A stretch of 64,000 nt of DNA, taken from the NCBI GenBank assembly GCA_009192285.1, contig CM018605.1, positions 1,698,530-1,762,529 of the forward strand, given 5' to 3'. Shown one piece after another: positions 1-64,000 of the stretch (within the stretch, counting starts at the first letter, position 1; each line of letters opens with the position of its first letter). Source of the stretch: Morchella semilibera. Lineage: Eukaryota; Ascomycota; Pezizomycetes; Pezizales; Morchellaceae. Below the pieces are notes generated by a model. That model saw nothing but the letters and a program-made list of their open reading frames with translations, had not been told where the DNA came from and did no database searches. The position numbers were made by a program, and so were the translations under genes.

Positions 1-322
1 ACAACTTCATCCACAAAAACTCCCTTTCCCCTCCGGCCCAGCCACAGCTCTTCCACTCGCTCATTCACTTTTATCTTTCGACCCACCTCCCCCCCACCCC
101 CGTCCATAACCCCTCCATCTACATCAATCCCTTGATTACAACCAAGTAATCTTTAGGATCTCCATTCTATCAAACTTCAGCCTTAGCCAGCCACTTATTC
201 ACTAGTCTGCACCTAGACACTTCTCTTCATTCACACGACGACCCCCCCCCCCTTCCTAAGGTCTCTCTCCCCCGATTATAACGCTACTCTCCCATGCTCT
301 CCGCTGCCCGGAGAAGGCCGTC
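1..322 (+). promoter_or_regulatory. 5' flank and leader region of PAC1
   Basis: Strongly pyrimidine-rich on the plus strand, with CT and poly-C tracts up to about 11 C at 243-252, running into the start codon at 323. CT-rich leaders are common ahead of filamentous fungal genes. No coding region is seen here on either strand. Confidence 0.5.
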
Positions 323-1942
323 ATGAATACCATCTTAGCTCCCCGCCAAAAGGACGAACTGTGCGTTATTCTCTCTCTCGTCCCCCACTGCTTTCCCGAC
401 TCCATACCCTTCTTTATCCCCCCTGTTTGTTTCCCGCCCTCTGTTTCTGACCTTACCCCCGGAGCAGACATAAATCCCTCCTTGCATATCTTTCAGCGTC
501 TGGTCTTCCCCAATCATGCGCGGCACTGCGAGACGAGCTCGGCGTGGGGGATGAGTTCCTGGATATCGATAAAATGAAGAAATACGAGGGTCTGTTGGAG
601 AAGAAATGGACCAGTGTGGTCAGGCTACAGAAGAAGGTTGGTCACGCTTTCCCAATCCGCATCAATGCCGGCCATAGTCTTTTTTTCGCGGGAAATTCGA
701 TCCCCTGACCCTCTTCGTAGATTATGGACCTTGAGTCCCGCCTAGCATCACTCCAATCGGAGCTGGACTCTGCGACCCCCACGTCACTTACCCGTCGCAA
801 TGTCGATCCCGCAAGCTGGCTCCCACGGGCCCCAGCGCGCCATGTACTCACTGGGCACCGCAATCCGGTGACATCCGTTGCTTTCCACCCGGTCTTTTCA
901 GTTCTCGCTTCATCTTCCGAAGACTCGACCATCAAAATCTGGGACTGGGAGCTTGGAGAGCTAGAACGAACAGTCAAAGGGCATACGAAAGCCGTGCTGG
1001 ATGTAGATTTTGGTGGGCCGAAAGCGGGAGTCCTGCTGGCGAGTTGCTCGAGTGATCTTACGATAAAGTTGTGGGACCCGAATAACGAGTACAAAAATAT
1101 ACGCACTCTTACGGGCCACGACCACAGTGTGAGCGCTGTTAGATTTATTCCTAGCGCAGCAGGTGAATATCTTGTTAGCGCGAGTAGGGACAAAACATTA
1201 AGGATCTGGGAGGTCGCGACCGGATATTGTATCAAGACGATATATGGACATGCCGACTGGATCAGAGATGTAGCGCCTTCATTCGATGGCCGATGGCTTT
1301 TGTCTGCCGGAAATGATCAGGTTTGTTAATTCGGGGATCCTGAGCTATAACGTCAAGTTTACTAACACTACCACAAAGACAACACGAGTATGGGATGCTA
1401 CAACTGCAGAACACAAGGCCACGTTACTTGGCCATGAACATGTAATTGAGTGCTGTGTTTTCGCGCCACCGACCTCGTATCCCTACCTTGCTACAATTGC
1501 TGGTCTCAAAAAACCACCACCCCCTACCTCCTCCTCCGAATTCATCGCAACTGGTTCCCGTGACAAGTCAGTTCGTTTGTGGGATAGTCGAGGCACACTC
1601 TTAAAAACTCTTATCGGTCATGATAATTGGGTGAGAGCGTTAGCGTTTCATCCTGCAGGAAAGTATCTATTATCTGTCAGTGATGACAAGACAATCAGAT
1701 GCTGGGATTTAACGCAAGATGGGAGATGCGTCAAGACAGTGGATGATGCGCATGCGCATTTTATCAGTTGTCTGAGGTGGGCGCCTCCAGCAAAGGAAGC
1801 CGCCGCTGCCGCTGCCGCCAACGGGGATGGAAGGACTAATGGGGTGGCAGGCAGACGTGGAACTGAAGATAAAGCGATAGGAATGAGATGTGTCATTGCG
1901 ACGGGAAGCGTGGATATGAGTGTTAGGGTGTTTGCGTCATAA
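323..1942 (+). CDS. pac1: PAC1/NudF (LIS1) WD40 dynein regulator
   Basis: LIS1-family protein that binds cytoplasmic dynein and supports nuclear migration and spindle positioning. I read four exons: 323-360, 468-636, 721-1320 and 1379-1942. All junctions are GT-AG and the product is 456 aa, usual for the family. Exon 1 encodes [13 protein letters not shown]. After the first intron the frame resumes with [15 protein letters not shown], a LisH motif (about residues 14-45). A coiled coil follows ([18 protein letters not shown], about 50-85), then seven WD40 repeats from about residue 105 to the C-terminus (for example [44 protein letters not shown]). The last blade has a low-complexity alanine and glycine insert ([11 protein letters not shown]), common in fungal NudF. 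The start is fixed by the match to the family's N-terminus. No key element appears missing. The identity is sure; exact splice positions are my reading. Confidence 0.95.
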
Positions 1943-4911
1943 AATAGGTTTCTTTTCTCCCTTCCTCTTAAACAACCGTAGAGGTAGAAGGTCGAGTTAG
2001 TTATCAAGGGGTTTTAGCTTGAGGATTCTTGTTCTCTTAATCGAGCTTCATTGATTTCCCGGCGGCTTGGGTTTTGAGTACTGGCTGGTGGTATGGGTTG
2101 GGGGTTGAGTAGTACTATGGGCTTCTCTTTTTTCTTCTCTTCTTCTCTTCTTCTCTTCTATTTAGCTCCACAGGCTTTATACTCACTTTCTGTGTAACTT
2201 TTTCTCCCTTCTTTCCCGCTCTACCTCTTGTCCCTCTCCTAGTGCTCTTTTTTTTTTCTTTCCTTTTTTTTTTACGGAGTTGAGTTTGAATTGTTAAGCT
2301 AGTCCCTATTCAGTTCTCCGTCCCATTCCATCGTCATCTTCATTCCTCCCATACCATATTACATTACACCATATTATACTATACGAGACCAACGAGCACT
2401 CCTCTTACTGGAACTGGATCTATTGGATTTACTCGTTGTTTTAACGCCCTTTTCTCCTCTTTCTCTTCTTCATCTTCTCCCCTTTCTTCCCTTTTCTTCC
2501 TTCCCTCCCCGTTTTTTTCTCCTCCTCAGCATTTGGTTGGATATAGGTAGTTCATAGGGATATGATTTTGAGCGAACAAAACGGATTAATGGAATCACGG
2601 ATTCATGGGGCGCGCGCGGTACATGTATGTATTTAGAATGACAAACATTAAAGTACATGGTGGTGATTGGGTCACGAGAGATCACTCGCTGCATATGTAT
2701 GTATGTAGTTGACGATCGCGGCTGATTTACTTGGCCGGGGCGCGTAGATGTTGATGCTCTGCATGCTCGGGCTCGGGCTCGGCTCGAGATATACCGGTAC
2801 ATAGTACATGACTGACTCTGCCCGCTGGAGGGCGGGCCTGGGTGGTCCCGCGATGGAAGTTTCTGGGCTTTGAAGATACATGTAGTACTACATGTAACGA
2901 TATGTAGCTCCGCCCCCGTAGCCTGTCCCAAGTGAGGATACAAACACCAGAGCATTGAACCCGCCAGCCTGACGCGCGCGCGAAGCAATTACACTAGATC
3001 ACTCGTTACGTCACATTACACTTACACTATCTAGTTTAATCTTATGGACGAAGGAAACAAGCAAGCCCGAACAGATGGGTTCACAGGATATCACTCGCCG
3101 TTTGTTTCCTGGTTCATACACGTCCACCCGCCATCCCCAACCCAGAGTGCAGCAAGAAACTCAACTTCAGCTAGCTTTTACTTGCAACTTTTTGCATATA
3201 CTAAAAACAAACGGCCCAAGCAGGAAAACCGATCGAGCCCCGAACCAAGGGCCAGCTGCAGTCGGCCGGGTCGGTGGGTATGACTGGAACGGATGTTTCT
3301 ATCCCAGTGAACCCCGATTCTTGTCGATCGTACAGTACAGTACCTTTAGACTCTCCACCCGCTAGTAAGTATACACTACATGATTCACATTCTTGACATC
3401 ACGCCGCTGGCTTGGGTCATGTGGTGACGGCTCAAGAGGCAGACACGCTTCTTCTTCTCCTCTCATCTTTCCGGGGGTAGGGGTGGGGTGGGACGTTATG
3501 TATGTGTATATATACATCCAGAACCTACCTTGGGACGAGTGCTGCTGTATCGCACACTCCATACCAGTATCTAGATCTAGTCCATGCGCCATTCCATCCA
3601 ATTCCATACACAGCGCCAACATCTAGACATCGCGCCGAGAACCCGGCTCGGGTTCACAGCGGCAGTAAGCTGGGTTCTCTCTGCACCATCTACTGAAGGC
3701 TAAATGACGGGCCCCAAGCCCCACCATGCCAGCCCAGCTACAGAAGTATGCTAGATGTAATCAGTGTTTTCCATGGGATGGGGGCTAGGTCCATGCGTAC
3801 ATACGTGTAGAAGGGGCGCGCGCTTTGTTTTTTCTATCTTTGTATCTCGATTTTGGTATCTTTCCCCCCTCGGGGTGTTACTGCGCATCTTCTCTTCTCC
3901 CGTCGCTGCTATGCGTCTACTGATGGATTGCCTCCTCGTCCTGTTGCGTGTTGAGCGGGTAGCGGCGCGGCTGCGGGGCTTTAAAACCCCCCAATTGAGG
4001 GCGAGTGAGGTGATGTCTGCCAGGGGGCCAAGCTGCAAGTGCCGGAGGATCAGGTTAGTTGTGTGGAAGCTGGTTGGGGGGGGGGGGTGAGAATGGGGTA
4101 TGTCGATAGAGCTTTTGTGCGGAGGAATGGGGATCAAGTGCTCTACGATAGACCTGTATTCTTTCACGAGAGGTGTGGCCATGACTTGCAGATGTACAGA
4201 TTGTTCCATTCACATGGGATCTTTGTATGTAGGATGGGTAACGTACGGCCTAGTGTTGTGGAGTGTTGCTTTCGTGCCTAGACATGTAGTCAACCATTGT
4301 GCCTGGGACTACATGTATGTATTCTCCGGTATAAATGTTACTCCATGTATGATAAGGACGCCGTATTGTATGTATATCTCATAAGTCCTGGAGTTAATAA
4401 TGAACTAGACCGAGTGCACCTGCGTCCAGAACTCTATCTACTCTACATACTTAGTTAATAAAGGCGGTATTTTTGGCCACACCACGTGGAGTAGATACTT
4501 CGATATCATGTAAGAGCACACTCGTCCTGCCCACGGCCGAGAAACAAAAGCTAATACTTCTTGGCGGGCGAGTGATGGGTCATGAATCAAGTCAACTAAA
4601 GGCTTCACACATGCATATGGTTTAACTCTGTGCGCCAGGACCTTAGTTCAATATGTAGAGGATGGCTGTTTAAGCATGACGCCCTTGATATATCTATCTA
4701 CAACCGAGCTTCAAGGCAGAGGATCTGAGAGGTGAGTACGCGGGGAGCACTCAAGCATACATACATACATCATACATCGAAAGCCCCACAGTGCAACATT
4801 CAGGCGCTCGAGAGTTACCCTAAGTGTCGGCGAAATTTGAAATTTAAGATGCATCCTTGGCATGAAGCCCCCCTCAGATATATAAACCCACCATTCCCCC
4901 CCATCCTCCTG
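1943..4911. other. Gene-free stretch downstream of PAC1
   Basis: No credible gene. It holds CT/T-rich tracts at 2130-2280 and 2450-2525 (probably the PAC1 3' region) and several GC-rich patches. Palindromic TACATGTA sites occur at 2620, 2877, 2889 and 4310. Short open frames here have no family resemblance and no splice structure. Confidence 0.6.
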
Positions 4912-5400
4912 AACTTTCTCACTCATGCTCACCACCAAGTCCCCGCCTCCCTTCCTCCCCTCTTTCCCTCCTCCCTCCTTTCCCTCCTCCCTTCCTCCCT
5001 TCCTTCCCTCTTCCCTTCCTTCCCTTCTCCCTTCCTCCCCTTCTCCCTTCCTCCCCTCCCTCTCTTCCTCCCTTCCTTCCCTCTTCCCTTCCTCCCTTCC
5101 TCCTCTTCCTCCCTTCCTCCCTTCTCCCTTCCTTCCCTTCTCCCTTCCTCCCCTCCCTCTCTTCCTCCCTTCCTTCCCTCCTCCCCTCCCTCTCCCTCCC
5201 TTCCTCCCTTCCTCCCTTCCTCCCTTCCTCCCTTCCTCCCTCCCTTGGCCTCTTTTGGCCCCCTTCCTCCCTCCTTTGGCCTCCTTTGGCCCCCTTCCTC
5301 TCCTGGCCCTCTGCCTCCCTTGGCCCTTTGGCCCTCTGCCTCCTTTGGCCCCCTTCCTCCTTTGGCCTCCCCCTTTCCCCCTTTTTTTTTGCCCCCTTCC
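4912..5400. repeat. Polypyrimidine (CCTT/CCTC) microsatellite block
   Basis: About 490 bp of nearly pure pyrimidine on the plus strand, made of imperfect CCTT, CCTCC and TTCCCTCC units. From about 5240 it grades into an irregular TTTGGCCCCCTTCCTCC repeat. Both strands give long proline/serine- or lysine/glycine-rich open frames that are artefacts of the repeat. A homopurine-homopyrimidine tract of this length can form triplex (H-) DNA; that property is known for such tracts and not shown here. Confidence 0.85.
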
Positions 5401-5459
5401 CCCCTTCCTTATGGCTCCCAACTTGGGGACTTCCATATCGGTGGGGGGGGGGGGAGTGG

Positions 5460-5940
5460 CCTTTTTTTTTGCCCCCCTCCTCTTCATCCTTCTGGGATGA
5501 AGAGGAGGGGGGCTTTTTTTTGGCCCTTTTTTTTGCCCTCCTTCTCTCTCCCTTCGGGGATGAAGAGGAGGGGGGCTTTTTTTTTGGCCGTTTTTTTGCC
5601 TCCTTCTCTCTCCTTCGGGGATGAAGGGGAGGGGGGCTTTTTTTTTTGGCCGATTTTTTTGCCCTCCTTCTCTTCTCCTTCGGGATGAAGGGGAGGGGGG
5701 CTTTTTTTTTGGCCGATTTTTTTTGCCCTCCTCCTCTTCTCCCTTCGGGGATGAAGGGGAGGGGGGCTTTTTTTTTGGCCGATTTTTTTTGCCCTCCTCC
5801 TCTTCTCCCTTCGGGGATGAAGGGGAGGGGGGCTTTTTTTTTTTGGCCCTTTTTTTTCCCCGCCGCCTCCTTCTCTTCTCCCCTCCGGGGGCGAAGGGAA
5901 GGGGGGCTTTTTTTTTTGGCCCTTTTCTTTCTTCGCTCGT
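5460..5940. repeat. ~65-bp minisatellite, about seven units
   Basis: Tandem units recognisable by a GATGAAGGGGAGGGGGGC core begin near 5496, 5559, 5620, 5684, 5750 and 5816, with a degenerate seventh near 5890 (GCGAAGGGAAGGGGGGC). Spacing is 61-66 bp, then about 74. Each unit is a G-rich purine run, two T-runs separated by GGCC(GA), and a C-rich pyrimidine run ending in CTTCG. The C-rich end of one unit can pair with the G-rich start of the next, giving repeated hairpins, and the G-runs could form quadruplexes. The repeat reads open in several frames (AFFFGRFF-like); I do not regard these as genes. Confidence 0.9.
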
Positions 5941-6150
5941 GGGTGTGGGTGTGGGCTCTGCTTCCTCCTCCCCTGTCGGGTTCTTTGGGCGCTGCCGAGG
6001 GAATCCGACAGGATAGAGGTAGCTTACAATAGTTTCTGTGGGGCCGGGGGCTTTCGTTCTGTAGGCTGAGGCAGCTGTCCTGATAGCTACATAGCTGCGA
6101 GGGGGTAGGCGGGTGTAGATAGATATATGTGATCATATATAAGTATATAA

Positions 6151-6158
6151 TATACAGC
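6151..6158. repeat. Left 8-bp target duplication TATACAGC
   Basis: Identical to the eight bases at 6460-6467, directly flanking the 301-bp inverted-repeat element. Eight-bp duplications are typical of hAT transposition. Confidence 0.8.
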
Positions 6159-6459
6159 TAGTGTTGGGCACGAGCCTGTTCGAGACGAGCCTAGCCTAAA
6201 GCTCGAGCTGACCCGGATTGTGGCAAGAAAGGCTCGATATGTTCGGGCTCAGGGATATAGCTCGAGCTTAGGCTCGAGGAGCTCTCAAAGATGTAGCTAA
6301 AGATAGTCATATCGATATATATTTGATCTATCCTTTGCTATATTTACAATTTTGTCAATATCAACCCATTACTAATAGGTTAGATCGCTCGAGCTGGCTT
6401 GGGCTCGTGGGGAGGAGAGAGCCCAAAGCTCGAACTAGCTCGGCTTGTGCCCAACACTA
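6159..6459. mobile_element. Non-autonomous hAT-like element (MITE), 301 bp
   Basis: The ends are TAGTGTTGGGCACGAGCC on the left and, on the opposite strand at the right, TAGTGTTGGGCACAAGCC: 18-bp inverted repeats with one mismatch. They start TAGTG, fitting the hAT terminal pattern YARNG. The flanks are perfect 8-bp duplications (TATACAGC). The inside is rich in GAGCTCGAGC-type words and has no transposase frame, so it would need an enzyme from elsewhere. The hAT assignment rests on duplication length and terminal motif. Confidence 0.8.
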
Positions 6460-6463
6460 TATA

Positions 6464-6690
6464 CAGCCCCGTTCGAAAAGTCCTGGCACCCCCGGGTCAA
6501 AAGTACGAGGGTGTTTCTAACCCTCCCATTACTGCGACTACAATAACAGAGAGCTGCAATATCTTCATTACGGCCATACATACCTATCAATTCTTGAGTA
6601 TGCGCAGGAGAAATGGTTGTTGGTGAGTACGGCTACAATTCATAAACAAACATAATATAGTAGGGTGCCAGGGCTTTTCCAACAGGGCTG
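6464..6690. mobile_element. Tc1/mariner-like MITE, 227 bp, interrupted at its left tip
   Basis: The terminal inverted repeats begin CAGCCCCGTTCGAAAAGTCC on the left and CAGCCCTGTTGGAAAAGCCC on the right (read on the minus strand). They extend through CTGGCACCC, 28 bp with few mismatches, and are flanked by TA on both sides (6462-6463 and 6691-6692). A TA target and short size suggest a Tc1/mariner-type derivative without coding capacity. The first four bases CAGC are also part of the 8-bp duplication of the neighbouring hAT-like element, so that element probably inserted into this one. Confidence 0.75.
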
Positions 6691-6692
6691 TA

Positions 6693-7192
6693 GGTGCATA
6701 GTTCCCCACGTAAAGGCCTGTATAGTGTCCTGTAAGTTCTTATAAGATTCGGGAGTACAACCTGCACCCGCCGGACGCCCCGTCGGGAGTTGTGACTGAG
6801 TCTGTCTTTGAAGGATTCAGTTAGGTGATTTTGTCGGTTTTTTTCAGTCATTGATCTTACTTCGTGACGACTAATAACAGGGAAGAGAAAAGTAATCGTT
6901 TTGAATACTCGTATACGGTTGCATGCGAGTTATGAGGATTATTATTATCATTTAATCGTTTGAAACCCGTCCGAGTGATAATACATGAAGAAAACAATAA
7001 TCATAATTACAGTATCACAACTTCTCACTCGCACTTGACATTGAGCCAAATTTTGCAACCTGTTAACTACCTAAGATTTTTCCCCTTGTCCACCAAACCA
7101 CCCCAATTCTGAGAGAAAGAGAAGAAAAAAAGAAATGTATAAATAAAAGCATTATTAACGCCCACACACATATCTAATACCCCGACGACATT
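6693..7192. other. AT-rich spacer downstream of SEC13
   Basis: No gene seen. It holds AT-rich DNA with ATTATTATC words and is the probable 3' untranslated and terminator region of SEC13, whose stop codon is at 7193. Confidence 0.5.
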
Positions 7193-8425
7193 TTACTCTT
7201 CTACGCTGCTAACCTTCTCCCACTCACCCTTAAGAGTCTCTTTCCAGAGAGTAACCTTGTTGTCACCCCCACTGACGGCCAGAACGTTTCCGCTCAAACT
7301 CCAAGACACGCGCCACAGCACAGCCTCAAAAGGAATAACCTTCTTCGTCCATGTGTTTCCATTTTCGGATGTCCAAATGATGACTGTCTTGTCTTGTGAC
7401 GCGGTAGCAATGTATGATTTTTGCAGGATTGATGGAGCCCATGCTACATCGCGGACCCAGTCGGTGTGGCCCTCGAGGGTGACCTCTTCGACATAGTTCC
7501 CAACATCGGGGCTTTTCTATGTATTAGCCTAGGACAACTTGAACAAGCTAAATAGTAACTCACTTGTAGCTCCAGATCTTGACAAGGTTGTCACTCCCAC
7601 CAGTAACAAATCTACGTTGAGCGGTAGGAGCAGGGTTGGACTGTACTACACTACCCGGAAGTGTGGTTGGCGCCCAAGAGACAGCGTTGCAGCCGATCAC
7701 ATGTGCGCTAAATAGCTTGGTATCCCATGACGCATCGTCTTTGAACTCAAGGACAGAGACCTTCCCATCAGATGAGGCACATGCAAGGACGGCACCAGCC
7801 TCGTGGGGGGCCCATTGAACAGAGTTTACTGCTGGCTATTAGCTAAAGCAAGGGGTGATGGTGGTGGCGGTGGGGGGAGTACCAGAGGCATGGTGGTTAG
7901 CATGCTCGAAAATCTTCTGCCAGACCCCTTGACGCTCTTGCCAAATGATGACCTTACCATCATAGGATGCGGAAGCCAGGATGTTGCCAAACTTGGGGTG
8001 CGCCCAGGAGACCTGCCAGACGGGGCCTTCGTGCCTTTGATAACGCGTGTCAGTAAGCCTGAAGGCGCAATCGGGGAGGTAATGGAGCAATTACCCGCGA
8101 AGAGTCTCGAGCAGGCCGGTGATTATCGCCGTTAATCTCGAATATTTTGATTGTTTTATCGGAGGAGCAAGTCTAAGGAGGTGTGTTAGCGGGAAGCCTG
8201 ACGGGGTGTTGTCGCCGAGGAGTAGACATACAGCCAAACGTTTTCCATAGTAGTCCAGGGCGCAGTCATGCTAAAATACGAGTGTCAGTACAGCTTCTCT
8301 CCGGTAGCCAGGGATGGTTAAGCAACTCACGATCATGTCATCGTGAAGGTTGGATAGCTGTGTCTAGAGATGGTACTTATGTCAGTGATCGTAAATTTCA
8401 AGTTGGAACTGAGATGAGGTACCAT
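7193..8425 (-). CDS. sec13: SEC13, COPII coat / nuclear pore WD40 protein (apparent 1-base frameshift)
   Basis: WD40 beta-propeller that pairs with SEC31 in the COPII cage and sits in the nuclear pore Y-complex. Exons on the minus strand: 8423-8425 (ATG only), 8331-8363, 8232-8270, 8095-8172, 7883-8034, 7564-7828 and 7193-7511. Hallmarks are [66 protein letters not shown] and DKTVIIW. The family motif after IFEI is R-L-x-E-T-L-x-G-H-E-G. Exon 4 reads out of that frame after NGDNHR and returns to it (LLETLRG) only if one base near 8114-8119 is ignored. With that base discounted the exons sum to 888 nt, 295 aa, normal for SEC13. Everything else is intact, so a consensus error is more likely than a pseudogene. 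The gene is divergent from the PRPP synthetase gene. Confidence 0.9.
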
Positions 8426-9154
8426 ATTGAAGGTAAATGAAAATTCTAAGCTTCGGAAAGGAGATTGGGGGATCTGCAGGTACGGTTGATGGGAGAGATG
8501 GGATAATTGTGATATGGTGTCTTCAGTTGAGGCGACGTTAACTTTGTGGTCCCTGGCTCAACTTAGGCATGTTACCCGGCCGACGGGTCTAAATAAAGGT
8601 GATATGCCAAGGTCTTATTTGGTTCGTACCTCCTCAACCGTGCCCCTTTGCTACATACATCCGGTAAGTATATGGAGACGTCGGGGATAATTCTTTCATG
8701 CTACAATTTCATATTAACGAACGGTTGTTTGTCTGGGTGGGCGAGAATAACCCACAAAGGGTACGTACAGCATACCTTACTGGAGTCTTTGTTCTGCATT
8801 TGATATTACACACAGCATGTGAAAACTAGACACACAACACAAAATAAAATTAAACACTTATATTAAATTACATTTACTTCATCCTAATTCTCCTTATATC
8901 TTGAGCGCAAAAACACCCCAATTCCGGAAATCGCCCATTTCCACCTCATCGCCAAGCCCCTCGTATCGATAAGGCTGACCCCACTGCCACCACCTTACCC
9001 TGAGGGTTTTTTTTTCCCTCGCGCGATCATCACTTTTTGGATCAACAATCTTCCACTTCCCCACATACACCCCGCTGCAAACTACTGCTTTGGAAGCTCT
9101 TCTGTACTAATCCTCCTTATACTCACCCCCATACACACATCCCCCACAGTAGCA
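8426..9154. promoter_or_regulatory. Shared divergent promoter, SEC13 / PRPP synthetase
   Basis: A 729-bp gap between head-to-head start codons at 8425 (-) and 9155 (+). It contains pyrimidine-rich DNA just ahead of the PRPP synthetase start (9010-9150) and AT-rich DNA around 8815-8890. It presumably carries both promoters. No further gene is seen. Confidence 0.6.
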
Positions 9155-10425
9155 ATGACTTCGAACTCCATAAAACTTCTTACGGGAAACTCTCACCCCG
9201 AACTCGCGAATTTGGTCGCCGATAGGTCCTCCTATCTTCTTCCCTCCATCCGTAGTCTCCACTGACCCCTTGTAGACTCGGCGTCGATCTACTTGACATG
9301 TCGGTCTTCAAATACTCCAACCAGGAGACCTCTGTTGTTATGCGCGAATCTGTCCGCGATGAAGATGTCTTCATCATTCAAACCACGAAGCCTGGTGAAG
9401 AACTCAATGATGGTTTAATGGAGCTTCTCATCATAATTAAAGCTTGTAAAACCGCCTCAGCCCGTCGCATTACGGCCGTTATGCCCAACTTCCCATACGC
9501 AAGACAAGATAAGAAGGATAAGTCAAGAGCGCCGATTAGTGCGAAGCTTGTGGCGAACATGCTACAGAGGGCAGGCTGCGACCACGTTATTACAATGGAC
9601 TTGCACGCAAGTCAAATTCAAGGGTTTTTTGATGTTCCGGTTGATAAGTGAGTGATTTTCCTGGGTTTTGAAAAGCAACGGAAGGGCGACCTCCCTTTGT
9701 TGTCACTTCACGTGCACTTTACCTCGCCCAATTAGTTATATAAGCATGAATCCATATTCTAACCCGCGCCCATATTTATATTCAAACCTCCTATGATTCC
9801 ATCCGTCACTCCCCTCTAGGTAATTAATGTTAACCTAACTACTTCCAGCCTCTATGCAGAACCCGCGACCCTCCGTTACATCCGCGAGAATTTTGATTAC
9901 AGAAATGCTGTTATTGTCTCCCCCGACGCCGGCGGTGCCAAGCGTGCGACTGCGCTTGCTGACCGCCTTGACCTTAACTTTGCGCTCATCCACAAGGAGC
10001 GTTCCAGGCCGAATGAAGTCAGCCGAATGACACTCGTTGGTGATGTTGACAAAAAGATTGCCATCCTGGTCGACGATATGGCCGATACCTGCGGAACTCT
10101 TGTCAAGGCGGCGGATGTACTGGTTGAAAATGGCGCAAAAGAGGTTGTTGCCATCGTCACGCATGGCATTCTGTCGGGGAGTGCATGTTCAAAGATCAAC
10201 TCCAGCAGACTAAGCAGGGTGGTTGTTACAAATACTGTGCCACACGCGGAGAAGAAGAAGTCATGCCCTAAGTTGGATACCATCGACATTGCTCCTACTG
10301 TTTGTTGCCCCCAATCTCCGCTGCGGACGGCCATTTACTAATCAACTGTTCAGCTCGCGGAAGCGTGTAGAAGAACCCACAACGGTGAAAGTGTATCTTT
10401 CCTTTTCCACCACGCCCCAGTCTAG
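9155..10425 (+). CDS. Ribose-phosphate pyrophosphokinase (PRPP synthetase)
   Basis: Makes PRPP from ribose 5-phosphate and ATP, the entry point for purine, pyrimidine, histidine, tryptophan and NAD synthesis; cytosolic. Four exons, 9155-9225, 9276-9647, 9849-10299 and 10354-10425, give 321 aa, the class I length. N-terminus [14 protein letters not shown]. Further matches are [36 protein letters not shown] (ATP-binding region, about 95-115), [14 protein letters not shown] and [11 protein letters not shown]. The PRPP-binding loop is [10 protein letters not shown] (about 223-232). It ends [18 protein letters not shown]. The first intron is only 50 bp and has an uncommon GTCCTC donor, but it is required to keep the frame. 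The short uninterrupted PRPS form without a long insert resembles yeast PRS2/3/4 rather than PRS1/5; which paralogue is not decidable here. Confidence 0.93.
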
Positions 10426-11502
10426 GGATATAACCTTAGCCTCAAATCTTGTTTTTCTATTCCTCTCAGCCACTTAATTCTCCTCTCTGTTCGTTTTGTC
10501 TTCGGGAGCGCCATTTCCTTTCCTTCCTTTACTGTCGAGGCGTAGCTACTACGAGACCTGGCATGATACCGATGTGTTTTTCTTCCCTTTTCTTAGCCTT
10601 TCTGTGTTTGATTATCATCAAGGGACAAAGGTTGATTTCTTCCCCTTCCCGACTACTTTCCAGGTAGAATATATAAAACAGTTGGATACAATAGACTTTG
10701 GAACAATCGAGTGATCTTTCATGAAGAAGTCAGTTTTCCCTAGACGGACCGTTGAACCGAAGCCAGCCGCTGAATCCTACAGCGCCGAGAGGTTGAACCA
10801 TGGCCTCATAGAGCTTAGGCCGGTGGGGGGCCCATTCCCTTATAGCACATGTATCTATGTGGGTTTGATGAGTTGACGATAGTCAGGCGCTTCTACATGT
10901 AGTCATCGGGCTTTTGAACCCAATCGGGCATATATAAAGTGCGTTTGCCTGCTTCCGAGAAGTTCAACTCAAAGTTACTCGCTTGCATGTCCTTAACGGC
11001 CCTATGCATCATGCAAGTATATTCTTGGACCACCGCTGCTGCTCCCACATTAGAGAGTAAATGAGGTTAGACCAGGTAAATTCAATTAACCAGTCTCACG
11101 AGTATATAAAGCTGAAGGTAGAACTAGGGATTCATGGTGCTAGACTTTAATTACTATACCAGCAACATCACCATTTATCACTCGATATTTAATCTCGAAA
11201 TGAGGGCATTTATAATTGATAAACACTTCTTCGAAGCCCAAGCCCACTTAGACAGCGTTCGCTGGCATCGTGAGCCACGTGACTAACCATGATGACATAA
11301 GCCACAGGAATTGAGGACCAATTTTTTTTTTCTCGTGCAGCAACGCAACGCATAAGATTTCCTGATTATGGTGACGCACCTTGCAACGCCAACCCACCAG
11401 CACCGCTCGCAACCCCCTCCATTACCGGCCCCACCAAACTCACTACTATCACCATCTACCAAACGACTGAACTTACAGGTTCGAGAAATAAAAACAGAAA
11501 AG
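10426..11502. other. Intergenic, PRPP synthetase to TOM20
   Basis: CT/T-rich 3' region of the PRPP synthetase gene to about 10660, then AT-rich sequence with a TACATGTA palindrome at 10894. Pyrimidine/C-rich sequence lies just before the TOM20 start (11395-11465). No gene is seen. Confidence 0.5.
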
Positions 11503-12471
11503 ATGCAGACATCAACGATGGTAGTGACAGGCGTGGTGACGCTGTTTGCACTCGGAGGTGGTGAGTTGCATCCATTCCACTAGAGTGGGCGTTTCGTTCT
11601 TTATCCCGTTTTTCTCCGGTTTTGCTGATATGTTTCCGTGCCATTAATTACAGCTTGTAAGTTCCCCTACTCCCTTCTCTACGATGGATAGGACCTCCCA
11701 TCTACGATTGATTGATTGGATTGCTCTTTTCTGCTCTATTGCACCCCCGCAGTAGTTTCGCATCGCTGGTTGGCTAACCCAGGCCAGACGCATTTTACTT
11801 TGACTACAAACGTCGCAACGACCCCGAGTTCCGGAAGGCTTTGAAGCGCGACAAGAAGCGCCATGCTAAGACCCAGAAGCTTCAAGCTGAGGCCGCACAT
11901 GCCGAGCAGCGACAAACACTCGTTGCTTCGGTCAGGAATGCGCAGTCGGAAGGTTTCCCGACAGATGTTGAGGAGAAGGAGGCCTTTTTCATGAACGAGG
12001 TCGCCCAGGGAGAGTCTTTGTGCCAAGAGGGTTCGTTCTTTTGCTTTTTTTCTTCTTATTACAGTATCGATCAGTTTGAAGGGGGTGGGGGGATTTTTTC
12101 GGAGACAGTATGGGTGTGAGCGTTGGGCCAATTGGGGCGGCCGGACGAGTTACCTGATTGGTGGAAACACTTTTCTTTTATGAGACTAATATACCTATCA
12201 ATACTAGGACCCGAAAAGGCCCTTGAGGCAGCTCTGTCCTTCTACAAGGCCCTGAAGGTGTACCCTCAGCCAAAGGATCTTATCAGCATCTATGATAAGA
12301 CAGTACCCAAGGTATATATGCCCAGATAATTTGTGGGACGCCTGACTAAAAGGCCCCTCTTTATAGCACGTCCTCGACATTCTCGCAGAAATGATTGCCC
12401 TCGACGGCTCCATCGCGTTCAGCGGATCCTCCGTAGGCTCTGGACACGAAAACCCAACTGGTGTCGAATAA
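11503..12471 (+). CDS. tom20: TOM20, mitochondrial outer-membrane import receptor, with a 3-nt microexon
   Basis: Receptor of the TOM complex that recognises N-terminal presequences at the mitochondrial surface. Exons: 11503-11560, 11654-11656, 11788-12030, 12208-12311 and 12367-12471, giving 170 aa. The N-terminal membrane anchor is [18 protein letters not shown] (about 6-23), followed by the basic fungal signature [18 protein letters not shown]. The receptor domain carries [42 protein letters not shown] and LDILAEMI. The 3-nt exon CTT is bounded by TTACAG and GTAAGT and joins the codons so that [13 protein letters not shown] is continuous. Skipping it would delete one residue but keep the frame. 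The C-terminus is a short Gly/Ser tail. No defect is seen. ATG 11503 gives the family-like start; an in-frame ATG at 11368 lies in leader-like sequence. Confidence 0.92.
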
Positions 12472-15454
12472 ATATCGGTCGCCTTCCCTAAAAAGACAAG
12501 CGAATAACTCAAAAAAAAAAACACCACGGGAATAAATTTGGACTGGGCACCAACCTACAAAAAAAAAAAAAACTGTAAAACCTATCTGTACTTTTTCTTT
12601 TAGCACTTTTCACGTCGATAAATTGGGCTCCTACAATCCCCCTTCAAACTTGGCTGCTCTTGATCTGAAAATCCGCCTCCGAGTTTCGCGTGTTATTTTT
12701 TTTTATTATTATTTTTACCAGGGAAAGGGCCCAATAAACTGGGGGGATGGTGGAAAAGTGGAAAGAAAGGTGGTAAGAAAAACAGTAAAGAGGAACCAAA
12801 CTGTCAATCTTTCTGTCTATGTTGTATATAGAAACTTTCTTTTTGTGTTCATTTTTTCCGGTAGAGTATTAAGAGGGATTTATCCTAATGGACTAGGAGT
12901 CACGATCCATCACTCATCGCTCTATCCTTCTAACGCCCCCCGGTCTAGTGCAAAACCCGTCAATTTCTTCAAAAACCTTGCTAATGAAATCCGGTAAATT
13001 ACTAGGTGCCATACCGGTAGAGTGCCCTAAGAACAGGAGACAAAATACTTTCTTCTCTAGCAATAAGTAATGAACGGGCGCCGAAACGGAGCAAGAAATG
13101 CAAAGATAACATAGTTTCCGGAGTGGTATAGTTTATTTCCAGATGTTTGTGTTGTCCATAGGGTGGTCCATACATCATTGAACACCGGGATACTATGAAA
13201 ACCCTGGATTCTTTTTGGCCCATTGTGGTCTGTAAAGGGAGAGAACTGCATCCGCCAAAGATGTGCCCGTTCCTCACCTCTTGTAAAAACCGGGCAATAT
13301 ACTAAGATTTAGAAATCGAGGGTCTGCCTAGTCTTTATATCTAGTGCCTCGAGCATCTCAGAGCGTTGTATCATCTCTTGGTTCGAGAGGTAGTTAGAAA
13401 AGAAATCCCTATCCCTTACACTGTTAAAGCTGCCAACTTTGCCAAGTTTGATGTCTCAATTCTGTGGCTTGCGTGCGAGAATTGCGCTGTGCTACTGTGT
13501 CCCAATGTTGGCAGCACTTAAGTAACAACTCAAGGGATAGGCCCACCAAAGATCGCGGGCAGTTTGGTGAATCCGTTTTGGAGCCAAGTGGCTCAGCTTA
13601 CGACATCTATAGACTTTAGAGACATAAAGCAAATCTGAAATCGGTCATTACACACCTGGTTCCAACCAAAGATTCTCTTATTGTGCATATTCCGGCGACT
13701 TGCTACCATATATATATTCAATCCTACCCTTTGCTACTGAAAATTCCGGGGAGGAGGGTTTTCTTTTCTTCTTCTTCCTATCCACGTATGCCCTCCTAGA
13801 GATCGGTCCATGAGTGATGCTATGCCATACCATGTGGGTATGACCTCCTGCAGCGGCTCGATTGTTGTGCTTCTTTTCAAAACTTTTTCTACAAGAAGAA
13901 GGAGGGGGGCTTCCATGTAGCAGATGGAAAGTAGGGGCGTACATACAAGTGAGCAAGCAATCCAACCACCTCAGATAAAATGCCCCCCCCCCCCCAAACA
14001 AAAAAAAAAACTACCCCAGGGTGTTGTCGTAATTCGTGATTAACCTCTCGGATACATGGTCCCAAATACTCGCCAAAAATTTTGGGTCTGTTGATTTTTT
14101 TTTTTTTTTTTTTGCCCATGGTTGTGTTGCGGGTACATAAACCGTGAGCCCGTTACTTTTGTTCCCCGTTTCTATGGGTATAATGACCCGCTTTTTTCTT
14201 AGTTCTCTTCCTGTTATTAGCTACGCAAGTATGGAGCTCATGAACGTGTGGTTTACTTACCAACTAATGGTAACGCTTCTACCACCCCCAGCAATTAACT
14301 ACTTAACTGCCACTGCCCAACACCAGCAACCCAGAACCCAGAGACTACATATAGCTAGCCAGCCAGAAAAGACCCATCTGCACCCAAAACCCAGCGACGC
14401 CCCCAAGGAAGGCCGGACATGTACTTACTTACCTGTAAGCCGGGCATGCAGCTAGCTACACAGCCTTCCAACGAAACAAGCCACCCGCCCGATACAAATC
14501 ACAGGATGTCCCTCTCGTTCTGCCAAGAGATTAGTTGTTGCGCCAGGTAGAGGAGGAGACCCAAGCAGCGGCGCCGGTCATATCTAACCTCCCAAACTAC
14601 ACAATTGAACTGTCTAGACGTACGTACGCAGCCTGCAATCCCGCCGCGCCAGGTGGTGAGGAACCTCATCCGTCCGGAAATCTAAGTAAGCTATCGAAAT
14701 TGCCCAGCACACGAGGAGGAGGAGGAGGAGGCGAGACAAGCAAAGCGTGTAGAGTTAAGACATGCCTCCGTTAATTTCAAGACTTGATGTTAATACCCCT
14801 ACATTTCTCCACACAAGTCAGTGCAGGATTCCGGGGGAGGGGAGGGGGGGATGCATTTTCATTCTTGGCGCCACATTGTAGAGGCCAGACTACCGAGTGA
14901 TAATCCGTGATTATACCACCACCACCACCACCAGTGCATTTGAGAAGCTGTAAAATAAATAGGTCTGGTCCCAGCCATCTCCGGGGAAATTTATATACTC
15001 TCACCTCACCTCACATTATAACATAATAAGATCTAATCTGTAATTAACCCCCCCCCCCTCCCCCGCTCGAAAAAAAGAAAGGGTACGCGGATTTCAATAT
15101 ACCTGTATGTAAGTACCTAGCTACATTTTTAATAATGCAGAGAGACCAATATGATAAACTAACTTTACTTATGCAGCTAGCTGCACAACCTTCGCCCATA
15201 GCCAGGGAAAGAAAGAAAGGGGGAAAAAAACGACAGAAACCTGAAACCCCGATTCGCCAGCCCACCATTTTTTTTTCCTTTTGCAATTTCTTTCGACACG
15301 AAAAAAAAAAAAAAGAAAAAAAAAATTACTATAAAAAAAGGGAAAATGAAGGTATATAACATAATAAAAAAAATAAAAGGGAAAGGGAAAAAACCGCTCA
15401 TCGCACCCAATAAAACACCCAGGAAAATAAAACCAAGCCAAATTTCCACCCTCA
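12472..15454. other. Gene-free simple-repeat region
   Basis: Nearly 3 kb without a credible gene, between TOM20 (+) and the LRR gene (-), which converge on it. Noted are a T-run of about 20 at 14094-14113, GGA repeats near 14713, CCA repeats near 14919, poly-C at 13982 and 15051, and A-rich DNA from 15299 that is probably the LRR gene's 3' region. Short frames found here are lysine- or phenylalanine-rich shadows of the runs. Confidence 0.6.
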
Positions 15455-18400
15455 TCACCTCGTCCTGCTAGTATCCCTACTCCCTTGCCTACTCCCCTGC
15501 CTACTTTCTTGCCTACTCCCCTGCCTGCTCCCCTGCCTGCTCCCTCCTCCCCTCCCGACCACCTCCCACTCTGTCACGCCGCCCTCACCAATCCTCTCCA
15601 TAACCTTCTCGACACCACCGCCCTCCTGGACCTTCCTCCTGATCTCCTCGCCCGCCATATCCTCCACCACCCTCCTAATCCTCTCAATATCTGGGGTCTG
15701 TGGGCGTAGCACCTCCTTCTTGATGAAGTGTCCCAACCTATGCATCTGGCCCTCCTCATTCTCGAGATTCTTGCTTGCCAGCGACACCTCACTCCCGCGG
15801 CGGGATATCGGGCGGAGTTGGTAGGACGGCTTGTCAGCAACGTCGACATGGGGACTGAGGGGGGTTGTTGGGGTGGGTGGAAGGGTGGGTATTTTGCACT
15901 CCGGGTACTCCTGCTCGAAGCGCAGAATCACTTTGTAGAGCGTTTCGTCAAGAAAGAGGAGGCGGCGATGTTGCGCCTCCTCAAGCTCGCCATGGACAGC
16001 CTTGCGTAGCGCAGGCTGGATCCGTGATTTGATCTTGCGTGCACGATTGAGTAGTGTACGGGCCATCTCGTGGGCCCCTTCGCCGGAAAGAGCAGTATTC
16101 CCAAGGCAGACGCCGAGCGCTTTTACGACCCCTGTTCCACCGACGACGTAGTTCTCATCGTCGTCGTCATCGTCGTCTGCATCAGGATCTTCGGTGGTGG
16201 GAGTGGTAGTAGGTGAGGAGGATGGCATGTCAATAGTCCAATCATCGCAAGCACCAGCTTCCATGTTGCGGAGACAGTATGCCAGGACGCGGCGAGCAAG
16301 TGCTTTGATAACATCGCCGGAGGGATCATTAGTGTCAACCCGTACGATTGTCTTTGAAACCTTCACGGCGGCAACTAGAGCTGTGAAGAGAGCTGCACTT
16401 TCCTCAATACTGCCGCCTTCCTCGGGCAACAGGAGAGTATTTCCGGTGATGTCGAAGTGTGCCAGCATTGGGATATCGGGTAGGATCTCGCTAAGGGCGA
16501 TTGCGTGGTCGGGGGTCATGGCAGTGTTTCCGAGCTGCAGCTTTCGGAGACTGTGGAGTCTCGGGAGGTATTTCCGGAGGAGCGTGAGGGCGTCCGGTTG
16601 GGTGCTAAAGAGGAGCGGATTGTTGGAGAGATCTAGGAGGCGGAATCGCGGAAGTGCCGTAAGTGCTGGCAGAAGACTAGATAGACTTGTTGCGGAAAGA
16701 CTGCAGTTGGACAGGCTCAGCGCAATGAGCGGTGGAGTATTTGTGAGAGAGGCGGAAATCATATCGACATGATCCTATCCTTTTGTTAGCGTCCAATGTT
16801 TCAAAAAAAAAAAAAGCGAGTGAATAGTAATACTGACATGGATGCTGTTATTCGATATATCCAGTGCCTCACACACCGATCCACCCTCTGGATTACCCTT
16901 GATCCACTTTGAAACCATTGCAACTCCGTCATCCCCAATATCATTTCCCTCCAGCCCCAGTCTCTTCGTGCCTCCCTTCTCAATGCCCGCCATAATGCAT
17001 GCCAGCTGCTCCGTACTAAGCCCGCACCGACCCAGCGCAACCTCCTCCAACCCAACCCCCACCAGCCTCTCACCAAGCGCGCGCGCAAACAGCGCCGTCG
17101 TATCATTCGGCGGCAAAGTCCTCTCCTTCTTCGCCCTATGAATATGTCCCGGATGGCCCGGGTGCGATGGTGCGTGCACCGCCGGCGGCCTCGGCAGAAT
17201 GATCTGCGACAGATCCACGGCCTTCAGGCTACGCGACATGTGGATGAACAGACTGATATGGCGCCACCCATCCCTGCCAATCTTCGGGTTGTCCTTAAAG
17301 CTCAAGCGCTCGATAACGCCCCTTCCAAGCCCTTCCTCCTTTTTAGCGATTCCGCCGGCGAGGGTAAGCGGCCGGACCACCGCAAGCCCGCACAGAACCA
17401 CTCGCACCATCTCGTCCGTAAGCGCGCACCCCTCCATTAGTAGATTCTTCACCGGTACGAGCGCCAGGAAATCAGACAAAGCCACGGCATCCGCTAGTAT
17501 GAATTGGTGCCCGCTCAAGTCCAGTATTTGAAGCGTCGGACCTACTAGCTGCTCAACCACGCGTTGCAGCATTACTGTTTCTCGAAGCTGGCACACTTGC
17601 CGGTAGATACGGACGGGGTCAGTGGTGGGAGCCACGTGGATGAGTTTCCGGGGCTCCGACTCCAATAGCGGCGTCTCTGCTGCCGCCGCGCGCCGTTCCT
17701 TCTTTCGCTCCTTCCGCGCCGCCCGCTCCCGTTCCTCCGATCCCTCTGCATCTGTCCGCTCAGGCCTTTCCGTCCTCTCAGGCCTTTCCGTCCTCTCTGA
17801 CCGTTCAGTCTTCTCTGCCCGCTCAGTCCTTTCAGTCTTGTCCGCCCGCTCAGTCCTTTCAGTCTTGTCCGCCCGGTCTGCCTTCTCTGCCCTGTCCGTC
17901 TTCTCCGCCTTCTCCGCCTTCTCCGCCTTCTCCGCCTTCTCCGCCCGCTCCGCCTTGCGCCGTTTCTTCTCGCTCCGTGCCTTATCCTTATCCTTATCCT
18001 CAATGATTGGCGCCACCTCCACATCCACACAGAACGCCACCTTCCTCAGTTTCCCGCCATCCAGCTCCATGATCTTGCATCTCTCCCTCGTCGGGTCGCG
18101 ATTCAGCACCACGCGCTCGCTCGCAAAGATGCCCGAGCGGTTGCTACGGCCGGGCGTCGACAGCTTTCGCAACGTGCTAATCAAGAAGCCCGGTGGCGGC
18201 TGCCCCGATGGCGATGTCGACGGCTCGGCGGCGGAGGAAGCGCTTGACGAGAACTTGCTGGAGATGCTGCTGAGCCATGAGCCACGGCGGGTTGGGGTTG
18301 GGGGTGGCATTGTGGTGGGAGCGGCGGCGGCGGTTGTAGTGGTGAGGCTAGGTGAGGCTGTGGTGTGCGGCTGCGTGGGGTGGTGGTGGTGGAGGTGGAG

Positions 18401-18478
18401 GTGCGTGTCGAGGGTGGAGGGGAGGGAGATGGTGGAGGGGCTGGGATCTGAGCGACTGCGTGTGCGTGGTTCTGTCAT
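15455..18478 (-). CDS. Large leucine-rich-repeat protein
   Basis: Two exons, 16838-18478 and 15455-16774, with a GTCAGT...TAG intron of 63 bp, give 986 aa. The order is: a Ser/Thr/His-rich N-terminus (HLHLHHHH); then SWLSSISSKF and a basic stretch; then a 60-residue low-complexity block of EKAEKAEK and TERTER units (about 190-250). LRRs of ribonuclease-inhibitor type follow in two sets (LQILDLSGHQFILADAVALS, ERLSFKDNPKIG, KRLGLEGNDIGDDG, EALDISNNSIH in exon 1; ALSLSNCSLS, RLLDLSNNPLL, RKLQLGNTAMT, HFDITGNTLLL in exon 2). An acidic run (DADDDDDDDE) comes next, and SRQGSRQGSR repeats end the protein. It resembles fungal proteins annotated as MHP1-like or cell-wall-biogenesis LRR proteins, but I am not certain. 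A role as a scaffold is inference. Splice phase is continuous across DISNNSIH and DHVDMIS. Confidence 0.85.
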
Positions 18479-21400
18479 GGTATTAGTTATGATTACGGGT
18501 TACGAATTACGGGATTGCGATGTGGTATTGTGGGTATTGGGTAAAGTTGGTTCAAATTAGAGAGGTGGTTGGTGGAGTTGAGTGGAGTAGAATGGGGAGA
18601 ATATGATAGGAAACGGTTGTGACGCTTGCTCATAGGGTTGTGATGTTATTTCGAAGACAGGAAGGATCAATCTGATCTGCAACATACACGCACACACACA
18701 CAACTAAAACCATAAAACAAATGATGGACGTACCTCTGTGGAAATGCATCCAGCTCACATCAACACTGCTCACGCCCGTCGAGGTCGGCATCAAATCACA
18801 ACAAGTATTCCACTGGCTCTGCAACGAGGCAGCAGCAGCAGTAGAAGAAGATGATGATGAAGGTGTGGGGAAGAGTGTCCACTAGATAGATAGATAGGAA
18901 GAAGGATAGATAAAAAGCTGCTGTTGCTGATGATGCTGCTTGCTGTCCTGTTCTATAGGTACTGTGGCTATCCGTTTTCGTACTCTCCTCTCCTCTAGAT
19001 CTCGAATGATGAGTCCAAATTCCAAAAAAAACTCTGGGGAGGAATTGGCTGTGAAGCTGTGTAGCTGTTAGCATGCACGTATAGAATAGATGCCAATTGT
19101 GTATGGTGGAGGGACTGACTGGTAGCAGTAATAGACAGACAAGAGCAGCCAGATAGAGTAGTACGTAGTAGATAGATCTATCTCGCAGCAGCAACGGAAC
19201 AGGAAGGAAGGAAAAGAAAAAGAAAGAAAAGAAAACAGGAAACGTGGTGGTACTTCGAGAAAGAAAAAATAAATAAAAATAAAATAAAACAAGCGTGACA
19301 GCACAGCAGCAGCAGCACAGTACCTATCTCGAGCACTGATCTGATCAGGTACTTTACTCGTTGCGTTGTAGTAGGGTTGCAGGGTAGGGATGGTATGCTA
19401 CGCTATGATGGGGAGGAGGGGAGGGGGGGAGTGTGGGTAGTGTGGGTGGGGATCTTTGTGTCTAGATGTGGGGAACGGTATGGGCCAACTTGCAGGGATT
19501 CGATATAGCAGTGGTGTGGTTGGTCACGCAGCGCTCGCAGAAAAGTAGAGTAGGTACATACATGGTTTAAACGCCCTGGGAGGTTTTTTTTTCTTTCTTG
19601 CTTTTTTTTTCTTTCTGATCTTTTTGATCGTGCCCGATGGAGGAGGGAAAGGAAAGGAAGGAAGGAAGGGGAGAGGGAGGGAATGGTCACTCATCTAGCA
19701 ATCTATGTATCTATATCTGCATTGCTGGACCAAAGTAACAACGAATGGGGTAAAGAGTCTGGGTATCGTGGGTGGTAGATAACAATGGGGCTTGAGTTAA
19801 TTCCATTCTAGCTCTGATCTATGTATGTAATATGTAGGAGATAACACATATTTCAGCCTTGAAAGATTTATTTACTGCTGGCTGGCTGAAGCAACACAGT
19901 AAGTACCAACTACTTGTAGTGTTCGCCCTACTCTACCAGCTCTACGTATATCTCTACATGTAGGTACTTACTCTGCGGTACTATTACAAGCAACTCGGTT
20001 CCTGCCTTGTTTTGATCGACATGGCCTATACACCCACCCATCCTAATGATGCTTATGGTGTGGTGTGGCACCTTCTAATCAAAAAACAGAAGTCGTGGCC
20101 CAAATAGTAAAAATGTCACCAAATTCAGACACTAGTAACATGATACTTACATGTACTTTACCCCACTGGCGAAACTCCGGACCCAGTTTAGGCCAGATTT
20201 GTAATAGCACCGTTGGACATGTGGGGATTCGGTTATCGTTTCCGCGTGCGGAAACGGAAGCGGAGAATTAGTATGGATGTGGAAGGGCCCCTTACATACA
20301 ATACCATCAATCCCGCGAGGTGGAAGGCGACTGGAGGTACTGAGTACGGTAGGTAGGAAGCGTAGAGTGCGTATAGAGTATAGATATATAGAATAGAGGA
20401 GTGGCCGAGTTATATTCACCGGCCGGCACCTCGATTTGATTCAATTCGCGCAGGCAGCAGCCTGGACCTGAACCTGAACCAAAATTGAACAACCCACCCA
20501 TACACACGCCACCCTCCATCTATACGTAGAGCACTGTAATAATTATAAAGTGTTCATCCGGGGTCATGTCAGCCTTACATAACGCCCGTTTCGCTGTTGT
20601 CGGATGCAAATGCAACGGGAAGGATTGGCTGCGTGCAGCAGGCCCGGGGAATTTCGATGAGATCGTCGATCTGGACAGGTGCGAGCAGAGGATGAAAGCA
20701 AGTTCTTTCGATGTTTGATGGTAGTATCTAGGCGTCAGGATCCATCGCAGGAATGTGGGCTTCCCAAGGGGGGGGGGGGTGCGATGTGGAAACCCCAGTG
20801 ATGTTTTGTTTAGTTCGCGGTCCAGTGCTTGTTGTTGCTAGTTTGGTATGAGAACTATCTTGCGAGATCTATTGCCTATCTTCCCCTTCAGTACCTACAT
20901 AGTTGGCAGGCTGGCAGGTTCAATACGTACATCCATGTAGTTGATTAATCAACAGCTCTACATCCGATCAATGCCATCTGACCACCACCTCCAGGATGAT
21001 AGTTTATAGCTCCGGTGTAGATATATTCCCGGTACGGGTGTGTGGAGCCTAAACAGACGAGAAAGCTTAAATAATAAGATATCGTATATCGAGTGCAAGT
21101 AAATGTGCATAAGTAGCTAGAGACACTGGTGAGAATATGGATTACTTAACTAATCTAAGCTTGTAGTTTGATCTTTGACAGTGATCTGAGGGGCAGGACC
21201 GATTACGCGAGGTGAACGTTGAGTACATAAGGTATCCAGATGGTGGTGTTGTACTCTATGGACCCCCGGAGTGCACAGAACTTGGAACGGGGTCATATCA
21301 GGAACGGCAGTTTCACCTCGGCCATGCAAGTAACGACCGACCGGTTCGGTCTCACTCTGCCCAGGTCGGCGGGGGTGTGGAGTAACGGGCCTTAAGCTGG

Positions 21401-22278
21401 GTTGGACTGCTGGACATGAGCCACATGTATCAGAGCTTGGTTGCATGGAGAGCTAGGGATTGCGTAGCTCTGGGGGTCCATGTTGGTTTAGCTCTGATGG
21501 TTCATGGATCGGTGATGCATGTTCCTTTTAGCTGAAGAACTGATTATTGATACGAGAGATGGGAAGGAAGATCCTTCTTATAGTAAGGTTTTGAAAAGAA
21601 CAACTACATGTGGTTAATAATGGTTACCTGTAGTATAAAATTCGGTCCATGTTGTTGTCCACACGATGAATGGCCTTGATCATCCTCTAAGACTTGTAAT
21701 TGATCGCACATCACTGCTGCGCGCTTTCTATATCTCTACGAGCATTGTGTTAACTCCTATAGATCTACTCTGTCTATAACGATCATGGTCATTAAATTAA
21801 TTAGAAGCGCGCGCGGCTCTCTCCATCTGCAGCCAAAAGTCCCAGAGCCACGCCCACTCCTCTGTATTTTTCAATATCAGTATGGAGATTTTGATGCGGG
21901 CGAGGATTGTTGGTTTTGTACGCGCGCCGCCATCACAACAGGAGCTACCTACATGTAGGTACATGTAGGTATTGGTGCGCCCTGCAACTGCGAGCTACTG
22001 CAGAACGGAGACCGATAGACAACTTTTATTCCCTAGATGAGACTGACACAGGACAGGACCAACTACTGCACATCATAACTTTCTCGTTATACCAACAAGT
22101 CCCTAATACCACAATAGACTACGTGGTCAATTCTTGATTATATGGGCCAGTAATGTACGTTCTGAGTTAGCAGAGAGTACGATATTAACTATTTGGCTCG
22201 CAGTGCTCTTAATCACATTAACAAGCTCCCCAATATACATCAGTACGTGCCTAACTATATGTACTTGTATATATGTAG
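18479..22278. other. Gene-free region upstream of the LRR gene
   Basis: The first kilobase or so is GT/GA-rich on the plus strand (CT-rich on the LRR gene's strand) and is probably its promoter and a long leader; a CA repeat lies near 18686. Beyond about 19.7 kb it is AT-rich with TACATGTA palindromes at 19955, 20148, 21950 and 21960 and a G12 run at 20768. No gene is recognised. Confidence 0.55.
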
Positions 22279-22743
22279 TTACCACACAACCCTCTTCTTC
22301 TGGTTTTTCTTCGTGGCAGTATCGGGGGTGTCGAAAACAATTGTTTTACACTCTATTTCGCTACACCGGCTGAAATTTTCCTTGGTGACCGCCTCCGGCA
22401 AAAGGCATCCAGCCTGCCCGCTGTCATTTTCCACCAATGTTAGCTATGTACGTACTAATTTTGATTTGGGGGCGGGAGCAAAAATCACTTACTAGCAGTT
22501 CATGCACCCCTGTTTTACGCCTTGTTCGGCTGGGGAGGATTCTCCCCCCTCCGCTGATTTTTTCAAAAGGGCTTGACATTTCTGGCCGATTGTGAGAATG
22601 CGGTCCTAGTTCTAGTCGTGGTACGTAATTGGGATGCATTGACGGTGAAGCAACTTTACCTGCAGTGTTGATTGCGCGTCCCCAGCCTGGGAGTTGACAG
22701 CGACGACAGAGGCAAGGACAAGGAGGATGGTTTGGAATTTCAT
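22279..22743 (-). CDS. Small secreted cysteine-containing protein, three exons
   Basis: Not recognised as a known family. Exons on the minus strand, 22660-22743 (28 codons), 22493-22509 (17 nt) and 22279-22420, give 80 aa. Exon 1 is a textbook signal peptide: MKFQTILLVLASVVAVNSQA. The mature part has five cysteines in the order GCMNCYGQAGC, then SRCSEIEC, and a basic tail (KKNQKKRVVW). Introns have GTAAAG...ACAG and GTAAGT...ACAG borders. The frame stays open only with this splicing, and the start has CACAAAAATG. A TATA-like CATAAATA lies 128 bp upstream (22871-22878). It could be an effector-like or cell-surface protein; that is inference from size, signal and cysteines. The second exon is very short, so transcript evidence matters. 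Confidence 0.6.
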
Positions 22744-22810
22744 TTTTGTGAGCTAGGGAAAGATGCGGATTGACTTGAAATTCTCGAGTAGGTTCGGGGG
22801 GGTCAATTGA

Positions 22811-22878
22811 GGATTGAGGATTGAGGATTGGAGTTGAGCGTGGGAGCTTAGCTAGTGCCCCCGGGGGTGGTATTTATG
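22811..22878 (-). promoter_or_regulatory. TATA-like box and CAATCCT tandem ahead of the small secreted protein
   Basis: On the minus strand CATAAATA (22878-22871) is followed by three to four tandem CAATCCT units (plus-strand GAGGATT, 22811-22835) within 70-130 bp of the ATG at 22743. Spacing fits a core promoter. Confidence 0.4.
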
Positions 22879-23559
22879 GGCTTTGAGTCGGACCTGACGG
22901 GTAAGTATGATCCGCCTACCCCATTTACGAACGCGTTGGGGGTTGGAATACAGCTGTAGCCCTCGGAATGTTGGAGGTCTCATGCCCAGATGGCATGTCT
23001 CATAGGTGTGTCTTAACTCTATTTGACGAGGTTCAGGGAGTAGATACTCTAACTGTCGCAAACTAGCGAGCTGAGATATCAAAACCATACAACTACATAC
23101 GTAGTTGTATATAAAATATTGTGTGAGCTTATATAATTATAAGTCAAGCTGTTGCGAAACCAAAAAAAAGCAAATTTGGTGTGGCTTTACTAACAGCTCT
23201 TGTTATCTCTCTTATCAAATATTAATAGATCACCCATACAAAGTTAGTCTCACTATTATAGGGTCAGCATATGACAGCTTAAGGGATACTAAATGTATAT
23301 ATGTGGCTAGCATTACTATATTTGTACTCGGGGTCCCTTTCGACCCTATCTACGAATAACAAGTTCCACTGAGGGCAACAAGCCGATAAGGCTACTTTTA
23401 TTATTTCTATATGTTATTTCCTATGTCGGAGTTTGATTTATTTCTTTAAGGGGACAGATAGCTTTGAGGGGGCACAGAGGGTTTTATGCCATAGTTTTTA
23501 CTTTATGCAATGTTTTGTACCTTAAACAAACACAACTGATAAAAAAAAAAAGATACCAA
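22879..23559. other. Gene-free AT-rich stretch
   Basis: No gene seen; AT-rich, with an inverted ACTACATACGTAGT near 23093. Confidence 0.4.
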
Positions 23560-23686
23560 ATGCAAAAGTCCTTTGGGTAAGACCAGTCTCTTTTCGCAGG
23601 TTCGCAGCGTAAGCCACACCATTTTTCTGTGGCTTATGCCGTGAACCCGTAAGAACAGACCGGTCTTATCCAACGGATTTTTGCGG
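23560..23686. mobile_element. Foldback element (long hairpin), ~127 bp
   Basis: Two arms of about 57 bp are near-complementary. The left arm starts TGCAAAAGTCC and carries GGGTAAGACC; the right arm, read on the other strand, starts CGCAAAAATCC and carries GGATAAGACC. Both end GTAAGCCACA or ATAAGCCACA around a loop of about 10 bases (CCATTTTTCT). Such near-perfect foldbacks are usually MITE relics or RNA hairpin sources. No flanking duplication was resolved. Confidence 0.7.
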
Positions 23687-25021
23687 TAGATTATATGTCA
23701 AGTATTTATCACCCCGAGAAAAGGGACACGGCCATAACGTGGGGCACTAGAAGATCGAGAACCAACGCCATAGCCCACCAAGATTGTTCGCGCTAGAAGT
23801 GGGTTAAGTTTACGCCAAAAGGCGGGGGGGTCTTACTCTACTTCACTTAGGGGGCTTCACTTAGGGTGGGAGAGCATTGACTGGTTGGACAAGAGATGGT
23901 GCAATTGAATTCATGCAGCAGGCTTAAGTTTTCAGAGTTGCTTCGGCCGTGCGTGTGTGAGTTAGGGTGCATACTTTGGTCTTAGATTGCGCTAGGGGGG
24001 GGGGGGGGGGTGCTAGCTACATCTCCCATAGCTCCACGTGCGTGGACGTAATAGGCTAGAGGCCTTCACGGAATCTCACTCGGTTAGTACTAGTGATTTT
24101 CAAGCGATGGCGGATGGTGTGGGCTGTACTGGCTGGGGAACTCGCAGCTTTAATGTTAAAGAAATTCGCATCCCAGGAACACCTACTGCCATAGCAGTAG
24201 ATGGGGTTGTATTTAATAGTGACCGGCTACGTTTTCCATGACGGAGACTTTAAGAGCCTTTTTATACATACTTGCCACTGTTTAGAACCCACGAACGTGG
24301 CCAGTTAATTGAATGGAGGATGGGAATACGATATGGGGGCCCTTGTAAGTGCAAATCACTCAATTACAGTATGTACGAAAAAGATGAATGTGTTCTCTAG
24401 ATCTGCAGGCCCTACATAAATACAGTAGAGGCATGGAAGGAATAACACCCTTTCTCTTAGGACACAAGTCTAATCCACTATCCGGCCAGCAGTAACCTGG
24501 GGCATAGGATCAATGAATTAGGGCCCGTACAGTTACAGCGCAGTATCATGTCGATATTTGGGACTTTATCATGACATCAAGAAATATCCTCACTACGCGT
24601 GGGCTGTTCGAGCAACCATATTTTGAAGTTTACATACCAACAACACAGCCAACGCCAAGCCACAAGCATAGTCGAGTGATATCCAATGATCTCACTTTTG
24701 TCAATCCCAAATGAGAAATTCGCACTACATAGGCATCTTCTTGCAGCGCTATCATCGACACATGAACCATTACTATTGACCTGGACCGACAGATATCTAC
24801 ATTAAACACCACCCTCAAAAGCCAAAGTTATTCAAGCCAAAGATCACATTTGAAATCTAACTGCAAAAACACATATATATACCCACCATAACCGCAATGC
24901 CCCCGCGCCAATGCATACCCTTTCCAATTTGCAACTATTAAAACCCAACCTAATAAACAAAAAACAAAAAACAAATAAGAAGACATCCCGCAAAAATGCA
25001 TCCTAGGAAAACACAGACTAC
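23687..25021. other. Gene-free stretch downstream of the helicase gene
   Basis: Contains a 16-base G run at 23995-24010, a tandem CTTCACTTAGGG pair near 23840-23866, and AT-rich sequence leading to the helicase stop at 25022. A 67-codon frame at 24038 has no family resemblance. Confidence 0.45.
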
Positions 25022-28332
<3,311 letters not shown>

Positions 28333-29591
28333 ATTCTGTAGCTTTCTGAGCTAATAAATAGTTGTGAGCTTAGTTCCGTCCTAAGATGCCAGTATACAGA
28401 TATGCGGATATAGAGCCTCGAAGCCGATAGAGAAGCGTCTTATGCAGCTGTTTCAGAGAAACTCATCAAAATATCCGAAAAGAAATGGGGTAGAGTATAT
28501 GTATACGGAATGAATGAAGGCCGCTGGGGGAAGCTTAAAGGACAATGTAGCCATAAAAAACCAAGTGGGGAAACCTGGCGGACACGGAGGGGGAGGTGCT
28601 TGCCTAACAGAAGGCCATTCTAGGAAACAACTTCTAGAGTCGGGCCTCTTCGGATTACCCAACCCTGGAGTGGACTGGCTATATGTGGCCGTTAGAAACT
28701 AAATTGCATTAGTTTCAGTAATGATAGAGACACTATATGTTTCTGTTTATCAGAGAAACCCCCATAGAACATGAAGAAGACATCACTGCATATTATCCGG
28801 GGACGCACACAGCTTCCAGTTCCCATTATCAAAAGCTACCTCAAGTAAAACACTCCACATACCATACCACTTCAAAGACCTAACCCTCACAAGATTCACA
28901 CTTCACTCGCACCTCCTCCAAATCTAGAACTCCAAGGGGGCTCGATTTTATATTTTAATAATAATGAAGGCCGCGTAGTCAAATTACCATGTGCGAACAC
29001 TCCTCCTACACACACTCACACTCACCCCGCGTCCGCCAATCAAAATGTACGCTGTAGCCATGTAGTACATACTACACAAAGAACGAGTGAGCAGCCATGA
29101 CCAGAAGCCCCCCATTCTATGAATCCCGTCACGCCCCCGAGTATAAAACGTAGAGCCCCCTTCACAAGTTCTCACTCTCCCTTCTTCTTCTCTTCTCGCT
29201 CGCCTCATCCACACATACTCAATCTCTCTGAATTCATCACGGAATTCATCGAGAATTATCACAGTCATCATCATAAAAAGCATCTTCACCTGCAAAACCT
29301 ATCATCTCCATCTATAAAACCATCACTATAATCATTTCCATTCTCATCAACACCGTTTCTCACCCGGTACCCTCTCTATCTACTCGATCAACAGTAGGGA
29401 CAAAAAAAGACAACGAAAGTACCCCCCTTCTTCTTCGCAAAGGTAATTTCCATCATTATTTCTTATCTGTGATACTCTATCTTCTCGCTCAACGGTCAGA
29501 ATACAACTAAGCCCATCTCTCCACATATATAGTTATAACCAAAATAAACAACCACCACCACCACCACCCCACCACCACAAATAACTACAAG
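28333..29591. promoter_or_regulatory. Divergent promoter region, helicase / 115-aa protein
   Basis: Head-to-head gap of about 1.26 kb. TATAAAA at 29142-29148 with a following pyrimidine-rich stretch (29165-29590) looks like the promoter and a leader of roughly 400 nt for the rightward gene. Nothing else gene-like is seen. Confidence 0.5.
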
Positions 29592-29939
29592 ATGTTCGAT
29601 CTTTGCGCCCTTATCCGCCGTATCCTACCATTCCTCTCCCGTCCGCGCACCCCCGCTGCCCCCGCTCGCTCTACTACTCCGAACTCTGAAAACGACCCTA
29701 CCATTCTCCCTCGCCCCTATGTTAAACCTAAGATGATGGCCCGCGACGATGTCGGCGAAGATCGCAAGTACATTGGTGGGTACACTGCCGCGGAGTTCCT
29801 CGCGGCCGAAAGGGCTGCAGCAATTAAGGATGGGACTGGGCCACCGGCATCGGAGATTGGGTTGACCGGCGTTGGTGAGATCGATTATGATGATCCGGCG
29901 TTGGACTTTTTGACCGAGGTGGAGGGGATTAGGGATTAA
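29592..29939 (+). CDS. Hypothetical 115-aa protein
   Basis: I do not recognise this gene. A single exon encodes MFDLCALIRRILPFLSRPR, an amphipathic/hydrophobic start, then a Pro/Ala/Ser/Thr-rich linker. The most protein-like part is GEDRKYIGGYTAAEFLAAER, followed by an acidic tail (GVGEIDYDDPALDFLTEVEG). The start is at the end of a CCA-repeat and pyrimidine-rich leader with TATAAAA 450 bp upstream. The third-position GC of the frame is coding-like. It could be a peripheral membrane or small regulatory protein; no function is proposed. Confidence 0.6.
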   Translation: MFDLCALIRRILPFLSRPRTPAAPARSTTPNSENDPTILPRPYVKPKMMARDDVGEDRKYIGGYTAAEFLAAERAAAIKDGTGPPASEIGLTGVGEIDYDDPALDFLTEVEGIRD

Positions 29940-32627
29940 ATTTGGGGTGGTACTTTACAAAGGCGGTATAAATGGGGTCGAAATGTATTGCTGTCAAGTG
30001 GGATGGCTCATTTTTTTTTTCTTTTTTTTTTCTTTTACTATATTTTTTTCCTTCTCTCTATTGTGTCTCTGTTGCTGATCATGACCACGATTTTCACTGC
30101 TATTTTTTCCTTTTCTTCTCATATTAAATGCCGTCTCTCGTTTTCCCCTTCCCTTCTGCCCACATATTAAATCCCGTCTCCCTCTTCCCACTTTCCTTCC
30201 ACCTTCAGGTTCATTTGTATACCCACCTACTCCAAACACGGATGTCTTTCTTTCTTTTTTCTCTGGGAGGTCACAGGATCGATAGAAGATGATTCGTTTC
30301 TACGCAACCGTGCAAGCTACATATAGGTACAGGAGTTTGGCTGACTCCTAGTTGCCTGACGTGCAGTCGACTACATGTACTTGTACATCAGTTTGGCCCT
30401 TAGTTGGCTGACAGCGATGTATATATTAAAATTTTATTTTCTTTACTACTAGAGTGTTTTGGTCACGGCAACTCCTTGACAGAAATCCTAGATCTTATCA
30501 CACATGGTTGTTTTTTCCTAGACCCAATAAAGAACGTTTGGTCATGGACATTATTATAGGTAATCCCAGAGCTCAGCGAGTCTTTCTCATATGACCATCT
30601 GTCCTCAACAACTGTTAGTAGCGAAACACTAAGCTATCTCTTCTTGTCCGTCACCAGCAGGTACCTGAAGCCAATATCTTCATTTAACCCACAACTAACT
30701 CTTGCTATCAGATACTCTCCTTGCCGAGGTGCCGAGACAGACCCCCAGCACTACCCTAATATCGAGTATGCACCAATCATGCCTCAGCACATAACGGTCG
30801 TCCCCTGTATCCATTATCACTCATAAAATCTCCGTTCAATTTTTCCTAACCCTCTTTTATTCCCTCTAGCATCTAGTAGAGCCGCTTATACCACCACTTC
30901 ATCCGTAAAACAATAGTCTACCCACCTCCAAATTGAACTTTTGGTTTCCCTTATAGGATTCAATACCCCGCTCGCGGATTAAGGGCATTAGGACGGATGC
31001 CTCGAGAAAAAGTCCTTTTTGGATAACTGACAGGGGCGGGCATCTCGAGTAACGGTTTAACCCGGCAGTGAATACCGAATGCTCTTCTTAGTCGAAGAAT
31101 CTTGGGATATTTTGAGCTACACTGTTTGATTCCCCATTGCGTGCAGATGGGTCTAGGAACATGTGTCCTTGTCCAAACCCACCCCCAGTAGAAGGGGAAG
31201 AACCATCACCGGCTCGACGCGCCACCAATATAGAAGCACGGGTCCCTTGGTTGGCTTCTTTCTTCTTTAGTTGGAGGGGGCGCGCGCCGGGTAGAGGTTG
31301 GCGAAGAGTTTCCCGCCACACGGGGGGATATCGATAAGTTGAATCGTGAGTTTGTCTCGTGACGAGTACCGGCCAACCCTCTGGGAAACTATGGACATGA
31401 ACGCGACGATACTCGAAGAGTCTGCCTGTGGCCGCGACGGTTGCTGCTCGGCGGCGATAGCTTAAAAAAAAAAAAAAAAAAAGAGAAGGGGGGTACCTCT
31501 TTCTTGCTTTCTTTCTTTCACCACCACTTCCCCCACCACCCACCACTTGCGTCATCGCTGCTGGATCTCGCTACTATACTTTCTCTTCTGGGAGGAGTTA
31601 GCGAGGGGTAGCACCCTGCCTGGTGTGATTTGATGCCATAGTTTCATTCTTTTTCTAGTCCTCTACTTTGCTTGACGTTTCCCGGCCCTCTCACTACTAC
31701 ACTACTGAAAGATGGAAGGTGGGTATATATAGGAGATCTTATACTATATACTATACTAACGTGCTTACACTCCTCCCTTTCTTACGTCCACATACACTAT
31801 TTTCTACTGCGGCGGAATCAACCGTGTTTCCAGTGCTTCTAGGGGTGACAACTAAAATCTTGCAAGCGCGGTCACGTCACGGGTTATCACTCGCACAGCT
31901 TACTCATCACCTAACAGCCACCAGCCACCACCAATATTGCAACAGCACCGCGCCACACATACATCGAACCGTTTCTCCAAGACATGCATGATGCGCCTTT
32001 TCAGGATACGTGTGGCAATTTCGACGGTGGCCTTGGTGGTTATGCAGAAGGAAGAAACAAGGGGTAGGAATACCAAGCCACCGTTGGGCGCCTGAGTCGT
32101 CTTGTTGACACCTTTCCGAAATGCGTTATGTAGGAAGCAAGATCGATCCATGGATGTTGTGCCTCGTTTTAGGCGAAACCATAACCTCGGGATTGATGTT
32201 GACTACATCCGAACTTCCACAAAACCGATGTCAACTTATTTCATTTGAAAATAAGGATAGTGCACAATTAATGTCCAAATATTCACAAAAGACGATGAAT
32301 GTGTGTTGTAACCCACCAACGGGCTTCTATATTTTTACGACAGAAAGAGAAACCCTAACCAAAGAACCAAACAGAAAAAAAAAACAGGAAATCAAAAAAG
32401 TAGTGAAGAAACCCCATTTTTTATCCCGTCCGTCTTTTAAGAACCCAGATGTTAACAGAAAAAAGAAGACCTCGCTCAAACGCAACACACAAACTTTTGT
32501 ATATTAGACGTATGAAAGAGATCGGACTCTAACTATTAACACTAAGCGCCCACCCCTGGCGCCTTCATATTACGCTAACCCCACCTTTCCACCGAGAGGT
32601 ATTTTTACTTCACCGAGTGCGAACCGC
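29940..32627. other. Gene-free region
   Basis: T/CT-rich 3' region of the 115-aa gene to about 30260, then AT-rich DNA with one TACATGTA (30372), an A18 run at 31463-31481, and short repeats. No recognised gene. The last 100 bp are the ADP/ATP carrier's 3' region. Confidence 0.5.
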
Positions 32628-34124
32628 TTAACCGGAACCACCCTTGTAGGCCTTTCCGAACATGAGAAGCTGAACCTGGTCGTAGATTGACAAGACACCA
32701 GCACCAGCAACACCACGGAGGATGTTGGCACCAGCACCCTTGAAGAGAGACTTAACACCCTCGGCCTTGACGATCTGGGTGAAAGCATCGAAGGAAGACT
32801 TGTACTTGACGGCCTCACCAGAAGTCTGTTATGTGTGTAAGAGAGTGTTCAGAAGACCAACTTGAATGGAATATTAACTTACCATCATCATACGACGACG
32901 GACGGTGTCGAGAGGGTAAGAGGCGATACCGGCACCAGTGGTGACTCCCCATCCGAGAGCGAAAGAGGCAAGGAAGTTGCCCTCAAGAGATCCAGTGAGA
33001 AGGATGGGCTTGAGCGAGTCGTACATACCGAAGTACAGACCACGGTAGACAACAATTCCGAGAACGGAAGGACCGAAACCACGGTAAAGACCGGAGATAC
33101 CATCAGAGGCAAGGGTCTTCTTGTAGACGTCAATGAGACCGTTGAACTGGCGCTCACCACCCTTCTTGGCGGACTTGGCGTCGTTGGCAAGACGGGTACG
33201 GGCGTAGTCAAGGGAGTAGACGAAGAGGAGTGAAGTGGCACCAGCGGCACCACCAGAGGCCAAGTTACCGGCCATCCACTTAGCGTAACCATCACGGTCC
33301 TTCTTGTATCCGAACATGGACTTGAACTTGTCACGGAAAGCAAAGTTCAGGGCCTGGGTAGGGAAGTAACGAATGACGTTGGCGGTGTTACCACGCCACA
33401 GAGAAACGGTACCTGAATAATATGGTTAGATTATGAGAGAATTTTTTTTTGCATCTTAGATATCTTACCCTCATCAGCCATGGTACGCTTGAAGCAGTCG
33501 ACGATACCATTGTACTTGCGGTCAAGACGTCCAGCCTTGATCATCTCATCCTATACGGAGAAAAATATGGTTAGAATAATGAATTCAGTAGCTGAATATA
33601 CCGAATGTTATCCGGAATATTCGCCCGCTGAGAAGGTGTACTAACCTGGTTCTGAATGAGAAGCTTGATACGCTCGATAGGAGCAGCAGCAGTCTTCGAG
33701 ACGGCGGCGGAAACACCACCCACTATAATTGCCCAGGAGCTTGTTAGCAATCTACACCCCAGACTAAATGCTTATCGAGATTCCTCGAAATTTTCAAATA
33801 GCAGTATTGACATGGTGGATTGATTGGTGAACATACTCAAGAAGTCAACCACGAAGGTCTAAACCAATAATAGTTAGCGAAAAATTCTTTCAACAGGTGA
33901 AACCCATGATGCACCCCCGCCAACCCAGCAACGGAACCAGCAACCATCACGATAAGAAGCCCAAAATGATAACATTATCCCCCACTTCATTGTGGAGGTC
34001 AATTGAAGTTCATCTTATCGATCGTGGTAACGGTAACACCACTAAGATCGGCCCCGGCCCAGCCGAAAGAAAAAGGAAAGAAATTTTGGTAACTTACGGA
34101 CTGAGGCTTCTGTTGTGTCGACAT
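32628..34124 (-). CDS. Mitochondrial ADP/ATP carrier
   Basis: Inner-membrane antiporter that exchanges cytosolic ADP for matrix ATP. Six exons: 34098-34124, 33837-33858, 33646-33722, 33469-33550, 32883-33412 and 32628-32825, giving 311 aa. Three mitochondrial-carrier repeats carry the signatures PIERIK (first), SLDYAR (second, with the Ser usual for this carrier) and PLDTVR (third). The diagnostic RRRMMM follows, split from TSGEA by the last intron. Other matches are [52 protein letters not shown] and [19 protein letters not shown]. Exon 1 encodes only nine residues (MSTQQKPQS). The gene is divergent from the 1133-aa protein gene. Codon use is strongly biased toward C-ending codons, in keeping with high expression. 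Identity is very sure. Confidence 0.96.
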
Positions 34125-35759
34125 CTTAACAAACGTGCGAGGGGAGAGTGATGCTAAAGAGGATGAATGACGGTAAAGATCGAGTCAACGATTCTTTACT
34201 GTTTTCTGGATGGAATGGAGAGAGAGGGGATGGATGAGAGAGAAGGAGAAAAGGATGGAAAGAGTTGAGGAGGACGATGGGTTTTTGAACGGGGTCGGTG
34301 GAGAAGTCTTGGCACTTTCTGTTCTCACTGCTTGAGGACGAGGGAAAAAAAATGTGAAACGCCGCTCACAGAGGCTGGAGTGATCCCTGTTTTTACCTTA
34401 ATGGGGCATAGCTGGGACTGGCTTTTCCCGTTCCGCCCCGATGTTTGTGGAAGCAATTTTTTAGGGCGGCATCACCGCACAGGGATCCAAGTGGCAGTCG
34501 GACAAGGAATTCTCATCAACTTTCATACTGGTAACATTTCTCTAGCATTTCCTCTACTGCGGGAAGAAGCCGCCGCTTTGAAAAGCAGGAGGAAGGAGAT
34601 GCCATCCAGAGCAACATGGAGGTCTGGTATTACTTAATATCAGACTCCAATATTTTCACAAGCCTAGAGAAAAGAATTAGACGTCAGCTCTTCCAGAAAG
34701 TCCTCCTTGCTGGCCGGTTTTCTCCAGTTAAAGAAAATTAAAATACTGTAACATTATTACTACAATCGAATCTACCGGTATGGTGACCGGAACAACTGGC
34801 GCTGCATGTGAAGTCCTTTTGACAATATGAAAATAAGTATTGGTTGGAATTGCCTTCTACGTATGTACCCAGGAGAGCTCTTACGGGTGAGACTTTCGGA
34901 GTCTCGGTATGAAGGTTTACGATAGGGGAGGTTTCGATATTGGCTCATACTGATGATATTCGTCGTTCACCAGGGGAACCACATCAGGGCTCGTTTTTAG
35001 TTTGTTTTTCCTTCAAGACAACCTTCTCCCTCTCTTCCTTGCATGTTAACATCCTAGAATTTTTTTTTTTTTTTTTTTTTCCTTTTCCTTATCTTCCATT
35101 TCCTTTCTTGACGATACTGTTCAACCATCATACAAAGGCTTCTGATCATACAAGTCTCGAATATGCCACACCCTAAGATTCGGTGGCCCGCCGCCACAGT
35201 AAAGGCCCACTAGAATAAGCAAAACGTCGCGTGCAGGACCCTGCCCCTCGAAAGGATATGTGCCTAGGATTCGAAAGGGAAGAGCTGGAGTTATTTGGTC
35301 CAATCGGACAGACTCGTAGAGCCGCGACACCGCGGCTACCCAAAGATAATTTTCTCGGCGGTGTGAGAAAGAGAGAAAGATTCATACCACTATCTACATA
35401 GTAGTAACGATCAATAAGTTCATTAAAAATAACCAAAGCAAAAACCATAACTTTATCAGCCCTTCGGTTAAGGAGAAAGTGTGTATGTGTTCGCTCTGCT
35501 TAGCAGTAGGTAAGGACACCATGATGTTGTGCCTTATCGCCCTGTCGCTGGATCAACAAGGGTGGAACCTCCTACCTGCATACGGCAAGGTGACGGGCAG
35601 TCAATTTTTCAGCCACATGCGTAACCGCAGTAACGCGTCCGCCATCACATTTTGTTTTCATCCCCCTCCCCCCGCCGAACCCATACAACAACAATAATAA
35701 CGACTTAGGTTCCGAATGTTTCATGTGACGATTTCTTTTTGACCACCGATAACCGCGAA
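34125..35759. promoter_or_regulatory. Divergent promoter region, ADP/ATP carrier / 1133-aa protein
   Basis: About 1.6 kb between head-to-head starts. GA-rich DNA at 34200-34290 is the CT-rich promoter side of the carrier gene. A T-run of about 22 lies at 35060-35081. No gene is seen between. Confidence 0.5.
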
Positions 35760-38700
35760 ATGACCGAAGCTTTGCAAAAATTCAGAGGTAGTCTTTCAAC
35801 CACTACTTACAATCCAACAAAGGCATGGACAACTGCTCGTTGCCATCGGCTTCTACGACCGCTCTCCTCGAAGTTACAAGCTCTTAGGAACATTGTGAAG
35901 TCGAATCCTTCCGTCACCACCGAAAATGCAGCTCGTCCGAGGCCAAAACGCGATCCCACAGATCCCGATGCTTTGTTCGTTGAAACAATTGAAAAGGCAG
36001 CGGGAACAGCTGGGATGGGGGTGAGGCGGGCGCGGGCCAGGCCACAGAGGACATATTCTGGAGCCGGCGGTAATGGGTCAAGAAATCACAGGAATCACGC
36101 ACCAACAGCCCCTATTGATGTGCCATCAATAAACATCGACGATTCTTATCTTTCAATATGGGGAGACTCAATCAGTAACCCGGCAGAGTCTGAATCCCAA
36201 TCGCATCCAAAGCGGTCACATCAGCCAAAGGCTCAGGATCCAAATGATCCACGTTTTCTCCTCCACTCACTCAAGTCCCATGTCCATCCTTCCATATTCT
36301 GCATCTACCTCGGGATTTACGCTGCACTTGAGTCTGTACTTCTCTTCACCAAACCCACGCCCTCCAAATCCAAGGTTCTCCCCCTTCGCACGCTCGCTGC
36401 CCGCAAAATCGCGCATTGTATTCTCGCTACATCTGGCGAGGTTGACTCTGATGACATTTGGTACGATGCCGCCGCAGAGCTGGGATCTGGCGGCGAATAC
36501 CTCCGTGATGTAGTTCGCTGGCATGCGATTGAACTCGTGAGAGAGTGTATTACGGATGGTTTGATGAAGGGTCGACAAGGAAACAATGGTGGTATAGGGA
36601 TGGCCGGCGTAATAATAGGAATTTGCCGAAGCTATGGGGCTGAGCAGGAGGCCCAGTCACTCCTTCAGACTTTGTTTGACCTTTCTCCTGTTATCTCTTC
36701 CTCCGATCACCCCCCAATTCTTACTCTTCAGAAGCTTTGGCACTCGGACCAAAACATTATCTACAGGTTTCTTGCACAGAATTTCCCAACGACACGATCA
36801 AATCCGTCTTGGCTTGGAAGTACCGATATCAGGAAATTGCTCCAACTTGATCTTGATGAAAACCCAGGTCTCGAAGTTCTTACAACGCGGGCTCTTGAGG
36901 CAGCGTTTGGTCTCTTTGGAGAAGAGCATATTAATGCCCTTTCCGCTCGGCGTCAGAAAGCCTCAAAACGTAAAGGTGCCCTGCGTGCTTCTAAAGCTAA
37001 TAGTGAAGAAGCTGTGAAGAAGGCAGCTGTTATGCCATACAATGTTGCTACAAAGGCAGAAAACACAATTCTTAAAGCTACTAGAGAACTTGTTCCCCTC
37101 TCCTTATACAACCCTAGATCAGAAGCTGTAGGTATAATTAAACAGCTTGTACAAGGTTTCCTTGTCCAAGATCCTGGGGTTAAAAGCAGTACTGAGGATG
37201 TATGGGGCGGGAATTGGCCCGTTGCAGCTAAGGTTGTAATTCTCCTTCAAGGCCTTGGTAGTAACGCTGGAGATGATAGCATGATTATGGATGAGCTTGC
37301 TAGATGTCTTGAAGATATCTGTAGCTCTGGTGGAAAACATGCCTTAAGGTCATTAGCAGGCTTTATAGCAGAGTGCTACACACCTCTCTATAATGGTGCT
37401 TCTAGAGCGGAGGAAGATCCAATCCAACAACTCTCGAATCGTCTCTTGAGCATTGCCGCCGTAAACAGGGCGTCTTCGTCTTTCCATGGACAAGATGGGT
37501 TTGGGTCTTCAGGAATCGCCCCGGAAACACCTCAGACTGCTTTAGGAATGAAAATGGTAACATTTACTCCAGGCAAGCCTGAGCTTGCTCCGCATCAAGA
37601 GCGATTTGAAACAAAGCGTTATTTGATTGCGCAATTGGCCCTTCAGATTGCTGTTACATTCTCGGTCTCAGAGGGAGTCAAATCAAATACTTCGTGGATT
37701 GATTGGCTAAGAAAGTTTGAACACAAGGTTATCGGCCTTAAAATTCAGACACCAGGGAGAGTTAAGAATTTCCTACAGCCTCTAAATATGAAGGATGAAC
37801 TTGAGAAGGGTACAAGGGCCAATCAAAAGAAGGGTATCGAAAAGAAAATGGAGAAACGAAAAGGATGGCGATACGAGGAGGGATTGGACTTGTGGGTTGC
37901 TATTGGCGCTACTCCTGGCAAGAAAGAGAGGAGAAGTGGATTGTTTATGGAAAGCGTGGAGATTGAGATGCCAGACGATGATTACGAGTGGAGAGATGAA
38001 TATGAAGTTACCTCCATCTCTAGTGACGTCGAAGAGGCTTCTGTTAGTGAAGAAGATGAACTGGAAGCCTCTGTGGTTTCGTCTGAGGATGAAAAGGATG
38101 AAGATAGGGGGGTTGATGATCGACCCGCCACCCCATCATCGTCATCATCGTTCATAGAAGATGACTCTGACGAAGACGCCGATTATTACTCCAATCTTCG
38201 CGTTACACCCCCTCGTACAGTTCGGCGTTCTCCCCGTGGTACCGCAAGGATCAAGAAGAGCCTTGCTTATTTCTCTATCATCAGGTCGTCTTCCCCTATA
38301 TTTGTAAGAACACCATTACAGACCCAGTCAAGCGCATTAAAAAGGCAGTACAACTTCAGTGTTGTTGTTAGCTCTCCTTCCTTGAAAAACTCCTCGGTAG
38401 TTTCTTCAACTATAAAGAGGCTTGGTGTCGACAAGGACGACTGGGAAGATGAGGATCAAGATTTGGATTCAGATGGAGTGGTGATGGAGGACTACTCGTC
38501 ACCTGTTCTCAGGAGAATGGAGAGAAGGCAGGAGTATACCGAAGACGACGATAAGGTGGAAGCTGGGTCAGAGCAGGAGGAGGGGGAGGAGGAGGAGGAG
38601 GAGGAGGAAGTTGTTGGTGATATATCGTTTGGTGATGCTCAATTCGGTTCATCTTCACCATACTCATCTCCGAATCCCCTTCCTACACCACCATCTAAGC

Positions 38701-39161
38701 GGAAACGTGAGGCTGCGATACCATTGCCCAAACTTATGGATTACAATTCGCTCGACGAAGAAGAATTCGAGGGACTCGAAGAACAAGAATTTAGAGGATC
38801 TAGTGAAGAACAGGAATTCGGGGAGCCCGAAGGGGACAGAGAATACCAAGAACGGGACATGGAAGATGAGATGTCAGAGGAGGATCATCCTTCTGCCTCA
38901 AACCTCCCCTCGTCGCCCCCGCCGCCAACCCCACCACCTCACCCCCGTCGTCCGAAACGCAACTCTCTTGGCGCACTTAAATCAATGGTTAACATCAATG
39001 ATCCTGTTACCTCACCAAACGTCAGCCTAGAATCAAGAGATCTGAACGAAATTCTAGAAAGGTCGTCCAAGAAGAGTCGCCTAAAGAGAAAGAAGCTCCG
39101 AGTGAAAAAGAGGAGAAAAGTGGATGACTTTGATATGAGTGATGATGAGTTGGGACGGTAA
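35760..39161 (+). CDS. Unrecognised 1133-aa protein with acidic and basic C-terminal region
   Basis: Single long exon. The open frame begins upstream at a TTG (35739), but the first ATG is 35760 (MTEALQKFRG), which I take as the start. The N-terminal region contains WTTARCHRLLRPLSSKLQAL, which looks conserved, and a mostly helical body (about 150-720; for example HPSIFCIYLGIYAALESVLL, ARKIAHCILATSGEVDSDDI). From about residue 740 it becomes acidic and Ser-rich (EEASVSEEDELEAS, EEGEEEEEEEEVVGD) with short SPIF and SSPY motifs. The end is a strongly basic cluster (KKSRLKRKKLRVKKRRK, about 1105-1121) suited to a nuclear localisation signal. This suggests a chromatin, nucleolar or kinetochore-type protein; no family was recognised and no function is assigned. 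Confidence 0.88.
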   Translation: MTEALQKFRGSLSTTTYNPTKAWTTARCHRLLRPLSSKLQALRNIVKSNPSVTTENAARPRPKRDPTDPDALFVETIEKAAGTAGMGVRRARARPQRTYSGAGGNGSRNHRNHAPTAPIDVPSINIDDSYLSIWGDSISNPAESESQSHPKRSHQPKAQDPNDPRFLLHSLKSHVHPSIFCIYLGIYAALESVLLFTKPTPSKSKVLPLRTLAARKIAHCILATSGEVDSDDIWYDAAAELGSGGEYLRDVVRWHAIELVRECITDGLMKGRQGNNGGIGMAGVIIGICRSYGAEQEAQSLLQTLFDLSPVISSSDHPPILTLQKLWHSDQNIIYRFLAQNFPTTRSNPSWLGSTDIRKLLQLDLDENPGLEVLTTRALEAAFGLFGEEHINALSARRQKASKRKGALRASKANSEEAVKKAAVMPYNVATKAENTILKATRELVPLSLYNPRSEAVGIIKQLVQGFLVQDPGVKSSTEDVWGGNWPVAAKVVILLQGLGSNAGDDSMIMDELARCLEDICSSGGKHALRSLAGFIAECYTPLYNGASRAEEDPIQQLSNRLLSIAAVNRASSSFHGQDGFGSSGIAPETPQTALGMKMVTFTPGKPELAPHQERFETKRYLIAQLALQIAVTFSVSEGVKSNTSWIDWLRKFEHKVIGLKIQTPGRVKNFLQPLNMKDELEKGTRANQKKGIEKKMEKRKGWRYEEGLDLWVAIGATPGKKERRSGLFMESVEIEMPDDDYEWRDEYEVTSISSDVEEASVSEEDELEASVVSSEDEKDEDRGVDDRPATPSSSSSFIEDDSDEDADYYSNLRVTPPRTVRRSPRGTARIKKSLAYFSIIRSSSPIFVRTPLQTQSSALKRQYNFSVVVSSPSLKNSSVVSSTIKRLGVDKDDWEDEDQDLDSDGVVMEDYSSPVLRRMERRQEYTEDDDKVEAGSEQEEGEEEEEEEEVVGDISFGDAQFGSSSPYSSPNPLPTPPSKRKREAAIPLPKLMDYNSLDEEEFEGLEEQEFRGSSEEQEFGEPEGDREYQERDMEDEMSEEDHPSASNLPSSPPPPTPPPHPRRPKRNSLGALKSMVNINDPVTSPNVSLESRDLNEILERSSKKSRLKRKKLRVKKRRKVDDFDMSDDELGR

Positions 39162-40411
39162 ACCAAGCGGTGTTTTATTATATATTTCTAGTACAAGTCT
39201 TTTTTCTCTGGTGTTTTTTCGCTGGCGCTTTGGTCTGGTTGGGTACATACCATTGTAATTAAAGCGATACATCCCCGAATCGTTTGTTTCGTTTTCCATA
39301 GCTTTCTGTATTTTGTAGGGGGTTACGGCGTATGAGTGCTCTTATAATATCTTCTGTTTGTAAAGTCGCGTACAGGGTATTTCTGGGCTCAACACAGTGT
39401 ATTATGTATATTAGTCATTACCCAGGTCTGTATGATTCGAACGTTTTTAATGGTTTTGAACACCTTGATGTTTATGTGCATCCAAGGAGAATCGTGGGTC
39501 ACCAGAACCAAATGGAGATGAATAACGCTGCGTCCTGTGAAGTTCAAGGACAAGTAACATTATAATGTAAGTACTTGCCAGCTACATACATGTACGTAAG
39601 TAGTTGGAACCCAATTGATCAAATGCTTCCTTTCCATTTACCCCATCCAACGCTTTAGGGGCTGGGCTGCTCCCTTGGCCGAGCACGTTAGTGCAATCCC
39701 CCGTAGAGTACACTTGTGCGATTAGCACTTTCATAACCTTGATTCGTCTCTAAAGTGTCTGACCAAGAAACTCAAGCCTCTGCGCATATGCGGTTACTAA
39801 GGTACGCGGTGTATTCAAAACATACGTCACTAAAAAGCCGTTATAATTAATCTTCCCCTCCTCATCCCCCTTTCTTTTCATTCACCCAGATGCTCTGTGT
39901 TGGAAGCGACCCTTCAGAGAATCACGACAGATCATGATCATCCCACCGACACTGACCCGGGTCGTAGAGTTTCTACATGTATGTATTGGGCCCTGTCGTA
40001 TGTTACGATTTCGGGGCTTAGCACCAAGACTAACCACATGTAGTGGGGACCCAAGCTTGATCGCCGATCAATGAACTAAACAAACTCTATGACACCTAAA
40101 ATTAACGACCTGATTGCTACCAACGCTATAATTGTCTGAAACTCTATTCTTGATTGCTATGGCCCGTATAAGACGTGTACGTTAACGATTCCCATCTTCG
40201 AGCTTTAGAAAAAAAGGTGTTCTTGTTCTCATAGTCCATCTGGTAAAGGAAATAGGAAAATTTTTATTAAAATAACAAACAAACGAAAGCCTAAGGCGTT
40301 GGCGGGTGTTACAATATGTAATTACATAAGGCCCTCTTGTGTTCCTAAACTTTCCAAAAAGAAAGGAAGGAAAAAAAGGAGGAGAAGAAGAAAGAAGATA
40401 AAGGACACACC
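39162..40411. other. Convergent intergenic region
   Basis: Lies between the converging 1133-aa gene and the metallophosphoesterase gene. It is AT-rich with two TACATGTA palindromes (39587, 39974). No gene is seen. Confidence 0.5.
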
Positions 40412-41517
40412 TCACCTTCTCACAACTGGCAGCTCCATATCAATTAATACCCCCCCACACCGAATGTTCTTATCATTATCTACTAAACTCGCATTAACAC
40501 ACAAAGTTTCTTCCCTCATCCTTAGAGGCCGTTCTCCATCCCTCGACACATCTATATTCCACGAAGCATTTGCGTCTGTAACATCCGCTTTCTCCTTTAG
40601 CTCGCTTTCGCTCGGCACCGGATCTAGCTTAATAGCAGTGCCGACAAGTCTGTGGGTTATGTGGTCCCGTACTGGCGTGGAGCCTTCAGTATTTGGCGCG
40701 TTGTCTTCAGAATAATGACCCGTAGGGCTGTCGGCGTCGCTAGCACTCCTTCTAGTCTCATCTTTCTCCCCCCATTGGACTCGGGTTGCCCCAAAACTCT
40801 CATGGATATGACCAAAAACGTGCAACATCGGTTTCACCTTCTCCAGGCGCCGGAATAGCCATTGGCATCCAACATGCTCTCCATTTTTCTCCAGCTTATC
40901 GTTGATTCCCATCGGAGGTCCATGAGTGATGACTATGTCTACTCCTTCAGGTATTGGAACGATACCAGCCTGATTACTTGGCGGATTAAACCGATCCTCG
41001 TCGCGATCATAGCCAAACGCCCAGTCATTAGCACCGGGCAGCCATGGCTGATACGGAGATGCATAGACCTTGAACTGCGCGTCTTTATTCTTGAGGGCAA
41101 AAACGCGCGTTTCCTCCTTTAGGAACACTATCCCTGCGTCCTCTACATCACGACTAGTCCAGAGAGCTTCCGCATCCGCAAACCTGTAACCACCATCGAA
41201 TTCTAGATCGAGACTTGTATCATGGTTTCCTGTTTGCGGCGACAGGTTAGGCAAGTGGGTGAGATATCAAGAAGAGGGGAGAACTCACCAGCTATGACAA
41301 TTTTGAGTTCTGCCTCACATTCCTTAATCCAGTGGAGGATATCTTCATATTCCCCAAGCTCCCCGTGTTCGGAGAGGTCGCCAGCAATAATCAGAATATC
41401 ACATTTCGGCAGGGGAGACCGGAATATTGTGCCTGATTCTGGTTGTAGGCCATGGATGTCAGAGATAGCCCAGATTCTAACTTTAGTTGTTTCAAGTAAC
41501 TCCGAAGACAAAGGCAT
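40412..41517 (-). CDS. Calcineurin-like metallophosphoesterase (MPPED-like)
   Basis: Two exons, 41289-41517 and 40412-41229, give 348 aa. All metal-binding signatures of the calcineurin-like phosphoesterase fold are present in order: SDIHG (about 20), AGDLSEHGEL (about 45), GNHD (split by the intron, about 77), ITHGPP (about 180) and FGHIHESFG (about 215). Arrangement and length resemble the MPPED1/239AB-type fungal phosphoesterases, enzymes of mostly unknown cellular substrate. After the GHIH motif a Ser/Asp-rich insert precedes a short C-terminal strand region (ETLCVNASLVD). The ATG at 41517 (MPLSSELLETTKVRIWAISD) is the first real start; the open frame upstream begins at a TTG. The leader carries a pure TCTCCC repeat about 50 nt ahead of the start. 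Confidence 0.88.
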
Positions 41518-41567
41518 TATGTTTATCGCTACCCGCAAATACGAGAGAGTAGAGAAGGAGTGGGGAG

Positions 41568-41636
41568 GAGAGGGAGAGGGAGAGGGAGAGGGAGAGGGAG
41601 AGGGAGAGGGAGAGGGAGAGGGAGAGGGAGAGGGAA
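41568..41636. repeat. (GGGAGA)n microsatellite
   Basis: About eleven uninterrupted GGGAGA units. On the strand of the phosphoesterase gene this is a TCTCCC tract roughly 50-120 nt upstream of its ATG, so it lies in its leader or core promoter. Copy number changes could affect expression (inference). Confidence 0.9.
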
Positions 41637-41683
41637 ATAAACAGTTAACGAGAGGGAAATAAACAGTTAACGAGAGGGAGAGG
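41631..41683. repeat. Tandem duplication of a 22-bp unit
   Basis: The unit GGAAATAAACAGTTAACGAG occurs twice in direct tandem right after the GGGAGA microsatellite, as expected from slippage. Confidence 0.8.
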
Positions 41684-41769
41684 TAATGACTCTAAGCTGC
41701 TGGTTCGCGATTGGGTTTGGCGTCGATATCGAGAAGGAGATACGTCCGCACCTGACCGCACCCACAACC

Positions 41770-41789
41770 GGGGGGGGGGGGGGGGGGGG
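41770..41789. repeat. G20 homopolymer
   Basis: Twenty consecutive G, the longest of several long G or C runs in the window. It lies in the gap between the phosphoesterase and ARPC5 genes. Confidence 0.9.
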
Positions 41790-43070
41790 CAAGCTCGAAC
41801 ATGGCAGCCATAATGCACACTGGACCAGCCAAGGCACATAAGGCGGCTTCGATTTCTTTTCTATCGAGCATGACCCTGTCAACCCCCCTCCCCCTCCCTC
41901 GCGCCCGACGTCACTATTTAGCTACATAGCTTATGCGTAGATATAAGGTTATTGCAAGTGGCGGCCAGAACTTATCGTGTTTAGTAAAAACAAAGTAGCC
42001 ACTGATCAAGTTACTAGGGAGGAGGTTAGAATCAATTCCGTTTCCAAATGCAAAAGACATCAAGTGAATTAACGTTGATGGTGAATGTCGTATTGTACGC
42101 TCAATAAAATTGGGGGATGTCTCACAGATTTCTATAGTAGTACAAGGAAATAGGGCAAATTGACGGTACTGATACATCCCCCGCATACATACATGTATAC
42201 CCTTACCAATGTATTACATGCGGTTATGTTCTTCTGGCGAACATGGCGAATCACTAATACTAATCTGTTGGCCAAAACCTTCTGAATGACTGTCCGATTA
42301 TCTGAACCCGTAACAACCAACATGTGAGGACGGATTAACATTTAAAAGAATACAAGAAAGAACGTCGTTACATCTTCCCTGGTGCCCCTAGCCCGCTAAT
42401 GCAGGGATTTCTCTATTCTGACGTGTTGAGACGAACAGACCCTGGTGATCCGAATCTGCTGTACCGAATAACCTGTTAATAATTTACTATCTGTTTGTTA
42501 AGCCTTGATCCTTGGAAACTCCAGCTAAATGGGCCGTTGATTTTACGACACCCGAATTCAATAAAAAAACCCGTGATTGACGTGATTGACGCACATCCCA
42601 CATGCTTACGTTTATTTGGCAGTTCTCATACATGTATGTACTAAGACTAAGCCAATGGCCACAGTGTCTCGGTATTTGCCCACAACCCTCGGTACATGTA
42701 TGGTATCTCTATGGAGTGCACGGAGGAGGGGGGAAGGGAAGGGGACGGATTATCCTCCCTGATATCAGATGTTTGAACAACTGAGATATTGTTTCTCTCA
42801 GTTAAGTGTTGTGCTTGACTGCACTAATCTACATGTATGTACCCGCCCCTGCATAATTTCTCCGAACACCACTGTTGTTGCATACACGCAAAAAAGTGCC
42901 AAGTCCCCCCCCATTTTGTATGCACGTTCGGAAACGTCATGGACGGGTAAGTACTTGCGCGACTGTAACGGCAGCCCCCGCATATTACAATAGTACAATC
43001 ACCAAAGCTCCGTCCCAACCACAACCATTCACCACCCTCACTAACACAACAACCCATACTTTAATCAACA
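41790..43070. promoter_or_regulatory. Divergent intergenic region, phosphoesterase / ARPC5
   Basis: AT-rich DNA with four TACATGTA palindromes in 650 bp (42190, 42629, 42693, 42830), the densest cluster in the window, directly upstream of ARPC5. No gene is seen. Confidence 0.5.
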
Positions 43071-43836
43071 ATGGCAGCAATTAACTACCGGCTTATTGAC
43101 ATCGACGCCCTCGATCCCGAAGCTGCCTTCCCAGCCGACCTTCTTGCACCCCACTTCGATCCCGTATCGGTGGGAGAGATCCAGGGCCTCGCCAACGCCT
43201 GTCGCCAGCAGTTACAACGCGGCGAGCAAGAGGATGCACTTGTGTCTGCTCTCCAGAATGTCCCATATGGTGGCGATGATGCTGGAAAGGTACCTACCCC
43301 TGCCATCTCGTGCCTTTGGGGGGGGGGGGGGGGAAGCGCTAACGAAACATAGGATCTGCACCTTGCGACAGTGCTCGAGATACTGTCGTCCATCAAAGCT
43401 GTCGAGATGTCGCCGATCCTTTCGAGGCTTTATGCAGGCCCCGCGGGGACAGAAATGCTGGATACTCTGATGAAGTGGGTTTTTCTGTCCTCGTTTGTTT
43501 CTGGAGATATCGCTAACAGGTGTGATTATGTGGATAGGTATCTCTACAAGGGTATGGCCCGCCATAATGGGGCTACGCCGGCGCTCTCGCAGCAGGCAAC
43601 GGGGAGCACGCAGAGGGAGTTTGGTGTTGCCCCGGGAAGAGGAGACGGTGGTGGTATGAGCGTCCTGTTGAGCTGGCATGAGAAGGTATACTTTCCTATG
43701 CAATTCGAGGATGGGAGGCATGATTGCCGTGTATTTGGGGTGAGATTGATCTAACAAGTACATGTATGAATAGGTTGTCGAAATTGCGGGCGAGGGATCC
43801 ATTGTGAGAGTCATGACCGATCGCAGGACGGTATAA
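43071..43836 (+). CDS. Arp2/3 complex subunit 5 (ARPC5, p16-Arc)
   Basis: Smallest subunit of the seven-protein Arp2/3 complex that nucleates branched actin at endocytic patches. Four exons, 43071-43289, 43353-43474, 43538-43685 and 43774-43836, give 183 aa, slightly longer than animal ARPC5. Conserved features are NYRLIDIDALDPEAAFPAD at the N-terminus, ALQNVPYGGDD, then VLEILSSIKAVEMSPIL and LMKYLYKGMA, and the C-terminal SVLLSWHEKVVEIAGEGSIV. A Gly/Gln-rich insert (QQATGSTQREFGVAPGRGDG) typical of fungal orthologues separates the last helices. Intron 1 is 63 bp and carries a 16-base G run (43318-43333) just before its acceptor. Intron 3 contains a TACATGTA. The gene looks intact. Confidence 0.93.
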
Positions 43837-45244
43837 AAGCTTGTTTAGCTTGATGGGAGAGGGGTAATAGACGTTTGTTTAAGATATTGCTAAATACCAT
43901 GCGTAGAGCTTCAATGCAGGTTTTTAATTAGAGTGATTTGAACAACTAGAGCTCTGACCCTAAACTAATAGCCTCTTTCGAATTAATAAAACATGTGACA
44001 GCTGCCATTCCAATCGCACGGGCACGCGAGTTCACCCAGAGATAGGTAGTCTTGAATCGGTTGGGTGGCTGCTGTCTAACCGTAGTCTCGAGGTAGACGT
44101 CGTGTGTTAGGAACACATAACCCAACCCATGGACAAAACAGTTCTCAGGGGTGAAACCCTGAAGTCTGATGTTTCTATAACACAGGTACATATCACACAG
44201 TTGTACAAGTACCTAAATTATCATTATGCGTTCCTCACATGGGCTGCATGTAATAAATAACTCCACATCAACGACGATATGTGTTCCACTTATCACTGTA
44301 CTTGACGTTACACCAAGCCACTTTAGGTTTGATGGGAATGCCGATACTACGGTTCATCTAACCGCCGCCACATGGAAGATCCGGGTCAGTAACAGCACTT
44401 GAATCGTGGCTGATGGAGCCCCCGGTCATGATCCTTAGACCGGGACAAATATTCTTCTGAGTTTCCGTGGCGGTGTAAACTCTAAAATAAGGCATAGGCT
44501 CTGTGCCACTTCCGGTGGACACGAAGTAATTTGCGGGGGATATAGTATCATGGGATGCACATTTATTTGAATATGTATAATACTGGGTATTTCACGCTCT
44601 ATTATTTATGAAGGAGACGGAACGCAGCTAGTATAGTTTGGTTTGTGGTTGAGGTTGAAGTTGTAGTTGATTGGGGATAGAAACTTCCGGGTAATAAAAA
44701 ACTAAATATTCAAACCCAACGTCGTAAGTAGCTGGCAATTAATTACATGCACATGTATCACTAAACCAGTTATAATTATGAAACCACTTTGTGCTTAATT
44801 GGTCCCTTTTTGTTTTACCGTCCACAATGGTTTGTAGAAACCTACTCGCACCCGCTTATAAACCAACGACATCACTTCCCCACCGGTAGAATAGACATTA
44901 TCAAACCCCTCCTACCGTGATAACCAGTACTTACCAATTACAGTTGAAGGACTGTCACTCAAACCTAGCTAGGTAAGAGAGCCCAGCTGCTGAAGTATAG
45001 CACACAATATGTCGCGATACGGCTTCACCGGGCCTATACCAACTCCGAGACCTGACCTCACCGAGTCGCTCAAAATGATTATTCCCCAACAGCAACTATC
45101 CAGATAAATACTACCAACTCTACCTCCAAAGTAGGTGGGTTTTTCTTGATCGTTCCTCATCACGCACAGTACAGTCTTTTCAGCAAAATTAAAAACTAGC
45201 TAGCTAGTATACACTCTTTTCAGCACTTACACCAAATACTCAAA
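43837..45244. other. Gene-free region
   Basis: AT-rich, no recognised gene. A minus-strand open frame at 43946-44191 lacks splice or family support. The last 100 bp hold a doubled CTCTTTTCAGCA-type word (45175 and 45215) directly upstream of the secreted-protein start. Confidence 0.45.
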
Positions 45245-45683
45245 ATGCACTATTCAAGTTTCATCATCCCAATTCTTGCCACACTCTCTGTTGCCTCCGC
45301 TGCGGTGATTCCGCCAAATACTGCCACGCCCCCTCTCTCTGGGACCCCAAACACGGTACAAACCACCACTACCGGCGCTCAAGACACTGCTACAACTGTA
45401 AGTTGTTCCCTCCACCTCTATCTTCATACAATCCGTACTAAAAAAACAAAAAACCTCATAGCTTGACCACTGTATACAACTCCTCACGGCCCACAATAAT
45501 GAAGGCAAAGCCGGCGTTCCCACTGTGTCCGACGAAGTCTCAGCAGCTGTGACAAAGTGCGGGCGCTGTCTGAACACAGCCGACCTGGCTTGCGGGCAGA
45601 AGGGGTACACAAAGCCGGAGATGATCTCGGATACCCTGATGCAGTGCTATGTGAGCTTTTGGCCAAAATCTAAGTGTGCATAG
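45245..45683 (+). CDS. Small secreted cysteine-rich protein, 124 aa
   Basis: Not recognised. Two exons, 45245-45397 and 45462-45683, joined in phase 0 by a GTAAGT...CATAG intron. A signal peptide (MHYSSFIIPILATLSVASAA, cleavage likely after about residue 19) is followed by a Thr/Pro-rich linker (about 20-51, likely O-glycosylated). A compact domain then carries six cysteines: DHC, TKCGRC, DLAC, MQC and SKC, the last one residue from the end. Six cysteines would allow three disulfides. It could be an effector-like or cell-wall protein; this is inference from architecture. The start codon follows an A-rich context (CTCAAAATG). Confidence 0.78.
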
Positions 45684-48600
45684 GGTAGCTGAGGGGCACA
45701 GGAGAGTAGGCTGGGACTACTATTGCTGGGTTTAATGGAGTTTTGGCTTGTGTTTTGGTTTAGGGAAATAGATAGTGTGGTATCTTTTTTTATGAGAATT
45801 CTGCTATTTTTTGTGTGGCCCAGAGTGTGGATTTCGTAACTATTGTTATAGGCATGTGAGGGTAGGCGCTTATCGATGTGCAATAACCAATAATGGGGCA
45901 TGGCATTTTACCTCGACGAATTTGAAGCGCTATCTCTGATAGTAGTCATTTACAGTTTTGTAAACAGCATGAAGAAGAAATATATCCAAACAGACCCCCC
46001 CCCCCCCAAAGTGGCTCGCCAGAGGCCGCAATACCGACCCGTGATATAGATCCATTGCTATCACGATGTGAACCCACGTAAAGCGTGATATACCGTTAAT
46101 TACTACATGTATTAGATGAAGTTTCGGAAACTGGTAAAAAAAAAAAAAAGTCACTAGCACCGAAAGGGAGTGGGTAATATATAGTGTAGGATCATAGGCG
46201 GTCACTCATGCTCTGTAATGGATTGATTGATTGATAGCCCATGCATGAACTGAAGCATGGAGAACCACACAGTTATTACTCAGAACCTTAAAGAATAATA
46301 CAGCTAGCCACCTCCACGACTTATTATTAGCTAGAAAGTTCAAAGCCATTAAGCGGTAATGTAGGTCTCTAGTGATAGTATGCTCGCTCAATACTTAGAA
46401 TCTAATAGCTAACATATTAATTACCTTAATGATTTAACCTAATTAACATAAACGGATACCAAGAAACCGGAGTAATAGTCTGTTTATTCTAAAGCGCCCT
46501 TAGCGGCATCAAGGCAGGGGGCGGGGCCGGAGCCTTGTTCATGACCACGACGACCACAGACATTCCAACCTCGATATATCCTGCTCCGCTTCCCCCTCTT
46601 ACATCTACGTAGCTACCCCTCACCCTCACGGTTCACTGACTATACTCAGCTAGTTTGAGCTCAAACATATCCGTCATGGGCTTTACGGGCCATGTCAGGC
46701 TCGAACTATATCAAGCCACAAACGCATATACTGATGTCTTTCAGAACAGAGGTGATGTTTGAGATGTCGCAGACGCTTCTACCCGTGCATCACTATCCCT
46801 GTCACCAACGGACTGTGTCGATTCAGGCTCGAGCCAACGTCCGATCAGGCTCGTACCCGGCATACACTCCTCGTACATTCTCACCCCACTTCACCCTTCA
46901 CAAGCTGATTGAACTGAATCATTCAAAAAAAATTCTCACCCCCTAACACCCCAACGGGCAACAACCCCAACGAGACCGTCCAGTTGACCCCTCAGTCTAA
47001 GCAAAACTAGGCTATGCATCTAGATCTTTCATTATCCCAACAACCCCTCTTTCTCGTATCTAGGCCCCTAGTCGGAAAGTCATCGAGCTGCAGATTTCCG
47101 CGGGGTGGAGGATATGCTCGAAGGGCGGTCGCACTAATAGTGTATATTTCCTGATGATAGGTGGCTGGGAGTCAAGTTTGACCTGAGTGTATGCTCTGAG
47201 ATGCCCCCCCACCAGCGCAACTAGAGACTTTGGTAGAGTGTGGCTATCCAGCGAGCGTACGCGTTCTAGTGGTAGGGACCGGAGAAGTAAATGCCTCCAA
47301 TAAACTCTAGATCCGGTCATTCGCTCTTGGGAGCGTTTACCTCAGAACCTACCTGTCTGTGAAGCAAACCTAATCGGATACGTCATGAGGTAATACGATA
47401 ACCTTTTCTAGCATCAGGAGGTCCATGACTTACATAATTAGTGCTATAGATCTAGGAATTCAATATGGAAATCTCTGATACGTGCGGTGATACGTGTGGT
47501 GAAATTGGGGGTACTATCCGTACTTTAATATGGATGTAAAAGGCCCTATTCATCCATCGGTGGAAGGCAGAGTGTGAATATACTATGCTCCGTTAGACAA
47601 AAAGAAAAAAGAGTTACTGACAGTCCAACCGCCCATCTTCGTAAGCATCTTTTCACTAGAACACCTATTCTGACTCTGCTAATGGCTGATACTTGAATGT
47701 CTGAAATCCAGTGCTTGGTGAAAATTATTTTCACCGTCCATCTAAGAATGCAGTGGTTACCAAGACTAAACTCGCTTTATTAATGGTACAGGATGCCACT
47801 TTATTTAAGCGCTCTATTTTAAGATATTGTCCCTACTATTTGGGGTTTTCAGGGATGATTTCATGATCAATTCTTTGAAAATACTCTACTAAGTTAAGGT
47901 ACGTGATCTGTCAGCTGTAAATCATTGATAGACTTCTGACAGAATAAAGTGCGGTGATATCTTGATTTTAAAACTTTGAAATCTTTCTATGTGGTTATAT
48001 TCGGATAGGACAACCGACACCGACCTTTCCCAATCGGCAGGTTCGTTCTGGAAGGCGAAAGTGACTTTTGTGGTCGCTGGTTCAGTATTAGCGTGATTAA
48101 ATATATAGAAACAAGACATCGGTTTCATATTAAAGACATATGGTAGGTATATGTACTCTATATGATCTAGTTCCCATTGAGACTGAAACCTCATTGTGGA
48201 TCATTTCAAAGTCAATTTCTCCGGAATCAAGTCCTAACTACATGTATTTCTTTGACGATTGACGATTGGTGGGGGGGCTCCACCCATCACCTTATCAAAA
48301 AAATAGCGCCAGGTAGGTGTGTTGTTATCCTACTTTCAAGTAGCCAAAACGCGGAATCATCTAGCCAATGTTGTTTTTAATCATGAGTATTCGCGGTCGC
48401 GTAGTGTATGAAATTGGATGTGCCATCACGCTCAATTATTCTTCTGTCGGCCAAGCAGCGGTTAGATCTGGAACTGGTACCTGCATGCGTCCATCTCTCT
48501 GGATACTTTAGCTCTGTACACATTCTTAGGTCGATCAGGATGCTAAAAACCGACTTGATTGCTAGCCAGATATTTAAACTTCCCGTCTTGGGTTAGAATT

Positions 48601-48957
48601 AATTGCGATATTTATAGATTCTTTAATTTTAACCAATCAAGCGCTGGATCTATCCAAGGGAGTTTTGCATAGAACGGAAAAACTATTAAGCGCCAGCCTA
48701 TTGAAACGACACGACCAGGGCAAGATGAAACGCACAATACAATACTATCATATCAAATCTGTGCTCTGCCAGCTATATATCTAGCATACCGACTTGCTTT
48801 CTGTACCTGCTCATTATAAAGAAATTAGCACCGACATACACTCACTCTCCCTTCTGCTGGTCAGAATATACTTGCGAATCAAGTTATAATTACGAATCTC
48901 ACGAATTTCATATACTCAATCACCCCCCTGCCGGTCAGATACTACTATCTTCTCGAA
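45684..48957. other. Gene-free AT-rich region
   Basis: 3.3 kb with no recognised gene. Noted are a C13 run at 45995, TACATGTA at 46104 and 48239, and a TATAAA at 48815-48820 that belongs to the next secreted-protein gene. Degenerate frames near 46.7 and 47.1 kb have no supporting structure. Confidence 0.5.
48815..48820 (+). promoter_or_regulatory. TATAAA box of the 139-aa secreted protein
   Basis: TATAAA 138 bp upstream of the ATG at 48958, followed by a pyrimidine-rich leader with a doubled CTGSYGGTCAGA-like word (about 48857 and 48928). Confidence 0.45.
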
Positions 48958-49377
48958 ATGCTCAAATTTATCTTCTTCCTCTTCATGCTTGGCATGCTTC
49001 CATTGGCTTTTTGCGCCCCAGGCCCTTCACCTGTCGAAATAATTTGCACAAGCATGCTCAGCGACGAGCTTCTCGCCCGTATTGACAGTGCCATCGAGAT
49101 CGTCAGAGAATTCGAAAGCCCCGACGATTGCAGACAGACAACCCCCACAACCCCACCAAATGATTCAGAATGCACGGCTCTTGTGGAGAGCGATGGAATT
49201 GGGATCCTGATGTGTGGGCCTACAGGCGTTAGGCGGGGCTGCGGCGTGATCGCAAATGCGCTGGAAAAGGTCGTCCAGAAATGCCCCAAGAAGGAGCCCA
49301 AGAAGCCCGGAAACGATGGCGGCGAATACATTATCCACATAGATGGTGGAAATATCAATTTCAAGTTAACATGGTAG
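48958..49377 (+). CDS. Secreted cysteine protein, 139 aa (family A, copy 1)
   Basis: Not a named family. Single exon. Signal peptide MLKFIFFLFMLGMLPLAFCA with likely cleavage just after. The mature domain has six cysteines. The last four have spacing C-X13-C-X8-C-X13-C (ECTALVESDGIGILMCG, RRGC, QKC), and a Gly-rich tail follows (NDGGEYIIHIDGGNINFKL). The same spacing and a similar Gly-rich tail occur in the protein at 59791-60189, which I take as a divergent paralogue. A C-G pair after the second of the four and an alanine-rich helix between the last two are common to both. The architecture is that of small secreted fungal effector-like or wall-associated proteins; function unknown. Confidence 0.8.
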   Translation: MLKFIFFLFMLGMLPLAFCAPGPSPVEIICTSMLSDELLARIDSAIEIVREFESPDDCRQTTPTTPPNDSECTALVESDGIGILMCGPTGVRRGCGVIANALEKVVQKCPKKEPKKPGNDGGEYIIHIDGGNINFKLTW

Positions 49378-49892
49378 AGGGACTTATTTTACATTTATCC
49401 ATGCACGGCAGTTATGCTTTGGGGGGAGCGCATTAATCTTTTTTCTTTCTTTGTTTATTTTCTTGTATTCTATTTTTTTTTTATGTTTTTTGTTTATTTT
49501 TGTTTTATGTTTTTTGCCGATATTAATAGTGATGAAGATGTCAAGCTGGGAATAATGTATGTTTAATTACTTGTAATTCATCAATGATCCTCATGAAGTT
49601 CTAACTGTGCGAATCTATCATTGTGAAATTTGCCCGGATCTGTCAAGACTACTTACAAGAATTCCTTCTCCCACGCTCTCTTAGGCATCTTCCCCCCTCA
49701 ACACGATATTCTCATGGCTATTCATAACCTGATCCATCACAATAGTATTATCGAGATTGATATTGCTACTGCTTCATACGTTTTCATACCAACGAACCTA
49801 ACTATCTGTATCCATACATTATATTTATTCCCGAACTTCTATAATCATGATCGGTGGTTCGGCTCGGCCATATGATAAATTTGGGGTGAAAA
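49378..49892. other. Downstream region of the secreted-protein gene
   Basis: T-rich 3' region (49435-49520), then AT-rich DNA. No gene. Confidence 0.45.
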
Positions 49893-50110
49893 ATGTACCC
49901 AGGGTGTTGGAAAGTGATGCACATTTTGACTAGACAACACCCAAATACTTTATCACAATACAATAAAATCGTACAGAACCTCTCTATATATACTTGGTGA
50001 AGAGTATCTGCACACTCATGTTTACCTTGAAATAGCCTGGTGTGGAAATCGATTCCCATGTGGCTATGAAACCACCGAATGTGCATCACTTTCCGACACC
50101 CTAGGTACAT
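49893..50110. mobile_element. MITE with 33-bp terminal inverted repeats, 218 bp
   Basis: The left end starts ATGTACCCAGGGTGTTGG and the right end, on the other strand, ATGTACCTAGGGTGTCGG. The match continues through AAAGTGATGCACATT, 33 bp with two or three mismatches. There is no coding capacity inside. Flanks are AAA on both sides; a target duplication is not certain. The general form (GTGTYGGAAAGTGATGCAC) suggests a DNA transposon derivative, family unassigned. Confidence 0.75.
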
Positions 50111-50125
50111 AAAGGCTTTATATAT

Positions 50126-50246
50126 GTACTCGTCTACCAGGGCAAGAACCAGAAAATGCGAAAGGATTATTTGTATGGCAGAACGTACAAATAATCCTTG
50201 ACTTTGTCACTCGCATTTTCTGGTTCTTATGCTGGTAGACGAGTAC
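50126..50246. mobile_element. Foldback element, 121 bp
   Basis: Arms begin GTACTCGTCTACCAG on both strands, continue through AAGAACCAGAAAATGCGA, and meet at the inner GGATTATTTGTA / TACAAATAATCC pair. An 11-bp insertion sits in the right arm. The whole element is a near-perfect hairpin without coding capacity. Confidence 0.75.
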
Positions 50247-50250
50247 TAGT

Positions 50251-50297
50251 CAATAGGACTTTGGTTGCTACAGCCATTACCTACCCCCGTCCTATTG
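50251..50297. repeat. Short inverted repeat CAATAGGAC / GTCCTATTG
   Basis: Nine-bp arms separated by 29 bp, lying directly between two larger foldback elements. Confidence 0.5.
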
Positions 50298-50312
50298 ATA
50301 AAAATTTGGCAA

Positions 50313-50420
50313 GTACCGGGGATTCACCTAAAGTCTGAAGAATCTGATAAGACAGATACCCCTGCTTTACAGCAAAATCGGCTGATCGAGTTCTTCAGAC
50401 TTATGCTGAACACCCGGTAC
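50313..50420. mobile_element. Foldback element, ~108 bp
   Basis: The left arm starts GTACCGGGGATTCACC and the right arm, on the other strand, GTACCGGGTGTTCAGC. Both continue into AAGTCTGAAGAA. Like the 121-bp element beside it, it begins and ends with GTAC. Confidence 0.65.
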
Positions 50421-51325
50421 ATCATGTAGTTTATAGCTTGGCTAGCTTTTGTACCACCCATCTATCCCTGTACTGTAGTCGCATAGGTGCTGTCTCGGGA
50501 TGGCTAGATCTTGAGGTACCTACAGTCAGCAGCACATTTACCCGTTGCTTTTTCCCGTCCCAGCCCGGAGAAAGAACCCACGGAGCCTTTGATACGTCGG
50601 CGGCGCTTTTCCGATGTTTCCACCGGAAATACCCGGCGCCGATGTTTTTCTCTAGATCGCTGTCCGAAATTTTGAGCTGCGGCACGGGGAAGTGCTATCT
50701 GTGGCGTTCTAGGGAAGATCTGAGTCTTATATACGGGTCGAAGCGGTGTCTCATCTACGAGTGATAGTTCATGCACGAATTAGTTGCGCGCCTAAAGATA
50801 AGATAAAGTGCAGGGTTATGTCCCGCTGGCGAAACTCACGCATTAGTGTGTCCTATGGAGGAAATGATTGACCGAAATAAAGCAGAAACGTGCGGAGTTT
50901 GAATTTTAAGTATTCTAAAGACTAATGATGCGGCGAACGTGATCTGTAGCAAAACAGGAGTCTCATGACCATGAGAGAGATTTCTCCAGTGTCTGGTGCG
51001 TCCGGCACATTATTTCGCTCATTTCTTAGCCTTGGCAGTTTTCTAATCAATAGTCATGCACAAAAGCGGGAAGTTTTATTTCTAATGTGCTAAGAAAGGC
51101 TCACTGACACTCGCTCCGTAGGGCCCGGAAGGACCATTATATCTGTTGCTGGATATTTTTTTTAATTTAATAACACAACACATGCACATCTTTTTCGTCT
51201 CGTAATAAAAGACTCTCCAGTTTTAAAACTACACTGCCGCTAAAGAATGGCCCATCCTATCCAGCAATCCGGATTTAAATCAGAATAAAAAAAAAAGAAA
51301 AGGGTGAACTTAAATTTGTTTCTAC
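50421..51325. other. Gene-free stretch downstream of 6PGDH
   Basis: AT-rich, no recognised gene. Overlapping short frames on both strands near 50.43-50.78 kb lack support. The last 100 bp form the 3' region of the 6PGDH gene. Confidence 0.45.
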
Positions 51326-53543
51326 TTAAGCAAGATATGTTGATGCAGAAACGTTCCCTCCTCTTCCGGTCCAGTTGATGTGAATGTCCTTTCCTTCTAC
51401 CAAAGAGGCAGAAGCACACTCGGGCTTGACACGGAAAGTGTGGGCACCTGGAAGAAGGTTAGAGCCTAACAAAACGGCAAAAATATCTCTCTCATGGAAA
51501 AAAGAACATACCAAAGTAATCACGCTGGGCCTGCAACAGGTTGGCGGGCAGGTTCTTGGTCCTGTAGCCGTCGTAGAAGGAGAGAGCGGTTGAGAAGCAA
51601 GGTGTAGGGATACCGAATTCGATACCCTTGGCAATGGCTCTCCGCCATCCGGGTTGCGCCTTGTGGATAGCGGCTTTGAAGAAGTCATCGAACAACAAAT
51701 TCTCGAGGTCGGGCTTGGCACGGTAGGCCTTGGTGATGTCCGCAAGGAAGACAGAGCGAATGATGCACCCGCCACGCCACATGAGGGCGATGGCAGGGTT
51801 GTTCAACTTCCAACCGTACTCTTTGGCAGCCTAACGCATTGAGGTGAGTGTTTTGTAGTGGAGAATAGTAGAAGGGCAGCAAGATAATATACCTCACGGA
51901 TAAGCATGAATCCCTGAGCGTAGGAGATGATCTTGCTAGCGTACAGAGCCTACAAAGTTCAAATTAGCCTAAATTCTGTGTGAATTATTGGATTCCACTA
52001 ACCTGTTCAAGGTCGGCAATGGCGGCCTCCCTGTCACCAGTGAAAGGAGGGATTTCAGGTCCCTCAAGGACCTCTGAGGCCCTAGTGCGCTCGGCCTTGA
52101 TCGAGGAAAGGCATCTAGCAAAGACGGACTCTCCGATCAAGGTAACGGGCATACCAAGGTCAAGAGCGTTGATAGCGGTCCACTTTCCGGTACCCTTCTG
52201 ACCAGCACTGTCGAGGATCTTCTCAACGAGCGGGGTGCCATCCTCGGGGTCGTTGTACCTCAGAATGTCGCGGGTGATCTCGATGAGGAAAGAGTCCAAA
52301 ACACCAGTGTTCCACTTGGCGAAAACATCACCAATCTCAGAGCTGGTCATCCCAAGACCGCGCTTCATGATATCGTAGGCCTATTTTAGGGGAGTTAGGG
52401 ATGTTTCATATTCCATCTCAGGATCAATTGCGCCTACCTCGCAGATCAACTGCATGTCACCGTACTCAATACCGTTGTGAACCATCTTGACGAAATGACC
52501 AGAACCCTCATCACCAACCCACTCACAGCAGGCCTCACCATCAGACTTGGCAGAAATGGCCTGCAAGATATCCTTGATGTATGGCCAAGCCTCCTCATTA
52601 CCACCAGGCATGATGGAAGGACCATATCTGGCACCCTCCTCACCACCAGAAACACCGGCACCGACGAAGCGGATCTGCTTCTCGGCAAGGTACCTGGTGC
52701 GGCGGTTGGAGTCGGGGAAATGGGAGTTGCCTCCATCAATAATGATATCGCCGGAGGTCAGGAATGGGAGAAGAGAGGCAATGAAGTCGTCAACAGCAGG
52801 ACCAGCCTTGACGAGCAACATGATCTTACGGGGAGTCTTCAACTTCTCACAAAATTCCTGGATGGAGTGGGCTCCAACAATGCTCTTCCCTATAATCTGT
52901 TTAGAAGCTATGCAAACGTAGCCACTGCAATTCCTAATACATACCCTTGGCCTCATTCTCCAAGAAGTGGTCGACCTTAGCAACAGTTCTATTGAAGGCA
53001 ACGACAGTGAATTCTATTCTCCTAATTAGCGGCAGCACACAATATTTAATTTGCTTCTTAGGACATACTGTTGTCCGCAATGTTCAAGATCAAGTTCTGA
53101 CCCATAACGGCCAGACCAATGAGACCGAAATCTATTCCACCATCATTAGTATCCCAGTTTCCTTAAGCTCTCGTTCGCTTCCTCGGAGACTTTTTCCGCC
53201 TAAAACTAGAAGAGGAAAAAGCAAAAATAATCCCCGAGGAAGAAATATAGTCTTTACTAGAATTGAATTGGATAGTACTAACCACCACTAGGTGTTGGAT
53301 GCGCAAACCCGCCAGTAATAGCGGCCAGTCGCGCACTAAAGTCAGCGAAAAGATCTTCAACATTAAAGTCTGAGTCGAAACTTAAATTTCTCCCCCGAAG
53401 ATAGCATAAAAATTAAACAATGGAGCTTTTATTGCAAGTTCAGAGGGTTTGGTATGGGCAAAGTGGGGTTATGTTGCTAGAGCGGGGATCAGAAGTCTAT
53501 GACGAAACGGTATTACTTACACTGCCTTCGTTTCTTCAGCCAT
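51326..53543 (-). CDS. gnd1: 6-phosphogluconate dehydrogenase, with a 5-nt microexon
   Basis: Decarboxylating dehydrogenase of the oxidative pentose phosphate pathway: 6-phosphogluconate + NADP to ribulose 5-phosphate + CO2 + NADPH; cytosolic. Nine exons: 53521-53543, 53283-53287, 53069-53131, 52945-53013, 52438-52889, 52003-52380, 51893-51949, 51512-51830 and 51326-51447. They sum to 1488 nt, 495 aa, the family length. The Rossmann motif is DFGLIGLAVMGQNL (about 10-23). Others are VGAGVSGGEEGARYGPS, the catalytic segment GSGHFVKMVHNGIEYGDMQ, GQKGTGKWT, WRGGCIIRS and C-terminal NWTGRGGNVSASTY. Exon 1 ends MAEETKA plus GT. Only a 5-nt exon TGGTG (between ACCTAG and GTTAGT) brings this into frame with the D of DFGLIG. 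A 2-nt exon TG at the same acceptor is a weaker alternative. Divergent from MPC1. Confidence 0.93.
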
Positions 53544-54524
53544 GGTTGAGTATTTAAAATTGTATGGAAGAAGATAAAATGATTTTTTTATCTGAGGTCT
53601 AAGGTTGCGGAGGAATGCAGGTAGAATGGTGATTGACAGGATGAGGAGGGAAGGGAGGGGAAAGAAAGAAGAGAAGAGGAGGGAGGAGGGGCTAGTTATG
53701 GAGGGGCAGGACGAGAGATGCCTTATGGCCACTAGCCCTTGGGGTAGGGCGGAACATGGCGGATAAAAACGAGTTAACTGGGCGTCATGTTTTCTATTCG
53801 TTTCGGTACCGTCTCGTCTCCTTGCTCGCTGCATTTCCGTCCGTTGATACTTAGTATGTAATGTAATCAAATTCTATGTATACATGGGATGCATTCCGTA
53901 GCGGGTGGGTGCGTGGGTGGCCCTGTTGCCTGTAACTTATGTAAAAGAGCATTTGTAAATCCATCTTGCAGTTGTTTGTCAGTTGTATGTCGTCTGAGTG
54001 GATAAGGCTTAGTGGGGTTTAGTGCAGTAGAAAATATCGAGCTGGGTGTTGCCGCCAAGCCAGATATGCATGTCCTTTTTTCCCCACTCTGAGACCATAC
54101 GAGTAAAAGAAAAATTGAAAATCTCAAAGACGAAACAGGCTTCCGAGACTGTGAAGCAAAAGGAAGGAGAAGTACTCACCAGCGACAATCTATTGTTGCA
54201 TATAAATACATTTTATGTAGGTAGAATGTCATTGTTCTGTTTACGAGTTCTTGGGTCAAGGACCAGGGTCTTTCTATCATGTAATCTTCGTACCTGGGTC
54301 CCACAGTATGGTACAGCTACCGACCGAACCAAAAGCCAAAGATTTGCTGGCTCACAAGAGCAATTCCCCTCCACGAAACCTCTTCCCTTCCATCAACTCC
54401 AACTGCTCTATCCAACAAAAATCCGCCCCTTCTTCCTCCCTCTACAGCCCCGTGCCTGAGATTCGAATCCTAGTAACAAAACAACCTCACCAAACCAACT
54501 CATAGCCCCCCGCAAGCAGCATCC
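53544..54524. promoter_or_regulatory. Divergent promoter region, 6PGDH / MPC1
   Basis: A 981-bp gap between head-to-head starts at 53543 and 54525. CT-rich on the 6PGDH strand just upstream of its start (53636-53700) and CT/CA-rich before MPC1 (54360-54520). No gene between. Confidence 0.5.
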
Positions 54525-55302
54525 ATGGCTTCAATGATATCCGCCCTCAACGCCAAAATTCGGAGCAATCCGACGATGAGCTACTTCTGCTCCACCCGTG
54601 CGTCATCGGCCTATTTCCCTCAATGTTCACAACAGGAGTAATTTGCTCATTGACTGGCTATTTAGACTTCTGGGGACCGGCTTCCAACTTCGGAATTCCA
54701 GTCGCAGCGGTGTTGGACATTACCCGAAAGGACCCTGAGGTGTATGTGAATTTTCCACTCCGTTCGGTCTGCTTTGCTGCAAGAGAAATGCTGACAACAA
54801 TGTTTAATATAGTATCTCGGGGAAGATGACTACTGCGCTCCTCGTCTACTCAGCAGTCTTCATGAGATACTCGTACGCCTACCCAAACTTCTCCCGTACT
54901 CACTTAGCTAGCTCGCCACGATACTAATATGTTGCACTATGTAGAATGGCTGTTACTCCGAAGAACTATCTCCTCTTCGGTATGCCGCGATATTTACCGC
55001 TATCCCAATATCCTTGTCTTTATCTCCGCCGTTATGTCCGCTAACTACGACAATAGGATGCCACTTTGTCAATGAGCTTGCACAGATGGCGCAGAGCTAC
55101 CGCTATATTACCTACTGGAAGTATGTCTCAGTTACCCTCTCCTCTTGTATTGTCGCGCCCTCCTTCATTATGGGCTAACAAAGATCACAGCTACGGAGGC
55201 CGTGAGGCAGCGCTCGCGCAGAGGGCAAAGGAAGCGGAAAAAACCGTCGTCGAGAAGGCGAAGGAGCTCGTCCCAGAAGCCATTAAGGGTTCCTCCAAGT
55301 AG
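54525..55302 (+). CDS. mpc1: Mitochondrial pyruvate carrier subunit 1
   Basis: Small inner-membrane protein that forms a heterodimer with MPC2 or MPC3 to import pyruvate. Six exons: 54525-54597, 54666-54741, 54813-54872, 54945-54979, 55057-55120 and 55191-55302, giving 139 aa. The family core is continuous across the junctions: STHFWGPASNFGIPVAAVLD, ISGKMTTALLVYSAVFMRYS, VTPKNYLLFGCHFVNELAQM and QSYRYITYW. The C-terminal extension is charged and helical (AKEAEKTVVEKAKELVPEA), as in many fungal MPC1 proteins. Exon 4 is only 35 nt. The ATG at 54525 is in good context (ATCCATGG); an in-frame ATG three codons later (54534) is an alternative. No defect is seen. Confidence 0.92.
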
Positions 55303-58300
55303 AAGAAAACTCTGTATTTATATCGTATATAAAGAAGAGCCCGGGTTCCTACTTAGATATCATACAAATAAATGTTGGGAATTGGGATCTAGTTTTTTTT
55401 CTTTGTCGAGAGTTACGTGTGCCGATGGTAGAATTTAGGGCGAGCGACGGGGTAGATGGGGTATTCGTGATTTTGTGACCTACATGTATGTAGTCTGGAC
55501 TGGCCGAGTGAGGTTACATGAACCACTTAAAATCCCAACGCCCAAGGAAGAATTTGAAATGACGTATCGGCTGAATAAATATTCATATCTCCTCCTGGGT
55601 AGGACGCAGGTGTAAGCTACACGTACCCTCCATCCGGGTCGATCTTATCGTGGGGGGGGGGGGGGGCGATATCCTTATGCAAACATCTTACGACCTCCCG
55701 CATCTTGGTGGATACACGTGCATGTGCGATCACACCATAATTCATGCATAGCACAACCTGTCTCCCGTTCACTTAAAAGTTTGACAGCTCTTTCCTCCAC
55801 CCATACATAACACCGACTTAGGACCCTTAGTATGCGTGATGTGATGGCCCACGGGCAAGTAACCGCCCAGCCATTCCTCCCATCATACCTATTCTCAGAG
55901 ATAAACCAACATGATGACCTTTCAGCACTTCCTCGCAAGGGTTCAGGAACGCGTTCGTATTCAGAGAGGTTCTTTTGTCTCATCCATGCCCTGTGCTCTG
56001 GAACCAACTGCTGATCCGTGAGCAGGCAACGCGCAAACACCGCGGAGAAGCTCCGAAGACGCACAGAACACCCCGCAATGATTCCTAGAGATCCTATCAA
56101 ATCCAACCAATACATCCAGAAACTTCTCGGGGCTCCTAGGATGTCATATAGGTGCTTCTTATGCAATCACTAGATATCACTCGGACTCTGTTTTTCTCTG
56201 TTAAATGCTGCGAACTTTTGAGGGGCCACCTCCGCCACCATGACAACCATGAACCAGTTCTCAGGAGTACAGACGGCGTAATTCTGGGGGAATCCCCTCC
56301 AGGTGCACGGTGCACTATGCGGCCCCCTTAAATGCTGGCAGCTCCACCAGCAAAAGAGGTAGTTAGTGGGATCGGGACGAAAGCAACACAACCTGGTCCC
56401 CCTTCATCAATGGCGAAAATCAGCCTAGGGGGGTTTCTAGGTCTGGGTGATTATTGACGAGAGCTTCCATAAGTGGCGCCCCCTCTAGAGATGCTTATCC
56501 CCATCTCAGATTCAAGCCAACTATCCTGCAGCTGACGATAAATGCTAACGGAAATTAGTGCAGGAAGTTCTATCTAGACCTGTTTACGAGATAAAAAGTG
56601 GCCCAGATTTAAAATAAACAAAGTTTTGTCTTGAAATACACAGAAACTCAAGAATCTACGAAAAACCAAATCTGCTGTCACCTGTACCGAGGAAGCACGA
56701 ACCGCCCACTGAAGGTCAGACTACACCCCTCTCCGTACCCAGCCAGCGAAAAAACCTAGTACGAAACTAGTACGAAATTATGGTTCTTCCCTGCTTCCCC
56801 TTCTGCGTTACAGACCCCGCCGCGATAACTAAAGTTAAGCCTAGATATATCCGCATGGATAACTAGTTAACGAGTTGGGAGGAGGAGTTCTATTCAAACA
56901 GCGTAAAAGCCTTAAGCTCTAAGAGATTTTGAGCGATGTACCGATATACCGCTTCCCTAACGGTGAAGCCCAGCAGAAAGTCCGAATAAAATTAGTAGAT
57001 TAACAACAACAAAAAAAAAAATAGCAGGTCTGAAAGCAATGTTTCCCGGCTACGGATACCATACTTAGGCAAACCCAGGAGTGCTACTCCAACCGACACA
57101 CGGGCCGGGGGCCAGGAACCAGGAACCAGGAACCAGGAAATCCGTAACGCTGCCCCAGGCAGCAACCCTGCGTAGCCTTTCACATGGTCTGGACTGATGC
57201 CCTTTGAGATGCCCTTTGAGATAAGTATATAGCTGCGGGGAGTTGGGTTGGAGCTTTGGAACTGCTAGCTAGGATATGGCCTGAGCCGGCCCCTATCTTA
57301 TCCAAGCCCCCGTGTATCGGATCCTCCACAGTATACCCATTGCATATTATTACCATTCTCCATCATACTCCACACCCCACTCACACGTACCCCCCGCGCG
57401 CTTCGTGCCTGGGGTAGCCCGAACTCAGAAATTCTGGAGAAATATCCAACAATAAAGACTAATCACGGACCCGAAACCATCACCCTAAACCCCACCAAAC
57501 GCAAACCTCGCCCTCCCTGAGCCAAGGACGGAGGCTAGTAACCCTATTTCGCGGCGTTATTCCAAACAAAGCCCCCCGAAACCTTCCGTGTGCAGCACCG
57601 GCTGGAGGATCGAGGGTGAAAACCCGTCCAGTAGAGGAAACGGTTTTATAAAGGTTTGCTACCAGTGGCCCGGGCTAGAGCAAATTATGTCGCCCCTGTC
57701 GCTCGCAGGCTTCTATCACCAGCTCATGCTCTAACGCCTCCTAGGAATTCCAGCAGCCCCGTCTGACCTCGGCAGACTGAGCCAGGTTATCCAGTTTGAA
57801 GAATGAGACAGAAGAACTAGAGTACCTATAAGAACTGTAATCCAGGACCAGGGCCTCGGGGGGTTTTGGTCGGACTGGGTTGGGCTGGACTGGACTGGGC
57901 GAGGTAGACGGGCTGGAGTGAGCTGGAGTGAACTGGTACACAACAAAGCCTGAGATTACCACCGATACTAAACCCAAAGTATCTTGCTTTGTAGAGTAGT
58001 CGACTGTAGGTACATATAACTTAACAGTGCCGGCAGCCCTGTCGGTCGGTCAAGTCCGGTGCAGCAGTCCTGGACTGGACTAGACAAAACTCAAACTGGA
58101 GCGGGGTGCACACAAAACTGTGCATGTATAGACACCACATCGAGGTAGAATCCTAGATAGGGACAGTAAGTGATAGCGTAGAAGAAACCGTCTGCCGTGC
58201 CGGAGGGTAGTAGGTACCAACACCAATGTACTTGTTATTCATAGCAGGTGAGGGCTAAATACTCTAGGTACCTACGTGTAGTGAACCCTGTGCCAGATAC

Positions 58301-59790
58301 TTTGTGTCTTATACACTCAACTCTACTGATCGCCTATTGATATATACAGATACACATGACCAAACCCATATATTAAGAACATCCAGCGCCATTCGCTTGA
58401 TCAAATGACATCCCAAGATGCACCCTGGGGCCACACATCCATCTACGTATGGTAATGTCTCCAGCCCATCCTAACCCACCCCGACACCCTCCCTCCACAA
58501 AAAAACGCCCAATGCCAAGAGTGTACGAGAGTTATTATTATTATTACGCCCAATGCCCAAAGCGCCAAGACCAAAATATCCCATACATACGATTCGACCC
58601 ATCCCAACCCCCGAGTGACACTCCATGATTCCAGCCTCACCTCGCACCGAGACACCACACTCGGTACATCCACCAACCACACCGCAGCAAGCTGCATATG
58701 TCGGTGTCGCCGCTCTGCTCGCCGCCTGCCTCGTGAGAAACTATCGGACGAACCCGGATTTTTGCCCACTCTCTCTACATACTGCTCTACTCAGCTCAGC
58801 AGATATATATACATACACCCCCCCCCTCTCCCGCCCCTACATGTAGCCACTTTGTATGTATATAGTTAGTTTTGTACTGGTTATTTGATCCAACTTGCCA
58901 CTCCTGGATATCCGATCCCGTTCGATCTTTTTCATCGACAAGGCGCCCAGAGCTGTGTGTAGATATATTTAAGGATTTCAATCATGGCTGGTGATGGATT
59001 CATAATCGGTCAATTTTCTGGTTTGTTGTGTGTGATACAGTGGAATAATGAATTAATAAGTGAGTGAGTGAGATAGGGTACCTACTATAGGTAGTAGGTA
59101 CATACGCTACCCTACGGCATTCGCCTTTCTGCTCTAGTTCCAGCCGAGTACTAAGTATGTAGCTAAAGTAATCCCAAATCTATATTAAGCCTGACCTACC
59201 TACCCCCCCAGCTGGTTATGTACCTACACGTGACTTCAAACTTCAGCACTTCAATTTCCCTTTCATTGGGAGTGGAAACAAAGGAGCATAAAGGAAACGG
59301 GAAACTGCTTCATTTCTAGAGATCCAACTCCTGCGTATAAATATCCCGTAAATGTCCGTTTCACCCTAGTTTCGCCCGGTTGAGCCGCCAACGAGATGCG
59401 GCGTTCTGATTCGCCCTGGAAATGCAGAGCGCATGCGCGCACACACCCTCGTATTATTTTATTTTTTTGCGCCGCTCAGTGATTGCGTACTAGACGTGCC
59501 CTGTTACTGCATGTAGAAAAAAAAAAGGGAAAGAGAATGAGACAGAAGATTTACAGTGGAGGTATTCTATTGAACTGTACCGATACAGGGTGCGCGCACA
59601 TTCGATGCATGACGAGCGCCTAGGATGGAGACTGGCCTCATAAGACCGACAAGGCCCACCTAGCTAGCTTCCTCAATCCCTCTCGAGACAAGTTTGCACA
59701 ATCACTTAATCGCCTCAGAAGACATACCTCCATAAAAACAACTTCGGCTGCTAACTCAACCCCCCCCCCCCTTCCAACAATCACCAAACA
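55303..59790. other. Large gene-poor region
   Basis: 4.5 kb without a gene I can support. It holds TACATGTA at 55481 and 58838, a G15 run at 55652-55666, four tandem CCAGGAA units near 57112-57138, GGACT-rich repeats at 57875-57900 and 58068-58085, TATAAATA at 59335, and C-rich DNA just before the next start. A minus-strand open stretch at 55675-56391 is broken by two adjacent stops and is not called as a gene. Confidence 0.5.
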
Positions 59791-60189
59791 ATGTTCAAAT
59801 TCACACCCCTCCTCCTTCTGCTCCTCACACTCCTCATCACACTCGCACACGCATCACCACTCGTTCCCCGGGCTCTCACTTGCGAAACCAGCGATGGCTC
59901 CCCCACTCAAGAGAGCATCAAACTCTGCTACGAAGGTCTCCTCAGTTCCTCTAACGCGGGGAAAATATGCGCCAGGGTCGTTTTGGGCGGCGGCACATCC
60001 AGATGTGATACTGTCGCATCGTCTTCAGGCGCAATCATAACATATTGCGGTTTGTGGGATAACTCGGCAAGTTGCCAGGACCTGGCATACGCAGCAATGG
60101 ATATCCTGAACAGATGCAGAAACCCCGCTGGTAAGGCAGGTGGGACCACGACCTTGCCCAACGGAGGCATTGTTAAGGTGCATAAATAG
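59791..60189 (+). CDS. Secreted cysteine protein, 132 aa (family A, copy 2)
   Basis: Single exon. The signal peptide is MFKFTPLLLLLLTLLITLAH (cleavage near HASPL, about residue 22), followed by LVPR-A, which could be a propeptide site. The mature part has seven cysteines. The last four are spaced C-X13-C-X8-C-X13-C (RCDTVASSSGAIITYCG, SASC, NRC), the same as in the protein at 48958-49377. Both then end in a Gly-rich tail (here AGGTTTLPNGGIVKVHK). Sequence identity is low outside cysteines, the G after the second of the four, and the alanine-rich helix, so the two would be old duplicates. Function unknown; secreted effector-like or wall-associated by architecture. Confidence 0.82.
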   Translation: MFKFTPLLLLLLTLLITLAHASPLVPRALTCETSDGSPTQESIKLCYEGLLSSSNAGKICARVVLGGGTSRCDTVASSSGAIITYCGLWDNSASCQDLAYAAMDILNRCRNPAGKAGGTTTLPNGGIVKVHK

Positions 60190-60668
60190 AGGTCGCACGA
60201 GTTGGTTGAAATATGGGTGTTGGTTCCTGGCGAATCGAGTTATAATAATTTTTCCCTTATTTTCCTAGTGATGATAAGGCCTTGCAGTCGCTCCTTTTCT
60301 TTTTCTCTCTCTGTTTTTAGATTCCCATATTCTTTTTTCCCCCCCCAAAGTAGATAGGGCCTGTATGAACGGTAATTTACCTAAATGAGATTAATTAGTG
60401 GAGTTTTATTCGAGTGATATCTAGTGACCTAGGCAAACGCACCAAGAGGTGACCCAAACATGTGAAGTCACCTGTAGAAGTGAAATTTATCTCCGCCTAA
60501 CAGCTATTTCCAGCAAGTTTTGATATCTCTCCGGTAGGCAGTATAGGTTGCACACTCCAAGTCCACGATAGATGCCAGAATTCTTGCTAACTAGCTGGTA
60601 GGATGGTGTCGTAGAAGAACATGCAAATATAGTGCATATAATGTTGTATGTCCGAACTCGCCAATAAA
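60190..60668. other. 3' region and spacer
   Basis: T-rich 3' region of the secreted-protein gene to about 60350, then nothing recognisable. Confidence 0.4.
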
Positions 60669-60797
60669 CTAGCCGCAAGACATGCGAGGGTATGTATAAG
60701 CGGAGATTGCACCATTCTCCGAAAGATCGACACACAAAACGTCGTCAGCAGCCAAACTGAGCACCGTTGAGGCCCAGAAGATTTTTGTCATTTTCAT
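60669..60797 (-). CDS. Candidate short secreted ORF, 42 codons
   Basis: A minus-strand ATG at 60797 opens MKMTKIFWASTVLSLAADDV, a possible short signal peptide, and ends after SAYTYPRMSCG. A TATA-like sequence (TTTATATA on the minus strand) lies about 105-112 bp upstream near 60902-60909. The ORF is very short, the hydrophobic core is weak, and further exons to the left could not be connected in frame. Low confidence. Confidence 0.22.
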   Translation of the reverse strand: MKMTKIFWASTVLSLAADDVLCVDLSENGAISAYTYPRMSCG

Positions 60798-60909
60798 AGA
60801 ACTCGATTGATGGACAGTACTCCGGAGAAACACGAGTAGGAGAATGAGGAGCGATGTGATTGATGGAAATATTAGAACGGGACGGACCGAGGGGATGGAT
60901 TCTTTATAT

Positions 60910-63259
60910 ACTTTGTTTCCCACGTACTACCATGTAGCTTAGTTCAGCTCCATGGCCGGCCATGGTTGCCTTGGCGGTTGCCTTTACTGCGGTATATACT
61001 GTGTTTCACTGTCGACGAAGAGTTCACTGTTCAGTACTTATTCAAGCGTTTAGTAATCCGCACAAGTGTATCTTTCTTCCATTGGAGTATCCTCAGGGCA
61101 ACATTCAGGGTGTAGAGTACTCTGTAACAACTTCATGATCATCCACCAGATACCCTTAAAGATCGGCGAGCTGCGAAATAATAAAATTACAACAGGTCTA
61201 AGCTTACTGCCCCATATATTCTTGTATTTAAAGCACTTGTAAAGTACTTCACTTTTCACTTTTGAACAAAGTGCGTTTAGTGTGCTGTCCTTATAACACA
61301 TGCACTGCTGATTCAGGCAGCCTGTGATTGGGCAATTAGATAGTTACAAGTAAGCAAGCAGATCAAACTACATTGTCTATTTATATACGCTTCTGAATAT
61401 ATACCCTTACCTCAATTGGTCTACAATAGGCTACCCTACCAGCTAATAGTTAAAAGAGCTCCTTCTAACGCTGTTACCTACTGTTCTACTCAAGAGGCCA
61501 ATCCTCTCTCACATGCGGTCACGCTTCTAATCCCATTAGCATAACTATCACACCCCACCAATGTCAACAATCGACACAGCCGTTTTCCCTGACATCTGTG
61601 TACCACCAACGCGATCTCGAACACGACCAACAGCCAATCTCAAATCGAGCGATCCAACATGGTGGTGGGACTGGTGGTGGTGGTGTCCATCTTTACCCTC
61701 CAGTCTACATATCCGTCTTTTCAGTCAATCAGTTAATCAGTCAACCAGCTTCGATCAACCCCGCACTCGTCTCTGCCTCTCCCACCTTCCCCACGGTCTC
61801 ACCCGGTGATCAAACAGCTCGAAGGTGAGGCTCCGGTTGCAAACAGCCAAAAGCGGTAACGCCTCGCCCGGGTGGGGTGTTTTCATGTACCTTGTAGAAT
61901 TGGAGTAAGGTCCAGAAGGCAAAAAGCGATCAATCACACACCGAGGGGGGGTTCACGGGATGGGTATGTAGAGTCGTGTGGAGTACAGGCAGATGTAATG
62001 CAAGGGTCCTTTGGGGGGGGGGGGGGGGGGCTGCCGCGCTAGAGTAATTTTTTTTCCCCCTTCCTTTCTATCTTTTCTGTTGAGGAAGAGAAGGACGAGG
62101 AGTGAGGAAAGGTGTTGGGTTGGGTGAATGAATGAGGGTGAATGAGAGGTTAAATAGATTACTTATGAGATGGATAAACTAATAATTACTTTGAGTTAGT
62201 TAGTAGAGGGTGGGGGGGAGGGAGGGGTTGGAACTTGGAGGGTGGAGTGAAAGAGAGTTGTTGGGCGGGCCATCCGGGCGTGGAGTGATCAGAAGCTTTT
62301 ACTCGGATGATTCACGTGCAAATAGTTGAGATCATCAAGTGTTGTCTCAGCCCTCAGGGGTGATGTGGAGTGAGGATATTGGAATATGATGAATTGTTGA
62401 TGGAGTATTTTATTTTTTTTGTTTAGTTTTTTCATAAAGGCACAATTTGATACGGGGAAAGGTACGTACGATATATGAATGTTAATTCAGCTGTGTGTTG
62501 GTTAATTGCCTCTATTTGCTGTCTCTCTTGCCAATTGTTGAGGTCATTGTCACTACTACTGCTGCTTAAACGGACAGACATACACACCTACATGTATTCA
62601 CATGTATTTAATTCTTCCCACAAACTTATACACATAACTATTGCTCAGGTCTCACATTCGCGCAATCCATACGTATCTATAGGCCTGGGGTACTTAGGTT
62701 GGCCTTTCCCCTTTGTGTCTTAATTTGTTTCTCTCTCATCCTCCTCCTCCTCCTCCTCCTCCTCCTCCTCCTCTCTCCTCCTCGAATCTGTCTTGACTGT
62801 TTGTGACTCTATCTGCATCTCTGGGTGTCTTCTTTCTCTTCATCACCATCTCATTCTTCCCCCTCTCCGTGAATCACTCCCACCGCCGCTACCTTCGAAT
62901 CACCCCCCCCCCCTGTGGTTAGACTCTGAAAGTGCAATACCAGGAACAACGGAGGATCTGCAGATCCAGGAAGAACGTCACGCTACCTCCTGCTCATCAC
63001 TTCATACACGTCTACTCGCTCCCAAAAGCAAAGGGAAGAGAGAGTCACTCACCTCTTCACCTTCACCCCCTTCCTCCTCCATACATACATATTCATACCA
63101 CATACCACCTACGTTCCGCTTAACACAGTGTCCATCACATTCCACCACTATTACCACCTACTCCCCCCTACTTCCCCCTAGACACTTCTCACCACTATAA
63201 CAACATCGGCAATCTATACAAACCTCTTAAACTTCATACAGTACCAACTATCACTCACA
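60910..63259. other. Upstream region of the INSIG gene
   Basis: No recognised gene. Contains a G18 run at 62013-62030, a (TCC)n microsatellite at 62738-62772, TACATGTA at 62589, and about 450 bp of pyrimidine-rich DNA (62730-63240) just before the start codon, probably promoter and leader. ATCAC-containing, C-rich words occur at 62873 and 62899. Confidence 0.5.
62738..62772. repeat. (TCC)n microsatellite
   Basis: About eleven TCC/CTC triplets in a row in the pyrimidine-rich upstream region of the INSIG gene. Confidence 0.85.
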
Positions 63260-64000
63260 ATGTCCTCCCAATCCGAAATACCAATCCTCCGTCCAGTGCC
63301 GCGCCGTCCTTTCGATCTCGACACTCCCTCAGCCACCCCTCCAGGGGCTTCCACCCCCGAAACCACCTCCGAGCTCCAATCCCCCATAGACCCCTCCCTG
63401 GCGATGTCAAGCGCACAAAGTCCTCTATAGCGCTGACATCATCAACCCTCTTCGGTATCTACGACTACACCGAGCCGGGCACTCAATCCCCCACCACTGT
63501 CTCTCGGGCGCCCTCAGTCCTCAATATCAGCGATTTCGACTTCACCAAGAAGCCCTCACTGCCAGCGACCCTTGCCCCCCAAACCCAAATGCACAAGCGT
63601 GCGCGCGCCCAATCACTCGTCACCCGCGAGAAAACCATCCAGAAAAACACACGAACAGCGCTTGCCTGGCACGCGCTGCGCATCACCTCCCTCTTCCTCC
63701 TCGGCACCGCCTACGGCGTCGTCGTTACACACCTTCACCACTCAAAGTCGCTCTCGGCAACCTCACTCCTCTCCATTACCTACGGTCTACAGTATCTTTT
63801 GACCTGGGGCCTCGCCGGCGTCGCCCTCGGCAGTATCCTCCCATGGCTCGACGGCACAAGTGCAGGCGCCAAGATTGACTGGGAGCCCGTAGTCCGTAGT
63901 GTCGGCGCCTTCGTCGGCATCGCGTATGCGATCCGGAAACTGCCATGGCAATCGACGCTGCAGGTGTCATTGACGCTGGCGCTCATTAACCCGTTCCTGT
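63260..64000 (+). CDS. INSIG-domain protein, partial, apparent frameshift
   Basis: INSIG proteins are ER membrane proteins that hold the sterol-sensing machinery (SCAP/HMG-CoA reductase) when sterols are sufficient. ATG 63260 opens a frame with the fungal INSIG N-terminus ILRPVPRRPFDLDTP and a Pro/Ser/Thr-rich linker, but this frame stops at about 63428. The conserved continuation TKSSIALTSSTLFGIYDY and the membrane part lie in another frame: WHALRITSLFLLGTAYGVVV, then YGLQYLLTWGLAGVALGSIL, then VGAFVGIAYAIRKLPWQSTL and TLALINPFL. That frame is open to the window's end. The two join only if one base is missing around 63385-63405 (ACCCCTCCCTGGCGATG). No plausible intron bridges the gap. I favour a 1-base sequence error; a true mutation is possible. 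The gene continues beyond the window. Confidence 0.85.

Follow-up and report, generated by a model that had tools for sequence, protein, structure and literature searches.

Two predicted secreted proteins with a shared cysteine spacing are distant paralogues in a sequence-divergent family of at least 23 members

Two genes in a 64,000-nucleotide stretch of DNA (the window, contig C3:1698530-1762529) encode small proteins, here called A and B, whose last four cysteines are separated by 13, 8 and 13 residues. The question raised by this locus is whether such a sparse likeness marks a common origin and, if so, what kind of protein it marks. The genome searched comprises 56,756,124 bases in 23 contigs and, from its size, its gene style and the earlier note on this DNA, appears to be that of a filamentous fungus. 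In the following, C1 to C6 denote the six family cysteines, and contig labels are preceded by the word contig. Both open reading frames (ORFs) were found where the earlier note had placed them, with the following features.

48958..49377, + strand: gene A, an intact single-ORF gene of 139 aa with a hydrophobic N-terminus; a divergent member without CET..GSP
48958..49017, + strand: predicted signal peptide of A (~20 aa), with a 10-residue hydropathy peak of 2.77; hydrophobicity only
49039..49374, + strand: six-cysteine domain of A, residues 28-139, with C30, C58, C72, C86, C95 and C109
49171..49284, + strand: C72-x13-C86-x8-C95-x13-C109 segment of A, corresponding to family C3 to C6
59791..60189, + strand: gene B, an intact single-ORF gene of 132 aa with a hydrophobic N-terminus; a typical member (CETSDGSP)
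59791..59853, + strand: predicted signal peptide of B (~21 aa), with a hydropathy peak of 3.42; hydrophobicity only
59875..60186, + strand: domain of B, residues 29-132, with C31, C60, C72, C86, C95 and C109, and an extra C46 in helix 1
60004..60117, + strand: C72-x13-C86-x8-C95-x13-C109 segment of B, corresponding to family C3 to C6

The cysteines of A are residues 19, 30, 58, 72, 86, 95 and 109, with C19 lying within the hydrophobic N-terminus, and those of B are residues 31, 46, 60, 72, 86, 95 and 109. The last four therefore coincide (gaps 13/8/13), each protein has a Gly directly after C86 and about five Gly in its tail, and both N-termini are hydrophobic enough, by the peaks listed above, for the predicted signal peptides, all as the earlier note had described. 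Its alanine-rich helix between the last two cysteines stood in part: alanine is present, but the stretch is only mildly rich in it (3 of 13 residues in B, 2 of 13 in A).

Two inverted-repeat pairs, with arms of 33 and 36 nt that are 92-94% complementary, lie just downstream of gene A (window 49893-50110 and 50126-50246), and the first of them resembles a small MITE-type element.

The chance level of the spacing was estimated from the 96 ATG ORFs of at least 80 aa in the window, 32 of which encode at least four cysteines. Among these 96, no triple of consecutive cysteine gaps other than 13/8/13 recurs in a second ORF. When triples with a gap sum of at least 20 were counted, a shared last triple arose in 5 of 2000 composition shuffles (~0.003) and a triple shared at any position in 49 (~0.025). 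By itself the pattern appears unlikely but not decisive; it is only suggestive, and it is the profile test described below that settles the relation between A and B.

Direct BLASTP comparison of A with B gave an E value of 0.11 over 18 residues, and the two proteins are 19% identical in the final alignment of 23 members. Searches of their own genome at E <= 10 returned eight further places with B as the query and three with A. One protein, found on contigs C12 and C13, bridges the pair, being matched by the B query at E 0.005 and by the A query at E 0.015. The family was extended by searches with five paralogues and a sixth of the contig C11/C16 type, and two later single-member searches of the genome gave no new place. 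Eight single-member searches with other members recovered A twice (E 0.0095 and E 0.022) and B twice (E 0.016 and E 4.0e-7); the contig C12 member as query listed A and not B.

The resulting family has 24 loci, of which 23 are distinct after the contig C13 copy is dropped. Since the search scores the best candidates and ignores introns, this is a lower bound of at least 23 members. Weak matches in long frames without the cysteine frame (contig C12:337k/contig C13:337k and contig C22) and a weak match at contig C21:370k, also without it, were left out, as was L030, a copy with a broken frame that lies ~1 kb away from the contig C1:6217k member. Matches at contig C1:345891, contig C4:1940493, contig C20:3374214 and contig C19:3739968, for which the DNA was not retrieved, were left out of the count.

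For the decisive test, domains were trimmed manually to start two residues before C1, and a profile was built from the 21 other paralogues, with A and B both excluded (E values for 2001 sequences). This profile scored A at 37.9 bits (E 1.7e-10) and B at 51.5 bits (E 9.4e-15). None of 1000 shuffles with the cysteines held fixed reached the score of A, and none of 1000 that of B (maxima 16.0 and 17.1 bits); full shuffles, 1000 for each, had maxima of 8.6 and 13.4 bits. When the 591 stop-to-stop ORFs of at least 50 aa in the window were compared with the profile, B ranked first (50.0 bits), A second (36.0 bits) and the third ORF scored 7.9 bits. In a leave-one-out analysis the 23 members scored 36.1-103.3 bits, and their cysteine-fixed shuffles (200 each) at most 24.6 bits. 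At the level of sequence, these scores show A and B to be distant paralogues in one family. The earlier note had suspected a fast-evolving family that ordinary searches could split, and this was supported: the direct E value is poor, pairwise links are sparse and the 253 pairs have a median identity of 25% (up to 66%, between two neighbours on contig C19), yet the profile retrieves both proteins at the E values given above.

A hydrophobic N-terminus is encoded in the same ORF as the domain in 20 of the 23 distinct members, as judged by hydropathy only. The members at contig C1:7136k, contig C16:183k and contig C11:115k have no in-frame hydrophobic start, perhaps owing to an intron, and that at contig C11:98k, which was scored positive, resembles a membrane anchor more closely on visual inspection. 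A start of the form M(F/L)KF, with a nearly direct passage from signal to domain, is common to A, B and the members at contig C3:1503k and contig C1:3648k; many other members have a linker of tens of residues. The members are mostly scattered in the genome, except for a cluster on contig C19. In a tree of the family, the end branches have a median length of 1.3 changes per column, and good support is confined to 3 of the 20 inner branches. It pairs A with the contig C18 member (91/87), possibly as a long-branch join, and no history was drawn from it.

Several observations on the loci themselves were made along the way. The contig C19 cluster (contig C19:5387061-5392061) is a local tandem array of four members in about 5 kb, all on one strand and all with an extra cysteine pair. 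L030, downstream of the contig C1:6217k member, has its N- and C-terminal parts in different frames and looks like a decayed tandem duplicate. The weak match at contig C1:345891-346166 (E 7.9e-5) lies in an open frame of 494 residues and is possibly a domain of a larger protein. Contigs C12 (1,576,628 bases) and C13 (1,575,470 bases) were identical over the member and the 1400 bases compared (L015, L016), and the other weak match that they carry lies at nearly the same place, 337 kb, in each; the two may be copies of one chromosome, whether as a duplicate, a haplotype or an assembly artefact.

Alignment of the members gave a consensus of roughly CET..GSP...DV...C.Q....GS.C..L...G.A.I.iCG.......C..lA.........C.......VGG....g. 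The CET..GSP...DV motif at C1 is frequent and not defining: its CET..GSP part is present in B and lost in A, which keeps the rest of the consensus in outline. The distance from C3 to C4 is 13 in 18 of the 22 members that have both cysteines, and that from C4 to C5 is 8 in 16 of 20. The earlier note had named homologues without the kept spacing as evidence against the family, and the spacing proved to be mostly kept: C3-x13-C4-x8-C5-x13-C6 is exact in 13 of the 23 members, A and B included. Eight of these 13 have no inner cysteine, and five (four on contig C19 and one on contig C2) have one or two extra in the C4-C5 gap. Because members were found by similarity and not by spacing, the spacing serves as a semi-independent check, and on this alignment the 13/8/13 pattern is a family signature.

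The cysteines are also lost and gained in pairs. C1 is present in all 23 rows of the alignment, and C6 in all rows once a displacement of one or two columns is tolerated (19 in register, 1 and 3 shifted). Contig C23:1888k, the only row without C2, is without C5 as well; C5 is missing from just one other row (contig C1:3648k), which keeps C2 and has gained a cysteine just before C3; and the only row without C3 (contig C11:98k) also lacks C4. An extra cysteine beside C2 and another three residues before C5 always occur together, in 6 of the 23 rows; the contig C19 cluster accounts for four of these, and one of the four carries yet another, odd cysteine. Three related rows share two additional cysteines between C3 and C4. 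This co-variation suggests disulfides C2-C5 and C3-C4, with C1-C6 following by elimination; as the losses are single cases and the rows are related, the pairing is a prediction. Predicted pairs are 58-95, 72-86 and 30-109 in A, and 60-95, 72-86 and 31-109 in B, with C46 of B free. Optional fourth bridges would be C2'-C5' or would lie inside the hairpin.

No credible match to Pfam, NCBIfam or PDB sequences was obtained with the 23 members. The Pfam Kp4 model (PF09044) matched none of the 23 and no place in the genome at E <= 10, PF01657 (DUF26) matched none of the 23, and a viral model library gave nothing meaningful for A. Matches dismissed as noise were a frog skin propeptide signal for A (Pfam, E 2.1), YedD, DUF6506 and DUF5122 (Pfam, one member each, E 0.03-0.06), entries of the bacterial/archaeal NCBIfam library (one or two members each, E 0.04-0.09), all of them unrelated, and scorpion toxin, VIP receptor 2 and cytochrome c oxidase 6B1 in a PDB profile search (E 0.12-0.7). 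A match of B to hepatocyte growth factor (E 0.0036) was absent from both profile searches and was attributed to chance. A spacing seen by eye in a 19%-identical pair thus identifies a genuine family, with no fewer than 23 members, that pairwise search splits and that lies outside Pfam and NCBIfam. The family alignment has no conserved stretch of 7-10 columns. Six family motif strings were absent from the literature searched, and no description of the sequence family was found in the passages of the killer-toxin-fold literature covered, supplements lying outside both searches; it is not claimed here as unpublished.

Structures of A and B were predicted from single sequences and not from the 23-row alignment. 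The model of A (pLDDT 57.0, low-confidence) has the order b-a-bb-a-bb, that is, five strands in b-(a-b2)2 order, and the model of B (pLDDT 51.9, also low-confidence) has the same order minus strand 1. As to the shared fold proposed as a check in the earlier note, the order of elements is common from helix 1 on, but both models are of low confidence and do not show a common fold with matching disulfides. The best five of 210 chains compared with the model of A were the KP4 toxin, two plant DUF26 proteins, the Y3 lectin and ginkbilobin-2, all with weak scores, and this ranking was not repeated for B. PMC10462633, which is cited below, is presumably the paper of Derbyshire and Raffaele (2023). 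In the available part of that source, b-(a-b2)2 is the element order of KP4 and ginkbilobin-2 (PMC10462633). Judging from these models, the family is probably an unlisted branch of the widespread Gnk2/KP4-like class.

The Gnk2/KP4-like orphan candidate effectors, as they appear in the accessible sections of PMC10462633, resemble the present family in being small, secreted, fungal, sequence-divergent and predicted to have the b-(a-b2)2 order, whereas membership here rests on weak models. The family differs from KP4 and KP4L proteins (U. maydis KP4, Fusarium KP4L, and Zt-KP4-1, PDB 8ACX) in having no PF09044 match. It shares the C-x8-C step with plant DUF26/ginkbilobin-2 (PF01657) and with the fungal lectins Y3 and LDL. 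In DUF26, however, the motif is C-8X-C-2X-C, while here the step, present in the 16 of 20 members noted above, is not followed by C-2X-C, the third motif cysteine being absent in the alignment of 23. The disulfide from strand 1 to helix 2, C36-C113 in PDLP5, would have its counterpart in the putative C1-C6 bridge.

The main alternative accepts the family but gives it a KP6-like sandwich fold (as in Zt-KP6-1, Ecp28, AvrLm6-like proteins and BAS4) and a host-directed effector function. According to the portion of PMC9632046 available, KP6-like folds are highly abundant and occur widely across fungal effectors, and KP6-like effectors (Zt-KP6-1, Ecp28, AvrLm6-like) resemble the present family in being sequence-diverse and secreted, with two helices and 2-4 disulfides; in addition, a low-confidence order of strands and helices cannot cleanly part two related alpha/beta sandwiches. 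Against this, chains of the KP4/Gnk2 class take ranks one to five for A, and its five strands follow the b-(a-b2)2 order reported for KP4/ginkbilobin-2 in the part of PMC10462633 considered. No KP6 chain was among the structural matches listed for A or B, an absence that is inconclusive and shows nothing either way. We regard the KP6-like alternative as rather unlikely. Still less probable is that the family, genuine, secreted and paralogous, has its own fold with no relation to killer toxins and that the structural matches stem from poor models; the weak fold scores and the want of any credible sequence link even with 23 members agree with such a fold, but the five best matches of A all belong to one structural class among 210 chains. 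That A and B are unrelated, with 13/8/13 a coincidence or a convergence of disulfide-rich secreted proteins, is very improbable and was rejected by the profile test, since the low identity, the direct E value, the loss of CET..GSP from A and the shared triples in 5 of 2000 shuffles are set against 37.9 bits for A on a profile built without A and B (1000 cysteine-fixed shuffles, at most 16.0) and against separate pairwise matches of both proteins to the same contig C12/C13 protein.

The preferred reading, which we consider moderately probable, is that A and B are distant paralogues of a secreted six-cysteine family of at least 23 members, with three disulfides and a sandwich of the Gnk2/KP4 class, that binds extracellular surface targets as antagonists or effectors. 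The signal peptide would export each protein, and the three disulfides would lock a small alpha/beta sandwich of b-(a-b2)2 order: C1-C6 would join strand 1 to helix 2 at its end, C2-C5 would link the end of helix 1 with the start of helix 2, and C3-C4 would shut the hairpin of strands 2 and 3. The cysteine frame and a few core residues would be kept while the surface is free to vary, some branches gaining a fourth disulfide. Outside the cell, the proteins would most likely bind a surface target, either a glycan or a membrane protein, carried by competing microbes or by a host.

Such a role against competitors or in a host is suggested by analogy. In the text available of PMC9506348, KP4-like proteins figure as growth inhibitors, and the KP4L genes of Fusarium are said to respond to a fungal competitor and to contribute to seedling rot; Gnk2 is a mannose-binding antifungal lectin according to the accessible part of PMC6368629. 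By the same analogy, competitors would be the likelier first target and a host the less likely one. A bolder idea, which we hold to be quite doubtful, is that the family, ancient and lacking a Pfam model, has a common origin with the antifungal DUF26/ginkbilobin-2 domain of plants and with the KP4 toxins. The C-x8-C step and the bridge linking strand 1 with helix 2 would then be remnants of a shared frame, and the family would have radiated within one genome into 20-odd proteins by swapping whole disulfides in and out. If this were true, 'mix and match' of cysteine pairs would let one scaffold present many different surfaces.

Neither a family so much larger than two nor a fold class that is probably known was foreseen in the earlier note. 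What is new here is a sequence-divergent family that is predicted to be secreted and probably belongs to a known structural class; should the KP4/Gnk2 class be confirmed, this would be one more case of the known phenomenon of effectors that are unrelated in sequence and similar in structure, and the surprise would be moderate. With the 23-row alignment it becomes possible to improve the structure model, to map the disulfides and to search the proteomes of other fungi, and so to test directly whether killer-toxin/lectin-like ancestors gave rise to part of the fungal 'orphan' secretome.

Some further observations concern the assembly and the rest of the window. The sole 5.8S rRNA match in the assembly (contig C19:2699587-2699758, L087) scored 39.5 bits against a cut-off of 42, and the rDNA array seems to be missing. 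ORFs of 435, 567 and 1140 aa at window 15455-18478 (- strand) and 35739-39161 (+ strand) have no Pfam match at E <= 0.001. WD40 repeats at window 724-1942 are spread over two overlapping + strand ORFs in different frames, which points to a gene for a WD40 repeat protein that is interrupted by an intron or by a frame break. On the - strand at window 25022-28277, separate ORFs encode a POLQ-like helical domain and pieces of a DEAD helicase; they appear to be parts of an intron-containing helicase gene of the DNA polymerase theta/HELQ type.
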